A DNA stretch of 64,000 nt from an uncultured Bacillota bacterium (GTDB taxonomy: Bacteria > Bacillota_I > Bacilli_A > Culicoidibacterales > ZOR0006). The stretch is taken from contig CAMFJD010000004.1 of the NCBI GenBank assembly GCA_945956935.1, positions 1 to 64,000 of the forward strand, written 5' to 3'. This document shows positions 1 through 64,000 of the stretch, in pieces. The notes below the pieces were generated by a model that saw only the letters and a program-made list of their open reading frames with translations, ran no database searches and was not told the DNA's origin. How positions within the stretch are numbered: the stretch's first letter is position 1; every line of letters begins with the position of its first letter. The translations under genes were made by a program, and so were the position numbers.

Positions 1-49
1 ATCAATCAAATAAATGGTATTGGAAAATAGTGCAATTTGTTATTCCAAT

Positions 50-556
50 TTAGGTCATAAATTTCGATGGTTTTAACCGAACAACTTTTGATTTTCCTAA
101 AAGATCATGAATAAATCGACCGCCCGTGAATATATACACGATTACTTGTAAAAATGTAATTGGTAACAATAAAAATCGTCCAATCATTTCACGCAAAAAT
201 AAACGCCCAGGTTTAATCAATGTCCCATCAACTGATACAATGCGAATTCTCATCACAAGTTTCCCTATTGATTGCCCATTTAAAACAAGTGTTTCACCAA
301 CAAAAAGTAATGCAAAAACTCCTGCCATTAATCCAAATAATACAAAATAATTATCCGCTACATTCGGCATAATTGTTGATTCTAATATATAAATTGGAAT
401 AATCAATATAGCTGCATACATAGTCATATCAATCCAGTATGCTAAAACACGACGCCATAACGGTGCACGCATCAATGCTTCCGCTTGCATTTGCCTTGTT
501 AATTCCGCTAATAATTGCTCCCGTTCTTTTGTTGAATCATCTTTTTGATTTTGCAT
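50..556 (-). CDS. RDD family membrane protein
   Basis: Small 168-residue membrane protein of the RDD family. The diagnostic residues are visible: the first Arg and Asp in the RRVLAYWID stretch at residues 35-43 and the last Asp near 151 in the FIHDLLGK segment. Three hydrophobic segments lie at about 45-62, 70-90 and 128-145, preceded by a charged cytoplasmic N-terminus. The start ATG has a GAGGG ribosome site 7 bases upstream. It lies 13 bp downstream of dusB and is probably cotranscribed with it. RDD proteins are mostly uncharacterised; some affect ion exchange, but nothing here fixes a substrate. Confidence 0.8.
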   Translation of the reverse strand: MQNQKDDSTKEREQLLAELTRQMQAEALMRAPLWRRVLAYWIDMTMYAAILIIPIYILESTIMPNVADNYFVLFGLMAGVFALLFVGETLVLNGQSIGKLVMRIRIVSVDGTLIKPGRLFLREMIGRFLLLPITFLQVIVYIFTGGRFIHDLLGKSKVVRLKPSKFMT

Positions 557-569
557 CTATCTTCCCTCA

Positions 570-1565
570 CTAAAATAAAATTGGTTCGCCAGTTTCTAAA
601 TACTGCAAATAATCCAGCAATAATTTTTCCATTTCGGCAGCTGATTCAGTATGATTTATCAAATCTTTCACACGAGCACTCCCTTTAAGTCCTTTAATAT
701 ACCATGCAGCATGTGCACGCATTTCACGCGAACCAACTCGTTCACCCTTCAAATCCACTAGGCTTGCAAGGTGCTCATTTGCCACTGAAATTTTTTCTCG
801 CGCTGTTGGTTCAGGTAGTAATTCACCCGTAGTTAAGTAGTGTGCTGTTTGTTGAATCATCCATGGATTTCCAAGTGCTGCTCGACCGATCATCACGCCA
901 TCACAACCCGTTTGTTCCATCATTCGCTTTGCATCTTCCGGTGTTTTCACATCACCATTTCCTAGTACCGGAATCGATACCGACTGCTTTACTTGACGAA
1001 TATAGTCCCAATCTGCTGTTCCAGTATACATTTGTTTTGCTGTACGACCATGAACGGCAACTGCTTTTGCACCTGCAGCCTCAACTGCTTTTGCATTATT
1101 CACCACGTTAATTGATTGGCTATCCCACCCAATACGCATTTTCACTGTTACCGGCTTATCAACTGCTTCCACAACTGCTTTTACAATTTCATATACTTTA
1201 TTTTCATCTTGTAACAATTTAGCTCCAGCTTCATTTTTCGTAATTTTTGGCACCGGACACCCCATATTAATATCGATGATATCACTGGCACAATTCGCCT
1301 CAACAAATCTTGCAGCCTCAACAAAAATATCTTTTTCTGATCCGAAAATTTGCATTGCCATTGGATGCTCTTGTGGATCTACATATAACATTTTCAATGT
1401 TTTCTCATTACGAAAATGGACCGCTTTATCACTAACCATTTCTGCATAAATCAACCCTGCACCAAACCGTTTAATTAATGTTCGAAACGAAGCATTACAA
1501 ACTCCTGCCATTGGTGCTAGTGCAACTGGATTATCAATTTCGATATCACCAATTTTATACGCCAT
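570..1565 (-). CDS. dusB: tRNA-dihydrouridine synthase DusB
   Basis: FMN-dependent enzyme that reduces uridine to dihydrouridine in the tRNA D-loop using NADPH. At 331 residues it has normal length. The signature NMGCPVPK is at residues 100-107, with the catalytic Cys at 103. FMN and phosphate contacts are seen in the APMAGV N-terminus, the VKMRIGW strand, VHGRTA, GNGDV and MIGRAALGNPW. An AGGAG site precedes the ATG, and a TGGTATAAT extended -10 element lies about 65 bp upstream. dusB follows hslO-region genes in many Bacillota, as here. The exact uridine position modified cannot be read from sequence. Confidence 0.95.
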   Translation of the reverse strand: MAYKIGDIEIDNPVALAPMAGVCNASFRTLIKRFGAGLIYAEMVSDKAVHFRNEKTLKMLYVDPQEHPMAMQIFGSEKDIFVEAARFVEANCASDIIDINMGCPVPKITKNEAGAKLLQDENKVYEIVKAVVEAVDKPVTVKMRIGWDSQSINVVNNAKAVEAAGAKAVAVHGRTAKQMYTGTADWDYIRQVKQSVSIPVLGNGDVKTPEDAKRMMEQTGCDGVMIGRAALGNPWMIQQTAHYLTTGELLPEPTAREKISVANEHLASLVDLKGERVGSREMRAHAAWYIKGLKGSARVKDLINHTESAAEMEKLLLDYLQYLETGEPILF

Positions 1566-1887
1566 TTTTTATTCTCCTATCATAGATAGCTACTTGATAT
1601 TTTATAGCTTTCCTTTCAAATTGTATCAATTATACCATGTTCACAAACGAATAACTGTTGTAAATTCGTTAAAAATATTAGCAACAAAAACGATTGTATT
1701 ACACTTCACCCCATTATTTACGTAAAAAATAGTGTGGTGTTTTTATAGAATAAAATTAATGAGTAGAAGTGTATTGCGATAAAATGAAAAGAACTGACTC
1801 CTATTCAATACAGAAGTCAATCCTTTCTTTTCTAAAATTTTATAACGGGTTCGACTCAAATTATTCATTTCAAAATCTTTTTGATGC
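1566..1887. other. Intergenic region between VanY-type gene and dusB
   Basis: This 322 bp gap has no convincing gene. It holds the dusB promoter at 1629-1637. Two weak imperfect dyads lie at about 1713-1747 (CACCCCATTATT against AATAGTGTGGTG) and 1793-1819 (TGACT against AGTCA). Either could be a weak terminator for the VanY-type gene, but neither has a clean stem and U-tract for the minus strand. Confidence 0.5.
1629..1637 (-). promoter_or_regulatory. Extended -10 promoter element for dusB
   Basis: On the minus strand this reads TGGTATAAT, an ideal extended -10. The predicted transcript would begin near 1622, leaving a leader of about 57 nt. No good -35 hexamer is seen 17 bp upstream, which is normal for extended -10 promoters. 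Confidence 0.6.
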
Positions 1888-2697
1888 TTACCCTTGTACT
1901 AAATCAAAGTATTCTTCCATTGTTACATTTTTTTCATGAATTGCTTTTGCTAATTCTGGTCCTACATAACGGAAATGCCACGGCTCATATTGATAACCTG
2001 TAATACTTTCTTTTCCTTTTTTAAATCGTAATATGAAGCCATATTCGTGAGCATGTGATGCCAACCATTGACCTGTTGGTGTTTCCTCAAAACATATTTC
2101 TAAATAACAACTCATATCATCACCAACAAGATCAACAGCTAAACCAGTTTGATGTTCACTCTGCCCTGCTCGTGCACTATATTGATTAGCTGCTTCAGTC
2201 CCCGAAATTTCCTCATAACTTGCAAATAGTGACTCTTGTAAGGCATACGAACGATATCCGCTTCCTAATAGGAGTGCAATACCTTCATTTGCTGCTGCAC
2301 TGGTCATTGCCTCTAACGCAGTCGCTGCCTGTGCTCGTACATATTGTTCATCGCCAGAGATATTATCACGCATTGCTATATTTGGGACGACTAAATCACT
2401 TGGTTCATAGTCACTTGGAAATGGTCTTTGTTTATTGATAATAGCTGTTATACTCGCTGGTGTATCAATATCATACTCAGAAACCTCATTTTTTTGTTTA
2501 TCACTATCATCTAAAACTTGTGGCTTTTCTTCGTCTGATGTTAGAGGTAATATCGTTTCCCCTTTGTTCCACGTTTGCCACGCTGATACACCACTAACAA
2601 GCAATAAAAGTGCACACAATCCAGCCAAAATTACCGGTCCCTTTTTTATCCGTTTGCGTTTTTTATTGAGATACATTGATTTTTTTTGCTTACTCAT
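1888..2697 (-). CDS. Membrane-anchored VanY-type D-alanyl-D-alanine carboxypeptidase
   Basis: Zinc carboxypeptidase of family M15B that would trim the terminal D-Ala from peptidoglycan stem peptides outside the membrane. The 269 residues begin with a basic cytoplasmic end and one transmembrane anchor at about 20-40. The catalytic domain carries the SxHxxGxAxD zinc motif (His182, Asp189) and the ExxH motif (Glu238, His241), plus the GSGYRS segment at 145-150. The start overlaps the stop of the upstream 77-residue gene by 4 bp, so translation is probably coupled. It is more likely a housekeeping wall-maturation enzyme than a vancomycin determinant, because no vanHAX-like genes are nearby. Confidence 0.9.
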   Translation of the reverse strand: MSKQKKSMYLNKKRKRIKKGPVILAGLCALLLLVSGVSAWQTWNKGETILPLTSDEEKPQVLDDSDKQKNEVSEYDIDTPASITAIINKQRPFPSDYEPSDLVVPNIAMRDNISGDEQYVRAQAATALEAMTSAAANEGIALLLGSGYRSYALQESLFASYEEISGTEAANQYSARAGQSEHQTGLAVDLVGDDMSCYLEICFEETPTGQWLASHAHEYGFILRFKKGKESITGYQYEPWHFRYVGPELAKAIHEKNVTMEEYFDLVQG

Positions 2698-2927
2698 TCA
2701 TTTGTTACCTGAATTGGAAACGCATCAGCTGGTAATGTGCCAAGTGATTGCGTTGTTGAACCTTCTGTTTGCGTTTGTTCTGTTTGTGTATCTGGTGTTT
2801 TTTCATCCCCATTTTGACTCATAAAAAACACACCGCCACCGACAAGTAGTCCTAAGATAACGATAATCCCAATAATAATTGGTCCTTTTTTCAATCGCTT
2901 TTTTTGATTACTTACATAAATTGCCAC
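2694..2927 (-). CDS. Small single-pass membrane protein, sister of VanY anchor
   Basis: A 77-residue protein with no family I recognise. It has a basic N-terminus, one transmembrane helix at about 15-36 and a short Thr/Gln/Glu-rich outer tail. Its first 35 residues closely resemble the N-terminal anchor of the next gene: both have a basic stretch followed by KKGP and a hydrophobic helix. The start is GTG, supported by a GGAGG site 9 bases upstream, and the stop overlaps the next ATG. It may be a partner of the carboxypeptidase or a remnant of a duplicated anchor. Confidence 0.7.
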   Translation of the reverse strand: MAIYVSNQKKRLKKGPIIIGIIVILGLLVGGGVFFMSQNGDEKTPDTQTEQTQTEGSTTQSLGTLPADAFPIQVTNE

Positions 2928-2942
2928 GTAAAATTTCCTCCT

Positions 2943-5363
2943 TTATTTTTTTAGTGCCTCTTGTAATGAGACTTTATTCAACGCACGTTGCGCCATTTTA
3001 ATCGATATGTAGTATACAACAAGTACAATAACTAACCCTAAACCAACAAATGGCCATGATAAACGAACTGGTAAGCCAACACCAATCTCTTGACCAATCA
3101 ATTGTGTAACAACAGTCACAACTTGTAATGCTGCTGGAATACTCACAACATACGCTAAAAATACAACTGGTGTGTAGATATTTAATGCAATTGAAGATAC
3201 TTCTTTTTTATTATATCCCATTACTTTTAATAATGAGATTACTTTGCGATTATCATCCACTGAGAAATTAGAGACAAGTGCAATCATTACAAGCCCAAGC
3301 CCTGCTGCAAAACCGGTGAAAATGCCGAGCATCATCGTCATTTGTTGATTGAGCTGTGTCATATTTTCAACTAAATCTGTTAACGACATCACACTCGCAA
3401 CACCTGCTTCATTTTTTAAATTGGTTTTGTCATCTAAGGATTGAACAGCATTAAATGCAGTGGAATTGTATCCAAGTAAAGCATTAACAGTTTCAATGTC
3501 TGTATATGCATAGTTTCCATTAAATGCATGGGTAACGCCAACAACTTCTAACTCGATTGTTTTACCATTATCTGTCACTGCCTTAACAACATCACCAACT
3601 TCTATTCCAAATCCACTCTCAACAAAACTATTGATAACGACACCTTCACTTACTTTCTCAGTAATATCACGTCCACTACTATCTAATAAGCGGTTAAGCG
3701 TTGTTTCTGGACGAAGTCCTGTCAACTCAATACTTGATTGACTCGCGTCAATTGATTGTAAGAAGCTTGACTCACTCGTATAACCATCAAAATCAACTTT
3801 TGCAACTGTAATTGGTTCATCTGATTCGCCTACACGTTCATTTGGTAACTCATATGCTTGCGTATACTGTACTTGACTATTATAACTAGCAGCACCAAAT
3901 GCATTACTTGTAACATCTTCAATCATTGTCATCAATAAAAATGCAAAATTTATGAGTACTCCTGAGAGAAACGCTCCAAAGAAAACCATAAATAAACGGC
4001 CATATCCACGACTTGCCAATGAATAACGGAACTGATTTTTAAAACTCAAATTAAGTTTATCAATGAGGCGTGCCAATCCATTCACATGTGTGTCACTTCC
4101 AGGACTTAATAACCAAATTGGTGCATGTCGTAGAGCAATAAAGCTGACAAACCATGTCACAATTCCAATAATAACCATTGGTCCAAACATCCCTATCACA
4201 GTTCTATCCATGAGTGGATGAATATCAAACGCAGGCATATTGATCATTGAACGTAAAATATCTGATACTGGAAATGCTAATCCATAACCGATCCAATAAC
4301 CTATAATAGCGCCACCAAAGCCTATAACAACTGCATACACAAAGTAACTTGCCATTATTTCTGAACGACGATATCCAAGTGCTTTTAATACACCTATTTG
4401 CTCTTTTTCATTATTGATTTGGCGACGAATTGTCAATGCAACCATGATTGCCGTAATCCCTGATAAAAATGCTAACATGATTGTCGACATCACCGCACTC
4501 ATTTCAGCACGACTTTCTAAAATACTCGTTCGTGGGTTCTCATCAATGCTAATGATATACTCAAACGTTTTCACTTCATCATCTGCTACAAGTGCATCAT
4601 ACTGCGCTTGTATATTGGATTCATCATTAAATACTGCTGAATACATTGTTTGTGCTTGTGCTTCAATGCGATCGAATTCAGTATTTGTAAAATGTAAAAT
4701 TGCATCACGATCAGCCATATAAAGTGGTGAATCTAGTGAAACAATTGGAAAAACTTGATCAACATCATAAACAGACCCTGTAATTGTATACGTTTTTCCA
4801 TTAATTTCATATTCATCACCAATAGACAACCCATTTGCATTTAAAAAAGGCTCATTCATCGTCACTTCGTTATCTTGCTCTGGCAAACGACCTTCAACAA
4901 CGTATGATTTATTGATTTGCTCATTCGTTTTCAACGCTAAAAAATGATAATCAACATCATTCACTGTATCAGTAAACATTTTTTGTACACGAGGCTCTAT
5001 GCTGAAATTGTGTTCATCTGCCAAACTTTGTGCTTGTTGTGTTAAATACGGTGTCATATCAACTTTATACGTTGTAAAAAGATTGCTAATATTATCTGTT
5101 GCTATCAACTCAGTAACTGGAATATCATAATCACTAAGAATTTCTTCTACTTGCGTTTGTGTTAAATTAATACTCGGTACAAAACTAAAATCTTCTTGAT
5201 TTTGTTCTTGAAAATACGTATCTGAACCAACATAAATCACATCATTGGAGTATGTCATCATCGCATATAACAATGTTGAAACAATCACAAGAATCATGAG
5301 ACCGAATGTCTGCATTTTATGATTTTTCAAACTACGTAATGTATTTAAAAACAACCGGATCAT
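2943..5363 (-). CDS. ABC transporter permease, FtsX/MacB type, two FtsX domains
   Basis: Large permease of the type that works with MacB/LolD-like ATPases, usually moving lipids, lipoproteins or peptides or coupling ATP hydrolysis to work outside the membrane. I place the start at the ATG that overlaps the ATPase stop as ATGA, with GAGGTG 8 bases upstream; this gives 806 residues rather than the slightly longer GTG form. One helix at the N-terminus is followed by a long extracellular domain (about 40-290), a three-helix FtsX block (about 290-410), a second extracellular domain and a C-terminal three-helix block. The substrate is unknown. Antimicrobial-peptide export is possible, but no two-component system is adjacent. 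Confidence 0.88.
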   Translation of the reverse strand: MIRLFLNTLRSLKNHKMQTFGLMILVIVSTLLYAMMTYSNDVIYVGSDTYFQEQNQEDFSFVPSINLTQTQVEEILSDYDIPVTELIATDNISNLFTTYKVDMTPYLTQQAQSLADEHNFSIEPRVQKMFTDTVNDVDYHFLALKTNEQINKSYVVEGRLPEQDNEVTMNEPFLNANGLSIGDEYEINGKTYTITGSVYDVDQVFPIVSLDSPLYMADRDAILHFTNTEFDRIEAQAQTMYSAVFNDESNIQAQYDALVADDEVKTFEYIISIDENPRTSILESRAEMSAVMSTIMLAFLSGITAIMVALTIRRQINNEKEQIGVLKALGYRRSEIMASYFVYAVVIGFGGAIIGYWIGYGLAFPVSDILRSMINMPAFDIHPLMDRTVIGMFGPMVIIGIVTWFVSFIALRHAPIWLLSPGSDTHVNGLARLIDKLNLSFKNQFRYSLASRGYGRLFMVFFGAFLSGVLINFAFLLMTMIEDVTSNAFGAASYNSQVQYTQAYELPNERVGESDEPITVAKVDFDGYTSESSFLQSIDASQSSIELTGLRPETTLNRLLDSSGRDITEKVSEGVVINSFVESGFGIEVGDVVKAVTDNGKTIELEVVGVTHAFNGNYAYTDIETVNALLGYNSTAFNAVQSLDDKTNLKNEAGVASVMSLTDLVENMTQLNQQMTMMLGIFTGFAAGLGLVMIALVSNFSVDDNRKVISLLKVMGYNKKEVSSIALNIYTPVVFLAYVVSIPAALQVVTVVTQLIGQEIGVGLPVRLSWPFVGLGLVIVLVVYYISIKMAQRALNKVSLQEALKK

Positions 5364-6067
5364 GCCCACTGCACCTCACTCGCCGCAATTGGTGTATCAT
5401 TTTCATAATGTTCAACAATTTTACCACTATTCATTCGAATGACACGGTTCGCCATCGCTGCAATACCAGGGTTATGTGTCACAATAATGAGCGTTGTTCC
5501 ATATTCTTTATTTACTTTTTGTAATACTTCGAGTACTTTTTTACCTGTATTCTCATCTAATGCACCTGTTGGCTCATCACAGAACATAAGTTGTGGATTT
5601 TTTGCCAATGCACGTGCGATTGAAATACGTTGTTGCTGACCTCCTGATAATTGGAATGGAAATTTCTTGCGATGATCATACATTTCAACACTTTTTAAAA
5701 TTTGATCAATATCTAATTTATCATTTGCGATGTAGCGACCTACTTCAACATTTTCGGTAATCGTTAAATTTGGTAATAAGTTATACGATTGGAAAATAAA
5801 CCCAATTTTATCACGACGTAACTTTGTTAATTGGGCATCACTCATTGCACTAGTAATCTCATTTTGAAACGTGATTGTCCCACTGTCAATTCGATCGAGC
5901 CCGCTCATAACATTTAACATCGTCGATTTCCCACTTCCTGAAGGCCCTAGTAATACAACAACTTCTCCCTCAAAAATTGTTAAATCAACACCATCTAATG
6001 CATGTACAAGTGTATCACCTTTTCCATATACTTTTTTTACAGCCTCTAATGTCATAATCGCTTCCAT
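5360..6067 (-). CDS. ABC transporter ATP-binding protein, MacB/LolD type
   Basis: ATPase partner of the following FtsX-type permease. The 235 residues show Walker A GPSGSGKS at 41-48, Q-loop Gln93, signature LSGGQ at 140-144, Walker B MFCDEP near 161-166 and the H-loop His198. The LSGGQQQR form and overall length are typical of the MacB/LolD group. GAGGTGG stands 7 bases before the ATG. The gene starts 36 bp after hslO with no terminator between, so it may share the hslO transcript, and it overlaps the permease start by 4 bp. Confidence 0.93.
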   Translation of the reverse strand: MEAIMTLEAVKKVYGKGDTLVHALDGVDLTIFEGEVVVLLGPSGSGKSTMLNVMSGLDRIDSGTITFQNEITSAMSDAQLTKLRRDKIGFIFQSYNLLPNLTITENVEVGRYIANDKLDIDQILKSVEMYDHRKKFPFQLSGGQQQRISIARALAKNPQLMFCDEPTGALDENTGKKVLEVLQKVNKEYGTTLIIVTHNPGIAAMANRVIRMNSGKIVEHYENDTPIAASEVQWA

Positions 6068-6103
6068 TTTTATTCCACCTCTCTTGATTCAGCTTATTCA
6101 TAT

Positions 6104-6988
6104 TTATTTTTGGTTTCTTTTAGCATCTGCTAGTAAAATTTCAAGTTGCTCAATATCAAATTCATACACTTCGTTACAGAAGTGACATTGTGCACTCGCA
6201 CCTCCATCCGCAATCATATTACGAATTTCATCTTCTCCTAGTGCAACAATTCCACGTGCAAAACGCTCATACGAACATTGGCAATGAAAACGAACTGGTA
6301 ATCGCTCTAAAATTTGCGCATCATTCCCTGCTAATAAATCAAGAATATCTTCTGGTGTTTTACCATCATGTAGCAACTCAACTGTTGTTGGCATTTTTGC
6401 TAAAGCAGCTTCGATTTTAGCAATTGTCTCTTCACTTGCTCCAGGCAATAATTGAATAATAAATCCACCGGCAGATTCAACTTCATTTTCTGGATTAATA
6501 TAAACACCTAATGCAACCGCACTTGGCACTTGTTCACTAACTGTAAAATAGTATGCTAAATCTTCAGCAATCTCTCCACTTACAAGCGCACTCTCGCTCG
6601 TAAATAATTCTCGTAATCCAATATCTTTAACAACACGTACACTTCCTTGCGTCCCAACAACTGCTTTCACATCAACTTTACCAGTTTGTGTGTTATGAAA
6701 ATGCACATGTGGTTGATCACAATATCCGCCAACTTCTCCTTTAGCATTTGCATCAATCACAATCTTTCCAATCGGTCCATTTCCTTCAATACGTAATGTT
6801 AATCGTTGATTTCCTTTTAACATCGCACCCATAATTGCCCCCGCACTTGCACTTCTTCCAAGTGCTGCTGCAGCTGCAGGTAATGCGTCATGGCGTCTTA
6901 CCATTTCTGCTACTGTTTGTGATGTATGTGCAATATAGACACGCGCTTCGTTGTTAAACGCTAATGCTTTAATAATATAATCAATCAT
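6104..6988 (-). CDS. hslO: Redox-regulated chaperone Hsp33
   Basis: Holdase chaperone that is switched on by oxidation and releases zinc when its cysteines form disulfides. I choose the ATG at 6988 (294 residues, beginning MIDYIIKAL) over a longer in-frame start. It matches the family N-terminus, has an AGAGAGG site upstream, and a good promoter (TTACGA-17-TATAAT, 7025-7053) lies inside the longer reading. The redox switch is visible as C-x-C (236, 238) and C-x-x-C (268, 271) near the C-terminus. hslO next to dusB-side genes is conserved in Bacillus order, though here an ABC exporter and VanY-type gene are inserted. Confidence 0.95.
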   Translation of the reverse strand: MIDYIIKALAFNNEARVYIAHTSQTVAEMVRRHDALPAAAAALGRSASAGAIMGAMLKGNQRLTLRIEGNGPIGKIVIDANAKGEVGGYCDQPHVHFHNTQTGKVDVKAVVGTQGSVRVVKDIGLRELFTSESALVSGEIAEDLAYYFTVSEQVPSAVALGVYINPENEVESAGGFIIQLLPGASEETIAKIEAALAKMPTTVELLHDGKTPEDILDLLAGNDAQILERLPVRFHCQCSYERFARGIVALGEDEIRNMIADGGASAQCHFCNEVYEFDIEQLEILLADAKRNQK

Positions 6989-7024
6989 TTTATCGGCCTC
7001 TCTTTCAAAAAAACACTTAAATTC

Positions 7025-7053
7025 ATTATAACGATTATCCCCTAATTTCGTAA
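7025..7053 (-). promoter_or_regulatory. Sigma-A-type promoter for hslO
   Basis: The minus strand reads TTACGA, 17 bp, TATAAT. The implied start near 7018 leaves a leader of about 30 nt before the 6988 ATG. Its position inside the alternative longer hslO reading argues against that longer start. Confidence 0.65.
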
Positions 7054-7140
7054 CCGTATTTGTCATTTCTAATTAATTCATTAAACAAGTATGTTTTTTG
7101 CGAATAGTTCGTGCTATTTTATAATATTTTTATCAAAAAC

Positions 7141-7213
7141 AAAACAAAAAAACTCCAAATGAGAGTATCCATCACACATCTACTCGTGGGTGTGTCTATC
7201 TCACATTTAGAGT
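7141..7213 (-). terminator. Rho-independent terminator after arcC
   Basis: A long imperfect hairpin pairs ACTC-AAATG-GA at 7152-7164 with its complement at 7201-7213, with a further CACAC/GTGTG stem inside. On the minus strand it is followed by a run of seven U residues. It closes the arginine deiminase operon. Confidence 0.8.
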
Positions 7214-7233
7214 CTTTATTTAAATATCCATGA

Positions 7234-8169
7234 TTATTCATGAACAATTGTTCCACTTTCACCTTTCAGTGCCAAATCTGCTTGCTCAAGTGCAGCAATT
7301 AATGCTGTTTTCCCTGGATTTTCTTGAACAAATTGGATAGCTGCTTCCACTTTCGGCAACATACTTCCTGCCGGAAAATGACCTGCTTCAATATACATTT
7401 TTGCTTGTTCAACACTCATTGCATCAACAGCTTGCTGTTGTGGTGTGCCATAATGAATAGCAACTCTTTCAACTGCAGTTAAAATTACAAGCATATCGGC
7501 ATGTAATGCTGTCGCTAGTGTTTGAGCTGCAAAATCTTTATCGATAACAGCTGCGACACCTTTGTAGTGGCCATTTTCCATAACAACTGGAACTCCACCA
7601 CCCCCACAGGCAATTGGAATAACCCCTTGCTCAACTAACAATTCAATAACGTGTTTTTCAACAATCTCAACTGGCTTTGGTGATGCTACAACTCGCCGAT
7701 AACCCCGACCTGCATCCTCTTTCATTACATATCCTTTTTCAACTGATAATTTATTCGCTTCTTCTTGCGTATAAAATGGTCCAATTGGCTTTGTTGGATC
7801 TTGAAATGCCTGATCAAATTCATCAACAACAACTTGTGTAACAATAGCTGCGACATCTTTTTTCATTCCACGTTGATGAAATTCTGTTTCAATAGCTTGT
7901 TGAATGTGATAACCAATCATGCCTTGACTCATAGCATCACATACATCGAAAGGCATTGCAGGTGTTGTCACATCTGCCAATTCATTTTGAATAACTATCC
8001 GGCCAACTTGTGGTCCATTCCCATGAACAATTATGAGTTCATGACCTGCTTCAATAATATCTACTAAATGACGAACTGTTTCAGTTACGACTTCAAGTTG
8101 TGACTGAGCAGTCGCCGGTTTTCCTTCTGCCTGTAAGGCATTTCCCCCGAGTGCTACGACGATTCTCAT
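7234..8169 (-). CDS. arcC: Carbamate kinase
   Basis: Last step of the arginine deiminase pathway: carbamoyl phosphate plus ADP gives ATP, ammonia and CO2. I choose the ATG at 8169 (311 residues, MRIVVALGGNAL) because AAAGGA lies 8 bases before it and this is the usual family N-terminus. The nucleotide-binding GGNAL, the HGNGPQVG loop (about 51-58), the GYHIQQ segment and the VIDKDFAA region are present. It is the last gene of arcA-argF-carrier-arcC and is followed by a strong terminator. Its presence shows that citrulline breakdown here serves energy and acid tolerance, not arginine synthesis. Confidence 0.96.
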   Translation of the reverse strand: MRIVVALGGNALQAEGKPATAQSQLEVVTETVRHLVDIIEAGHELIIVHGNGPQVGRIVIQNELADVTTPAMPFDVCDAMSQGMIGYHIQQAIETEFHQRGMKKDVAAIVTQVVVDEFDQAFQDPTKPIGPFYTQEEANKLSVEKGYVMKEDAGRGYRRVVASPKPVEIVEKHVIELLVEQGVIPIACGGGGVPVVMENGHYKGVAAVIDKDFAAQTLATALHADMLVILTAVERVAIHYGTPQQQAVDAMSVEQAKMYIEAGHFPAGSMLPKVEAAIQFVQENPGKTALIAALEQADLALKGESGTIVHE

Positions 8170-8202
8170 AGTACACATCCTTTCACAATGATATTTCTAT
8201 AA

Positions 8203-9807
8203 TTACCAAATTGGCAGTGCCATCAAAGCAATTGAAACAATGAAAATCACAACAAGTAGTGGTGCGACAAATTTCAACCATTTTCCAAGCGGTACTCGTC
8301 CAATAGCAAGTGCTCCCATAACAATTGCCGAAGTTGGCGTAATTAAATTCACAATCCCTGATGCAGATTGATAAGCTGTTACAACTAAATGTGTTTGTAC
8401 ATCGAGCAACTCTGATAATGGTGCTAAAATTGGCATTGTTGCCGCTGCTAACCCTGATGTTGATGGAATTAAAAATGAGAGTAAGATTTCTAATACATAT
8501 ACCATTGATACGAACAGTGCTTGCGATGTTCCACGTAAAATCGTTTCAATTTGGAATAATAATGTATCAATAATAAGCCCTTGTTCCATTGCAATGGTAA
8601 TTCCACGAGCAACCCCAATGATCAATGCAACACTGACCATTCCTTTTGCTCCTGCAATAAACGTATCCATAAATTGTGCTTCACTATCTCCATTAATAAT
8701 ACCAATAATAATTGTCGCTACTAAGAAGAGGACTGACATGTTCGCAAAATCTCCATCAAGCATGAAAGGTGCAATAAAATCTGGAATTGTTACTCCGAAG
8801 TCATACCATGGAATATTACCAAGTACCATCAAGATAAAAGAAAGTGCGAAGACTACAAGAATCCATTTTCTACGTGTCGTCATTTCAACTACTTTTTGTT
8901 CACTATCGCTTGTTATCATCGTATGGATATCGTGAACATCTTTACCTAGCGCTGAATGATTAATATCTTTTTTGACACGATTCGCATACCGCATCACAAA
9001 CGCAATTCCAATTCCAAGTAAAACTACAAACATGACAACACGTAAGAGAATTCCGTCAAACAAAGGGATTCCCGCTGAGCTTGATGCTACACCAGTAGCA
9101 AATGGATTAATTGTCGATGCTAAGGTTCCAATCCCAGCACCGAGTAAAATCGTCGCTACTGCGGTAATGCTATCAAAACCTGCATAAATCATAATTGGGA
9201 CAAGAATTAGATAAAATGGAATCGTTTCTTCTGCCATTCCATACGTTGTTCCACCAAGTGCAAATAGTGTCATCAAAACAGGAATTAATAAAATTTCACG
9301 TTTTTTCGCAGATAACGTACGCATCACATTTCCAAGACCTGCATCTAGTGCACCAGAAACCATTGTAATTTCAATAAATGCACCAATAACAAGCAAGAAG
9401 ACAATTAAATCTGATGCTTGAATAAACCCTTTAATTGGTGCCAATAAAATTTGCATCGCATCAAGTGGTTGCTGTTCCACACGTTCATATGTCTCAGGGA
9501 CAACCGCATCTTTCCACGTTGTATTGGCCAAGATGATTTCTGCTTCAACCATCTCACCTTCAAGTTCACAATTTAAAGTGGTAGCATTATCTGCAGCACT
9601 TACTTCACGACCGCAAAATGTAGCTGCTTCATCAAGTGTCCACTGGTATTCTTCACCTGCTATGTTTACTAATACTGTTTCACCCGGTACTTTCTCATAT
9701 GATCCTGCTGGGACAAAATAAGTTAAGATACCGATAACAACAACAATTCCAAATAATAACGTAAATGCCGTTGGCATTTTAAATCCTTTCTTTTTTGCTT
9801 GGGCCAT
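8203..9807 (-). CDS. YfcC/ArcD-type carrier, likely arginine-ornithine antiporter
   Basis: Polytopic transporter of the YfcC family, starting MAQAKKKGFKMPTAF and rich in transmembrane helices to the C-terminus. I prefer the ATG at 9807, 9 bases after AGGAGG; an ATG at 9813 is possible. A polar loop at about 35-110, after the first helix, carries two Cys residues (in TFCGRE and TLNCEL) and is probably extracellular. Family members were long listed as C4-dicarboxylate carriers, but YfcC genes recur inside arc operons. Placement between argF and arcC makes arginine/ornithine (or citrulline) exchange the best inference. Substrate is not shown by sequence. Confidence 0.85.
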   Translation of the reverse strand: MAQAKKKGFKMPTAFTLLFGIVVVIGILTYFVPAGSYEKVPGETVLVNIAGEEYQWTLDEAATFCGREVSAADNATTLNCELEGEMVEAEIILANTTWKDAVVPETYERVEQQPLDAMQILLAPIKGFIQASDLIVFLLVIGAFIEITMVSGALDAGLGNVMRTLSAKKREILLIPVLMTLFALGGTTYGMAEETIPFYLILVPIMIYAGFDSITAVATILLGAGIGTLASTINPFATGVASSSAGIPLFDGILLRVVMFVVLLGIGIAFVMRYANRVKKDINHSALGKDVHDIHTMITSDSEQKVVEMTTRRKWILVVFALSFILMVLGNIPWYDFGVTIPDFIAPFMLDGDFANMSVLFLVATIIIGIINGDSEAQFMDTFIAGAKGMVSVALIIGVARGITIAMEQGLIIDTLLFQIETILRGTSQALFVSMVYVLEILLSFLIPSTSGLAAATMPILAPLSELLDVQTHLVVTAYQSASGIVNLITPTSAIVMGALAIGRVPLGKWLKFVAPLLVVIFIVSIALMALPIW

Positions 9808-9875
9808 TATCATTCGCCTCCTCAAAAGTACTACCTTTGTTTTTTCTTATGACTCAATCCTTTTTCCCATTTTAA

Positions 9876-10871
9876 TTATAACCCTAATGTTGCTACCATC
9901 ACTGCTTTAATGGTATGCATGCGATTTTCTGCTTCATCAAAGACAATTGAATATTTACTTTCAAATACTTCATCAGTGACTTCCATTTCAGTGAGTCCAA
10001 ATTTCTCATGAATTTCACGTCCCACTTTTGTTTCTAAACTATGATATGATGGTAAACAGTGCATGAATACTACATCTGATTTTGCATTTTCCATCATCGT
10101 CATATTTACTTGATATGGTTTTAATAACTTGATACGTTGCTCCCAAACTTCATCTGGTTCACCCATAGAAACCCAAATATCCGTATAAATGGCATCAGCG
10201 TCTTTTGTTCCTTCCATCACATCTTCCGTAAAAGTCAATGTCGCTCCTGTTTGCTCTGCAACTTCTTGACATTTATCAATGAGTGCTGTTTCAGGCCAAA
10301 GATCTTTTGGTGCAACAGCTACAAAATGCATTCCCATCTTCGCACAACCAACCATCAGTGAATTTCCCATATTATTTCGTGCATCACCTACAAAGACAAA
10401 TTTTAATCCTTTCAAATTCCCTTTATGCTCTTCAAGCGTTAAAAAGTCTGCTAGTATTTGTGTTGGATGAAATTCATCAGTTAGTCCATTCCATACTGGT
10501 ACTCCCGCATACGCCGCTAATTCCTCAACGGTTTCATGTGCAAAGCCTCGATACTCAATTCCGTCATACATCCGTCCTAAAACACGTGCTGTGTCCTTAA
10601 TTGATTCTTTCACACCAATTTGTGATCCTGTTGGTCCCAAATATGTGACATGCGCACCTTGATCTAATGCACCTACTTCAAATGCACAGCGAGTGCGTGT
10701 CGATGTTTTTTCAAAAATGAGGGCGATATTTTTACCACTTAAATGTGGTACTTCGTTTCCTGCATATTTTGCCCGTTTTAAATCTCTTGAAAGATCAAGA
10801 AGATACCGGATTTCTTTTGGACTAAAATCTAATAATTTCAAAAAGTGTTTTCCGCGTAAATTAATTGGCAT
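9876..10871 (-). CDS. argF: Ornithine carbamoyltransferase, catabolic
   Basis: Converts citrulline and phosphate to ornithine and carbamoyl phosphate in this context (the gene is also called arcB). The 331 residues carry the carbamoyl-phosphate loop STRT at 57-60, HPTQ at 135-138, the ornithine loop DIWVSMG at 231-237 and the HCLP motif at 271-274. GGAGG lies 8 bases before the ATG. Its position directly after arcA marks it as the catabolic enzyme; no biosynthetic arg genes are nearby. Confidence 0.96.
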
Positions 10872-10897
10872 AATAATGTCCTCCCATTTTTTATTGT

Positions 10898-10929
10898 AAG
10901 CACGTACTCTGTTTAATGCGTACGTGCTT
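10898..10929. other. Perfect 10-bp hairpin between arcA and argF
   Basis: AAGCACGTAC at 10898-10907 pairs exactly with GTACGTGCTT at 10920-10929 around a 12-base loop. The U-run needed for termination is on the wrong strand for this operon, so on the arc transcript the hairpin is followed by ACAAUAAAAAAU and then the argF ribosome site. It may be an intercistronic stabiliser or processing site that sets arcA level against the later genes. Confidence 0.7.
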
Positions 10930-10935
10930 TTTTCA

Positions 10936-12162
10936 TTACCAGTTCATTTTTTCCCGTTCAAGTGGCATTGACATACACCGTGCACCACCACGACCACGAG
11001 ATAACTCGCTCGATGGAATAATATGCGTTTTGATTCCTTTATCTTGTAAAATTTCATTTGTAATATAATTACGTGAATATACGACTACTTCACCAGGTGC
11101 AATTGCCAGCGTATTTGTTCCATCATTCCATTGTTCCCGACCAGCAATAATTTTATCGCCTCCACCACACAAGACTAGTTCAACTTCGCGATCCAATGTT
11201 TTTGATAAGATATCTTCAACTGTCGTGTGTTGTTGTGTAATTTTTAGGTGTTGACCTTCTTTTGTTCCTTTTGTTAACTCATACACACTAAGAGGCCCCA
11301 TAATACCAGGATGGATCGTAAATTTATCATGATCAATTTGTGTGAATACAGTATCTAGATGCATAAATGCACGTGATTTTGGAATATCAAAAGCGAGAAT
11401 TTTTTCAAATGTTGTATCACTTTCATAAATAAGTTTTCGTGCAATCGCCTCAATTGATGCTGAATCAGTACGTTGTGATACTCCGATTGCTAACGTGCTG
11501 TCATTTAAAACTAAGATATCGCCACCTTCAATTGATGTTGCTGCATCACGTTCATAAAAATATGGTACATCTTTGTTGTACATTGGATGATACCGGAAAA
11601 TATAATCTGAGAACAATGTTTCACGATTCCGTGTCACGGAATACATGTGATTCATTGATACTCCATTTCCAATTGTACTAAATGGATCTCTTGTAAAATA
11701 AAGATTAGGTAATGGATCCGTTGCAAATGGATAATCTTCATCAATATAGTCACCTAATGAATAACTTCTGAAATTTGGCACTTCATTTTTACGAATTCCT
11801 GCCATCATCTTCCGCACCATTGTATTTGTATCCATTGCCAATAAATATTCAGTCACTGCTTGTTTTTGCCGTCGACTCCGCAAATGTGTTTCAGCTAAAA
11901 AGTGTTGAATAAATTGTTCGCGTAATCCCGCAACACTCTCTAACGCTTCAGTTACTAACTGATCAAGATAACACACTTCCGTTCCCGCATCACGAAGTGT
12001 TTGCGCAAATGCATCATGTTCTTCTTGGGCGATTTTGAGATATGGAATATCATCAAATAATAACCGTTCAAGATATTCTGGAATCAAATTTTCAATTTCT
12101 TGTCCTGGTCGATGTAACAAGACTTTTTTCAAACGACCAATTTCTGAGTATACATTTAACAT
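10936..12162 (-). CDS. arcA: Arginine deiminase
   Basis: First enzyme of the arginine deiminase pathway: arginine to citrulline plus ammonia, in the cytoplasm. The 408 residues show FTRDP at 156-160, EGGD at 212-215, HLDTVF at 268-273 and the nucleophile Cys396 in [10 protein letters not shown] near the C-terminus, so all catalytic elements are present. A strong AAGGGGGAG site precedes the ATG. It leads the operon arcA-argF-carrier-arcC, which makes one ATP per arginine and raises pH. Regulation is suggested by a cre-like site and dyads immediately upstream. Confidence 0.97.
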
Positions 12163-12458
12163 GATAACTCCCCCTTAGAATAGATAATTGAAAGTCGTTA
12201 ACCCCTTTTTACAAAAGAATTAATTTATTTTTCTATAAATTAATTTTTTATCCTTTTGTAACCGCTTACTTTCAATTCAAGTGTACTGCTAAATTTCTAT
12301 CACGTCAATAATATTTTATAAACTACTTACTCATATATGTTTAATAACAATCAACATTATATAAAAATTAAATTACCAACCTATTCATTTATTGAAAATA
12401 CGTCTATATTTATCCGTTTCCATCTCTTTTTTTGATTTTTCTTAATTTTTCCAAAATA
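12163..12458 (-). promoter_or_regulatory. arcA upstream control region with cre-like site and dyads
   Basis: No gene is seen in this 296 bp region. On the minus strand a plausible promoter is TTACAA (12256-12261), 18 bp, TATAGA (12232-12237). A 16-mer at 12256-12271 reads AAGTAAGCGGTTACAA, one mismatch from the CcpA consensus WTGNNARCGNWWWCAW, and overlaps the -35. A perfect 11-bp inverted repeat (AATTAATTTAT, 12218-12228 and 12235-12245) covers the -10. Outside it, TACAAAAG recurs as CTTTTGTA and GAAAGT as ACTTTC, giving a dyad of nearly 90 bp (12189-12274). This suggests CcpA repression plus a second operator, perhaps for ArgR or a Crp-type ArcR. Confidence 0.6.
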
Positions 12459-12488
12459 AAAAAGATGAAGTGTTCGCTCCATCTTTTT
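12459..12488 (-). terminator. Terminator after SdpI-like gene
   Basis: Stem AAAAAGATGAAG (12459-12470) with CTCCATCTTTTT (12477-12488), one G-U pair, and a U-run on the minus strand. It ends just beyond the SdpI-like stop codon. Confidence 0.8.
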
Positions 12489-12491
12489 CTG

Positions 12492-13142
12492 CTATTTGTT
12501 GTTGCTTTCTCGTTTAAAAAGGTAGTACGAGTAAATAAACGGTATCACAATCATGAAGATGATGCATCCGATAAAGACACTCACTGCAATAATATGATTT
12601 GAGAAGGATGTCAAAAACATAACTACTCCAAGTATAACCCAAAGATACCCACTCATTCGGTGTGTTTTCAACCAAACATTTTCATTTGCCAATGTCCATG
12701 GTGTTTTAATTCCAATCATATAATTTGGCTTCATTTTACCAAAATAATTGCCAATTCCAATAAATAAAATACTTATTCCTGCACGTACAATCATGTCAAC
12801 ATCTAATTCTACTCCCAATCCCACTAATGTTGTCACAACTAATAATCCTGTAAAAAATATTTGTGTCCCTAACCGTAACAATGTATATGTACTTGAAAAT
12901 TGCTCAATATTCGCCCGTTTCGGATCAATTTTAGGAATAAATCGCATCAATCCGTATAACAATAAGCCTATTCCTGCTAAAACAAATTGCATTGATTTCG
13001 GTCCGTATGCATCCACATTCCCATCAATTCCCCAGTGTGTCGGAATATGATTTGGCAAATCATTATACACAAATCCGATAAAACCAAATGGTATGATTGC
13101 AAGTAAGAATATCGTCATTTCCTGCCAATTATTTTTTTTCAT
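12492..13142 (-). CDS. SdpI-like immunity/signalling membrane protein (DUF1648)
   Basis: Polytopic membrane protein of the SdpI family. In Bacillus SdpI protects against the toxin SdpC and sequesters the repressor SdpR. The N-terminal part shows the DUF1648 pattern after helix 1, with a PNHIPTHWGIDG-type motif, and further helices follow to about 216 residues. I choose the ATG at 13142, since the overlapping GTG at 13154 lies on top of the AAGGAG site. It forms a two-gene unit with the upstream ArsR-type repressor and has its own terminator. No SdpC-like toxin is in the window, so it may act as an orphan immunity or envelope-stress system. Confidence 0.85.
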   Translation of the reverse strand: MKKNNWQEMTIFLLAIIPFGFIGFVYNDLPNHIPTHWGIDGNVDAYGPKSMQFVLAGIGLLLYGLMRFIPKIDPKRANIEQFSSTYTLLRLGTQIFFTGLLVVTTLVGLGVELDVDMIVRAGISILFIGIGNYFGKMKPNYMIGIKTPWTLANENVWLKTHRMSGYLWVILGVVMFLTSFSNHIIAVSVFIGCIIFMIVIPFIYSYYLFKRESNNK

Positions 13143-13150
13143 ATCACTAC

Positions 13151-13435
13151 TCACTCCTTAGCGTTCTGTTTGGTTAAATCAAAAATCCATGTCAATGCAT
13201 CTTCGACAACACTCGTATTTAATGTATAGACAATAAATTGTCCCTGTTTTTCGTCTGAAATTAAATTTGCTTGCTTTAATAATTTTAAATGGTGTGAAAT
13301 ACTCGGTTTTGTCATAGCAAACTGTTCAGCAATATCTCCAGCTGTCATACCACCCGATCGTAATAATTGTAAAATTTCTCGTCTTGTTGGATCAGCTAAC
13401 GCTTTAAATGCTAAATTCAATGACATATCCCTCAC
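13151..13435 (-). CDS. ArsR/SdpR-type winged-helix repressor
   Basis: Small 94-residue transcription factor. The sequence LADPTRREILQLLRSGGMTAGDIAEQ at its start and the recognition helix around 42-55 (TKPSISHHLKLLK) are the typical ArsR winged helix. No metal-binding Cys motif is seen, which fits the SdpR subgroup rather than a metal sensor. Its stop overlaps the SdpI-like start region. A strong promoter and an inverted repeat lie just upstream, so autorepression is likely. Confidence 0.92.
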   Translation of the reverse strand: MRDMSLNLAFKALADPTRREILQLLRSGGMTAGDIAEQFAMTKPSISHHLKLLKQANLISDEKQGQFIVYTLNTSVVEDALTWIFDLTKQNAKE

Positions 13436-13444
13436 TCCTCTTTG

Positions 13445-13503
13445 TATTTAGATGTTTTTCTAAATATCTAAATATAGTATATCACATACCTAACTTCTGT
13501 CAA
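13445..13503 (-). promoter_or_regulatory. Promoter and operator of the SdpR/SdpI-like operon
   Basis: The minus strand has TTGACA (13498-13503), 16 bp, TATACT (13476-13481) with an extended TGA before the -10. Directly downstream lies the perfect inverted repeat TATTTAGAT (13445-13453) / ATCTAAATA (13466-13474), with a second TTTAGA/TCTAAA nested in it. It covers the start site, as expected for an autorepressor operator. Confidence 0.8.
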
Positions 13504-13546
13504 TATGGATTACAATAACTTGCAATGACATATACTTATAACCATC

Positions 13547-13580
13547 AAAAAAGCATTCGAATGAAATTTCGAATGCTTTT
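13547..13580. terminator. Terminator after thiT
   Basis: Perfect 13-bp stem AAAAGCATTCGAA (13549-13561) with TTCGAATGCTTTT (13568-13580). On the minus strand six U residues follow. The sequence is nearly symmetric and could act in both directions. Confidence 0.85.
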
Positions 13581-13591
13581 GATTTATTTCA

Positions 13592-14125
13592 TTAATTTCG
13601 CTGTACTATACGCTGTAATTGTTTCCCAATAATTGGAGTAACAGTGATCGCAATTATTGCTGTTGGGATAATATAAGTTAAATTATAAATCAGCGAATAT
13701 ACAATGGCAGATTGTCCAACTGGTGCATACTCAGCAAAAAAAACAACTCCCGATGTTACAAAACTTGCCGTCATTGCTAATAGTGCAAAACTTATTCCAA
13801 TCATAATCCCTTTTTGATTGCTGAAATCGTGAGCGAAATAGCCAACAATACCAATCAAAGAAAATGCTAATAAATAATCGAGTACAATTTGAAATGGATG
13901 AATAACTGTTCCACCAAATAAAATACTAAGTAATCCATACACAAATCCAGCCATGACTCCAGTTTTCACTCCATAACGAATTGCAACAATGCATAATGGA
14001 ATCAATGAAATCATAATCGATCCACCATTCAACCACCCGAAACTTAAAAAACTTTTCTCCATAAAATTCAATGCAAAAGCCAATGCTAGTGCTAATGCTA
14101 CAAAAGCTAATTTTTGTGCTTTCAT
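13592..14125 (-). CDS. thiT: Thiamine ECF transporter S component ThiT
   Basis: Substrate-binding membrane subunit that captures thiamine for the shared energy-coupling-factor module (EcfA/A'/T, not in this window). The 177 residues form six helices, with the family WLNGGSIMIS region in the first loop and an YGVKTG segment. The best support is the TPP riboswitch directly upstream. GAGGAGG lies 10 bases before the ATG and can pair with the leader. It is a single-gene unit ending in a strong terminator. Confidence 0.93.
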   Translation of the reverse strand: MKAQKLAFVALALALAFALNFMEKSFLSFGWLNGGSIMISLIPLCIVAIRYGVKTGVMAGFVYGLLSILFGGTVIHPFQIVLDYLLAFSLIGIVGYFAHDFSNQKGIMIGISFALLAMTASFVTSGVVFFAEYAPVGQSAIVYSLIYNLTYIIPTAIIAITVTPIIGKQLQRIVQRN

Positions 14126-14186
14126 AATAAAAAAACCTCCTCAAAATTGTTCGAGAAGTTCCACGCATAACAAAAAGCTATACGTC

Positions 14187-14275
14187 AACTCCCTTCGCTG
14201 GAATTACCCAGAATCAGGTTCAAAGGGTTAGAAATACACGTACTTCCTCTCAGCTCATCAATAAGCACCCCTGTT
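14187..14275 (-). ncRNA. TPP riboswitch (thi box)
   Basis: On the minus strand the conserved TPP elements appear in order: GGGGTGC at the 5' end, GCTGAGA, ACCCTTTGAACCTGAT, CTGGGTAATTCCAGCG and AAGGGAG closing P1. This is a full-length thi box upstream of thiT. Downstream, ACTTCTC (near 14152) can pair with the GAGGAGGT ribosome site of thiT. Control of translation by hiding the ribosome site is the likely mode, because no U-run terminator sits between aptamer and start codon. Confidence 0.95.
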
Positions 14276-14311
14276 GCCTTATGTCTAGTTTATCACACAT
14301 TTTCTTATAAA

Positions 14312-14354
14312 ACAAAAAAATGCAAAGGTTTCAATTAGTAAAACCTTTGCATTT
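14312..14354 (-). terminator. Terminator after ftsH
   Basis: Perfect 14-bp stem AAATGCAAAGGTTT (14318-14331) with AAACCTTTGCATTT (14341-14354), followed on the minus strand by a U-rich tract. It ends the tilS-hpt-ftsH run. Confidence 0.87.
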
Positions 14355-14366
14355 CAGCTTTATTTG

Positions 14367-16388
14367 CTACTCATGTGTTTTTGTATTTCCCGATGTCGCA
14401 TCTGTTGCTTCAGCTTCATCCACTGGTGAAACAACCGTCTCTACTGTTGTTCCTGTTGCTTCAGTCTTCTCTAAGTCTAATGATACCGGTTCTACATATT
14501 CTGTTGCCGGTGGTAATACACCATGCTCTTTAATATGTAAAATTTGTTCATATGTTAATGTTTCTTCAGCAAGTAATGCTTCCGCAATGTTTGTCAATAA
14601 ATCATGGTTTTCAGTTAAAATTTGACGTGTCCGCTCATAGCATTCCTCAATAATTTTGCGTACTTCCATATCGATATCTAATGCAACTTGTTCAGAGAAA
14701 TTTTGTTCTTTCCCATAATCGCGTCCTAAAAATACAGAACCACCTCGGCGCTCATACTGGATTGGGCCTAGTTCACTCATTCCATACTCTGTTACCATCG
14801 AGCGAGCAATAGCAGTTGAGCGTTCGAAGTCATTATGTGCACCAGTTGAAACGTCACCAAAGATTAATTCTTCAGCGACACGTCCACCTAAGAAACCAAT
14901 AATTTGATCAAGTAACTCCCCTTTACGGGCAAAGAAACGCTCTTCTTTTGGAATCATTAAATTGTATCCACCAGCTTGTCCACGTGGAATAATTGTCACT
15001 TTTTGGACAATTGATGCATCATCAAGCGTCAATCCAATAACAGCATGACCAGCTTCATGGAATGCAACAAGACGACGTTCTTCTTCAGAATATTTACGGC
15101 TCTTTTTCGCTGGACCTGCAATTACTCGATCTGTTGCCTCATCAATATCACGCATTGTAATGAGACGACGATTCTCACGTACTGCTAATAAGGCTGCCTC
15201 ATTTAATAAGTTTTCAAGATCTGCTCCACTAAATCCAGGTGTACGTTTAGCAATAGCTGCTAAATCAACATCAGGTGATAAGTGCTTATTTCTTGCGTGA
15301 ACTTCTAAAATTTTCTCACGACCGTGTACATCAGGTACATTAACTGTAATTTGACGATCAAAACGGCCTGGACGTAACAATGCTGGATCTAATACGTCAG
15401 GACGGTTTGTTGCTGCCATAATCACAATTCCTGCGTGTGGATCAAATCCATCCATTTCTACAAGTAATTGGTTTAATGTTTGTTCACGTTCATCGTGTCC
15501 ACCACCAACACCGGCACCACGTTGACGACCAACAGCATCAATTTCATCGATGAAAATAATTGCTGGTGCTTGCTTTTTCGCTTCATTAAACATGTCACGT
15601 ACACGACTTGCTCCAACTCCGACAAACATCTCTAAGAAATCCGATCCACTAATCGTGTAGAATGGTACTCCTGCTTCACCAGCTGTTGCACGGGCTAATA
15701 ATGTTTTACCTGTTCCTGGAGGACCAACAAGTAACACACCTTTCGGAATACGTGCACCCATTTCACGATAACGTTGAGGTTGTTTTAGAAAATCAACAAC
15801 TTCAACTAATTCTTGCTTTTCTTCTTCATATCCTGCAACGTCTGAATATTTGACAGTACTTCCCTGTTGAAGTTTCGCACGGCTTTTCCCAAATTCCATG
15901 GCTTTTCCATTAGCACCTGCCGCCTTATTCATGAATAAAAACATAATTCCACCTAATAATAAGAATGGTAAAAATGTAATTAACCCTGAAAGCAGTGGTC
16001 CTGGTGTATTCAATGGTGAATAAATAACTGTCACGTCTTCAATATTATCAGTAATCATTTTCACTACTTCATTTGAATATGGTACTTGTACTGCATACCG
16101 TGGTTTCGTTTTTGTCTTTTCGTCTGCTTCATCCGCAGTTTTTGTATAGCTAATTGAATACGCATCTCCCGTTACAGGTTCAAAACGTAACTCTTCAATT
16201 TTCGATCCAGTTAAATCTTGAACAAACGTCGTATAATTCGTTTTCGTAATCATTGAACTTGAATCGCGCATGAATAAGAAAATTCCAAATAGCGCCATTA
16301 AGCAAAACAACCATACGGTAAACATTTGAAAACCACTCATAGAACCTTTCTTGTTGTTCCGTTGGTTATCTTTTGGCTGAATATCCAT
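14367..16388 (-). CDS. ftsH: ATP-dependent zinc metalloprotease FtsH
   Basis: Membrane AAA+ protease that degrades misfolded membrane proteins and short-lived regulators. The 673 residues show two transmembrane helices (about 20-40 and 131-153) around a small outer domain, then the AAA module with Walker A GPPGTGKT at 222-229, Walker B IIFIDEID at 277-284, and the protease zinc motif HEAGH at 444-448. The C-terminal tail is Thr/Glu-rich and poorly conserved. It follows hpt by 29 bp, the conserved tilS-hpt-ftsH order of Bacillota. Confidence 0.98.
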
Positions 16389-16417
16389 ACTTTCACCTCA
16401 CTCCATCATTTTATTTT

Positions 16418-16963
16418 TTATGCATAAACATCTGCTTTTAAAATTCCAATAAATGGTAAATTTCGATACAATTCATTGTAATCTAAGCCGTATCCAACGA
16501 CAAACTCATTTGGAATTGTAAAACCAACGTAATCAGCATCTAATACTACTTTACGTCCTTCCGGTTTATCAAGTAAGCTTGCAACTTTTACACTTGCTGC
16601 ACCGCGTGACTCTAACATACCTACTACTTTTTTCAATGTTTGACCTGTATCGACAATATCTTCAATGATAAGTACATGACGACCCGTTACTGATGTCTCT
16701 AAATCACGTAAAATACGCACATCATTCGTTGATTGTGTTCCACCGTGGTAACTTGACACATCCATAAAATCGATTTCTAACATTAAATCAATACTTTTTA
16801 GCAACTCACTCATGAATGGTACTGATCCTTTCAATAGACCCACTACAAGTAGTGGCTGATCCGTACACATTTTAAAGTCACCTGTAATTTGTTGTCCCAT
16901 TTCTTGTGATTTTTGAACAATTTCTTCATGCGTAATTAAAACTTTTTCAATATCGCGCATCAT
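16418..16963 (-). CDS. hpt: Hypoxanthine phosphoribosyltransferase
   Basis: Purine salvage enzyme joining hypoxanthine or guanine to PRPP. The 181 residues contain the PRPP loop [12 protein letters not shown] at about 98-109 and the base-binding region [19 protein letters not shown]. The ATG overlaps the tilS stop codon, and AAGGAGG lies within tilS, so translation is coupled. The tilS-hpt-ftsH order is widely conserved, and HprT is known to associate with TilS/FtsH regulation in Bacillus-type organisms. Confidence 0.96.
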
Positions 16964-18273
16964 AACGCTGATTCCTCCTTAATCATCATTGTACAATCGC
17001 ATACACCTTCCCATGTACTTGGGATGCATTGCCAAAGACCGTATATCCAAATGATTTGATTATGATATGTCACAATTGGCCAACTGGTTCTTAAAAAGCG
17101 TGGTATTTTATGATCAATAAACACCCGACTTACCTTTTTATGCTGGCCATTTTTAAATTGTATTCTATCGGTCGCTTCCGCACATCGGATGTTGATATAC
17201 TCTAACTCAGTTTGAGGATACGGTAGTTGGCACAGTGTCTGTTTGTGCAACTGGTTGCTATGTACAATTGTATACTCACCAAAGTGTGGCTGAAACGCCG
17301 CCAAAGACTGGCTATTTGGTGCGATATTAGCTGTATTTAAACGATAAATATAAATAGTTGTATAATTGCGTTCAAATATATGCTGCTGCCAAATAAATTG
17401 TTCACTTCCGGTAGTCTTTTGGCAAAAAGCCAAAAGCGTTGTCATGACCGATTCACGTAAGTACAAGTCTTCGTTCGGATAGACATATCTTAATATTATT
17501 TTAAACACTGCACTTTGTAAAGCAATAGGTTTATTTTTAAGTATATTTATAGACACACATACATATTTTGTATATTGTTTAAAGCATTCTTCAACTATTT
17601 GTTGTGCCTGTTCCTCAAGATAATCATCAATTTGTTCAAGTTGCATAACAAATTGTCTAACATGTTTACTAAGATGATGATTTTCTTGCTGTAAAAGCGG
17701 TATAATTTGGTTCCTGTAACGATTTCTCGTATAGCACAACTTATCATTTGAACTATCTTTACAATAGACTATTTTTTCTTTTTCACAGTATTCATAGATC
17801 GTTGCTTTCGTCCAGTCATACAACGGGCGTAATAACGTATAATTTTTCCGTTGTTCGTATGCTTTGAACGGAACAATTCCTTGGGGTGATGTCCCACGAG
17901 TAAGGCGCATCAAAACCGTTTCTACTAAGTCATCACTATGATGTGCAAGTGCAATATATGGTGTTTCATACTCTTTTGCTACTCGCTGCAGTATGTTATA
18001 GCGTTTTTCACGTGCAAATTGCTGAAAATTTCCTGTTTGCACTTGTAATTCTTGCCATGACATTTCCTCTATAACACATTCACTCTGCCAGTTGTCAGCA
18101 GTTTGTTTAATTGTTGCTATTTCGTGTTTATTTTCTTCCGGTCTTTGATGATGATTAATATAGCATGCAATGACACGGTATCCTTGATGGTGAAGTACAT
18201 GCCACAAAGTCATCGAATCTGCACCCGCAGAAACACCGACGATAATTGTAGCACCTTCCGGTACTTGTTTCAT
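16960..18273 (-). CDS. tilS: tRNA(Ile)-lysidine synthase
   Basis: Adds lysine to C34 of tRNA-Ile(CAU) so that it reads AUA; an essential step. I start at the ATG at 18273 (437 residues), 11 bases after AGAAGG; the GTG at 18285 has no space for a ribosome site. The PP-loop reads VSAGADSM where SGGxDS is usual, so the second Gly position is Ala. The ATPase domain is followed by a TilS C-terminal domain. It overlaps hpt and starts within a few bases of the divIC stop. Confidence 0.93.
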
Positions 18274-18277
18274 CCTG

Positions 18278-18697
18278 TTACTCACCTTCTGTTTCTTGAC
18301 GGAAAATATCTAAAAATTGCTCCCAAAACCCTGACTGTTCTACTGGATCAGTTATTTTGGGTGCTTCTGGTAAAACAAGCAATATCTCACCTTCATGACT
18401 TAAAAAATATTTTTCACGTGCATATTGTTGAATATAGTTAGGATCTTCTGCTTTTTTTAGTTCAATTTCTAGTGCTGCTTGCTGATTTTTTGCTTCTTCA
18501 TACGCTAGTTGTTGCTCAGTTAATTTTTGTTTACTTTCAACATAGCTAAATGCCTGTGGTATTAGTGTTGAAATGCAAAAGCACATCGTAATCAGACAAG
18601 CAACTACTACGACAACTTGTCGTTTCGCTGCTTTTGAATTGCGGCGTCTTTTTTTAGCGTTTGCTTGTGTACGATTCCTTTGTTTATTCGCCATCAT
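18278..18697 (-). CDS. divIC: Septum formation initiator DivIC/FtsB family
   Basis: Bitopic division protein that joins FtsL and DivIB in the divisome. A very basic cytoplasmic N-terminus of about 25 residues is followed by a transmembrane helix, a coiled coil (about 50-85) and the conserved KAEDPNYIQQYAREKY segment with the AREKYFLSHEGE motif. The start is uncertain: ATGs at 18697 and 18694 both overlap rqcP, with no strong ribosome site. Gene order yabO/rqcP-divIC supports the name. Confidence 0.9.
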   Translation of the reverse strand: MMANKQRNRTQANAKKRRRNSKAAKRQVVVVVACLITMCFCISTLIPQAFSYVESKQKLTEQQLAYEEAKNQQAALEIELKKAEDPNYIQQYAREKYFLSHEGEILLVLPEAPKITDPVEQSGFWEQFLDIFRQETEGE

Positions 18698-18974
18698 CCA
18701 CAAATGCCGTTTCAATTTGTGTTAATTTTTCTTGTCTTACAAGTTCATACATCGATGCTGCATCTTCTTTTTTGACATGATCTTTCAACATTATTACTTT
18801 TGCTTCAACAATTCGATTTCCATAACGTATTTCAATGACATCATCTACTTTTACAACAACACCTGGTTTAACTACTTTTCCGTTTACTTGTATACGCTTG
18901 GCATCACATAATTGTTTTGCCAATGGACGACGCTTCACAAGGCGTGAAACCTTTAAATATTTATCAATACGCAT
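18684..18974 (-). CDS. rqcP: S4-domain RNA-binding protein RqcP
   Basis: YabO/HslR-type S4 protein of 96 residues that works with RqcH in C-terminal alanine tailing of stalled nascent chains on the 50S subunit. The chosen ATG at 18974 begins MRIDKYLKVSRLVKRR, the classic S4 start, and has AAGGGGGA 7 bases upstream. The S4 fold covers residues 1-60. A family C-terminal tail follows. It overlaps divIC. RqcH itself is not in this window. Confidence 0.93.
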   Translation of the reverse strand: MRIDKYLKVSRLVKRRPLAKQLCDAKRIQVNGKVVKPGVVVKVDDVIEIRYGNRIVEAKVIMLKDHVKKEDAASMYELVRQEKLTQIETAFVDDGE

Positions 18975-19074
18975 AGCTGAATCCCCCTTAATATTATATT
19001 TATTTATTCTAACACGAATATTTATGAAAGTGCTAGCATATTCCACTTATCGTTTTGATAATTATGTAAAGTAG

Positions 19075-19731
19075 TTATTTTTGTGCTGGAATGTACACAC
19101 TTAGTAAATTATTAACACCTTCATATTCGTGGTCTAATTCGTACAATGGCACTGTTTTGACCCACTCTTGCTTTGTACCTGCAGCACTCACAAGTGTTAC
19201 TAATGTTTCATCTTCAAGCTTCTCCATAAGATCAAGTTTCAAATTCGATGCAACAAATTGATCGAAAACTTGAGCAATAACTGTTTGTTGTTGTGGTTGA
19301 TAGTAATCGATATTAAATGCGAGTGCATCAAATAACTGGAATCCTTCAATTGGATCTATTTTCACAGCTGCAAACAATGGATCAAGAAAGCTTTGCCCAC
19401 CAACAATTGTGATATCTTTTGTCCGTGCAAGTAAAAGTTGCACTGCTAATTCTGCTAACATAGGGTGCCCTGGTGTTGCATACACAAGGTCGGTTTTTTC
19501 GGCTTTTTCAATCAAAAAATTCGTAATTTCTTCATACACCGCTAGAAAATCATCATGCTTTTCATAAATTGCATCAAAACTTTCATACTGCATTCCTTCT
19601 TGAACAAGCTGTTCTACGACTGGATGCTGATCTGTACGTAAATAGACTGGTAAATCACCTAATAAACGATGTAATACACCTATAGGTAATTGTTCATAAT
19701 CTCCTGGCCCTAAGCCAACAACATAAATCAT
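19075..19731 (-). CDS. YabN-like tetrapyrrole methylase-domain protein lacking MazG
   Basis: About 218 residues matching only the N-terminal methylase-like half of Bacillus YabN, a fusion of a SAM-type (tetrapyrrole methylase) domain and a MazG nucleotide pyrophosphohydrolase. The N-terminus IYVVGLGPGDYEQLP and the YATPGHPMLAE segment are the typical fold markers. No MazG ExxE12-28ExxD helices follow: the protein ends near 218 where YabN runs to almost 490. I use the ATG at 19731. Its place between mfd and rqcP is exactly that of yabN. Either MazG was lost or it is encoded elsewhere. Confidence 0.82.
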   Translation of the reverse strand: MIYVVGLGPGDYEQLPIGVLHRLLGDLPVYLRTDQHPVVEQLVQEGMQYESFDAIYEKHDDFLAVYEEITNFLIEKAEKTDLVYATPGHPMLAELAVQLLLARTKDITIVGGQSFLDPLFAAVKIDPIEGFQLFDALAFNIDYYQPQQQTVIAQVFDQFVASNLKLDLMEKLEDETLVTLVSAAGTKQEWVKTVPLYELDHEYEGVNNLLSVYIPAQK

Positions 19732-19743
19732 TATTTCCACTTC

Positions 19744-19964
19744 CGTTTCTCATTATTCTATATGTATATCTGTACACTGATACCAAACTGCTCATCTTTA
19801 ATTTTTTCAACGTGCTCAAACACTCAGGCGTTTAACGTGTTGCTCACTTTGAGACTCGACAAAACGTAAATATTGATGGCGATGGTCTCAGCCCACTATC
19901 GATGCCTACTTTTTTGATATCCCGTCTCAATGTCACCTCTGCTCCTTTGTTTGTTACATCATGT
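19744..19964 (-). other. Intergenic region with short ORF and dyads between mfd and YabN-like gene
   Basis: Position corresponds to spoVT and neighbours in Bacillus, which are missing. A 30-codon reading frame starts at a GTG (19936) with GGAG 5 bases upstream and ends at 19844; its peptide resembles nothing I know. A dyad with G-U pairs lies at about 19810-19844 (CAACGTG...CGTGTTG). A second open stretch in another frame follows. This may be debris of a lost gene or a structured leader for the YabN-like gene. Confidence 0.35.
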
Positions 19965-22900
19965 TCAGGCGCCTAGATTTTTTAATACAGTTAAGATCAT
20001 AGCGATTGCATCAAGGTGTGTAATGCCATTCAGATTTACACTCAGTTGTAATCTCCCTTGTGGAACTTCTAACACAATCTGACGTCTAAACGGCTGTAGT
20101 ACTTGATATACGACTGTTTTAGACATAATTTCGCTCTGTCGTGCATTAAAACGCACAATTATTTTATTCCGTTGCTGACGAATAATATCAACACCCAACT
20201 CGAGTGCAGTATTGCGAAGTAAGAATTGATACATAAGATTTTCAACTGGTTGTGGATACTTCCCAAATCGATCAAGTAATTCTTGCCCACATTTTTCAAA
20301 TTTTTGTTGATTTGTAATTTCGCTCAAACGTTGATACATTTCAATTTTTAAAGCTTCATCATCTATATAACTTAAAGGTATGTATGCATCAATTCCTAAC
20401 TGTAAATCAATTGTACTGTGTAAATATGCTTTCGCTACTTGTTGTTGTTCAGAGTACAACGGGTTATCTAATTGTAATCCACGTTGCTCAATTGCTTGAC
20501 GGAGAAGTTGATTATATAGCTCAAATCCTACTGTATTTACAAAGCCACTTTGATTTGCTCCAAGCATATCTCCTGCCCCACGGATTGCCAAGTCTCTCAT
20601 TGCAATCTTGAATCCACTCCCTAATTCAGTAAACTCTTTAATTGTATGAAGGCGTTTTTGTGCAATTTCTGTCAATACTTTTTGCTTTGGATACATGAGA
20701 TATGCATAAGCGATTTTATCACTTCGACCAACTCTACCCCTTAACTGATATAATTGGGCTAATCCCATCTTATCAGCATCGCTAATTAGCAGTGTATTCG
20801 CATTCGGAATATCAATACCTGTTTCAATAATTGTCGTACTAACTAATACATCATACTTACATGCAATAAAATCGTTCATAATTTCTTCTAATTCTTCACG
20901 ACTCATTTGTCCATGAGCATAAACGATGCGCGCTTCCGGTACGAGTCGCATTAAGCGCTGCGCCCGTTTTTCAATTGTACGAACACGATTATACAAATAA
21001 AAAACTTGTCCATTCCTAGCTAGTTCTCGTTCAATTGCATCACGAACAATTGAATCATGTTCTTCTAATACATATGTCTGAACTGGATAGCGATTTCTCG
21101 GTGCCGTTTCTAATAGTGACATTTCTCTAACACCACTCAACGACATTTGCAATGTTCTTGGTATCGGAGTCGCTGATAACGATAACGCATCAACATTGTC
21201 ACGAAATTGCTTCAATCGCTCCTTATCCGCAACACCAAACCGATGCTCCTCATCAATTAAAATTAAACCCAAATCACGAAAGCGAATATCGCTACTTAAT
21301 AAACGGTGTGTTCCGATGACAAAATCACAACTTCCTTGAGCTAATGCTTGCATCGTCACTTTTTGATGACTTGGCAATACAAAACGGCTCAGCAATGAAA
21401 TGGTGAATGGTGTATCTTTAAATCGCTCACAAGCACTTTCATAATGTTGTTTTGCCAAAATCGTTGTTGGTGCTAACATCACGACCTGTTTACCTTCTAT
21501 CATTGCTTTAAAAGCTGCACGGAAAGCTACCTCTGTTTTACCAAAACCAACATCACCACATAACAGGCGATCCATCGGTCTTGATCGTTCCATATCTTGC
21601 TTAATTTCTTGCACTGCACGTAACTGATCTGCTGTTTCTATATACGGAAACTGTTGTTCAAAATCAATTTGTTGCTGTGTATCTTGAGAAAATGCATATC
21701 CTGGCTGACTTTCTCGTTGCACATATAAAGCAATCAAGTTATCCGCAATTGCTTGTACTTTCTTTTCAACTTTTTGCTTTGCTTTTGAAAATTCATTACC
21801 CCCAAGTTTGTGTAACTTCGGTTGATGTCCCTCGCTCCCCACATATTTTTGAATATAATGAATTTTATCAACGGGAATATAGAGTTTGCCATCTTGTTGA
21901 TATTCAATCAATAAATAATCTTGGGTTCCTCCTTGACTACTCAACGTCTCTATCCCTAAGTATCTACCAATCCCATGTTGTTCGTGTACAACATAGTCAT
22001 TTTGACGAATTTCTTCAAGTGAATGAATTTTCTGTGCTTTGCGCATATATACATCACGATTTCTTAGTCGCCTTTTTTGTAATTGACGATTAATATGATG
22101 TTCACTTAAAATTGCAATTTTTTGCACTGGATATTCTTCACTCAATTGATTTGATGAAACAACAATGTTGAGCTGTTTTGGCTGTATTTGTGACGTATCA
22201 TCAACAAAATGGTAGTGGAGATGATCAAAGTGATGCCGATCACCTTTATCTTGTACAGTAACAATTACTGTGTAATCATCAGTCAGCCAGTCATGTAAAA
22301 CGAGCTCAAAATCTTCCCGATTCATTACTTCTATATACTCAAGTTCACGACTACCAATATCAACACCAACCTCACCATATGGTAAATCCAACCCAACTCG
22401 CACATATGTATCTCCAAGTTGTTCTGGTAGGGGTAAAAAAAGTTTACCTATATCGACACCATCTTCGAGTAAATTCTTGGCATCTTCAAGCATATGGGCA
22501 TAGTTTGCTTCAACTTTCTGATGCTCAACAACAAGAATTTGTGCATTACTCAAGTAATCTAAAATTGAAGACATTGGTGCCGATTCACTCACCTCAATTG
22601 CTGGAATACAACGACAATGATCAACTATAGTCATCGTTCTTTGTGTTTGTGTATCAAATTGACGAATGCTTTCAATCTCATCGTCAAAAAACTCAAGACG
22701 ATATGGGTACTCAGATTGTACTGGAAAAATATCAATCAATCCTCCACGAACAGAAAATGTACCAATTTCTTCAACAAGTGTCGTTCTTGTATAGCCAATA
22801 TCAACCAATTGTTGAAGTAGTGTATCAAAATCACAACATTTACCTTGTGTAAACTCAAGACTCATCGATTCAAACATTTGTTTAGCGATAATTGGCTTGC

Positions 22901-23240
22901 ATATACCAGCCGTATGAGTCACGATAATCGGTCGTGTTAATCGCATGATCGCATCAAGTGTTAATAAACGCTGAATCAATAAATCTTTACTGGCGGCCAT
23001 AACTTGAGCTGTAATGAATTCATCTGCTGCAAATAATTGTACATCATCGCTTGCAAACTGCTCATAAATTTTCTGCGCTTGATACTGTGTAGCTGCTACA
23101 ATTACAACTGGTGCTTGTTGTGCATATGCATTAACAATCGTTTTAAGAGCTAATGGATATACACCTGAAAATTGCTGATTATTTGTCATTTTTGTTTGTA
23201 ATGATAGTGCTGACTGTAAAAATTGTGTTATTGCAAACAT
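19965..23240 (-). CDS. mfd: Transcription-repair coupling factor
   Basis: DNA translocase that removes stalled RNA polymerase and recruits UvrA. The 1091 residues include a UvrB-like N-terminal module (shorter than usual, since many Mfd proteins have 1150-1180 residues), the RNA polymerase-interaction domain (about 380-470), and the RecG-like motor: Walker A GDVGFGKTE, the DEEH box LILIDEEHRFG, and motif VI QLRGRVGRSD. The C-terminal TRCF domain ends the protein. GGGAGG precedes the ATG. It follows pth by 54 bp, the conserved order. Confidence 0.97.
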   Translation of the reverse strand: MFAITQFLQSALSLQTKMTNNQQFSGVYPLALKTIVNAYAQQAPVVIVAATQYQAQKIYEQFASDDVQLFAADEFITAQVMAASKDLLIQRLLTLDAIMRLTRPIIVTHTAGICKPIIAKQMFESMSLEFTQGKCCDFDTLLQQLVDIGYTRTTLVEEIGTFSVRGGLIDIFPVQSEYPYRLEFFDDEIESIRQFDTQTQRTMTIVDHCRCIPAIEVSESAPMSSILDYLSNAQILVVEHQKVEANYAHMLEDAKNLLEDGVDIGKLFLPLPEQLGDTYVRVGLDLPYGEVGVDIGSRELEYIEVMNREDFELVLHDWLTDDYTVIVTVQDKGDRHHFDHLHYHFVDDTSQIQPKQLNIVVSSNQLSEEYPVQKIAILSEHHINRQLQKRRLRNRDVYMRKAQKIHSLEEIRQNDYVVHEQHGIGRYLGIETLSSQGGTQDYLLIEYQQDGKLYIPVDKIHYIQKYVGSEGHQPKLHKLGGNEFSKAKQKVEKKVQAIADNLIALYVQRESQPGYAFSQDTQQQIDFEQQFPYIETADQLRAVQEIKQDMERSRPMDRLLCGDVGFGKTEVAFRAAFKAMIEGKQVVMLAPTTILAKQHYESACERFKDTPFTISLLSRFVLPSHQKVTMQALAQGSCDFVIGTHRLLSSDIRFRDLGLILIDEEHRFGVADKERLKQFRDNVDALSLSATPIPRTLQMSLSGVREMSLLETAPRNRYPVQTYVLEEHDSIVRDAIERELARNGQVFYLYNRVRTIEKRAQRLMRLVPEARIVYAHGQMSREELEEIMNDFIACKYDVLVSTTIIETGIDIPNANTLLISDADKMGLAQLYQLRGRVGRSDKIAYAYLMYPKQKVLTEIAQKRLHTIKEFTELGSGFKIAMRDLAIRGAGDMLGANQSGFVNTVGFELYNQLLRQAIEQRGLQLDNPLYSEQQQVAKAYLHSTIDLQLGIDAYIPLSYIDDEALKIEMYQRLSEITNQQKFEKCGQELLDRFGKYPQPVENLMYQFLLRNTALELGVDIIRQQRNKIIVRFNARQSEIMSKTVVYQVLQPFRRQIVLEVPQGRLQLSVNLNGITHLDAIAMILTVLKNLGA

Positions 23241-23294
23241 AAGGAGCCTCCCTTCATATTCTTGATCATTTTTTAAATGTGCTCTTTGTATTCA

Positions 23295-23855
23295 TTATTT
23301 TCCATTAAATTGATTCATCACATTTTCAAAACTATGGCTTAGCCAATATTTCGCAGCATCAACACTCATATGAATACTCATTTGTACTGCTTTTTCCTCT
23401 TCACTACGGAATCGACCAAGTACATAATTTACAACAGTTTCGCGAGTTGGCTTACTAATCCCCATACGAATACGTGGGAATGTATTTGTACCTAAATGTT
23501 GAATGAGTGAACGCATGCCATTGTGCCCACCATGTCCACCTTTTGCTCGTAAGCGAATTGTACCGACTGCAGTATCCATGTCGTCATAAAAAACAATAAT
23601 CTCATCGTCTTCGATGCCAAAATAATCCATAAATGGTCTCACACATTCACCTGAAACATTCATAAATGTTAATGGCTTCAACAAGTAAACTTTTTCACCA
23701 TTCACCATTCCTATCCCGTATACACCTTTAAATTTTTCTTTATTCAACTCAATATTCCACTCATTAGCAAGTGCATCAATTGTCATAAATCCAATATTAT
23801 GACGTGTATTTTCATATTCTTTTCCCGGATTTCCAAGTCCAATAAAAAGTTTCAT
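23295..23855 (-). CDS. pth: Peptidyl-tRNA hydrolase
   Basis: Releases tRNA from peptidyl-tRNA that dropped off ribosomes. The start at 23855 gives 186 residues beginning MKLFIGLGNPGKEY, with AGGAG 8 bases upstream; a longer in-frame start adds 10 unrelated residues. The catalytic His lies in NTRHNIGF, and the KPLTFMNVSGE and DDMDTAVGTIRLRAKGGHGGHNG segments complete the active site. It sits between prs and mfd as in Bacillus. Confidence 0.97.
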   Translation of the reverse strand: MKLFIGLGNPGKEYENTRHNIGFMTIDALANEWNIELNKEKFKGVYGIGMVNGEKVYLLKPLTFMNVSGECVRPFMDYFGIEDDEIIVFYDDMDTAVGTIRLRAKGGHGGHNGMRSLIQHLGTNTFPRIRMGISKPTRETVVNYVLGRFRSEEEKAVQMSIHMSVDAAKYWLSHSFENVMNQFNGK

Positions 23856-23926
23856 ACGATCTACTCCTCCTCTAATTGATGACAAAAAGACGCCTTTATG
23901 AGGACGCCTTGTTGTTTATTGTTTGA

Positions 23927-24877
23927 TTATTTATTGTACATGTCAAATAAAACACTTACTGGTTCATCTTTGTAAACATGACGAATTGCAGTTCCCATTA
24001 AATTACCTACTGATAATTGAATAATTTTATCAATTGATTTATCATCACGTAATGGAATTGTGTTTGTTGTTACGAGTGCTTTCATTGGGCTATTTTCAAT
24101 ACGCTCAAAAGCAGCTCCAGATAGAACTGCATGTGTACATGCAGTATATACTTCAACGGCTCCATTTTCTAATAATGCATCGACTGCATTACAAATTGTT
24201 CCTGCTGTATCAATCATGTCATCAATAATAACCGCTGTTTTACCACGAACATCACCAATAATTCCCATCACCTCAGAAACATTTGGTTTTGGACGACGTT
24301 TATCAATAATTGCCATTGGCACATTTAATTGTTCCGCTAATTTACGTGCACGTGTTGCTCCACCATGATCGGGTGATACAACCACAATATTATCTAAATG
24401 TAATGCTTCAAAGTACTCAGCAATAATTGGCATTGCACGGAAATCATCGATTGGAATATCAAAGAAACCTTGAATTTGTGTCGCATGTAGATCCATTGTT
24501 AATACACGTGTTGCCCCTGCTGCTTCAATTAAGTTAGCAACTAATTTAGCCGTAATTGGTTGACGAGCACCTGCTTTGCGGTCTTGACGAGCATACCCAT
24601 AGTACGGCATCACCACGTTAATTGTTTTTGCTGATGCACGTTTCAATGCATCAATCATAATTAATAACTCCATTAAATGTTCGTTGACTGGATTACATGT
24701 TGGTTGAATAATATAACAGTGATTCCCACGTACTGTTTCTTGAATATCAATACCAATTTCACCATCTGCAAAATGAGATACTTTACACTTCCCTAATTCA
24801 ACACCTGCTGCTTCGGCAATTTCCGCTGCTAATTTCGGATTCGCTGAAAGACTAAAAATTTGTAATTTGCTCGCCAT
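23927..24877 (-). CDS. prs: Ribose-phosphate pyrophosphokinase
   Basis: Makes PRPP from ribose 5-phosphate and ATP for nucleotides, His, Trp and NAD. The ATG at 24877 gives 316 residues ([17 protein letters not shown]) and has GGAGG 10 bases upstream. The flexible loop YARQDRK, the VVSPDHGG segment and the PRPP loop [13 protein letters not shown] are present. It follows glmU closely, the usual glmU-prs pair. Confidence 0.97.
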
Positions 24878-24933
24878 AATTAAAATTCCTCCGTATGTCA
24901 CTCTTCGTTCTTCATAATTTAATTTTGTTATCT

Positions 24934-26313
24934 TTACTTATTTTTTGTTGTGAACCGTTCACGCAATCGTTTAGCGTAACCAAGCTTATTTTCTTGACGT
25001 GCACGGGCAACTGCCAATGCATCAGTTGGTACGTCTTTTGTTACTGTTGATCCGGCTGCTACATAACCATTATCACCAATTATCACTGGTGCGATTAAGT
25101 TTGCATTACATCCAATAAATGCATTCTCACCAATTTGTGTTTGATATTTATTATGCCCATCATAGTTGACTGTTACAACACCGCAACCAATATTAACATT
25201 TTTACCAACAACACTATCACCTAAGTATGATAAGTGTGATGCTTTGGCTTGATCAGCAAATTGTGTCTTTTTCATTTCCACAAAATTACCGATACGCACA
25301 TTATCACCACATACTGTTTGTTGACGTAAATGGGCATATGGTCCAACTGTTGCATCATTTCCGACACGGCTATCACTCAACACTGATTGTGTTACATGCG
25401 TATCATTTCCAATCACAGTATTTGTCAGCTGTGTATTTGGTCCAATGATACAATTTGAACCAATGACTGTTGTACCAAGAATTACTGAACCTGGATAAAT
25501 GATTGTATCTTCACCAATTATTACATCACTACCAATATATGTTGATGATGGGTCAACAAGTGTAACGCCTTGAATCATATGTTTTTTATTTAAGCGCTCT
25601 TTCAATAATCCTGTTGCTTGTGCTAAAGCTAATCGATCATTGATGCCTAATGTCTCATCATTATCCTGGATACAATAAGCCTCTAATCGTTCTTTTGCTT
25701 CACGCATAATTTTAATCACATCAGTTAAATAATACTCACCTTGTGCATTATTATTATCGATTTGTCCAAGTGCATGAAATAATGCTTTATTATCAAAACA
25801 ATACGTTCCAGTATTGATTTCACAAACTGCTAATTCTGCCTCATTCGCATCCTTTTGCTCAACAATATATGATAATTGATGTTGTTCATCACGAATAATC
25901 CGACCATACCCTGTTGGATTCTCCATTGTTGTTGTTAAAACTGTCGTTTTTGCCTGTGATTGCTCATGATGTGAAAACATTTGTTCGATTGTTTCAGACT
26001 GAATCAACGGTGTATCACCACAAATCACCATTGTTGTCCCAGAATCACCTGCTAATAATTGCTCTGCTTGCATGACTGCATGACCAGTTCCTAGTTGCTG
26101 TGTTTGATACACAAATTCAACCCCCGCAATTTTTTGTTCAACCAACTCTGCACCGTGACCAATAATCACAATAATTCGTTGGACATCTGCTGCACGTAAA
26201 TTATCAATAACATGTTGTAGCATTGATTTTCCCAAAACCTCATGAAGTACTTTTGGAAGTTGCGATTTCATTCTCGTTCCTTTTCCAGCTGCTAATACTA
26301 AAGCTTGACGCAT
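24934..26313 (-). CDS. glmU: Bifunctional UDP-GlcNAc synthesis enzyme GlmU
   Basis: Acetylates glucosamine 1-phosphate and then makes UDP-GlcNAc for wall synthesis. The 459 residues have the pyrophosphorylase motif [11 protein letters not shown] at the N-terminus, GDTPL near the active site and a left-handed beta-helix of hexapeptide repeats from about 250 on ([26 protein letters not shown] and so on). GAGGAGG precedes the ATG. It sits between spoVG and prs as in Bacillus. Confidence 0.97.
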
Positions 26314-26400
26314 GTGTCATCCTCCTCAATTTCTTCACATCTCATTGTACTTGAAAATCAGTTTTTTTTCAACAAAGCCATGGAAGATTGTTCGATACAC

Positions 26401-26430
26401 AAAAAAGAGTCGTTTGTTCGACCCCTTTTT
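26401..26430 (-). terminator. Terminator after spoVG
   Basis: AAAAAAGAGTCG (26401-26412) pairs with CGACCCCTTTTT (26419-26430), with one G-U pair on the minus strand, followed by six U residues. glmU therefore probably has its own promoter or relies on read-through. Confidence 0.75.
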
Positions 26431-26443
26431 ATTGTAGGTTTAT

Positions 26444-26728
26444 TCATTCAGTCTGTTCTACAGTCGCCTCTTCTTGTATTACTTGCTCATATTCCGCTAA
26501 TATTTGCTGTTCGAATTTTTTACGTGTTGGTGCATTAATTGGATGAACAACATCTCTAAATTCACCTAATTGCGTTCGACGTGACGGCATTGCAACAAAT
26601 AATCCTTCATTTCCCTCGATTATTCGAATATCGTGAACTGCTAATGCATCATCAAGTGTAATAGAAGCTATTGCCTTCATTCGACCTTCATTTTCGATGA
26701 CACGAATACGTATTTTTGTAATTTCCAT
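26444..26728 (-). CDS. spoVG: SpoVG family RNA/DNA-binding regulator
   Basis: Small nucleic-acid-binding regulator conserved in both spore-forming and non-spore-forming Bacillota. The ATG at 26728 (94 residues, MEITKIRIR) has GGAGGGGGA upstream; the longer in-frame reading covers the promoter and is rejected. The core ([27 protein letters not shown] and [13 protein letters not shown]) is well conserved, and the tail is acidic. It stands alone between promoter 26766-26794 and a terminator. Its presence says nothing about sporulation. Confidence 0.95.
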
Positions 26729-26765
26729 AGTTGAGTCCCCCTCCGTATATCTGAATGTCACGCAC

Positions 26766-26794
26766 ATTATAAATAAATATTGATTATTTGTCAT
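26766..26794 (-). promoter_or_regulatory. Promoter for spoVG
   Basis: Minus-strand ATGACA (26789-26794), 17 bp, TATAAT (26766-26771). The expected start near 26759 leaves a leader of about 30 nt. Confidence 0.75.
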
Positions 26795-26835
26795 GCTTTT
26801 TTTGTGTATTTCATCATTTTTTCGGGGAATATCAG

Positions 26836-27687
26836 TTATCCTTTCATACGTGTTTCAATCACTGTCTCACAGAATCCTTTCAAACTGTTCAAAATCCTAT
26901 TTTTTCGACTTTCACTCTGGGTAAAACCAAATACAGTAGGACCACTCCCACTCATAAGTACCCCCTCAGCACCACTTTGTTGCATAACGTCTTTTATTTG
27001 CTGAATTTGATCACACAATGCTAAACTCACAGTTTCTAAGCTATTCCCTACGTACATACACATTTGATTATAGTCATTGGTTTCTAATGCTGCAATCATT
27101 GCCTGTGTATTTGGATGTGTTGTTGTTGTAACATCTAACTTTCCATAAACTTCCGCAGTTGACAACCCTACTTGTGGTTTGGCTAAAATAACCCAACACT
27201 TTGGTGGAGCTGGTAATAAGTTCAATTTTTCACCACGACCGGTAGCCAAAGCAGTTGTATTTAATAAACAGAACGGTACATCAGAACCAATACGTGCCCC
27301 TAGGTTTGCTAATGTTTGATCATCTAACTGTAACTGCCATAATTCGTTGAGCGCATGGAATGTTGCTGCTGCATCGGCACTTCCACCAGCTAGTCCTGCC
27401 GCTACTGGAATATTTTTTTCAATCATGATTGTGACACCATCAACAACACCATATGTATCACGTAATAACTGTGCAACTTTAAAGCATAGATTTTGATTAT
27501 CATTTGGAATTAAACCCGATGTGGTTTCAATAACTATTTCTTGGTCTAATCGTGGTTTTACAGTGACGTAATCTGCTAATTCAAGGGTTGTCATTACCAT
27601 TTCCACTTCATGATACCCGTCTGGTCTCTTTGCTAATGCATCAAGGGTTAAATTTATTTTTGCGTTCGCCTTTACACGTATTTCCAT
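26836..27687 (-). CDS. ispE: 4-diphosphocytidyl-2-C-methyl-D-erythritol kinase
   Basis: GHMP kinase of the MEP isoprenoid pathway. The 283 residues begin [14 protein letters not shown] and have the ATP-binding Gly/Ser loop [15 protein letters not shown] at about 93-107, with SGSGPTVFG near the C-terminus. GAGGAG precedes the ATG. Its presence shows that this organism uses the non-mevalonate route. It lies downstream of the rsmA terminator, in conserved order. Confidence 0.96.
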
Positions 27688-27723
27688 CTCTAACTCTCCT
27701 CATCTTTTTCACTATTGTATCGT

Positions 27724-27753
27724 AAAAAAAAAAGATGGTCGACCCATCTTTTT
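27724..27753 (-). terminator. Terminator after rsmA
   Basis: Perfect 10-bp stem AAAAAGATGG (27729-27738) with CCATCTTTTT (27744-27753) and a ten-base U-run on the minus strand. Very strong. Confidence 0.9.
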
Positions 27754-27756
27754 AAT

Positions 27757-28647
27757 TTATACGAGTTTTTTCCCATCCAAAACAACTTGATTAGCAATTT
27801 TAGCAAACGTTTCTAAATCAATCGCTTCAGCTCGTGTTTGTGGTGATACTCCACATTGTTCCAATAATGAAATAACATATTCTTTATCTTGAAAAAGCAC
27901 ATTAAAATTGTTTTGAATTGTTTTGCGTCGTTGAACAAAAGCACCACGAGTAATGGCAAAGAATGTTTCTTCATCGGCTAATTCGACACGCGGATTATCA
28001 AGCATCGCTAAACGAACAACTGCCGAGTCGACATTCGGTGCCGGAATAAAGACATTTTTTGGCACGTTTAATATAATTGATACATCTGCGTATAATTGCA
28101 TTGCAATCGATAATGAACCATATTCTTTTGTACCAGGTTTCGCACTCAATCGTTGAGCAACTTCTTTTTGCATCATAACAGCTAGATTTTTAAATGGTAA
28201 GCGACTTTCAATCAACTTCGTTAAAATCGGTGTCGTAATATAATATGGTAAATTAGCAACAACACTCACTGATTCACATTCCGCAAACTCACGTGCATAT
28301 ATTTCTGCTAAATCTGCTTCTAAAATATCTTGCCAGATGATTGTGACATTATCATAGCCACCTAATGTATCAGCTAAAATTGGCTGTAATGTTTGATCAA
28401 TTTCAAATGCAATCACTTTTTTAGCATGATGTGCTAAATGTTCTGTCAGTGCTCCAATTCCCGGACCGATTTCGATTACACCTGTTGTTGGACCAACTTC
28501 TGATCTTGACACAATATTACTCAATACATTTTGGTCAATTAAAAAGTTTTGACCAAACTTCTTCTTCATACTAAATCCATGTTTCGCTAAAATTGCTTTT
28601 GTATTCGATGGTGTCGCAATCCGTTTCATCATTTTATTATCTTTCAC
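27757..28647 (-). CDS. rsmA: 16S rRNA dimethyladenosine methyltransferase
   Basis: KsgA: dimethylates A1518 and A1519 in helix 45 of 16S rRNA. The 296 residues carry FGQNFLID, the SAM loop EIGPGIGALTE, and the NLPYYITTP catalytic motif. The start is a GTG at 28647, supported by AAGGGAG 10 bases upstream inside rnmV; the later ATG pair at 28632/28629 has a weaker site. It overlaps rnmV by 11 bp, as the two commonly do. Confidence 0.96.
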   Translation of the reverse strand: MKDNKMMKRIATPSNTKAILAKHGFSMKKKFGQNFLIDQNVLSNIVSRSEVGPTTGVIEIGPGIGALTEHLAHHAKKVIAFEIDQTLQPILADTLGGYDNVTIIWQDILEADLAEIYAREFAECESVSVVANLPYYITTPILTKLIESRLPFKNLAVMMQKEVAQRLSAKPGTKEYGSLSIAMQLYADVSIILNVPKNVFIPAPNVDSAVVRLAMLDNPRVELADEETFFAITRGAFVQRRKTIQNNFNVLFQDKEYVISLLEQCGVSPQTRAEAIDLETFAKIANQVVLDGKKLV

Positions 28648-29185
28648 TTGTTTCTAACTCCCTTAAATACTCCACTACTTGTTGGGCTGTAATCCCAAAC
28701 ATTTGAAGCCGTTTATAAAACTGTTTTGCATTCACGTGCCCAATATTAAAATGATTCGCTACTTTTTCACGATCTATTTTCGCTTGTGGGCCAACAATCA
28801 AATCTAATTGAATCAATTGTTCCCACGTCACTGCATTTTGCCGTTGTTTTGGGGTCATGACTTCGCGAAGTGCCCGCTCAAGTGCTGGCCTTTTCGCATG
28901 TTCAATGCCAACTTTTCCATTTTTTGCGCGACATTCATCTGGCAATAAATGAGCATGCTTCACCCCAGGAATTGCTTGCATAATCGTTTTACGAATTTTT
29001 TCACCCGGATAATCAGGATCAGTAAACACGATAACTCCACGTTTTTGTTGTGCTTCACGAATCACTTGCAATGTTTGTTCATTAATTGCTGATCCATTTG
29101 TTTCTATTGTATCAATTTGAAAATATGTACGTAAACGAATCGTGTCATCTCTTCCTTCAACAACAACTATTTCTTGAATTTCCAT
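28637..29185 (-). CDS. rnmV: Ribonuclease M5
   Basis: TOPRIM nuclease that matures 5S rRNA. The 182 residues show the N-terminal catalytic Glu in VVEGRDDT (about 9-16) and the DPDYPGEKIR motif with its Asp pair (about 56-66), then the Gram-positive C-terminal domain with VGPQAKIDREKVANHFNIG. GAGGTG precedes the ATG. It is coupled to rsmA. Confidence 0.95.
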   Translation of the reverse strand: MEIQEIVVVEGRDDTIRLRTYFQIDTIETNGSAINEQTLQVIREAQQKRGVIVFTDPDYPGEKIRKTIMQAIPGVKHAHLLPDECRAKNGKVGIEHAKRPALERALREVMTPKQRQNAVTWEQLIQLDLIVGPQAKIDREKVANHFNIGHVNAKQFYKRLQMFGITAQQVVEYLRELETSER

Positions 29186-29243
29186 GTATTCACCTCAATT
29201 ATATGTACTCCTATTTTACCATGTTTTATACATTTGTTCTAAT

Positions 29244-29280
29244 TACAAAAAAAAAGATACCATTAAATGGTATCTTTTTT
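29244..29280. terminator. Terminator overlapping stop of YabE-like gene
   Basis: AAAAAGATACCAT (29251-29263) pairs with ATGGTATCTTTTT (29267-29279) around a 3-base loop, with a U-run on the minus strand. The stop codon of the YabE-like gene is inside the stem. Near symmetry would allow bidirectional action. Confidence 0.85.
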
Positions 29281-30331
29281 ATTCAACGAGCGCAGCCCCG
29301 ACGTTATTTCGTCCCCAAGCATACGCTTCAGAATCCGTTGCAAATAATAAATCTAAACGGTACCCTTTGATGTAACTTCCTGTATCTAAAACAATTGCCT
29401 TTCCAAAGCCATCAATCTCAATGATACTTCCCATTGGAATGATACTTGTATCGGCTGCAACGATACGAATTGTTCCATACACTGGATGATTATAATACGG
29501 AGACTGGCAAATGTCATAGCCTGATGCCGCAATACATTCATCAAAATACTGGCTTCCTTCAATACTGTAACCTGACACTTCCATTGTCATAGTTGCAGCA
29601 GTAGTCATTGCTGTTGTAGTTACTTCTCGTACTTTTGTTCCTTGAGCAATAATTTCTGGTTGTCCACTTTGAACAACTGTTTCAGATAATAATTTTTTTT
29701 GTGTGAGCTCACCATTCATATATGTCATTTCATATGTTCGTGATAACTCTTGCTCAATACCAGCTTGGATAATGATTTCTTCATCTTCGTACAACGTATC
29801 ATCTGTTGTATATTCGACACCAAGTGGTTGGAATTCTTGAATTGTTTCTTGCGTCACTTCTGTATGATTAAAAACGAGTGTTGTATTATCTTTTAAATAA
29901 TCTTGTGGTGAAAGTTCTTGTAAGCTGTATGTTGTCGTATCGATATTTTGTTCAACAATTAAGTCAGCAACTGTTAGCGCTGCTGTTTCGATTTGTGTTT
30001 TTTCGCTACCTTTTTGTACATCAACTGTTTTTGGTGTTGAAATTGTAATATACATTCCATCTTGCACGAGTGTTTCTTCAGCTGGCGAGAGTGTCGATCC
30101 CTCTTCAACTTCAATTTCACTTATTGCTAATACATCAGCAACATTACTTTGTGTTGTTTCTTGATACGTTACTGTATCATCAATTTGGATATATACACCT
30201 TTAGGTGTTGGTTGAAAACCGACCGTTGCAAATGTCATTGTTAATACTAATGCTACCATTTGCGAAGCTCTTAAAATAATTGGTCGTAAACGACCCTGCT
30301 TGGTGGACGGTTCTTGTCCTTGCCTGTTCAT
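29279..30331 (-). CDS. YabE-like secreted protein with DUF348 repeats and 3D domain (copy B)
   Basis: Wall-associated protein of the Rpf2/YabE type, expected to act on peptidoglycan. The 350 residues have an N-terminal membrane segment (about 22-42), DUF348 units (IQIDDTVTYQETTQSNV and a repeat), a G5-like region and a C-terminal 3D domain (about 255-350) with the conserved Asp residues in VAADTSIIP, IEIDGFG and IVLDTG. The 3D fold resembles the MltA lytic transglycosylase barrel. It is the second of two tandem paralogues and has its own leader and terminator. The yabE position before rnmV is conserved. Confidence 0.9.
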   Translation of the reverse strand: MNRQGQEPSTKQGRLRPIILRASQMVALVLTMTFATVGFQPTPKGVYIQIDDTVTYQETTQSNVADVLAISEIEVEEGSTLSPAEETLVQDGMYITISTPKTVDVQKGSEKTQIETAALTVADLIVEQNIDTTTYSLQELSPQDYLKDNTTLVFNHTEVTQETIQEFQPLGVEYTTDDTLYEDEEIIIQAGIEQELSRTYEMTYMNGELTQKKLLSETVVQSGQPEIIAQGTKVREVTTTAMTTAATMTMEVSGYSIEGSQYFDECIAASGYDICQSPYYNHPVYGTIRIVAADTSIIPMGSIIEIDGFGKAIVLDTGSYIKGYRLDLLFATDSEAYAWGRNNVGAALVE

Positions 30332-30737
30332 AAAAATTTCTGACCTCCTCAGGATTAAACCTGTACTTTTTTACATGCTTTAACTTTCACACTCATTGTT
30401 AAAAAGTGTTCGCCTTAACGACTTTTCTAACCCTATCACATCTAAAAAATAAATGCAACTTTTTTTTTACTTAAGTTCTATTTTCATAAAAACAAGTAAT
30501 TTAGACCTTTTTTCACTCTTGATATCGTGCTTTTTTTGTTATTTTTCACAAAAACTTACATTTTTGCAAGTTTTTGTCGGTAAACAACCTAATTTATCAA
30601 AATCATTCATTATCGAATAATTAAAAAATTAGAATATGAAATCAATCATTGAAATCTACTTATTGTTTCTTACATCTTCATTTATCCGCATCAAACCAAC
30701 GTTTCTTTACACTTCATTTTTTTATGTTAAAAATAGA
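30332..30737. other. AT-rich intergenic region between YabE-like paralogues
   Basis: No gene is seen in this 406 bp AT-rich gap. It contains a perfect 10-bp inverted repeat ACAAAAACTT (30548-30557) / AAGTTTTTGT (30568-30577) without a following U-run. The part nearest the downstream gene is a long leader. I looked for a ydaO (c-di-AMP) riboswitch, which often precedes wall genes, and did not find its conserved segments. Confidence 0.5.
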
Positions 30738-30765
30738 AAAATGCCAGTATTTCTACTAGCATTTT
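30738..30765 (-). terminator. Terminator after YabE-like copy A
   Basis: AAAATGCcAGTA (30738-30749) pairs with TACTaGCATTTT (30754-30765) with one mismatch, followed by a U-rich stretch on the minus strand. Confidence 0.75.
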
Positions 30766-30768
30766 AAA

Positions 30769-31818
30769 TTACCATCCCAATCGGATGATTTCAATTGTCG
30801 GATATTCAACTCCGTGGCTTGGCACGCTATCCGTTCCAATAAACATATCAATGTGATTTCCTGATACACCAGTATCTAATACAATTGATTTTCCCCAACC
30901 TGGAATATTTACAATTGATCCCGCTGGTAAAATAGACCAATCAGCAGAAAGAATCCGCATACCTTGATACATCTTTGTTTGCGAATCAACAGGAACCCCT
31001 GATGCAGAACCACATGATTGACAACCATAGAAGGTCATTTTCATCGCAAGTGTTGCTATTGGCTGCAATGGAGTTTCTGTTGCAGTTTCATTACTCACTC
31101 CATTGGCGATGGCAACTTCCGCTTGTTTTGTCCCGATATGAATGATAGTCGGTTGCCCTTGCGTTATAATTGATTCATCGACAAGTGTACGTTCTACAAT
31201 CGCTTCATTAACTGTGCGTACATTATATGTTCGTTCAATCACTGTATCAATACCTGTTTGCATCATTTCCTCACTGCCTTCAAGTAATGTATCATCTTCA
31301 ACATACTCAACAGTAGCAGCAATCGATTCTGTAATAACATCTTGTGTATATGTTGTAAAATCAAAAGTAAGCATCATTCCTTTGGCAAGATAATCTTCAA
31401 CATTTGCATTCACAAGCGAATATCCAGCTTGTTCTGTGAGATTTTCCTCTACTAACAATTCTTGTACTTGCAATGCGGATGTAGTCACTGTTCGTGTCAT
31501 ATTCCCTAATTGCAATGTGAGTGTTTTAGGTGTTGAGATTACAATTTCCATTTCATCAACGAGTGGTGCCGTTTTATCATAATTCATCATCATTTCTGTA
31601 TTTGGATCAATAAACTCACTAATAAGTTGTGATACATATGCTTTTGATGTATATGCTGTTTGTACTGTATTATCAATTCTAATTGTTACTTCTTTCGGTG
31701 TACTAAAACCTACAAGGGCAAAAACCAAAAATCCAACTAATACAAGGGCACGCAACACGTAATGATGTCCGTGTATGGCAATCGCCTTCTTGGATGGTTC
31801 TGTTACTTTCGTTTTCAT
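30769..31818 (-). CDS. YabE-like secreted protein with DUF348 repeats and 3D domain (copy A)
   Basis: Paralogue of copy B, 349 residues from the ATG at 31818, which has AGGAGG 6 bases upstream. It has an N-terminal membrane segment (about 20-40), DUF348 units (VTIRIDNTVQTAYTSKAYV and a second copy), a G5-like stretch and a C-terminal 3D domain with ILSADWSILPAGS, VNIPGWG and IVLDTG. A CxxC pair (YGCQSCG) opens the 3D domain where copy B has different Cys spacing. It begins 10 bp after tatD and is probably cotranscribed with it. The enzymatic activity is inferred from family only. Confidence 0.9.
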   Translation of the reverse strand: MKTKVTEPSKKAIAIHGHHYVLRALVLVGFLVFALVGFSTPKEVTIRIDNTVQTAYTSKAYVSQLISEFIDPNTEMMMNYDKTAPLVDEMEIVISTPKTLTLQLGNMTRTVTTSALQVQELLVEENLTEQAGYSLVNANVEDYLAKGMMLTFDFTTYTQDVITESIAATVEYVEDDTLLEGSEEMMQTGIDTVIERTYNVRTVNEAIVERTLVDESIITQGQPTIIHIGTKQAEVAIANGVSNETATETPLQPIATLAMKMTFYGCQSCGSASGVPVDSQTKMYQGMRILSADWSILPAGSIVNIPGWGKSIVLDTGVSGNHIDMFIGTDSVPSHGVEYPTIEIIRLGW

Positions 31819-31828
31819 AAAATTCCTC

Positions 31829-32599
31829 CTAAGTATCGATTCCGAACAAACGCTTAGCATTTGCTGCCGTTACTACTCCTACTTCCTCAACTGATATGCC
31901 TTTTAAATCCGCAATTTCTTGAGCGACGAGTGTCACATACGCTGGTTCATTTCGTTTTCCGCGGTAGGGATGCGGAGTTAAGTAAGGAGCATCTGTTTCA
32001 ATTAATAAATGCTCCAAAGGTGTTTCTTTCGCAACCTTTTTTGGTGTTTTTGCATTTTTAAATGTTACAACACCACTTAATGATATCATAAATCCCAAAT
32101 CTGTAAAGGCTTTCACCATTTCGCTACTTGCTGAGTAACTGTGCATAACACCTCTTAATCCTTTTTGTGTATATTTTTTCAGTGTTTCATAAATCGGCTG
32201 ATGGGCTTCGCGATCATGGATAATTACCGGCAAATCATATTTAATCGCGAGCTCTAGTTGTTTTTCAAGTAAATATTGCTGTTTATCATGTGGTGATTTA
32301 TCCCAGTGATAATCTAAACCAATTTCACCAACAGCAACTACCTTTGGATGTGTTAGCAATGACTCAATCCACTGAAGATCGGCTGACGTGCAATCAATTG
32401 CATCAACAGGATGCCAACCAACAGCTGCATAAATATGATCATACTCCTCTGCAAGTGCAAGAGCATCAATAATTGTTTGACGATCAAAACCAACAACTAA
32501 AATAGTATCTACACCTTTTTCAGCTGCTGTGTCAATAATTGTATGGACATCTGCTAACAATTGTGGTGCATTTAAATGACAATGCGTATCAAAAAACAT
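31829..32599 (-). CDS. tatD: TatD family metal-dependent deoxyribonuclease
   Basis: YabD-type metal-dependent hydrolase with a TIM barrel. The ATG at 32599 (256 residues) has GAGGTG 6 bases upstream. Metal ligands are visible: FDTHCH at the N-terminus, GEIGLDYHW, IHDREAH, VMHSYS and ETDAPYLTPHPYRGKRNEP. It follows a perfect consensus promoter and leads into the first YabE-like gene. Gene order metS-tatD-yabE is conserved. Confidence 0.95.
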   Translation of the reverse strand: MFFDTHCHLNAPQLLADVHTIIDTAAEKGVDTILVVGFDRQTIIDALALAEEYDHIYAAVGWHPVDAIDCTSADLQWIESLLTHPKVVAVGEIGLDYHWDKSPHDKQQYLLEKQLELAIKYDLPVIIHDREAHQPIYETLKKYTQKGLRGVMHSYSASSEMVKAFTDLGFMISLSGVVTFKNAKTPKKVAKETPLEHLLIETDAPYLTPHPYRGKRNEPAYVTLVAQEIADLKGISVEEVGVVTAANAKRLFGIDT

Positions 32600-32623
32600 A
32601 ATATTCACCTCGAGTTGTTCTCA

Positions 32624-32652
32624 ATTATATTTGAATTCATCTTTTCTGTCAA
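32624..32652 (-). promoter_or_regulatory. Consensus sigma-A promoter for tatD
   Basis: Minus strand TTGACA (32647-32652), exactly 17 bp, TATAAT (32624-32629). This is a perfect consensus match, just 25 bp upstream of the tatD start. A second TATAAT lies further upstream without a good -35. Confidence 0.88.
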
Positions 32653-32782
32653 AAAATTATGTTATTATTAAGGGAAAATCTATATTTAAAGTTCTTTCAA
32701 ACAAATTATACAATGTTTTCACAAATTTTCTCACTATTTATACATTATTTTTTAACTTTATATCATTCTTTATGGATAATGT

Positions 32783-32812
32783 AAAAAACTCAAGGAAAAC
32801 CTTGAGTTTTTT
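32783..32812. terminator. Terminator after metS
   Basis: Perfect 13-bp stem AAAAAACTCAAGG (32783-32795) with CCTTGAGTTTTTT (32800-32812) around AAAA. It ends immediately at the metS stop codon. Confidence 0.9.
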
Positions 32813-32813
32813 A

Positions 32814-34999
<2,186 letters not shown>

Positions 35000-35021
35000 T
35001 TACCTCACCTAACTTTCAAAT

Positions 35022-35291
35022 AAAAAAACGCCCAAAGATAAAACACTTATCTAAGGACGTAAAAAATTTACGCGGTACCACCTTAGTTCAATTGTCTACC
35101 GACTATTGCACTTTACTCCGTTAACGCCAGAAATACGATTTTTGCTTACATTTTTTGCTCACAAAAATAACTCGGGAGCCATTTTCAATGTGTTTTCTGT
35201 ATCAGTTTGCACCACCCACTGACTCTCTTAACAGTTTTCACACTTACTTTTTCCTTCATTGTCTTTTCATTCATATGATTATCATTCAACT
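35022..35291 (-). ncRNA. T-box leader with AUG (Met) specifier
   Basis: On the minus strand this has the T-box features in order: Stem I with an AGUA loop-E side, AGAGAG, the GGTGGTGCAAACTG distal region, GAA-A-ATG-G with specifier ATG at 35180-35182, then the conserved AAGGTGGTACCGCG (35071-35084). A terminator hairpin follows (about 35026-35061, ACGTCC...GGGCGT) with seven U residues. The antiterminator would pair the TGGTACC bulge with uncharged tRNA-Met CCA. Downstream genes are the ankyrin microprotein and metS, which agrees with the specifier. Confidence 0.93.
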
Positions 35292-35297
35292 ACTTGC

Positions 35298-35326
35298 ATT
35301 GTATCATCAGTTGTTTGAAACGACAA
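35298..35326 (-). promoter_or_regulatory. Promoter of the T-box leader
   Basis: Minus strand TTGTCG (35321-35326), 17 bp, TATA-like TACAAT (35298-35303) with an extended TGA before the -10. Transcription would start near 35291. Confidence 0.8.
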
Positions 35327-35357
35327 TACAAAATTACATACTTCTTTCAAGATAACG

Positions 35358-35464
35358 CAAAAATAAAAGTCGCATTATGCGACTTTTATTTTTGAACTGA
35401 TTTCTACAAATAGTACCTTGCTCCTGTCTCCCGCTAGTTGACTAGTGAAGCAATCACAAGGCTA
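35358..35464 (-). ncRNA. Candidate stand-alone small RNA
   Basis: A short transcription unit without an open frame: promoter TTGCAT-17-TATAAT just upstream, and a perfect 16-bp terminator hairpin at 35359-35393. The predicted RNA is about 105 nt. Its 5' part can fold with ATAGT/ACTAT outside, CCTT/AAGG, then GCTTC/GGAGC and an inner CTAGT-CA-ACTAG hairpin, leaving GGGAGACA unpaired. It matches neither SRP RNA, 6S, tmRNA nor any riboswitch I know. It lies between the broken nitroreductase and the T-box leader, each with its own signals. Confidence 0.55.
35359..35393. terminator. Strong terminator of the candidate small RNA
   Basis: AAAAATAAAAGTCGCA (35359-35374) pairs exactly with TGCGACTTTTATTTTT (35378-35393). 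The minus-strand 3' side is U-rich. The symmetric A/T flanks allow action in both directions. Confidence 0.88.
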
Positions 35465-35470
35465 ACTATA

Positions 35471-35499
35471 ATTATAACGATGTATTGACGTTGATGCAA
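35471..35499 (-). promoter_or_regulatory. Promoter of the candidate small RNA
   Basis: Minus strand TTGCAT (35494-35499), 17 bp, TATAAT (35471-35476). It begins 14 bp after the nitroreductase stop codon, so it is not part of that gene. Confidence 0.75.
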
Positions 35500-35512
35500 G
35501 ATAAATCGCTTG

Positions 35513-36259
35513 TTATTCCTCAAGCTTAAATCCAGCATTTTTTAGTTGATTAACAAATTTGGGATTCACATTTTTTGTATAGAATCCTGCTGTTTTTTCT
35601 ATCCATCCTGCCGTTGATTTTTGTCCTTCACGTGTTGCATTATAACCTAAAATTTCTTCATCATATGACTGAACATCAGCTACGATGTTAGTGTCATCAT
35701 ATTGTTCAAAAAATACTGTCGCTGACTGCGGTAAACGAGGCTTTGGTGTTACTGAAACTTCAGTATTCGCATAACCTACTACAAGTCCTACGAGTGGTAA
35801 CACATGTTCAGGCAAGTTCAACTCAGTGCGAATTTCATCGCTAAATGCACGAATTGCTCCAATTGTAACAGTTGATAATCCAACACTTTGTGCTGCAATC
35901 ATCATATTTTGTAATGCTAAGCCACCATCAAAAAATCCAGTGACAAGTGCATCTAATGATTCTGGTTTTACTTCGATATTGTGTGTTGCTCCAGCAGACT
36001 TAATACGATAGTAATCTAAACACATCACGATAAAAATGGGGGCCTAACCAATATACGGTTGACCAAATGAATATTCCATCATTTTCGCTTTGCGTACCTC
36101 ATCTTGAATAATAATAATACTTGTTTGTTGACCATTAATACTATTTGGTGCTTGACGGTATGCATCAATGATTGCTTGTAATTTGTCCGATTCAACCGGT
36201 GTTGACAGGTAGCTGCGTACTGAATGACGCGCTTGGATTGTTTCTAAAACAGTATTCAT
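35513..36259 (-). pseudogene. NADPH-dependent nitroreductase split by an in-frame amber codon
   Basis: NfsA/FRP-type flavin nitroreductase. The N-terminal half (TIQARHSVRSYLSTPVE...NSINGQQTS) and C-terminal half (from VMCLDYYRIKSAG) read in the same frame, separated by a single TAG at 36044-36046 where the family has a residue after QPYIG and before APIF. One C-to-T change from CAG would explain it. The start is the ATG at 36259 with GGAGG 8 bases upstream. It is either a fresh pseudogene, a sequencing error, or suppressed in vivo. Downstream restart at 35996-36028 would give a protein lacking half of the FMN site. Confidence 0.85.
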
Positions 36260-36390
36260 TACATATTCCTCCAAATTTTTCTTTCATTATAACACAGTAT
36301 ACCGCTATATACCGTTATTTTGCTTTGCGCTCAGTATCCCGCATTACTCATCAGCTGACAATGAGACACTTTTTGGAAACTCATATCTTT

Positions 36391-37248
36391 TTATAATTGA
36401 TGGTATTCATGATAAACCTGTTTTTTAGGAACTTGTCGATCTACTGCTGCTTGCTTAATTGCATCTTTCGTCATCATTCCTTGATCAATGTAATGTTCAA
36501 CGTGCTGACTAATATTAATTGTTTCCCACCAAATATCTGCAGCAGCCCCATCACCCGCCTCAACAATAATCACCATTTCACCTTTTAAACCATCACAAAC
36601 TTCGATAATCTCACTTATTGAACCACGTAAAAACTCTTCAAATTTTTTCGTTAATTCACGTGCTAAAACAATACGACGATCACCAAAGCTATCTAACATC
36701 ACTTGCAGTGTTTCCTTAATACGATGTGGTGATTCGTAAAATACAAGCGTATCTGTCATAAATGCCAATTGAGCTAATTGTTTTTTCTTTTCGTTTTTTT
36801 TATGTGCCAAAAAACCATAAAAATAAAATGGTTGCGGTGTTAATCCTGATGCAATTAAGGCAGTTAAGGCCGCATTCGCTCCAGGTAATGGTACAACAGG
36901 TAGGTCATTTGCTAATACCGCTTCAACTAATTGTACCCCAGGATCGGAAATACATGGCATTCCAGCATCTGAAACAAGTGCAATACTTTTACCAAGTTGT
37001 AATTGTTCTACAATCCACTCGCGTTTTTGCCATTCATTGTGTTCATGTAGACTAACCAAAGGTGTTTGAATTTCAAAGTGATTACACAACTTCTTTGTCA
37101 CACGTGTATCTTCAGCAGCAATCATATCAACTTCTTGTAATGTTTTAATTGCCCGAAAAGTCATATCTTCTAAATTACCAATTGGCGTTGGAACTAGGTA
37201 CAATGTTGGTCGTAAATCACTAAAACTTTTTTGTCGTTGCATGTGCAT
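36391..37248 (-). CDS. rsmI: 16S rRNA 2'-O-ribose methyltransferase RsmI
   Basis: Methylates C1402 of 16S rRNA in the P site. The 285 residues show the tetrapyrrole-methylase fold: LYLVPTPIGNLEDMTFRA at the N-terminus, AEDTRVTKKL, LVSDAGMPCISDPG, and PLPGANAALTALIASGL. AAAGG lies 5 bases before the ATG. In Bacillus it follows yazA and yabB; here the yazA gene is missing and other genes separate it from trmN6. Confidence 0.96.
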   Translation of the reverse strand: MHMQRQKSFSDLRPTLYLVPTPIGNLEDMTFRAIKTLQEVDMIAAEDTRVTKKLCNHFEIQTPLVSLHEHNEWQKREWIVEQLQLGKSIALVSDAGMPCISDPGVQLVEAVLANDLPVVPLPGANAALTALIASGLTPQPFYFYGFLAHKKNEKKKQLAQLAFMTDTLVFYESPHRIKETLQVMLDSFGDRRIVLARELTKKFEEFLRGSISEIIEVCDGLKGEMVIIVEAGDGAAADIWWETINISQHVEHYIDQGMMTKDAIKQAAVDRQVPKKQVYHEYHQL

Positions 37249-37341
37249 ACCAACCTTTCTCTTTTCTATTTTTTCTTATTATATCATAATTAGCTTTCTT
37301 CCGTCTCTGCTGTTTTATCATTCCGTTTTAAGCCTTTTCAC

Positions 37342-37370
37342 TTTACTTATTATACAATCATTATTATAAT
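37342..37370 (+). promoter_or_regulatory. Promoter for peroxiredoxin gene
   Basis: Plus strand TTTACT (37342-37347), 17 bp, TATAAT (37365-37370). The region ATTATACAATCATTATTATAAT around the -10 only loosely resembles a PerR box. Confidence 0.7.
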
Positions 37371-37401
37371 CGAGTTATCTATCGATTTTGGAGGTTTTTT
37401 T

Positions 37402-37995
37402 ATGTGTAACTCAAACTGTGGTAATCACACTGAAGAAGTATTATATGTGCAAGAAGCACGTGTTGGTCGCATGGCACCTGATTTTGAATTAGCCGCTATT
37501 ATGGCTGATGGTTCAACTGGAACTGTTTCACTAGCTGAAAATATTGAAGCAGGTAAATGGACTGTCTTATATTTTTATCCATTAGACTTTACTTTTGTTT
37601 GCCCAACAGAGATTAAAGCGTTAAGTGCTCAACAAGAAAAATTTGTCGCTTTAAATACAGAAGTTATCGCTGTTTCAACTGATTCAACTTTTTCTCACGC
37701 TGCCTGGCGTAATCATCCATCATTAGGGAAAATTAACCACCCTATGGCTGCAGATACAAGTCATGTTGTTAGTGAAGCATATGGTGTTTTAATTCCTGAA
37801 GAAGGAATTGCTTTACGTGGGCTCTTCATCATCGATCCAAAAGGAATTTTAGTTCACTCAACAATTAATAGTAATGATGTTGGACGTAATGTTGATGAAG
37901 TCTTCCGTACATTAGAAGCATTCCAAGCTGTTTCAGAAGGGAAAGTTGTTCCTTGTGGTTGGCACCCTGGTGATGCACTACTTTCAACAAAATAA
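37402..37995 (+). CDS. 2-Cys peroxiredoxin (AhpC/Prx1 type)
   Basis: Thiol peroxidase removing hydrogen and alkyl peroxides. The 197 residues carry the peroxidatic Cys67 in DFTFVCPTE and the resolving Cys185 in VPCGWHPGD, with the catalytic Arg in GLFIIDPKG-side segments. It also has an unusual short N-terminal CNSNC before the fold. It is the only plus-strand gene of the window, with its own promoter and a strong terminator, so it is a self-contained stress unit. No AhpF or thioredoxin reductase gene is adjacent. Confidence 0.95.
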   Translation: MCNSNCGNHTEEVLYVQEARVGRMAPDFELAAIMADGSTGTVSLAENIEAGKWTVLYFYPLDFTFVCPTEIKALSAQQEKFVALNTEVIAVSTDSTFSHAAWRNHPSLGKINHPMAADTSHVVSEAYGVLIPEEGIALRGLFIIDPKGILVHSTINSNDVGRNVDEVFRTLEAFQAVSEGKVVPCGWHPGDALLSTK

Positions 37996-38010
37996 TTATT
38001 TTCACTTTTA

Positions 38011-38038
38011 CTCATGGAAAAATTCCATGAGTTTTTTT
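38011..38038 (+). terminator. Terminator after peroxiredoxin gene
   Basis: Perfect 9-bp stem CTCATGGAA (38011-38019) with TTCCATGAG (38023-38031), followed by seven T residues. Confidence 0.9.
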
Positions 38039-38063
38039 ATTGGCATATCATTTGATAGTAAAC

Positions 38064-38200
38064 AAAAACGACTATCCTAATGACAGTCGCTTCTCCAGGT
38101 ACGGTATTTTTACTATTGAGAATACAGAAGAGCAAGGTACAAATTCCCTTCCGTTGACTCAGCGTGATTTTACTTTACAATCACAATATAATCTTATCAC
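38064..38200 (-). ncRNA. Structured RNA or 3' region downstream of pgmB
   Basis: The 38064-38200 stretch is not coding and is more structured than its surroundings. On the minus strand a GTGATT/AATCAC hairpin (about 38166-38186) is followed by CTTCT-GTATT paired with AATAC...AGAAG, then a terminator CGACTGTC/GATAGTCG (38069-38089) with a U-run. It may simply be a long structured 3' end of the pgmB mRNA; a promoter inside is not clear. It carries an 11-base segment perfectly complementary to the candidate small RNA at 35413-35423. Confidence 0.4.
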
Positions 38201-38250
38201 AAAAATCAACTTTTTTGATATTCTTTTTTTAAAATTTACAATTTTACGTG

Positions 38251-38922
38251 TTAATTTGTGTTATTTTTTTGTAAAATCTTTGAAAGTTCCAACATATCTG
38301 TTGATTCAACGACGTAATCTGCACCTGCTGCCTGTAAAATATCAACAGTTCCAACTCCAACTGCAAACATCCCAGCTGCTTTAATTGCTTCAATCCCGGC
38401 TTGTGCATCCTCGACACCAATGCACTCAGATGGTTTCACACCGAGTGCTTGTGCAACTCGTAAGAAAATCTCAGGATTTGGTTTTCCGTATGTTAAATCA
38501 TCCGGATTCACAATATACTCAAAATACTTTGTTAATCCTAGTGCCTCCAAAATCATTGGTGCATTTTTACTTGCAGATGCAAGTGCAATGTGAATGTGTT
38601 GTTCAACAAGTTCATCTAATAATTGTTGAATTCCAGGATAAATATCCTTCGGCCCCATATCGACAAGTAATGACACATAGTGTTCATTTTTTTTCTTGGC
38701 GAGCTGTTGCTTTTCTTCCTCTGTAAACAAATGTTGCTTCTCACCAAGAATCAAAATTCGTTCTAAACTGTCCATTCTACTAATTCCTTTTAATGTTTCA
38801 TTAAATGCATGGTCAAATTCAATCCCTAATTCTTCCCCGAGTTGTTTCCAAGCTAAATAATGATATGCTGCTGTATCAGTAATTACTCCATCTAAATCGA
38901 AAATACATGCTGTTACTGCCAT
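38251..38922 (-). CDS. pgmB: Beta-phosphoglucomutase
   Basis: HAD-superfamily mutase converting beta-glucose 1-phosphate to glucose 6-phosphate after maltose or trehalose phosphorolysis. The ATG at 38922 (223 residues) has AGGGGAG 8 bases upstream. The nucleophile and acid are Asp9 and Asp11 in FDLDGVITDTA; the cap domain LKGISRMDSLERIL and the C-terminal GVEDAQAGIEAIKAAGM are classic. No sugar phosphorylase gene is adjacent, so it is isolated from its usual operon partners. Confidence 0.93.
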   Translation of the reverse strand: MAVTACIFDLDGVITDTAAYHYLAWKQLGEELGIEFDHAFNETLKGISRMDSLERILILGEKQHLFTEEEKQQLAKKKNEHYVSLLVDMGPKDIYPGIQQLLDELVEQHIHIALASASKNAPMILEALGLTKYFEYIVNPDDLTYGKPNPEIFLRVAQALGVKPSECIGVEDAQAGIEAIKAAGMFAVGVGTVDILQAAGADYVVESTDMLELSKILQKNNTN

Positions 38923-39069
38923 AATTCGTTCTCCCCTTTCATCTTCCGTTTTTATTTTCACAAATCAGCAGCTTTTTTGCAAGCCTTTTCAAAAGGTTAC
39001 CGTTAACAGTTTTGTGACTTTAGTTTTTTCCTAAAATTTCAGGTTCTATACTATTTTAGCGGATATGAA

Positions 39070-39098
39070 AAAACACGAGCTCAAAAGACTCGTGTTTT
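39070..39098. terminator. Terminator after the 544-residue membrane protein gene
   Basis: Perfect 10-bp stem AAAACACGAG (39070-39079) with CTCGTGTTTT (39089-39098) and a U-run on the minus strand. Confidence 0.85.
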
Positions 39099-39103
39099 AA
39101 TTT

Positions 39104-40738
39104 TTACCAACTTTGATTTGTAAAACCATTGACAGCTATTTCTGTAGCTTCCGATTCAACATACTGCAATTCAACTGTGTCACCAACTTTTGTTAATGGT
39201 GCTGTTGGATGTTGTTCAGGGTTAATCATATATAATGTTTTATTATCAACTAACTTAACATACGTCACACTTGCTCCATCAACAATAATTGTTTGCATCC
39301 GCTCAACTACACCTGTAAGTGTTGTCAAATCGTCACTTGGTGTCAAAATTTGATTATCTTGTGTTAATTGACGGACATAATCTTTTTGTGCCTCGTTAAT
39401 TGTGTTCCCTACACCAACATTATTATAATTTTCAACACTTACATATGCATAACGTTTCACAAGACCCTCATTATCCTTGAGTGTCATAAAGTACGTCGGT
39501 TTCCCTTGTACATTCACCAAGATTGGGAATGTTGCCGTATAACCTAAATCTTGTACTAGTCCCTCTGCTGAACGCATAGCCGTTACTTCAGTTGCACCTG
39601 AAACTTTGTAAAATGTTGCCTCTTTCGTACGCGTATTAACAAGCATAAATCCAACTGTCGATTCATCACGCCCAACTGATGTTAGTCCTGTATAGAAATA
39701 ATTTTGTCCATCAATAAACATATACGAGCTACCTTCAGTTACTTGTAACATTTCACGGCGACCAAATAATGTATTAATAAAACCATTTTTATAGAGACCC
39801 CAGTCATTAATTTGGCTATATGTCATTTGGCGCGGATAAATCCGATTCGCCCACTCCGGTGCATCTTCAGGCGCATATGCTGACGTTTCACCCGTTTGTG
39901 CATTAACAATAATAACTCTGCTGACATTATCCCCACCAAAGAAACCAATCTCTTTTTGATACTCACTTACAACCCAATATGGATGTCCAGCATCATCAAT
40001 TTCAAACGAATAATCTGTCAATCCAAACTGCATAAAACCACTTAAATACACATGGCGGCGTAAGTTGTTCAACAAAAATGACCCTTGTGAATATTTAATT
40101 CTTACTGGTTCGTTATCGACACTCTGAATTAATTGAACATCGTTAGGATCAGTTGCTGATACAATAATATATCCTGGAGACCCTTCCATATTTTGTAACC
40201 ATTTGAAGAAATCAATTGGTTCAAGCGGTGCAACCCATGCCAATTTTCCGGCATAATCAATTAAATAATATTCACCAATTGTAAACTGACTTCCTAATCC
40301 TAAGTCATTTCCAAGTACTTTATCCCCGAGTTTTTCCGCCAAAGCTTGATCCACTACCGGCAACTGTGTCACAGCAACATCCGCTACACTTTCTGAGTAA
40401 TCTTTCTCTTGTACTTCACCGATTAATTCACGATATTGTTGAGCATGAAAAATTGGCGATGCATAAATTTGACCAGCCATTGGTACAACCAATAAAATAA
40501 GTACCGCCATCTTTAGTTTCATGGAACGACTAAAACGCCACACCAATCCAATTACTAAAAAGATTCCAATCCATAGTGTAAATCCAAAACTTGGATGTAA
40601 CGGTGGCATTAAAATAAATAATGTAAATAGTGCAGCAATCACTAAAAAAATAATAATTGTAATAATTGACAGCTTCTTAAATCCAGCCATCATTGCTTGT
40701 GTATTCATTGGTTTTCCATCAGGTCCGTAAATATCCAT
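39104..40738 (-). CDS. Conserved membrane protein of unknown function
   Basis: I recognise the general type but know no function. The ATG at 40738 (544 residues) has AAGGAG 8 bases upstream. Three hydrophobic segments at about 25-45, 50-67 and 76-92 are followed by about 450 soluble residues, likely outside the cell. These contain repeated beta-rich segments (TDYSFEIDDAGHPYWVVS, VIIVNAQTGETSAYAPEDAPEWANRIYP) and a small C-terminal OB-like domain (about 475-540). It has its own terminator and sits between trmN6 and pgmB. Transport or enzymatic motifs were not seen. Confidence 0.8.
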   Translation of the reverse strand: MDIYGPDGKPMNTQAMMAGFKKLSIITIIIFLVIAALFTLFILMPPLHPSFGFTLWIGIFLVIGLVWRFSRSMKLKMAVLILLVVPMAGQIYASPIFHAQQYRELIGEVQEKDYSESVADVAVTQLPVVDQALAEKLGDKVLGNDLGLGSQFTIGEYYLIDYAGKLAWVAPLEPIDFFKWLQNMEGSPGYIIVSATDPNDVQLIQSVDNEPVRIKYSQGSFLLNNLRRHVYLSGFMQFGLTDYSFEIDDAGHPYWVVSEYQKEIGFFGGDNVSRVIIVNAQTGETSAYAPEDAPEWANRIYPRQMTYSQINDWGLYKNGFINTLFGRREMLQVTEGSSYMFIDGQNYFYTGLTSVGRDESTVGFMLVNTRTKEATFYKVSGATEVTAMRSAEGLVQDLGYTATFPILVNVQGKPTYFMTLKDNEGLVKRYAYVSVENYNNVGVGNTINEAQKDYVRQLTQDNQILTPSDDLTTLTGVVERMQTIIVDGASVTYVKLVDNKTLYMINPEQHPTAPLTKVGDTVELQYVESEATEIAVNGFTNQSW

Positions 40739-40764
40739 AATCAACACTCCTTCGTTTATGTATG

Positions 40765-41550
40765 TTATTTATTTGTTCTTTCAATACGATTAAAGTAAGT
40801 AAGCACCTCTTTTGAATAACTTCCATCCTCTTCGTGAACAATAAATGGTGGCAAAATTCGTAATCCAGGACGACCATTTTTTCTTCCTTCAATAAGGAGC
40901 ATATGTGCTTCGCGACCATTTTTCGGATAAATAAGTTGCATTCTTTTTGGTTCTAATTTATATTTTTTAAATGTTTCAATAATATCAATTAAACGGTCAG
41001 GTCGATGTACCATTGCAAAATAGCCATTGTTATTAAGCAAATATGCTGCATTTTTAACAATATCATCTAACGTTGCAAGTACTTCGTGACGCGCAATTGT
41101 TAAATAATCATTCTTATTAGTATTACTTGATGGTTCGTATTTAAAAAATGGTGGATTTGACACAACAACATCTACTTCTCCAGTTGCAAAATGAACAGGC
41201 ATATTATTTAAATCATCATGTAAAATACGAATTTGATCTTCTAGCCCATTAATACTAACTGTACGTTTTGCCATGTCTGCAACTTCTGGTTGGATTTCGA
41301 CTCCTATCATCTGTGCATCCGTTCGTCGTGTTAACAGTAGTGGAATCGGTGCATTCCCTGTTCCAAAATCAACAATTGTTTCAACACCTTTCACCAAGCT
41401 AACAAAATTTGCCAATAATACTGAATCAAGTGAGAAGTTTAACATATCCGTTCGTTGGATAATATGCATTCCTTCAAATCCTAGTAAGTCATTCAACACT
41501 TCATTTTCCCTGAGAAGTCCCTCACCTCTTAACGTTTGCTCTAATGCCAT
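40765..41550 (-). CDS. trmN6: tRNA1(Val) A37 N6-methyltransferase (YabB/TrmN6)
   Basis: SAM-dependent methylase of 261 residues. The SAM loop DFGTGNAPIP is at 61-70 and the catalytic NPPF motif at 132-135 marks an adenine-N6 target. AAGGAG precedes the ATG. It corresponds by position and length to Bacillus yabB, downstream of ricT with a 12 bp gap. The tRNA target is inferred from the E. coli homologue. Confidence 0.93.
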   Translation of the reverse strand: MALEQTLRGEGLLRENEVLNDLLGFEGMHIIQRTDMLNFSLDSVLLANFVSLVKGVETIVDFGTGNAPIPLLLTRRTDAQMIGVEIQPEVADMAKRTVSINGLEDQIRILHDDLNNMPVHFATGEVDVVVSNPPFFKYEPSSNTNKNDYLTIARHEVLATLDDIVKNAAYLLNNNGYFAMVHRPDRLIDIIETFKKYKLEPKRMQLIYPKNGREAHMLLIEGRKNGRPGLRILPPFIVHEEDGSYSKEVLTYFNRIERTNK

Positions 41551-41562
41551 CCCTGTCTCCTT

Positions 41563-42441
41563 CTAATCTAATACTGATTTTAATTCTCGTGCTAATTCTC
41601 GATCTTCTTTTTTCGAACGTTTGACTGACTTAACAATCGTTATTTCTTCAAAGCTAAATGTTTCAACACGAGCAAGTCCAGCTTTCCGTTCAAATAATTC
41701 CACTTGAACAAATTCATTCAAAATATTCAGTCCGACAACACGTCCTTCGCCATTTGGTGTATTTACAATACTACCAATGTCAGGAAGTTTCGCTAAAATC
41801 TCTTCATATACTTCATTTTCATATTTTAAACAACATAGTAGACGGCCACATGCACCAGATATTTTTGTCGGATTTAATGAAAAATTCTGATTTTTTGCCA
41901 TCCGAATCGTTACAGTTGCAAAATCACTTAAAAAAGTCGAGCAGCACAACTCATAACCACACGGACCGAGCCCACCAACAATTTTCGCTTCATCACGTAC
42001 ACCAACCTGACGTAATTCAATCCGAGTTCGGAATTGTGAAGCTAAATCTTTAACTAATTCTCGGAAATCCACACGGCCTTCTGCTGTAAAGAAAAAGATT
42101 AATCGCTCGCGTTCAAATGTATATTCTGCCTCTAATAAGTTCATTTCCAAGGCATTCTTGGTAATAAGTCGTTGACACACCGGTATTGCTGCTTTTGCAT
42201 CGTGTTTATTTTTTTCATATTGAGCAACATCTTTTGGTGTTGCTTTACGAATTACTGTACGTAGCGGTAAAACAACATCCGCTTGATCAACTTCACGATT
42301 TGAAATAACTACATAACCTAATTCTAAACCGCGTGCCGTTTCAACAATCACAGGTGTTCCTTTCTTTAATCGTTGTTCTTTGGGACTAAAGAAATATATT
42401 TTACCAACTTGTTTAAAGCGAATTCCTACTACTTCAATCAT
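41563..42441 (-). CDS. ricT: PSP1-domain protein RicT (YaaT)
   Basis: Subunit of the RicAFT complex, which in Bacillus carries iron-sulfur clusters and helps RNase Y mature operon mRNAs. The 292 residues have an N-terminal PSP1 fold and the conserved Cys set CGYELCC (161, 166, 167) and CGRLLCC (198, 203, 204). The ATG overlaps the holB stop. RicA (YmcA) and RicF (YlbF) would be elsewhere in the genome. Confidence 0.95.
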   Translation of the reverse strand: MIEVVGIRFKQVGKIYFFSPKEQRLKKGTPVIVETARGLELGYVVISNREVDQADVVLPLRTVIRKATPKDVAQYEKNKHDAKAAIPVCQRLITKNALEMNLLEAEYTFERERLIFFFTAEGRVDFRELVKDLASQFRTRIELRQVGVRDEAKIVGGLGPCGYELCCSTFLSDFATVTIRMAKNQNFSLNPTKISGACGRLLCCLKYENEVYEEILAKLPDIGSIVNTPNGEGRVVGLNILNEFVQVELFERKAGLARVETFSFEEITIVKSVKRSKKEDRELARELKSVLD

Positions 42442-43403
42442 CGTTTACTACTTCCTTTCATCAACTCCAAGTGATAACCTGTTAAAGCAAGTGATAACAG
42501 TGCATTTCCTCGGATGTTTCTTTCTAATTGTAATAATTGTTGGATGCGTTGTTGCGCTTGGTGTCGAGTCAATTGTTCACGTAATTGTTCACAAATTGTC
42601 ACCTTCCATTCACCATGATGAATGACTCCTTCGTACGTTGCTACCAAAAGTTGAATAATTTCAAGTGCGCGTTGTCGTTTAGAAAACCACTTTTCAAGGC
42701 CTATTTGGGCTATTAATGGTCCGTATTGTTCGCTTTCTAATTGCTCTACATATTTCAATAAATCCGCTATGAGTTGTTGAAATTCATTATCGTGGACGAG
42801 CTGTTTGATTTTTGCGTACTCAGAACTAAGCGCATTCGCATAAAAAATTAACGTTTCATCAATACCTTGTTGTAATAGCACTTGACGACGTTGTTTTTGA
42901 TCCGGTGGTAGCAATTGCACTATTTGCACACGCGATAGAATTGTCGGTAAGACTTTCGCTTGATTTTCAACTAATAAAAATGCTGTTTGGTTCCCTGTCG
43001 GCTCTTCTAAAAACTTTAGCAAACTGTTTGCTGCTTGTGGTGTCATCAGTTCAGCACCAATTAATACGTAAAATTGTTGTTCAGTTTCAAAACTCGTTTG
43101 AGTGAGTTCGTGTTGTAACTGCTGGATTTGCTCTTTTTTAATGGTAGATCCATCTGGTTCAATCCGCAAAACATCCGGATGCGTATTATGTAAAATACGT
43201 TGGCATGTTGCGCAGTACCCACACGGACGTGAGTGTGATTCACTCGTGCACAATTTTGCCTGAATAATAAATAAAGCAAATTCAAGCTGCACTGCCACTG
43301 TTTGTCCCTGTAACAAAATCGCATGAGATAGTCGATTTCTTTTCAAACTATTTGCAATAATTCGACTTGCAATCGGTTGGGTTTGCTCCCATTTACTCCA
43401 CAT
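42438..43403 (-). CDS. holB: DNA polymerase III delta-prime subunit
   Basis: Clamp-loader subunit, 321 residues. Expected AAA features are present: the zinc-binding Cys set (CGYCATCQRIL), the sensor region AANSLLKFLEEP and the SRVQ arginine-finger motif. The Walker A loop is degenerate (LLQGQTVAVQLE instead of GxxGxGK), so ATP binding is unlikely; this is common in delta-prime. It overlaps both tmk and ricT, in the conserved tmk-holB-ricT order. Confidence 0.93.
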   Translation of the reverse strand: MWSKWEQTQPIASRIIANSLKRNRLSHAILLQGQTVAVQLEFALFIIQAKLCTSESHSRPCGYCATCQRILHNTHPDVLRIEPDGSTIKKEQIQQLQHELTQTSFETEQQFYVLIGAELMTPQAANSLLKFLEEPTGNQTAFLLVENQAKVLPTILSRVQIVQLLPPDQKQRRQVLLQQGIDETLIFYANALSSEYAKIKQLVHDNEFQQLIADLLKYVEQLESEQYGPLIAQIGLEKWFSKRQRALEIIQLLVATYEGVIHHGEWKVTICEQLREQLTRHQAQQRIQQLLQLERNIRGNALLSLALTGYHLELMKGSSKR

Positions 43404-44034
43404 GCTCGATAACCTTCGTAATCACTTGCTGGGTTTGCTCAATGACAGCATCAAGATGTTGATTAGCATCAACGATGACAAAGCGATCACTGAATCGTTT
43501 AGCCAGATCGTGATAGCCTTCATACACACGCATATGAAACTCATAACTCTCTTGATCGAGTCGATTCACTTCACGCTCTTCACTATTAAATACACGTGCT
43601 AATCCAATCTTTGGTTCAACATCTAGTAAAATTGTTGCTTGTGGCCAGCATGTCCCAATTGCATAACTATTTAACTCATATACTACATCAAAACCTAAAT
43701 CACGTGCATATGCTTGATATACAAGTGAACTATCTACAAAACGATCACATAAAACAATCTTCCCTTGTGCCAATTGAGGCTCTACAAATTCCGCTAAGTG
43801 TTGAGCACGCGCTGCTGCGTATAGTAAAACTTCTGTTTTCGCCGCCATAGCTATGTTATCGACCGATAAAATGACTTCACGAATTTGCTCAGCAATTGGT
43901 GTTCCACCTGGTTCACGTGTCACAATCACATCATATCCCTTTTCAATCAAATATGTTTTCACCGCTTGAATGACAGTCGATTTTCCTGCTCCTTCACCGC
44001 CTTCAAATGTGATAAATTTTCCTGTTTTTTTCAT
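43393..44034 (-). CDS. tmk: Thymidylate kinase
   Basis: Phosphorylates dTMP to dTDP. The 213 residues have Walker A EGGEGAGKST at 11-20, the DRF-type motif LCDRFVDSSLVYQ and TREPGGTPIAEQ. AGGAG precedes the ATG. First gene of the tmk-holB-ricT-trmN6 run; the yaaQ and yaaR genes found between tmk and holB in Bacillus are absent. Confidence 0.96.
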   Translation of the reverse strand: MKKTGKFITFEGGEGAGKSTVIQAVKTYLIEKGYDVIVTREPGGTPIAEQIREVILSVDNIAMAAKTEVLLYAAARAQHLAEFVEPQLAQGKIVLCDRFVDSSLVYQAYARDLGFDVVYELNSYAIGTCWPQATILLDVEPKIGLARVFNSEEREVNRLDQESYEFHMRVYEGYHDLAKRFSDRFVIVDANQHLDAVIEQTQQVITKVIEHVE

Positions 44035-44091
44035 TACATACTCCTAGATTTATATTTTTAATCTATCTTTCTATTATAGCAAAAATAGCAG

Positions 44092-44124
44092 AAAAAACAT
44101 CATTTATCGCTGTAAATGATGTTT
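44092..44124 (-). terminator. Terminator after frameshifted Trk gene
   Basis: Perfect 12-bp stem AAACATCATTTA (44095-44106) with TAAATGATGTTT (44113-44124) and a U-run on the minus strand. Confidence 0.87.
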
Positions 44125-44141
44125 CTTCATCTTTCTTTCAA

Positions 44142-45426
44142 TTAAATAGCTACATCCTCTACTTTCAGTTGTTCACGGCGTCTTGAATGCACAACCATCG
44201 TTGTAATAACAGTCAAAACCCCAACACGCCCAGCATACATTAAACAAGTTTCCAATCGTTCCCAATTCACCTGTAATACCCATTGTGAGACCAACTGTCC
44301 CCAACCCACTAGTAGCTTCAAACAATAACTCCTTAAAACCAATATCAGGTTCCGCAAATAATAAAATCGTAAATCCAATGAATAAAAAAGACATATAAAC
44401 AAAAGTTGTCGCCAATGCTACTTTTGCCTTTACTAACGGAATCGATCGTCGAAATAATCTCACTTGATTATCTCCAATGATGAAAGCTCGAATTGCAGCA
44501 TATGTCGCACTGACAGTCGTTAGTTTCAATCCACCAGCTGTACCTGAGGGCGCACCACCGATAATCATCAACAAAATCATGATAAAAGCAAAACCTGCTG
44601 ATACATCTGCCAATGGTACCGTATTATATCCAGCAGTAGTTATGGCATTAATATTTTGAAATGTAATTATTAAGATATCTTCAAACCAACCATTCCCTTG
44701 GACAAAAGCATCACTCAAAAACACAATGATAGTAGAACCGATAATAAATACACTCATTAATGCCAAAATAATTTTTGTTGTAAAAGTAAGTGTCTTTTTT
44801 TGACCGCGCAAAAAACTCACCACATCTGTAGCTACAATAAAACCAAGTGCACCAAGCAAAGCAATGATATTAATCGATACATTTAAGCCTATATCTCCCA
44901 CATAATTTTCAAAACTATTCGGATATAATGAAAAACCAGCCGTACCAAATGTCGATACTGAATGAAAAATCGCACTCCAGACAGGATGGACGCGAGGATC
45001 ATCTTGAAAAACAAAATAAAGCACTACTGCACCTAATGCTTGAACAATTAATGCATAGACACCGATATTAAAGATAAATTGCCGTAAGTTCATTTCTTTT
45101 GGCAAAGCGAAAGTTCGTCGTAAAATATTGTCTTGACTCGTACTCATTGATCCCCGCAATGAAATACTGATAAATGCACTAAACGTCATATATCCAATAC
45201 CACCAAAAAAAACAAGCGTCATCAATACAAACTGTCCGATAAAAGTAAACTTATCAATTGTCAGTGGTGCCAGCCCTGTAGTTGAAATACCCGATACCGC
45301 TACAAACAAAGCATCGACAAATGACAGACCTTCTCCTGATACTTGTGAAAAAGGAAGCATAAAAACAACTGTTCCAAATAAAATATATAGTCCATAGCCA
45401 ACTAAAATTCGCCACGCTCGATTCAC
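44142..45426 (-). pseudogene. ktrB: Trk/Ktr-type potassium transporter subunit, frameshifted
   Basis: Ion-conducting subunit related to KtrB/TrkH. Reading from the GTG at 45426 gives the MPM repeats with selectivity-filter-like segments (SGISTTGL, STFGTAGF, AITTAGYN, SGLGTVGLT), but frame is lost near 44240-44247. The true C-terminus (LMYAGRVGVLTVITTMVVHSRRRE) continues in another frame to 44142. Compared with the paralogue at 46635, about 11 nt are missing at that point (LVLIV in the paralogue). Everything else is intact, so the break is recent or an error. Truncation would remove the last helix end and the positively charged tail. Confidence 0.85.
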
Positions 45427-45554
45427 TTACAATCACCTCTTTACTTTACTTCTATTACCTGATTGAAACAAAAAAAGCATGAAAAAGCTAGTGTTTTATT
45501 GTGATTCACAATCATTTATTTTTTTATACAGTATTTATTCATATACATGCAAAC

Positions 45555-45578
45555 AAAAAAGGGAGGTATCCCTTTTTT
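45555..45578 (-). terminator. Terminator after nitroreductase at 45587
   Basis: AAAAAAGGGA (45555-45564) pairs with TCCCTTTTTT (45569-45578) around GGTA. U-run on the minus strand. Confidence 0.85.
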
Positions 45579-45586
45579 AACTCACA

Positions 45587-46249
45587 CTATTCCCCATCTA
45601 CATATTCAATCACTTTTGTTATTGGCAGACGTGATTTCGGTAAATTTTTATTAAAATCATGCTTTTCGTGATAACCAACTGCTACAACAACTGATGTTGT
45701 AAAACCTTTATCTCTCAGCGAAAATTCCTCATCTATTACCTTCAAGTTCACTCCTTCCATCGCAATGGCATCTAAGCCTAGTGTCGCTACACCTAATAAA
45801 AATTGACCAAGATTCAAATACACTTGCTTCTCTGCCCAATGTTGATAGTCTTTATGATCTAATTTATGCATATTCGCAAATAGCTCACGAACAGCTCGTG
45901 TCTGCTCTTTTGTTTCTGCTTGTATAAATCGCCCATCACTCGCTTCTTGATTCAGTACATCCTCTAAATGCATTCGAGTTGGATCAATTTGTGTAGCGAA
46001 AACAATAACTGCACTCGCATTCAATATTTTTGATTCATTAAATGCATAAAAATCTTGTGCTCCTTTGGCTACGCGCTTTTTCCCTTCATCGGTTGTTGTG
46101 ATTAAAAAATGCCATGGTTGAATATTAGTTGATGACGGGGACTTCTGTAACAATTGTTCGATTACTTGTAATTGTCCTTTGTCTAACTTTTTGCTCTGAT
46201 CGAATTGTTTTGTTGAATACCTATTCTCTAATACTTTCAAAATATCCAT
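45587..46249 (-). CDS. NAD(P)H nitroreductase, NfsB family
   Basis: FMN-dependent oxidoreductase of 220 residues. The N-terminal ENRYSTKQFD contacts FMN, followed by SPSSTNIQPWHF and the C-terminal GLDAIAMEGV and VVVAVGYH segments. GAGGAGG precedes the ATG, and TTGCTT-17-TATAGT (46289-46317) is a good promoter. It is a single-gene unit between two Trk-type genes and differs in family from the broken nitroreductase at 35513. Physiological substrate unknown (quinones or nitroaromatics are usual in vitro). Confidence 0.92.
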   Translation of the reverse strand: MDILKVLENRYSTKQFDQSKKLDKGQLQVIEQLLQKSPSSTNIQPWHFLITTTDEGKKRVAKGAQDFYAFNESKILNASAVIVFATQIDPTRMHLEDVLNQEASDGRFIQAETKEQTRAVRELFANMHKLDHKDYQHWAEKQVYLNLGQFLLGVATLGLDAIAMEGVNLKVIDEEFSLRDKGFTTSVVVAVGYHEKHDFNKNLPKSRLPITKVIEYVDGE

Positions 46250-46634
46250 TTTATCTCTCCTCCTCGTATCTTTTTATCTACTATCCTTACTATATATTGA
46301 ATTTTTCAACAAAGCAATTACAGACATTTTCGACCGTATATCCATATTTTCACTCTTACACACATTTCCTAATTATCTACATTATTTTGAAATACGCTAA
46401 TTTCTGTAAACCAAATAGCAATTTTCAAAAAATTAATCTCTATTGCGCAGAAATGTATACAAGAGATTCCAACTCAAACGTATACTATTATTCTTTTCAT
46501 TTAATAGTTATTGAAATCAAAAGTAGCACAATAAAAAAAAGAGCGCATGCGCTCTCTTTTCTATATATTATCCTTTTTAGCTTTCAATAATTAAAATATC
46601 AGTTTTTTTACCATTATGTTTACACGTCTATATT
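46250..46634 (-). other. Intergenic region with nitroreductase promoter and Trk terminator
   Basis: No gene is evident. The promoter TTGCTT (46312-46317), 17 bp, TATAGT (46289-46294) serves the nitroreductase. A terminator for the upstream Trk gene lies at 46532-46558: AGAGCG-CATG-CGCTCT with an A-rich left side giving a U-run on the minus strand. The rest is AT-rich and shows nothing clear. Confidence 0.6.
46532..46558 (-). terminator. Terminator after intact Trk-type gene
   Basis: Palindromic stem AGAGCG (46540-46545) with CGCTCT (46550-46555) and flanking A and T runs, U-run on the minus strand. Confidence 0.8.
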
Positions 46635-47936
46635 TTAAACAGCAACATCTTCATATGTTGAACGGCGATTTTCACGCTGACGACTGCGTACAACAATTAC
46701 TGTCGCAACTGTAAATACTCCAACACGTCCCATATACATCAGCACAATAAGTACAAGTTTTGCTAAACTACTTAAATCGGCTGTAATTCCTGCTGACATC
46801 CCTGTTGTTCCTAACGCACTAGCAGCTTCAAACATTAAATACAATGGATTCATATCCGGCTCAATAAAAAACATCAGTAAGATCCCAATTGCCAAACTTC
46901 CGACATAAATCACAAAATTTGAAAAAGCTTGTTGTACACGCGTATCTGGAATTGAACGTCCCATTAACAGTGCTTGCTTACTCCCTTTCGCAAATGAACG
47001 AACAGCAGCAAAAATAGCGCTCACCGTCGTTATTTTAATCCCACCAGCAGTCCCTGAAGGTGCTCCACCGATTGTTAGAATAATCATAAGGACCATCAAA
47101 AACCCAATTGACACATTCGATAAATTAATTGTTGAGAACCCCGATGTTGTCATCGCATTTGTATTCTCAAACATAATTACCATAATTGTTTGCCACCATG
47201 TATCCCCAATCTGATAGTCACCAAATAAGAAGACAAGTGCGGTTGATATAAAGAGGATACCAAATGTCATAATTAAAATAATCTTCGTTGTAAACGTAAT
47301 TGTCTTTCGCTGTCCACGAATCACACTAGCAATATCAGTTGCGACAATAAATCCAAGAGATCCGAAAATAGCAACAACAATGGTAATCACATTAAATGCT
47401 GTATTTAAAACATATGATTCCACACCATTTGGGTAAATTGAAAATCCAGCTGTTGTAAAAATTGAAATTGAATGAAATAAGGCACTGAACGCTGGATTCG
47501 CTCGAGAATCACCTTGAAAAACGAAAAATAATGCTAATGCACCTAGCAACTGTACTGTTAATGCATAAATACCAGTACTAAAAATAAATTGTTTAACATT
47601 CATCTCTTTTGGTAATGCGAACGCTGATTTTAAAACACCATGCTGCTGTGTACTCATTGTTCCATGAATCGTCAATGTAATAAAAGCACTGAACGTCATA
47701 TATCCAAGTCCACCAACAAATAGCATGATCATCAATCCTATTTGACCAACGAGCGAAAAATCAGCAGCCGAAACTGGTGTTAATCCTGTCGTTGAAATCG
47801 CTGATGCTGAAACAAATAATGCATCGATAAATGGAAGCCCAACTCCCGATTTATGAGCAATTGGTAACATTAAAAATAATGCTCCACCTAACATATATAA
47901 AGCATAACCTAATAAAATACGCCCTAAATTCTTCAC
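46635..47936 (-). CDS. ktrB: Trk/Ktr-type potassium transporter subunit KtrB
   Basis: Intact paralogue of the frameshifted gene at 44142, 433 residues from a GTG start at 47936 with AAGGAA upstream. Four MPM units with filter-like segments SAISTTGL, SIFTTAGF, AMTTSGFS and SALGTTGMS give the potassium pathway. The C-terminal MYMGRVGVFT and basic tail are complete. No KtrA (RCK) gene is adjacent, so the cytosolic gate is encoded elsewhere. Role: K+ uptake, usually Na+-coupled. Confidence 0.93.
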   Translation of the reverse strand: MKNLGRILLGYALYMLGGALFLMLPIAHKSGVGLPFIDALFVSASAISTTGLTPVSAADFSLVGQIGLMIMLFVGGLGYMTFSAFITLTIHGTMSTQQHGVLKSAFALPKEMNVKQFIFSTGIYALTVQLLGALALFFVFQGDSRANPAFSALFHSISIFTTAGFSIYPNGVESYVLNTAFNVITIVVAIFGSLGFIVATDIASVIRGQRKTITFTTKIILIMTFGILFISTALVFLFGDYQIGDTWWQTIMVIMFENTNAMTTSGFSTINLSNVSIGFLMVLMIILTIGGAPSGTAGGIKITTVSAIFAAVRSFAKGSKQALLMGRSIPDTRVQQAFSNFVIYVGSLAIGILLMFFIEPDMNPLYLMFEAASALGTTGMSAGITADLSSLAKLVLIVLMYMGRVGVFTVATVIVVRSRQRENRRSTYEDVAV

Positions 47937-47967
47937 TTCTTATTTCCTTCCTTCGTGTGTATCACTA

Positions 47968-49029
47968 CTACAATGCCGCCTTCGCTTCTTCAACACTTTC
48001 TTGATTCGGTAACATATACCAAATACCATCCATCATATCTCCATCGCCTTCAATTTGCATCGATTGAATTTGTGGTTGAACGATAAACCAAGGAGCCATT
48101 AGTAATAATTTTGTTATTGGTACGTTTGTATCAATCATTTCATTCACTGCACCAATTAAAGCTGGAATTTTTGTGAATAAATTGCTTGGCTTCATAACTT
48201 CTTTCGCAGCAGCAGTTAGCAGTTGCCGCTGACGTACTTGCCGCATCTCATCACCATCTGTTTTACGATGCCTTGCATAAGCGAGTGCCTCTTCACCATT
48301 CAATGTTTTCGTTTCACCATCTGTAAAACAATACGCATCTGGTTGATCTTGACTATCTTGCTCACAAAATGTTCCTTGCACGGTAACTGGTACGCCACCT
48401 AAAACATCAAAAATTTTAACAACACCTTCGAAATTCGTTTTGACATAGTAGGGTGTTTGAATATCCAAAAATTGTCCAACCGTATCTAATGTACAATTTG
48501 TTCCACCATACGCATGGGCATGATTAATTTTATCAGATTCATTTTGGAGACATGTAATAGGTGTATATGTATCTCTTGGAATTGATACGAGTGTTGCTGT
48601 CCTTTTTAATGGTTCTAATCCAATAACCATTAATGAATCTGTTCGACCCGCTTCTTCTTCACGTGTTTGTGACGTATCTAACCCCATCACCACAATCTCC
48701 ATACCACCAATATTCAATGTCATCATCACAACTAAAACGACTAGTAATAATGCCACGATACGTTTCCATTTCAAACGTTTTTTTCGTCTTTTCGGTTGTT
48801 TGACAGCTGAATTTGTTGATGATTTTTTTAACTTTTTCCGCTTCCGCTTCTTCTTACTGCTCTTTCTCGTTGCTGGTGCCATTGTTTTTTTTGATGTTAC
48901 CACTTGCTGTGGTGTTTGTGATTGTTGAGCTCGCTGTGCGTGTGGATCAACAATATCATATAAGTGTAGTTGTGATGGATCAATTGGTTGTCCATTTTCA
49001 TCAACATAAATTATTTTCTGTCCACTCAT
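47968..49029 (-). CDS. LytR-CpsA-Psr family wall-polymer transferase
   Basis: Attaches wall teichoic acid or capsule-like polymers to peptidoglycan. The ATG at 49029 (353 residues) has AAGGAG 6 bases upstream. A cytoplasmic part with a very basic Lys/Arg stretch (about 60-85) leads to one transmembrane helix (about 88-108) and the extracellular LCP domain with MGLDT, GRTDSLMVIGL, SIPRDTYT, KINHAHAYGG and YARHRKTDGDEMRQVRQRQ. These Arg residues bind the lipid pyrophosphate. Confidence 0.94.
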   Translation of the reverse strand: MSGQKIIYVDENGQPIDPSQLHLYDIVDPHAQRAQQSQTPQQVVTSKKTMAPATRKSSKKKRKRKKLKKSSTNSAVKQPKRRKKRLKWKRIVALLLVVLVVMMTLNIGGMEIVVMGLDTSQTREEEAGRTDSLMVIGLEPLKRTATLVSIPRDTYTPITCLQNESDKINHAHAYGGTNCTLDTVGQFLDIQTPYYVKTNFEGVVKIFDVLGGVPVTVQGTFCEQDSQDQPDAYCFTDGETKTLNGEEALAYARHRKTDGDEMRQVRQRQLLTAAAKEVMKPSNLFTKIPALIGAVNEMIDTNVPITKLLLMAPWFIVQPQIQSMQIEGDGDMMDGIWYMLPNQESVEEAKAAL

Positions 49030-49145
49030 CGTAAACTCCTTTTTCATTCCCTCATTTTTACATATGTATCAATATTATACTCCTTTAATCAAAAAAATTC
49101 AGTCTTTTTCGTCACGATTCACGTTAAAAATACTTTTTTAACAAA

Positions 49146-49172
49146 GAAAAAAACACTAAAAAATTTTTAGTG
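49146..49172 (-). terminator. Terminator after tRNA-Gly
   Basis: CACTAAAA (49154-49161) pairs with TTTTAGTG (49165-49172), and a run of U residues follows on the minus strand. Confidence 0.8.
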
Positions 49173-49191
49173 CTCTGTTTAAATTTATTCA

Positions 49192-49265
49192 TGGAGCGGG
49201 TGATGAGAATCGAACTCACGCTAAAAGCTTGGAAGGCTCTTGTTCTACCATTAAACTACACCCGC
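49192..49265 (-). tRNA. tRNA-Gly(UCC)
   Basis: 74 nt including an encoded CCA. Acceptor GCGGGTG pairs with CACCCGC, the T-loop reads GTTCGATTC, and the anticodon loop CTTCCAA gives UCC, decoding GGA/GGG. It lies 3 bp after tRNA-Phe in the same unit. Confidence 0.97.
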
Positions 49266-49268
49266 AAA

Positions 49269-49344
49269 TGGTGGCTTTGGACGGAATCGAACCGCCGACA
49301 CAGGGATTTTCAGTCCCTTGCTCTACCGACTGAGCTACAAAGCC
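49269..49344 (-). tRNA. tRNA-Phe(GAA)
   Basis: 76 nt including an encoded CCA. Acceptor GGCTTTG pairs with CAAAGCC, the D-loop has AGTCGGTAGAGC, and the anticodon loop CTGAAAA gives GAA. First of a two-tRNA transcript driven by the promoter at 49369-49397. Confidence 0.97.
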
Positions 49345-49368
49345 ATAAAAATATTACTACCATCGTTA

Positions 49369-49397
49369 ATTTTAAATTGTTATCTACATTTTGTCAA
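49369..49397 (-). promoter_or_regulatory. Promoter of the tRNA-Phe/tRNA-Gly unit
   Basis: Minus strand TTGACA (49392-49397), 17 bp, TAAAAT (49369-49374). Start expected near 49362. Confidence 0.85.
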
Positions 49398-49454
49398 TAA
49401 TTCTTTGTATTTTCCACCTCAAAAGTGTGGTTTCCTTACAGCGATAAATAGTAA

Positions 49455-49483
49455 AAAGCAACGTACTTACAGCACATTGCTTT
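49455..49483 (-). terminator. Terminator after prepilin peptidase gene
   Basis: AAAGCAACGT (49455-49464) pairs with ACATTGCTTT (49474-49483) with one G-U pair, then a U-run on the minus strand. It ends the pilus locus. Confidence 0.8.
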
Positions 49484-49487
49484 CTGC

Positions 49488-50255
49488 TTAAAATAATCCC
49501 CAATACCAAGTTAGTAATGCTTCACCAACATAAAAACAAATAAGTGCTGCTATTGCAATAAATGGACCAAATGGAATAATTGCTCCTTGTTTTACTCGCG
49601 TCGATGTCGCTCCAATTAAGCCAAGTACCGCCGCGATAAATAGTGACACCAATACTTGTTGCCAACCAATCACATATCCAATAACTGCGTATAACTTAAT
49701 ATCTCCTCCACCGAGGGCATCTTGTTTATAATACAGACGGCCAAGTGTGCCAACAATATATAGTAAACCAAATCCGACAACTGCTCCAATTAAGCCCTGA
49801 ACAATTGAAAATCCTTGAACAAAATAACTCGTAATCACAAGTAGAATTCCAAAAAATAATAAAATTTTATCTGGAATAATTTGTTCATAGATATCTGTTA
49901 CTGTGACGATAAAGAGCATTGCTGAAAATAACCACGCCCAAATAATTGAGCCATCTAAAAAACCATTATAACCATATACAATAACTGGCAGTACAAATAA
50001 TACTCCCATAAGCAATTCCGATAACCAATAAATAATCGGAATTTTCGCTTGACAATGGCGACATTTCCCCCGCAATACTATATACGAAAAGATTGGTGCT
50101 AAGTCAAATGCGCTTAATTGTGTGTCACATTCAGGACATGCCGAACGACCTTTGATAAAGTCGAGCCCTTTAACAGAGCGATATCCAACGACATGAAAAA
50201 ACGAACCAAACACAGCACCAATATAAAAAATGAAAATATAACCAATCCACTCCAC
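49488..50255 (-). CDS. pilD: Prepilin peptidase (A24 family, PilD/ComC type)
   Basis: Integral membrane aspartyl protease that cleaves the G|F/I/S bond of prepilins and N-methylates the new N-terminus. The start is a GTG at 50255 after AGGAGG; 255 residues. The cytoplasmic zinc loop CPEC...CRHC (40, 43, 65, 68) indicates the methylase domain is intact. Catalytic Asp121 (VTDIYEQIIPD) and Asp185 (GGGDIKL) are both present. Last gene of the pilus locus; its likely substrates are the prepilins at 50357, 50884, 56019, 56503 and 58540. Confidence 0.95.
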   Translation of the reverse strand: MEWIGYIFIFYIGAVFGSFFHVVGYRSVKGLDFIKGRSACPECDTQLSAFDLAPIFSYIVLRGKCRHCQAKIPIIYWLSELLMGVLFVLPVIVYGYNGFLDGSIIWAWLFSAMLFIVTVTDIYEQIIPDKILLFFGILLVITSYFVQGFSIVQGLIGAVVGFGLLYIVGTLGRLYYKQDALGGGDIKLYAVIGYVIGWQQVLVSLFIAAVLGLIGATSTRVKQGAIIPFGPFIAIAALICFYVGEALLTWYWGLF

Positions 50256-50335
50256 GCTTCTGTCCTCCTGCTTTCATCTCTTTCATTCTATCATATTCAA
50301 CTTTTAATTAAAAAGCCTTCTTTGTTCATACAATA

Positions 50336-50358
50336 AAAAAAACCCGAAGGGTTTTTTT
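50336..50358. terminator. Terminator after second major pilin gene
   Basis: AAAAAAACCC (50336-50345) pairs with GGGTTTTTTT (50349-50358). Symmetric, U-run on both strands. It separates the pilins from the prepilin peptidase gene, perhaps lowering its expression. Confidence 0.85.
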
Positions 50359-50842
50359 ATTCTTTGCCAGATTCGTCTTCAACAAAATTTGCACGTACAA
50401 CTATATCACGAGTCCATTTCATTGCATCTTTTTCCTCGCCACTCAATTTATATGTTTTATCACCCGTTCCTGTTAATACTGTTTCATACTTTAAGTTTCC
50501 ACCAGTATTTGTTACAGTTACTGTTGCTTGTGATCCACTGCCAGTATAACCTGGGTCTAAATTTTCAATATAGCTCTTTCCAGCAATAACATTCGTAGTA
50601 TCTGTAGCTACATTGAAGTCAATAAGACAAGAGCTAGAGCATTTATCTGCATTTTGTGATGCCACTAATCGTGCTGATTCTTGTAAATTTTGTCCAATCG
50701 CAATATATGCATCTTTTCGTGTATTTTCGATTAAATTACCAATTGCTGGAATTGAAATCGCTGCGATAATCCCTACGATTACCATAACTGCTAATAATTC
50801 TACTAATGTGATACCTTTTTGATTTTTTATCGTTTGAAACAT
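50357..50842 (-). CDS. Type IV major pilin-like protein (copy 2)
   Basis: Prepilin with the class III leader MFQTIKNQKG cut before ITLVELLAVMVIVGII, with Glu5 of the mature protein. The ATG at 50842 is 9 bases from AAAGGAG and matches the leader of copy 1. Mature protein about 151 residues with a long N-terminal helix, Cys pair (KCSSSC) and a beta-rich C-terminal half. The first 65 residues are nearly identical to copy 1, while the C-terminal half diverges. The tail ends in an acidic EDESGKE. Confidence 0.93.
   Translation of the reverse strand: MFQTIKNQKGITLVELLAVMVIVGIIAAISIPAIGNLIENTRKDAYIAIGQNLQESARLVASQNADKCSSSCLIDFNVATDTTNVIAGKSYIENLDPGYTGSGSQATVTVTNTGGNLKYETVLTGTGDKTYKLSGEEKDAMKWTRDIVVRANFVEDESGKE
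50640..50828 (-). repeat. Direct repeat: 5' part of pilin gene copy 2
   Basis: This 189 bp stretch is closely similar, with the same length and no gaps visible, to 51167-51355. It covers the leader and N-terminal helix of the pilins. Confidence 0.85.
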
Positions 50843-50883
50843 CTTCATTTACTCCTTTATTCTCTTTTTAAATACATTGCTGA

Positions 50884-51369
50884 TTATTTTGCACGCACAA
50901 CATATTCTCTTGTCCACGTCATTACGTCTAGTGGATTATTCAAAGGATTTCCAACTACATTATCTGGTTTTAATTTGTACACTTTATCATTTGTAGCTTC
51001 ACCTGTTAGTGTTGTTTCATATGTTACGCTACCACCTGTATTTTTTACAACTACTTGTGCTACCGTATATCCTGAATCAATATTTTCAATATTAGCTGAT
51101 CCATCAATTTGATTATCAGCTAGCGTTGATGGTACTGATGCGAAGTACACCGTACATTCTGTTGAACATTTATCTGCATTTTGTGATGCCACTAATCGTG
51201 CCGCTTCTTGTAAATTTTTTCCTGTTGCAATATATGCATCTTTTCGTGTATTTTCAATTAAGTTTCCAATTGCTGGAATTGATATTGCTGCGATAATCCC
51301 TACGATTACCATAACTGCTAATAATTCTACTAATGTAATACCTTTTTGATTTTTCAATGTTTTGAACAC
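50884..51369 (-). CDS. Type IV major pilin-like protein (copy 1)
   Basis: Prepilin of 161 residues with leader MFKTLKNQKG and mature ITLVELLAVMVIVGII. The start is a GTG at 51369 with GGAGG 8-9 bases upstream. A conserved Cys pair (KCSTEC) lies in the globular domain. It is first in the two-pilin transcript, driven by promoter TTGAAT-17-TATAAA, so both pilins are probably made in larger amounts than the other pilus genes. Confidence 0.93.
   Translation of the reverse strand: MFKTLKNQKGITLVELLAVMVIVGIIAAISIPAIGNLIENTRKDAYIATGKNLQEAARLVASQNADKCSTECTVYFASVPSTLADNQIDGSANIENIDSGYTVAQVVVKNTGGSVTYETTLTGEATNDKVYKLKPDNVVGNPLNNPLDVMTWTREYVVRAK
51167..51355 (-). repeat. Direct repeat: 5' part of pilin gene copy 1
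   Basis: Partner of the repeat at 50640-50828. The near-identity at DNA level suggests recent duplication or ongoing gene conversion. Confidence 0.85.
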
Positions 51370-51394
51370 TTGATATTCCTCCAGTTAATTTCAT

Positions 51395-51423
51395 TTTATA
51401 ATCATTTTTTTATTACAATTCAA
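51395..51423 (-). promoter_or_regulatory. Promoter of the major pilin genes
   Basis: Minus strand TTGAAT (51418-51423), 17 bp, TATAAA (51395-51400). Start expected near 51388, leader about 20 nt. Confidence 0.75.
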
Positions 51424-51462
51424 ATGATTAAATTGTAAAAATAAATTCCGTTTATTATTACC

Positions 51463-52485
51463 TTATTCTAATGATTGTACTTGTTGTGGTGTTATTTTCC
51501 CCTGCATTAAGAGATCATGCAAACTCATCTGCATTGTTTTCATCCCAAATTCTCGCCCTGTTTGAATCATACTATCAATTTGATGAACTTTTTCAGAACG
51601 AATAAGATTACTAATTGCTGATGTACATACCATGATTTCAAAAGCAGCTTCTCGCCCTGATTGCATGTGCGATTTTAATAATCGCTGTGAAACAACTGCT
51701 ACTAATGAATTTGCTAATTGCGTACGAACTTGTTGCTGCTGAGCCGCTGGAAACACATCAATAATCCGCTCAATTGTTGATGCTGCTGATGACGTATGCA
51801 GTGTTGCAAACACAAGGTGACCAGTTTCTGCAGCGGTTAAAGCAATTTGTATCGTCTCAAGGTCTCGCATCTCTCCGATCATAATAACATCAGGATCTTG
51901 ACGCAAGGCAACTTTGAGCCCTTTCGCAAAGTCACCTACATCCTTCCCAACTTCTCGTTGGTTTACAAGAGATTGTTTATGTTCATGATAAAATTCTACA
52001 GGATCCTCAAGTGTAATAATATGTTTATGCATCGTTTCGTTAATTTCATTTACCATTGCTGCCAATGTTGTTGACTTTCCAGATCCTGTTGGTCCAGTCA
52101 CTAAAATTAGACCTCGCTGTTTTTGTGATAATGTTCTAAGTATTTCTGGTAATTGTAATTGTTGAAATGTTGGAATATGTTGTGCGATTGGACGAATCGC
52201 AATCGCAACTGTTTTTTTCTGGTAGTATGCATTCACACGTAAGCGAGATACATTTTTTATCTCATAAGCAAAGTCCAATTGCTGTTCTTTTTCAAATTGC
52301 ACTACTTGTTCTTTATTCAACATTTCATATACTAAACGCTTTGTATCTTCACTCGTTAACACAGGGAATCCAAGGGGTAATAATTCTCCCTGTATACGTG
52401 CCATCGGCGGTCTATCTACACTAATATGAACATCTGATGCTCGATGTTGTAATGCTTCTTGTAAAATACGGTCAATTGTTATCAT
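51463..52485 (-). CDS. pilT: Type IV pilus retraction ATPase PilT
   Basis: Hexameric motor that depolymerises the pilus, giving twitching and DNA uptake. The 340 residues show Walker A GPTGSGKST at 131-139, the Asp box ITLEDPVEF, Walker B-like IMIGEMRDLETI, the His box TLHTSSAASTIERIID and an N-terminal domain typical of PilT. AGAGG precedes the ATG. It lies between the giant secreted protein and the major pilins. PilB, the opposing extension motor, is at the window edge. Confidence 0.95.
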   Translation of the reverse strand: MITIDRILQEALQHRASDVHISVDRPPMARIQGELLPLGFPVLTSEDTKRLVYEMLNKEQVVQFEKEQQLDFAYEIKNVSRLRVNAYYQKKTVAIAIRPIAQHIPTFQQLQLPEILRTLSQKQRGLILVTGPTGSGKSTTLAAMVNEINETMHKHIITLEDPVEFYHEHKQSLVNQREVGKDVGDFAKGLKVALRQDPDVIMIGEMRDLETIQIALTAAETGHLVFATLHTSSAASTIERIIDVFPAAQQQQVRTQLANSLVAVVSQRLLKSHMQSGREAAFEIMVCTSAISNLIRSEKVHQIDSMIQTGREFGMKTMQMSLHDLLMQGKITPQQVQSLE

Positions 52486-52500
52486 AAAATAATCCTCTTT

Positions 52501-55500
52501 TTAATATAAATCTGGTTGATCTTGCTGTCCAATATTCGGATCACTTTGACTTGCTCCATATGTATTCATATATAGTGTTTTTTGTGTATCATCACTATCG
52601 ATACTAATTGTTGTTGTTTGTGCTTGCTGTTGCGCTTGCATCGACCAACTCAGATAAAATTTTCGTGGTGACTGTTCACTTGGTGCTTCCCAACGAATTG
52701 CTGTTGCTACTTGACTCCACGCTGAACTTGGCCTTCCAATCCAATACTCTCCTTCACGATTCCAACTTATTTGATTTGCTGGAACACTGCTGTATAGAGA
52801 GCGACCATCTTGTTCACTATATGCATATGAAAGGACTGGTTCATGAGTAGAATTTGGTGCATATATTTTGATTTCATTTGGTTTTCCTTGCAATGTGAAC
52901 TCAGCTGCTAATTTAACATCTGAATCTCTTGCAATAGTTACATTACTGTTTTGTATATCAATCATAAATTGATTTGTATCTAGGCCTAGCGTGATTTCAC
53001 CTTGTAATACATTCGCCGGTTTATCACCCATGATATACAGTATTTTAATTTTTGGCTGTTTATAACTAAGATTCATCGTCGTACCCGTTCCAATTGTCGC
53101 ACCACTTGCATCATACTGCGTAGTTGAAATAATACTCTTAAATTCATCTGGTACATTGCTAACATCTACGTTTACTGAATATGATCCACTTCTACTTGGT
53201 GTGTATCTTAGTGTTCCATTCTGATTTGTTTGTGTCTGCGAGTAATTCGTCTTACTACTTACCGTTGCTACATAAGGATATGCTAAATCTTGCCACTCTT
53301 GATTTTCAAAACCAACTGTAATCGTTCCCTCTTTCAAATCAACTAGTAAGCCACTTTGAGCGGTATATGAAATAACTTTATTATCACATTTTCCACTATT
53401 TCCATTTTCTATGTTCACAGTTGTATTACTTGTAATTTTTGTAATACCTTCTCGTAATTTAGAGTTCAATGCATACTTGAAAGTATTTCCGATTTCAACA
53501 AGTTTGTTTTTTAGACTATCAGCCTGAACATTGTCAGATTCATAATGTTCTGTATGCTTAGCAATTTCAATGTTTTTTACATCCTCAGCAATAAGGTTAA
53601 TATCAATTGAACAAATCTTATTTTTTTCTAATGCTGAGCTAACAAGTGTTCGATTAACAGATAAATCATCATTCGTTAATAATCCTTCTATACCATCAGG
53701 TAATGCGATGGATTCTACAAAACCAAATTGTTTTGTTGTAATTGTCCTGTTAATAACATTACTTTTATTTCCATGCTCATCTATAGCATATATTGTCAGA
53801 TTGAGGACATCTTTTATATTAGTATTCGTATCACCTAACACATACGCTAAAATATCATTCGATTGAACATCAGTTTTGTGGTTATCATAGATAATTTGTC
53901 CATTTTTATCCATTTTTACAAACACTTCCATGCTATCTCCATCAGGATCAGATGCTGATACTTGTAGCGGTATCGTCCATTTCTGATCTTTAATAACATA
54001 TTCAGGTGTTTCCGAAGCTATCACCTTCGGACCAGAATTTCTTGGTACACGGTTAGCATTAACAATTGTATTCAATATAAGTTCTAAATTACCACCTGCT
54101 ACTGTTTCGGTATTTCCACCTACTAACATAAACGTTAAATTTTCACGTTGATACATTGCATAGTTATTTCTTGTATCTAACTTAGATGCGTTTATATCAG
54201 TACCTTCACTATCTGTATTATACAATGGGATAACTTTTTCATCTTCTAAATTCAACTGATATACAGATGTTGGTACTCCAGATACTTCTGGCTGCTGTGA
54301 ACTTCCATTCACATCGAATGGATACAATGTTGTAGGTGCTACGTTAGTCGGGTATCTCTTGTGAGACCAAACGCTATTCGCTTTCACAAATCCATATATA
54401 CTATCATTTGATGATATATCTTCATATGGTATGCTATCCCCAGAAAAATCGACAGTAGCATCTCTATTTCCTTCTATCGCAGTATTCGCTCTAGTAAAAT
54501 CAAAAAAGCGTGACTGACCTAATTCAGAACGAAAATTTTGCGTCAATAATCTACTAAAATGGTCATTTGTACGGTTTGCTATTGTCTTAGAAGTAAACAA
54601 CATTCCTCCACCAGCATCTGCATAATGAACCAATTTTGTTATTATCTTCTGCATTTCATCTGAATCTGCTGATGCGGATGTTTTCCACTCATCACTATCC
54701 ATTCCCAAAATAATATAATCAAATTTCAAAAAGTCAAAATCATCCGCTGCTACCTCAATCGTATGACCATTATTCCAATCTATAGGCGTCAGTACTTTGA
54801 TTGTAATATCTAATTCATATCCTGCATCTTTTAATATTTTCTTTCTCTGCTCGTCTAAACCTTTCCACATGCCTTCATTTGTACCATCTACACTGTATGT
54901 TGTGAGTTGCAAAACATTTATTTTTCTTACTTCATCCGGATTCGTTGTTGTAATTTCTACATACCCTGTTTGATAACTCTTCACTCCATTTGTATCAAGC
55001 TCTATTTTCCAAGGTAATAATCCCAAAAAATTTTCTGGCAATAACGATTGAATATCAAAATTATCCTCAACATTTTCTAGTGTTGTAACTTTTTCATTAT
55101 CTGAAAACAATCCATCTCCATCAATATCTAAAAATAAATTAGCTGTCAAATTTGTTTTTCCTGCTTCTGCTACGACTGTGAAATTTAATTCTCTTTTATC
55201 CATTACATCATTGCTCGTAGGTGCTTTAACATCAAATGATACACGTGACATATTATTTTTTTGGTAGTCACTCACTACTTGTGCTAATGATACCTTTCCT
55301 TCCGAACTGTGTAGCTTAGGATCGTCAATCGTGGAATTCGTCAAAGGTTCATATTTGTAAAAATTTGCACTACTCACTTTTTTTAAACCGCTATAGAGAA
55401 CTTGAACTAGATTTGAATTTTCCATGTTTCCTCTCGAACCTATAGTCTCATCATAATAAACAATTTGCCCACTGTTTGCAAAATCAATTATCTCTTGTGC

Positions 55501-56031
55501 TTTTCGTTTCGTTATATCATTCTCGGCGTAGTTTGTACCTACATTCGAATTATTTTCTGGTAAATACGTCTTACTATCAACTCCACATGAGTTATACATA
55601 CACTCGATGCTATTATCCTCTATTTGGCTATATGAATACCCTCTTGGACCGTCCCAAATATTGGATACGTCTGTTTCTAACAATCCATCATACATATTAT
55701 CAATTTGAATGACATCATAATAGCCATTTAATTGTGTTGTTTTCCCAATAAATTCAGGCATCGTCATTAATTCTAATTCAATATATGAATTATCGATCTG
55801 TTTCACAGCTTGAACACCCGTTTTATTATTTACAGGTACTCCTGTCCAATTTGCACGAACAAACTCCCCTGGTATAATTTTCAATACTTTAATTGGATTA
55901 TCTTTGTGAGTTCCAACTGCATGAACTATTGGTGATGCGTAAGTTTGAATAACATCCATAAGTGGTTGAATACTTATTAGAACCATCACAATAGCGACTA
56001 TACTTATACATACTTTCTTTATCTTTTGCAT
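52501..56031 (-). CDS. Giant secreted DUF5057-like protein in pilus locus
   Basis: A 1176-residue protein I recognise only as DUF5057-like, by the MTMPEFIGKTTQLNGYYDVI segment (about 90-109) and a later FDYIILGMDSDEW...ADAGGGMLFT stretch (about 437-480). It has an N-terminal membrane or signal segment (about 7-30) but no prepilin cleavage motif and no LPXTG. A calcium-type loop DIDGDGLFSDNE lies at 302-313, SDPDGDS occurs further on, and the C-terminal half looks like beta-sandwich repeats. The gene is in tight spacing with pilW and pilT and has its own GAGGAG site. It may be a pilus-tip or wall-associated adhesin, but no adhesin domain I know was found. Confidence 0.7.
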   Translation of the reverse strand: MQKIKKVCISIVAIVMVLISIQPLMDVIQTYASPIVHAVGTHKDNPIKVLKIIPGEFVRANWTGVPVNNKTGVQAVKQIDNSYIELELMTMPEFIGKTTQLNGYYDVIQIDNMYDGLLETDVSNIWDGPRGYSYSQIEDNSIECMYNSCGVDSKTYLPENNSNVGTNYAENDITKRKAQEIIDFANSGQIVYYDETIGSRGNMENSNLVQVLYSGLKKVSSANFYKYEPLTNSTIDDPKLHSSEGKVSLAQVVSDYQKNNMSRVSFDVKAPTSNDVMDKRELNFTVVAEAGKTNLTANLFLDIDGDGLFSDNEKVTTLENVEDNFDIQSLLPENFLGLLPWKIELDTNGVKSYQTGYVEITTTNPDEVRKINVLQLTTYSVDGTNEGMWKGLDEQRKKILKDAGYELDITIKVLTPIDWNNGHTIEVAADDFDFLKFDYIILGMDSDEWKTSASADSDEMQKIITKLVHYADAGGGMLFTSKTIANRTNDHFSRLLTQNFRSELGQSRFFDFTRANTAIEGNRDATVDFSGDSIPYEDISSNDSIYGFVKANSVWSHKRYPTNVAPTTLYPFDVNGSSQQPEVSGVPTSVYQLNLEDEKVIPLYNTDSEGTDINASKLDTRNNYAMYQRENLTFMLVGGNTETVAGGNLELILNTIVNANRVPRNSGPKVIASETPEYVIKDQKWTIPLQVSASDPDGDSMEVFVKMDKNGQIIYDNHKTDVQSNDILAYVLGDTNTNIKDVLNLTIYAIDEHGNKSNVINRTITTKQFGFVESIALPDGIEGLLTNDDLSVNRTLVSSALEKNKICSIDINLIAEDVKNIEIAKHTEHYESDNVQADSLKNKLVEIGNTFKYALNSKLREGITKITSNTTVNIENGNSGKCDNKVISYTAQSGLLVDLKEGTITVGFENQEWQDLAYPYVATVSSKTNYSQTQTNQNGTLRYTPSRSGSYSVNVDVSNVPDEFKSIISTTQYDASGATIGTGTTMNLSYKQPKIKILYIMGDKPANVLQGEITLGLDTNQFMIDIQNSNVTIARDSDVKLAAEFTLQGKPNEIKIYAPNSTHEPVLSYAYSEQDGRSLYSSVPANQISWNREGEYWIGRPSSAWSQVATAIRWEAPSEQSPRKFYLSWSMQAQQQAQTTTISIDSDDTQKTLYMNTYGASQSDPNIGQQDQPDLY

Positions 56032-56486
56032 ACTGATCCCTCCTCATAATTTCGCATCCGGACTGTTGTTGTTTCTGTATAATTTACAGGAAATTTCCGG
56101 TTATATCGTTCTAATTCGACCGTCACTTCTAACAACGCCCCAGACTGCTTTACTGTTAATGATTCAATTGATCGTGCGATAATAGTTGTACCTTGTACTA
56201 ATTCAGTTTCACTTAAATTTAACATTGTCGAGCCAGATGAGTTACAAAACTTAATTGGTAATGATCCATCTTCTTCAAATACAATGTTTTGTGCGTTATA
56301 GCCTAATTGCTGAAATTTTTGGAATACATTTGATGCCTCACGTTGTAAATCTGCACGGACTTGTTGATGGTTCATACTATCAAGGTGTACGAAAAAAAAT
56401 TGACTCACTAACATAATCACAATACTTGTTAATGCTAGTGCTGCAAGTAATTCTACTAATGTAATTCCTTTTTCATTCTTGATCAT
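56019..56486 (-). CDS. Minor pilin, PilW-like
   Basis: A 155-residue prepilin with leader MIKNEKG cut before ITLVELLAALALTSIV, Glu5 present. The rest has one Cys pair (KFCNSS near 80 and the C-terminal CKR) and beta-rich sequence. It overlaps the giant DUF5057-like gene by 13 bp. Minor pilins of this size prime pilus assembly with PilV and PilX. Name is by position and size only. Confidence 0.85.
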   Translation of the reverse strand: MIKNEKGITLVELLAALALTSIVIMLVSQFFFVHLDSMNHQQVRADLQREASNVFQKFQQLGYNAQNIVFEEDGSLPIKFCNSSGSTMLNLSETELVQGTTIIARSIESLTVKQSGALLEVTVELERYNRKFPVNYTETTTVRMRNYEEGSVCKR

Positions 56487-56502
56487 TCGTACACGCCCTT
56501 TC

Positions 56503-58524
56503 TTAGTAGAGTAATTGCCAATTTTTCAATTCTACATACTCTTTTGGCTTATACATTGCATCACTCATTGACTCATTCCAGTTTGGTAAATCATGAAACA
56601 CACCCGTCAATTGTTCAGCATATGTACTCATAATATCGATAATATCACCTTTATTCCATGTCAGCTGATTGACTGTATCTTTCAACATGACATTTCCTTG
56701 TGCAACAACTGTTCCTGTGATGGTTGCTGACTCTATATCACGAACGATAATATCACCTGCTGTTATTACTAAAAAAGGTGTTTCTCCTTTATTATCTGGT
56801 TTGAGACAAATTTCATTGACGCTACATGTCTCGTTTGTAATAACAACTGCTTTGTTTTTATCCTTGTTATACACAAAATTTTCTGATTGAACTTCTGTTC
56901 CTTTATCAAAATGAATAAAATCTTGTATCGTCATAGTCTTTCCATTTGTATAAATACTATTCCAATCAAGTTCCGTTGGCTCTATCCACTGATCTGAAAA
57001 GGGCAAATTTAAATAATAAGCTGCTTTGGCATATGTATTTTGTGCCTCTTTCAGCACAGCTAATTGTTCACTGCCAAATTTTGGTGTGAGAACTTCTGTT
57101 TTATTGTCTGCTGTTTTACGAACAATCGCCCCAGCAGCATAGGTATTTTGGGGCAGTTGTATATTTCCATGCTTTAATTCATTTTCGGTATTTTTAAGCT
57201 TTGATGCAATTCCGCTAAAATATTGTGATTTTTGTTCAACTGTCCATGATACTAAATCACTAATTGGTGTTAATTTCGTACCAACAATAACTTGCAGTGG
57301 CTCAATATATTCATATACAATTTGTTGACATGATTCTACACGATCAACTTTCGTACACACTTCTTGAATATCTTGAACTGGTAATGTATACACATGATAA
57401 TTTCCATTCACCGCAACTGACTCACCTGTTTGATATGGACTGCTTAAATTGATGAATGCTGTTCCAGCAATATATGCTGAATCAGTAATTGTCAATCCTG
57501 CACTACTATTCGCACTTGGTGGATTGCTGATGATACTGCTTGACTCCATTTTAGTTGTTGTGCTATCAACATTCACATCACTAATTCCATAGTAATTTCC
57601 AATTGTTGTCAATCCTGATGATGCATTAAGAACAAAATCATTCCCTGTTGTAATATTATCAAATGTATTACTCGTATCATTTTGCACAACTACATTTTTA
57701 GCATACACATCTTGACCAATTAAAACTGCTTTATCTTTCGACACTACTGAATTGGCTGTTGTCAACATTTGATTGAATAGAATTGGCTCATTAGACAATG
57801 AACTTACACGAATTCCAGACTCATATTCACTACTATTCGACTCGGTTGCAGTCGGCTCGTCTTTTTCGCCATTGGCATAAATATTACCATCAAATGTCAA
57901 TCCACCTCCGTTCAATGATTGTTGAATGTCGATAGAGCTGTCAGTTGTAATCATATTTTGCTCTAATAGTGGTGCTGTTTGTGGTCCTGCTTGCCATTCT
58001 GGAATTTTAATATGAATGTCAACACTTACTTTTCTGCTAATATTTGTGCTGTCTTGAAATGCTGATGAGAGGATAAATTGCCAAGTTTTATTAGCTTCGT
58101 CATATACATTTGAATCAATGATTGCTAGCTCAAGTGCCGGTGGTTTAGTGGTAACTGCTGTAGTTGAATGGTTTTCATTATAATATGAAAGTGTTGTCGC
58201 TGATTGTGTCCATTTATTTTCACGATTATTGCCGATAAATTCTACCATTGCTTGATCAAATGTTTGTTGTGATGTTGCCTTACTTTGTGCAACTGATACC
58301 GCACTTGTAAATGTTTTTTCCAGTGCTATTTGTGCCAGTGTCAATCCTGATTCAGCACGGTATAGTGTCTCAACTTGATTTTTTTCCATTGTTCGTGACT
58401 TCACTGCCATAAACACAGTATTGCTCACCATGGCAGTAATTATTGTTAATACAACAAAGAATAATAATGCAATTACTAAAACTGATCCTTGTTCATTCAT
58501 TTTTTTCTTTTGTATCTTACGCAT
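56503..58524 (-). CDS. Large minor pilin, PilX-like
   Basis: A 673-residue protein with a prepilin-like N-terminus: leader MRKIQKKKMNEQG before SVLVIALLFFVVLTII, so Ser at +1 and no Glu5, as in PilX/GspK-type tip subunits. The helix is followed by the PilX_N-type segment (VETLYRAESGLTLAQIALEKTF). The bulk is a large extracellular domain with DNIYANGE-like beta-helix-type repeats. This is far larger than usual PilX (about 160-200) and nearer GspK-like tip proteins. GAGGAG lies 5 bases before the ATG. Confidence 0.82.
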   Translation of the reverse strand: MRKIQKKKMNEQGSVLVIALLFFVVLTIITAMVSNTVFMAVKSRTMEKNQVETLYRAESGLTLAQIALEKTFTSAVSVAQSKATSQQTFDQAMVEFIGNNRENKWTQSATTLSYYNENHSTTAVTTKPPALELAIIDSNVYDEANKTWQFILSSAFQDSTNISRKVSVDIHIKIPEWQAGPQTAPLLEQNMITTDSSIDIQQSLNGGGLTFDGNIYANGEKDEPTATESNSSEYESGIRVSSLSNEPILFNQMLTTANSVVSKDKAVLIGQDVYAKNVVVQNDTSNTFDNITTGNDFVLNASSGLTTIGNYYGISDVNVDSTTTKMESSSIISNPPSANSSAGLTITDSAYIAGTAFINLSSPYQTGESVAVNGNYHVYTLPVQDIQEVCTKVDRVESCQQIVYEYIEPLQVIVGTKLTPISDLVSWTVEQKSQYFSGIASKLKNTENELKHGNIQLPQNTYAAGAIVRKTADNKTEVLTPKFGSEQLAVLKEAQNTYAKAAYYLNLPFSDQWIEPTELDWNSIYTNGKTMTIQDFIHFDKGTEVQSENFVYNKDKNKAVVITNETCSVNEICLKPDNKGETPFLVITAGDIIVRDIESATITGTVVAQGNVMLKDTVNQLTWNKGDIIDIMSTYAEQLTGVFHDLPNWNESMSDAMYKPKEYVELKNWQLLY

Positions 58525-58539
58525 ATGTACTCCTCATTT

Positions 58540-59280
58540 CTATCGTAACAATACTTGTTTTTTGGTTTGAAATTTTGATGGTTCTTCTGGTGCTACTTGA
58601 ATTTCAACATTGTACAGTGTCCCAATTTGATAAAAATCTGATGATAATAACACTTGTATTTCGCGACTTCCGCCAATATTTTCTTTAAATGCTTCATTTG
58701 GTACGATAACTTGTAGCTTCTTTACTGTTTCAATATTAACTGCATACGGCTCACCTTTACATTCGATGATTGGTTCCACATTATTGAATGATAAAACGCC
58801 ATTGTTAATATGTAATGTTTTCGTATTTCCATCATACATAAGAATCAGTGGTTTTCCATTTGCTAAAATAATTGGTGTACTGTAGGAACCATTTACAATG
58901 ACTTGCATACTTCCGTTTATTTTTTGAAATTCCATAGTAACTGATGGTTCTTGATCAAAAGCTTGTTCTTTCTCAAATGTAAGCACAACGTCTTTTTTAT
59001 TGTACGTACCAGTGTATCTTGCATTATTCCCACTATCTTGTTTCAAATCAATCATACCTGCATATTCATTTGATATCGGTAATGCTTCTTCTTTTGCAAG
59101 ATGCTCAACTACAGTTTGTCCGACTTGTGTATTCGTCTGTAATTGTCTTGCATATGTTTCATTTTTCATCATAATGACTGTCGCTGTAACAAAAACGGTA
59201 GCAACAATACCAATGACAACAAGTGCTGAAATAACTTCTACAAGTGAGAAACCCTTTTCTGATTGTATCGTTTTCATCAT
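58540..59280 (-). CDS. Minor pilin, PilV-like
   Basis: A 246-residue prepilin with leader MMKTIQSEKG cut before FSLVEVISALVVIGIV, Glu5 present. A globular domain of mixed strands follows. The ATG overlaps the pilO stop as TAATG, so translation is coupled. It lies with pilW and pilX, the usual minor-pilin trio. Confidence 0.85.
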   Translation of the reverse strand: MMKTIQSEKGFSLVEVISALVVIGIVATVFVTATVIMMKNETYARQLQTNTQVGQTVVEHLAKEEALPISNEYAGMIDLKQDSGNNARYTGTYNKKDVVLTFEKEQAFDQEPSVTMEFQKINGSMQVIVNGSYSTPIILANGKPLILMYDGNTKTLHINNGVLSFNNVEPIIECKGEPYAVNIETVKKLQVIVPNEAFKENIGGSREIQVLLSSDFYQIGTLYNVEIQVAPEEPSKFQTKKQVLLR

Positions 59281-60560
59281 TATTGTTTCACGATGATCAC
59301 TTGATCATTATCTCCATTCACAGTAATACGCGGTGCTTCTAAATCATCATTTCGGACAAATACTACAACTTTTCGATCTGTTGTATTTTTGATATCAATC
59401 GATAATGTTGTAGAATCTCTTGTATCAATGCGAGCTTCACTCACTAAATCTACGATAATGTATTCTGAATTTGGTACGAATACTTCTACCGATTCAGGAT
59501 AGTGCTCGTCACCTAACGTATATTCGTATGTATATGTATCTTCTCGTTTCGCAAATGTCATTGTTGCTTTATGATCACCCGTTTTTTCACTCACTAAATA
59601 ACTCGTTTTTTCTGTATCATCCGCACGTCCAATCATAACGCTTGATAAATCTGAATGCGCTGATTTTACATTCACAACAAAATCTCGTTTATTTTCATCT
59701 GCTTGGACTCCATTTTGAGTAAATACACTAGATGTTGCTGAAAAGGGCAAATCTTTTCCATATTCACCAGTAAGTCCCCAAACAGCTATTTCTGACATCA
59801 CATCTGGAATAATATAAATTTCAACGCTCAATGACGCAGATACGTTGGTATCATTCAACGCACGAATTTCACTATTACTGACAATCATTCGTTTTTCAAA
59901 TGTTTCAATTGATTTAATAAATTCTTGCACTTGTTTATAAGGACCATCTACTGTAATACCAACTGTCACTTGTTGAACAAACTGAGACGTCGTCACAACT
60001 TCTTCCTCTTCTGTATTGGTACTATCTGTTGTCATTTCATCACTTTGTTCCACTGTATCCCCTTCACTCGTGGAACTTCCTGATTGTTCTGGTAGTACTT
60101 TCTCACTTAATGTTTCATTATTTTCAGCGGCTTCCTTATTTAAGTTGTATTGTTCTAATAACTGATCAACACTTCCTAATCCAGGAACTAGAAATGATGA
60201 GGTAGCACTAACAACACCACTTGTCCCTAATTGGCTAAATGTTAGCCCTCCCGTTAATTTTTGTTTGCTCAGTAAATTATTTAAATCAATAATAATTTGC
60301 TCTTGTTCATATGCTGAATAATACTGTTTCGTTTTTTTATCGACACTTGTTGCTTTTTTCTGATGATCATCTTTATGTTCCTGCATAGTTGCAATGATCT
60401 GATCATACTCTTCTTTTTCAGCAGTTATAGTAGCATAAAAAGAGTGTAACTCTTCATTTTTCGCATGATGTGGTTTGATGATAAATTGATAATAGCTGAA
60501 CCCAATCACAAAAATGGCTATCCCACCGATTAATATTTGTTCTTGCTTACTCAACTTCAT
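59280..60560 (-). CDS. pilO: PilO-like pilus platform protein with long C-terminal extension
   Basis: Inner-membrane platform protein that pairs with PilN. The ATG at 60560 (426 residues) is 9 bases after GAGGTG; a GTG further upstream is less good. An N-terminal helix (about 8-26) and coiled coil (30-100) are followed by a low-complexity acidic/Ser/Thr linker (about 155-190, DTVEQSDEMTTDSTNTEEEE) and the PilO ferredoxin-like core (about 190-255). About 170 further beta-rich residues have no PilO counterpart. Usual PilO length is about 200. Confidence 0.82.
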   Translation of the reverse strand: MKLSKQEQILIGGIAIFVIGFSYYQFIIKPHHAKNEELHSFYATITAEKEEYDQIIATMQEHKDDHQKKATSVDKKTKQYYSAYEQEQIIIDLNNLLSKQKLTGGLTFSQLGTSGVVSATSSFLVPGLGSVDQLLEQYNLNKEAAENNETLSEKVLPEQSGSSTSEGDTVEQSDEMTTDSTNTEEEEVVTTSQFVQQVTVGITVDGPYKQVQEFIKSIETFEKRMIVSNSEIRALNDTNVSASLSVEIYIIPDVMSEIAVWGLTGEYGKDLPFSATSSVFTQNGVQADENKRDFVVNVKSAHSDLSSVMIGRADDTEKTSYLVSEKTGDHKATMTFAKREDTYTYEYTLGDEHYPESVEVFVPNSEYIIVDLVSEARIDTRDSTTLSIDIKNTTDRKVVVFVRNDDLEAPRITVNGDNDQVIIVKQ

Positions 60561-61107
60561 AATTTTGCTCACCTCTTTGACATTGAATTTGGAATGAAAA
60601 TCCGTTACTATCTCCGCTCACTGGTTGGATTGTACTTACATAAACATCAACAAATAAAGTCAATTCTTTTAAGTTATGTTGAAATTCTGCAATTGCTTGA
60701 CGGGTTACTCCCTTACCATTCAACGATACCGTTGTTGCATTTATAGTCATTTGATCAATTGTCACTGTTTTAGGCATAATTTTTGAAATCAGTACTAATG
60801 CTTGACTCACATTAGCATCACGCGTATCAACAGCATTAATAATTGCATTTAAATCCTGTTCTGTCTCATTTAATACTGCTAACTGGTTATCAATATATTC
60901 AGCTTCTTGTAATTTTTTTTGTAAAGAACTATCTTCAAGTTGTGATTGTACATTCGCAATCTTTTTTTGGACTGTCCATGTTTCATAAGTCATCACAAGT
61001 GTAAGTAAACATAATATAACAGCTAGTACTACTCCTGCTGTCTTTATAATCGTATTTTTTTCTGCTGCTTCTTGCCGATAATGATCAAAAAAGTTAATAT
61101 CTTGCAT
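60547..61107 (-). CDS. pilN: PilN-like pilus assembly protein
   Basis: Bitopic inner-membrane partner of PilM and PilO. The 186 residues begin with the PilM-binding motif DINFFDHYR (INFF, equivalent to INLLP), then a transmembrane helix (about 22-42), a coiled coil (45-90) and a small ferredoxin-like domain. GGAGGGG precedes the ATG. It overlaps pilO by 14 bp. Confidence 0.9.
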   Translation of the reverse strand: MQDINFFDHYRQEAAEKNTIIKTAGVVLAVILCLLTLVMTYETWTVQKKIANVQSQLEDSSLQKKLQEAEYIDNQLAVLNETEQDLNAIINAVDTRDANVSQALVLISKIMPKTVTIDQMTINATTVSLNGKGVTRQAIAEFQHNLKELTLFVDVYVSTIQPVSGDSNGFSFQIQCQRGEQNYEVE

Positions 61108-61109
61108 AC

Positions 61110-62276
61110 TTACCCCTCCACTCTAACTAATGAACTCACTGCATTTAAATAGCTTGCAATATTATCGAGTTCCGATTTTGAATGTTGCTGTATTGGCGTA
61201 ACTGTTTCCACTAATTGAATTGGTGTTTTTACGACCTGTTCTAGGTATTGTGCAAGTCCTTGAATTTGTCCGATACCGCCGTATAGATAAATCATCTCTA
61301 TTGTTCGATTTTGATTTGTATTACGATAAAATTGAATAAACTTTTCAATTTCTCCAGCAATTTGATCGAGTGAATGTTTCATAATCGGATGTTCAACGGC
61401 AAACGTTTCATCAAGTACATTCAATGTATGTTTCATTTCATATATCTTTTCTCGTTCGTACCCTTCTAACTTCAATGCTTCCTCAAGTGTATACTCATCT
61501 TTACGAATTAAGCGTGTAAAATCAATATTACTATTGTGTTGTACACTGACATTAATAGTTGATTCACCAAAATCAATCCATCCGATTGTAGACATTGTAT
61601 TAAGTGCAACTTCATTGATTTTCGCATTATGAGCTACAAGCTTTCTCAAAGCTACAATTGGTAATTCAAGTGAATACGGCTGCAAATCTACCTTTTTTAA
61701 AATTTGATAGTATGTACGTAAAATACGTTCTGGAAATACAGATACAAAGATTCGTTGTTTATTCTCTTCATTGACAATATCCGTTACGAGGTAACGAATT
61801 TGATATTCATCTAAATTAATCGGTAAATATTGTTGCAATTCATAGCGAATAACTGTTTCAATCTCATCGCCTTCAACAATTGGAATGAAAATATCACGAT
61901 TAATAACTTGCGATGAATTCATCGTTATGACAGCATGTTTTGCTTTCAACTTGTATTCTTTTACAATTTGTTCAAACATTTCAGCAATTAATGTTTCATT
62001 CACAATTGCCCCATCTTTCATACTGCCAATTGGTGTTGCAAGGGTAAAGCTTGTTTTTATCGTCATATTTCCTTGGGAATATTTTCCTACAATAACCTTT
62101 GTTACACTACTTCCAATATCAAATACAACTAATTCATTTGGTTTTTTTCCAATACGTTTTTTAGGACTAAATTTCACCCCACTCTTTGTTTTATTGCTTT
62201 TCTTTTCTTTCAGTCGTTGCACAATTTCATTGATATCTGATTGCCAAATACTTTTTTTCTCCTGATTTGCGTCCAT
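61110..62276 (-). CDS. pilM: PilM, actin-like pilus assembly ATPase-fold protein
   Basis: Cytoplasmic protein of the FtsA/actin fold that links PilN to the motor. The ATG at 62276 (388 residues) follows GAGGGG by 7 bases. The phosphate-1 loop reads VVFDIGSSVTKVIVG (about 49-63); IGWIDFGESTINVS and YLYGGIGQIQGLAQYL are the later nucleotide-loop segments. An extra basic N-terminus of about 40 residues precedes the fold. It ends 3 bp before pilN. Confidence 0.92.
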   Translation of the reverse strand: MDANQEKKSIWQSDINEIVQRLKEKKSNKTKSGVKFSPKKRIGKKPNELVVFDIGSSVTKVIVGKYSQGNMTIKTSFTLATPIGSMKDGAIVNETLIAEMFEQIVKEYKLKAKHAVITMNSSQVINRDIFIPIVEGDEIETVIRYELQQYLPINLDEYQIRYLVTDIVNEENKQRIFVSVFPERILRTYYQILKKVDLQPYSLELPIVALRKLVAHNAKINEVALNTMSTIGWIDFGESTINVSVQHNSNIDFTRLIRKDEYTLEEALKLEGYEREKIYEMKHTLNVLDETFAVEHPIMKHSLDQIAGEIEKFIQFYRNTNQNRTIEMIYLYGGIGQIQGLAQYLEQVVKTPIQLVETVTPIQQHSKSELDNIASYLNAVSSLVRVEG

Positions 62277-62291
62277 TTTTCGTCCCCTCAC

Positions 62292-63494
62292 TTACATCGC
62301 ACTATACATTTCAAACATTGGTGTCATAATAGCCACAATAATAAAACCAATAATAGCTGCCATAACTAAAATCATAATCGGTTCAACGAGTGCGACTGTT
62401 ACTTGAATTTGATGTTCTAATTCTTCTTCATAGAAATCAGCTGTCTTTTCTAAAATATCATCCATTGATCCAGTTTCTTCACCAATTTTAACCATTGATA
62501 CTAGCATCGTCGGGAATGATTCAGACACCTTTATGGCTTCAGCAAAGCCTGTTCCCTTTGATACATCATCACTGATTTCTTTTACTTTTTCTTCAATAAT
62601 TTTGTTTTTCATCACTGATGCAGTCAAGTCAAGAGCTGTCATAATTGGAATACCACTCGCTGTTAATACTGACATTGTTCGTGTGAATCGTGAAACAATA
62701 ATTTTTTTATTCAGCGTTTTTATAATTGGAGCAGTTAAGCGCAATCGCGAAAAAAATTGTTGTCCTGAGTTCGTTTTACCATAAACTTTAATGAAAACAA
62801 ATAAAGCACTAAGAAAAACAATTAAATTCAAAGCATTTGCTAGTAGAAAATCACTTATTGCGATCAATAGTTGTGTTGTCCATGGAATTTCTACACCATT
62901 ATCAATAAAAATTGATAAAAATGTTGGCAAAATATATGTGAGTAAAAAAATGACGACGACCGTTGCTACAACAGCAAGAATAGTCGGATAAATCATTGTT
63001 GATTGAATTTTCTTATTCAACTTATTATCTTTAACATACTGTGTTGCCATTCTTAACATAATTGCATCTAGATTCCCGGTTACTTCTCCTACTTCAACCA
63101 TACTGACAAATAAACTTGGAAAAATTGTTTCTTCTTTTGCCATCGCTTGAGAAAGTGATTCACCTTTGTTAATGTTTTCAGTTACTCGCATCGTAGCTTC
63201 ACGCAATTTTTTATTTGGTAACTCTTCTGCTAAAATACCTAGAGCGACGTTCAGATTAACACCCGCATGTAACATTGTATAAAATTGACGACAAAAAATC
63301 GCAATATCTTCAAGTCCTACTTTTTCAAAATTCCCCAAATTCACTTCTGGGCTCTCAATAACTTTTTCAACTTTTAATGGATAATAACCGTTACTTGTCA
63401 GCATAGTCATAACATCTGTCTGTGTCGCTGCTTCATAAACACCAGTTATTTTATCGCCATTTTGATTTTTTGCACGATATTTAAATTTTGCCAT
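62292..63494 (-). CDS. pilC: Type IV pilus platform protein PilC
   Basis: Polytopic GspF-family protein that transmits PilB/PilT motion to the pilus. The 400 residues have two GspF domains (about 70-190 and 275-395) with FCRQFYTMLHAGV, LVSMVKIGEETGSM and hydrophobic segments at about 168-190, 225-245 and 370-395. AAGGGA stands a little upstream of the ATG. It is 16 bp after pilB. Confidence 0.95.
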   Translation of the reverse strand: MAKFKYRAKNQNGDKITGVYEAATQTDVMTMLTSNGYYPLKVEKVIESPEVNLGNFEKVGLEDIAIFCRQFYTMLHAGVNLNVALGILAEELPNKKLREATMRVTENINKGESLSQAMAKEETIFPSLFVSMVEVGEVTGNLDAIMLRMATQYVKDNKLNKKIQSTMIYPTILAVVATVVVIFLLTYILPTFLSIFIDNGVEIPWTTQLLIAISDFLLANALNLIVFLSALFVFIKVYGKTNSGQQFFSRLRLTAPIIKTLNKKIIVSRFTRTMSVLTASGIPIMTALDLTASVMKNKIIEEKVKEISDDVSKGTGFAEAIKVSESFPTMLVSMVKIGEETGSMDDILEKTADFYEEELEHQIQVTVALVEPIMILVMAAIIGFIIVAIMTPMFEMYSAM

Positions 63495-63510
63495 TCACTC
63501 CACCATCCCT

Positions 63511-64000
63511 TTACTCTAAAATAATCGTTAACAATTCTTCAACTGTCGTTTGTCCCTCTAACACAAGGCGTCGGCATTCATCCGCTAATGTAGACATACC
63601 ATTTTCAACTGCTAATGACTGGAGTTGATCAGGTGATTTTTTTTGTGAAATAGCTTCACGAATTGACTCGTGAAATTCCAGGACTTCATACACACCTAAA
63701 CGACTAAAGTAACCAATATTGTTACAATTCCCGCACCCTTCACCTTCATACACTGTTGTGACTTGCTCTTTAGGTATTTGGAGTAGTTCTTTCTCATAAT
63801 TACTAGCCACTCGTTCAATTTTACATTGCGGACAAATTTTACGAACAAGACGCTGTGCAATAATTCCTCGAATAGATGAATTCAACAAATAAGCAGCAAC
63901 TCCCATATCTTGCAAACGAAATACTGTTGATGGGGCATCATTAGTGTGTAACGTGCTTAACACAAGATGCCCTGTAATTGCTGCACGAACAGCAATTTGA
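63511..64000 (-). CDS. pilB: Type IV pilus extension ATPase PilB (partial, C-terminal part)
   Basis: C-terminal about 163 residues of the assembly motor; the gene continues beyond 64000. Visible are the [20 protein letters not shown] stretch (His box, STLHTND), the zinc knuckle with CPQCK and [10 protein letters not shown], and the [16 protein letters not shown] domain end. The frame is open through the window edge, so no start can be chosen. It is the first gene of the pilus operon seen here. Confidence 0.95.

Follow-up and report, generated by a model that had tools for sequence, protein, structure and literature searches.

A secreted non-pilin protein with an exchangeable head, probably the tip cap and adhesin of a monoderm type IV pilus

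The protein of 1176 amino acids encoded at positions 52501 to 56031 of the window, the 64,000-nucleotide stretch of an uncultured Bacillota bacterium analysed here, is probably the non-pilin tip cap and adhesin of a monoderm type IV pilus, with a head that is exchanged in relatives and a mode of action like that of PilC/PilY1. This reading is built on the gene order, the exchange of heads, a shared C-terminal region, its tail motif and the distribution of Glu5 among the minor pilins, and it would place the protein at the pilus tip, docked there and engaged in adhesion. The gene lies in an operon comprising, in this order, pilB (partial), pilC, pilM, pilN, pilO, pilV, pilX, pilW, the proposed tip-cap gene, pilT, two pilin genes and the gene for prepilin peptidase:

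63511..63963, minus strand: pilB, extension ATPase, C-terminal part of an open reading frame running off the window
62292..63494, minus strand: pilC, platform protein; its kin found by BLAST stand in the same order elsewhere
61110..62291, minus strand: pilM
60547..61107, minus strand: pilN
59280..60572, minus strand: pilO with a C-terminal extension, 430 amino acids
58540..59280, minus strand: pilV-like minor pilin, Glu5 present
56503..58524, minus strand: pilX-like minor pilin, 673 amino acids, without Glu5, ending NWQLLY, the proposed docking partner
56019..56486, minus strand: pilW-like minor pilin, Glu5 present
52501..56031, minus strand: proposed pilus-tip cap/adhesin gene with a DUF5057 head, 1176 amino acids, ATG start (open reading frame and DUF5057 match)
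51463..52485, minus strand: pilT, retraction ATPase, 60-62% identical to pilT of two Turicibacter-like loci (L016, L017)
50357..51369, minus strand: two type IV pilin genes, 50357-50848 and 50884-51369
49488..50255, minus strand: prepilin peptidase (A24)

The proposed cap gene starts 13 bases inside pilW, with a GAGGAGG Shine-Dalgarno sequence within the pilW end, and pilT starts 15 bases past its stop. The open reading frame and the 13-base overlap bear out the first-pass annotation, which had placed a secreted non-pilin of this size between pilV-pilX-pilW and pilT, overlapping pilW. The two pilin genes between pilT and the peptidase gene form a tandem with nearly identical N-terminal halves, and either may code for the major pilin. 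Elsewhere in the window, 44173-45426 and 46635-47936 code for related potassium transporters of the Trk/Ktr type, the first of which has a C-terminus, CWACWGFDCYYNDGCAFKTP, that seems to be frameshifted relative to the second.

The following parts, all on the minus strand, are distinguished in the 1176-residue protein:

55918..56031, minus strand: N-terminal signal peptide, about residues 1-38, Sec type, without a prepilin site (read from the sequence, with a presumed cleavage site)
54046..55893, minus strand: variable head, residues ~47-662, with two putative Rossmann-like units flanking a strand region that carries a Ca-type loop (head alignment)
54592..55521, minus strand: match to Pfam DUF5057 (PF16480), residues 171-480, 50.2 bits against a gathering threshold of 27.9
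55093..55128, minus strand: Ca-type loop DIDGDGLFSDNE, residues 302-313, read from the sequence and conserved in a six-row head alignment
52504..53073, minus strand: C-terminal carrier region, residues 987-1176, common to tip-slot proteins with unrelated heads (profile match, weak for the window protein when it is left out)
52504..52518, minus strand: extreme C-terminal tail QPDLY-COOH, motif P-x-[LIVM]-[FY]

The signal peptide and its Sec type were judged by inspection, and a hydrophobic N-terminal run is also present in relatives of the protein. Its N-terminus contains no hydrophobic G|xxxxE site of the prepilin (class III) type and no Pfam N_methyl match, and inspection together with Pfam revealed neither an LPxTG signal nor a wall-binding domain, as the first-pass annotation had stated. 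The DUF5057-like N-terminal half that it had named is confirmed by the PF16480 match, which a full-length hmmscan did not report, and the Ca-type loop is present where it had been seen, with acidic positions largely conserved in relatives. The beta-sandwich repeats proposed for the C-terminal half did not hold up as repeats, that half giving only sub-threshold Ig-like matches; the conserved tail QPDLY had been missed. Compared with solved structures, the head profile gave a non-significant top lead (2gk3, E=0.49), and AlphaFold2 models based on three-sequence alignments were not usable for either the tip protein (pLDDT 31) or PilX (pLDDT 37). A search of the open-access literature found no paper on DUF5057.

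Relatives were sampled in 395 genomes of the class and in 208 genomes of the Clostridium vincentii family (Clostridiaceae). DUF5057 is rare, being found in 6 of the former and 26 of the latter. A single-sequence scan of genome contigs with the 1176-residue protein gave no matches, an alignment query of genome contigs led to Clostridium vincentii and Inordinaticella, and viral contigs and plasmids gave none. The order pilB-C-A-M-N-O-V-X-W followed by a gene for a large secreted protein, the position called here the tip slot, recurs in Turicibacter-like genomes and across Clostridiaceae. Two Turicibacter-like loci (L016 and L017, their identity being deduced) and C. vincentii DSM 10228 (L021) share pilC-A-M-N-O-V-X-W-DUF5057, and in the first two the DUF5057 gene is followed by pilT and the A24 peptidase gene. 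All 23 strong Clostridiaceae loci with upstream sequence have the DUF5057 gene downstream of the minor pilin genes; in two of them (L057 and L063) an A24 gene stands in between. In another of these loci (L064:12165-15869, minus strand) a second large, PA14-like secreted protein of 1234 amino acids, ending KLKSLD, lies between pilW and the DUF5057 protein and is apparently a tandem second cap. In another locus (L100:10451-11350) an open reading frame for an IS66-type transposase separates pilW from the slot gene.

Four weak, partial DUF5057 matches lie outside pilus operons (L078-L081, in G566, G662, G688 and G580:C104). The association with pilus genes, on which the first-pass annotation had let its proposal stand or fall, was found: strong relatives almost always have their genes within a pilus operon. 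In the 395-genome class sample PilX is present at full length in three genomes, all of them DUF5057-positive, and a relative of the same genus (G001) has neither DUF5057 nor a PilM of the type IV pilus type. PilM (PF11104) could not serve to recognise this pilus type among Clostridiaceae, since it matches 200 of the 208 genomes, partly through other proteins; PilX together with operon inspection replaced it.

DUF5057 is only one of several heads found in the slot. Twenty neighbourhoods of high-scoring PilM genes were taken from Clostridiaceae genomes with no DUF5057 match, and 16 of them contain the same operon with a large secreted protein in the same slot; of the remainder, one is cut off by the contig end behind pilW, one lacks a slot gene and has a truncated pilX, and two belong to another pilus type. 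Most of these sampled operons thus carry another head. Among the 15 of the 16 slot proteins on which Pfam was run, DUF5057 was absent from all, and most have VWA domains, often two, sometimes accompanied by PA14/GLEYA or Ig repeats (Big_13/Big_6); one has Ig repeats only (L087) and one no Pfam family (L088). The 'DUF5057' labels that BLAST gave to proteins of these operons were rejected, the similarity lying in the VWA and C-terminal parts and not in DUF5057. DUF5057 itself is combined with VWA in five proteins (L017, L021, L057, L063, L069) and with PA14/GLEYA in two (L063, L064). The variety of Pfam heads in one slot therefore makes the heads exchangeable. In other systems, VWA and PA14/GLEYA serve as adhesion domains. 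Together with the position after the minor pilins and the constant C-terminal region, these heads give indirect support to the suggestion of the first-pass annotation that the protein is a tip adhesin.

The part that stays constant is a C-terminal region of about 170 amino acids. A profile built from the C-terminal 180 residues of 19 proteins of the DUF5057 type was searched against all open reading frames of the loci; it matches 14 of the 16 held-out slot proteins lacking DUF5057, at their own C-termini and with E from 7e-16 to 4e-4, and the best non-slot open reading frame reached E=0.25, with none below. When the window protein was left out of the profile, a weak match (E 7e-5 to 2e-3) was obtained with its last 300 residues alone and no significant one at full length, so its share in the region rests partly on the full alignment. 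The extreme tail is more sharply defined. In 36 proteins below 50% identity, P occupies position -4 in 30, L position -2 in 31 (L, I, V or M in 35) and F or Y position -1 in 29; positions -1, -2 and -4 each carry 3.2 to 4.1 bits of information, where the null reached at most 0.92. The complete ending P.[LIVM][FY] is found in 22 of the 36 (chance, 5e-4), comprising 11 of 21 DUF5057-positive and 11 of 15 DUF5057-negative proteins, and in 0 of 589 other open reading frames of the same loci. Variants within the 36 end in LD, LE, LQ or LK. Left out of these counts were three Haloplasmatales-type DUF5057 proteins, two of them near minor pilin genes, and one Clostridiaceae protein (G677, L067 continued in L074), from all of which the tail is absent. 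One Haloplasmatales-type pilus locus codes for a second DUF5057-like protein of 1349 amino acids near the first (L019:6932-10981, minus strand), and neither has a P-x-L-F tail. In another locus (L055:11217-13076) the slot gene is split into two open reading frames, the second carrying the tail YLPELF. The window protein, encoded downstream of pilV-pilX-pilW and ending QPDLY, has both the position and the tail of the tip-slot family.

The likely recipient of this conserved end, judged by analogy with known tip complexes, would be PilX. Glu5 is present in 42 of 42 PilV and in 39 of 40 PilW proteins, the exception having a mis-set site, and in 0 of 42 PilX proteins, so PilX should sit at the top of the priming complex. 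In tip complexes described elsewhere a minor pilin lacking Glu5 forms the cap (PMC10191384), PilY1 with its variable N-termini sits on top (PMC10191384, PMC7541494, PMC13190605), and models join PilY1 to the tip by beta-strand complementation (PMC13190605; biochemistry in PMC7541494). PilX of these operons, mostly 650-950 amino acids long, shows a weak, sub-threshold GspK match, and its C-terminus W-[KRQ]-[IL]-x-[KR], conserved across the operons of relatives, may be of importance. The PilX of the window is oversized and contains repeated G-[DN]-[VI]-x(3,4)-G stretches suggestive of a beta-solenoid. Coevolution was also tried as a means of singling out PilX. Distances of the C-terminal region correlate with those of PilX (r 0.65, partial 0.43 given PilM; 0.48 and 0.31 for the head), and PilO and PilV nearly match PilX in the correlation with that region; the partial distance correlation thus reflects co-inheritance and not specific contact, and PilX is not singled out.

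The proposed course of events begins with export of the tip-slot protein by Sec, as its signal peptide suggests. The conserved C-terminal region and the P-x-[LIVM]-[FY]-COOH tail would next attach to the primer formed by PilV, PilW and PilX, with PilX as the most likely contact. As the pilus extends, the capped tip would be pushed out across the wall, led by the DUF5057 head. This head, which Ca at residues 302-313 probably stabilises, would bind a putative ligand, and retraction by PilT would pull. In relatives the head is swapped for VWA, PA14/GLEYA or Ig repeats, and the carrier end stays in place.

The same signals could be read in another way, namely that the pilus machinery secretes the protein as a substrate into the medium in the manner of type II secretion (T2SS), the protein's tail serving as an export signal read by PilX and not as a permanent anchor. 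A soluble protein with a Sec signal and no anchor, a short tail common to slot proteins, a PilX that lacks Glu5 like GspK and resembles it below threshold, and the description of PilY1 itself as an analogue of T2SS substrates (PMC7541494) would all suit such a role. What makes it unlikely is that there is, as a rule, one slot protein per operon, that its heads are VWA or PA14/GLEYA and Pfam found no enzyme domains in slot proteins, and that pilT is kept for retraction in the window and in both Turicibacter-like loci.

Less probable is the other role offered by the first-pass annotation, that of a wall-side guide helping the pilus to cross thick peptidoglycan. Monoderm pili have no secretin, and their passage through the wall is an open question (PMC6916266), which gives the idea its appeal. 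It found no support here: Pfam detected no peptidoglycan- or wall-binding domain, LPxTG is absent, and from species to species most of the protein changes, with adhesin domains taking its place. A better candidate for wall crossing than the tip-slot protein is PilO, whose extension is kept in most such operons. This extra C-terminal part lies beyond the PilO/T2SSM match, and PilO is about 400-460 amino acids long in most relatives.

More doubtful still is genuine, if divergent, membership of the PilC/PilY1 family. The sequence of minor pilins V, W and X followed by a large secreted protein, the variable N-terminus, VWA in relatives and the Ca-type loop all recall that family; the PF05567 beta-propeller is nevertheless unmatched in the window protein and in every relative scanned, and what stays constant is a different region, with a signature of its own. 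Least credible is an unrelated secreted protein lodged in the operon by chance, which the few weak DUF5057 matches outside pilus operons might suggest and which the translational overlap with pilW and the occupation of the same slot across Bacilli and Clostridia contradict.

A tip cap with swappable heads is thus the preferred reading for the window, and it invites a broader one, to which we give about equal weight for and against: that type IV pili of clostridial-type monoderms as a rule bear a non-pilin cap with swappable heads, held by a carrier module of a third sort next to the pilin and the PilY1 beta-propeller, namely a C-terminal region with a free P-x-[LIVM]-[FY] end that inserts into a PilX lacking Glu5, as an independently evolved equivalent of PilY1. 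If such a cap spans Clostridium-type pili, it would provide a defined adhesin for study together with a short docking end open to mutation; it would explain conserved minor pilins alongside changing adhesion targets, would give DUF5057 a role, and points to more than one origin of head-swapping caps. No earlier description of the tip-slot family was found in the open-access literature, nor one of the combination of a PilY1-like job with a different docking end.

Among known systems the closest in organisation is PilC/PilY1 (PF05567, IPR008707), a non-pilin adhesin that sits at the tip of type IVa pili in diderms and primes their assembly. It has been described as a tip-borne carrier module to which variable effector modules are attached (PMC8179133), and display of such a non-pilin tip effector is assigned to diderms (PMC10191384). 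PilC/PilY1 and the window protein are both Sec-exported non-pilins of about 1000 amino acids or more, encoded beside the minor pilins, with variable N-terminal heads including VWA, a conserved C-terminal carrier and a Ca-type loop. They differ in that the window protein and all slot proteins scanned with Pfam lack the PF05567/IPR008707 beta-propeller, the carrier end is a different region closing with the P-x-[LIVM]-[FY]-COOH tail, and the hosts are monoderm. For monoderm adhesion, modular pilins have been the expected basis (PMC6916266). Streptococcus sanguinis pili, which are likewise monoderm and present VWA (PilB) or lectin (PilC) modules, come near in this respect, and a profile including the VWA-headed relatives matches S. 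sanguinis PilB (7b7p, E=2e-12); there, however, the adhesin module forms part of a pilin that carries a class III signal peptide, whereas the window operon encodes it as a secreted protein of its own next to three pilins. The GspI-GspJ-GspK tip of T2SS shares a PilX/GspK-type pilin without Glu5 on top, presumed to meet the secreted protein, and differs from the present system in that the latter has a PilT retraction ATPase, adhesin-type heads and a PilX of the size given above. Sortase-anchored and wall-bound surface proteins bear LPxTG or wall-binding domains, which the window protein does not have. With DUF5057 (PF16480) the protein agrees above the curated cut-off, but the slot that it occupies holds other heads as well.
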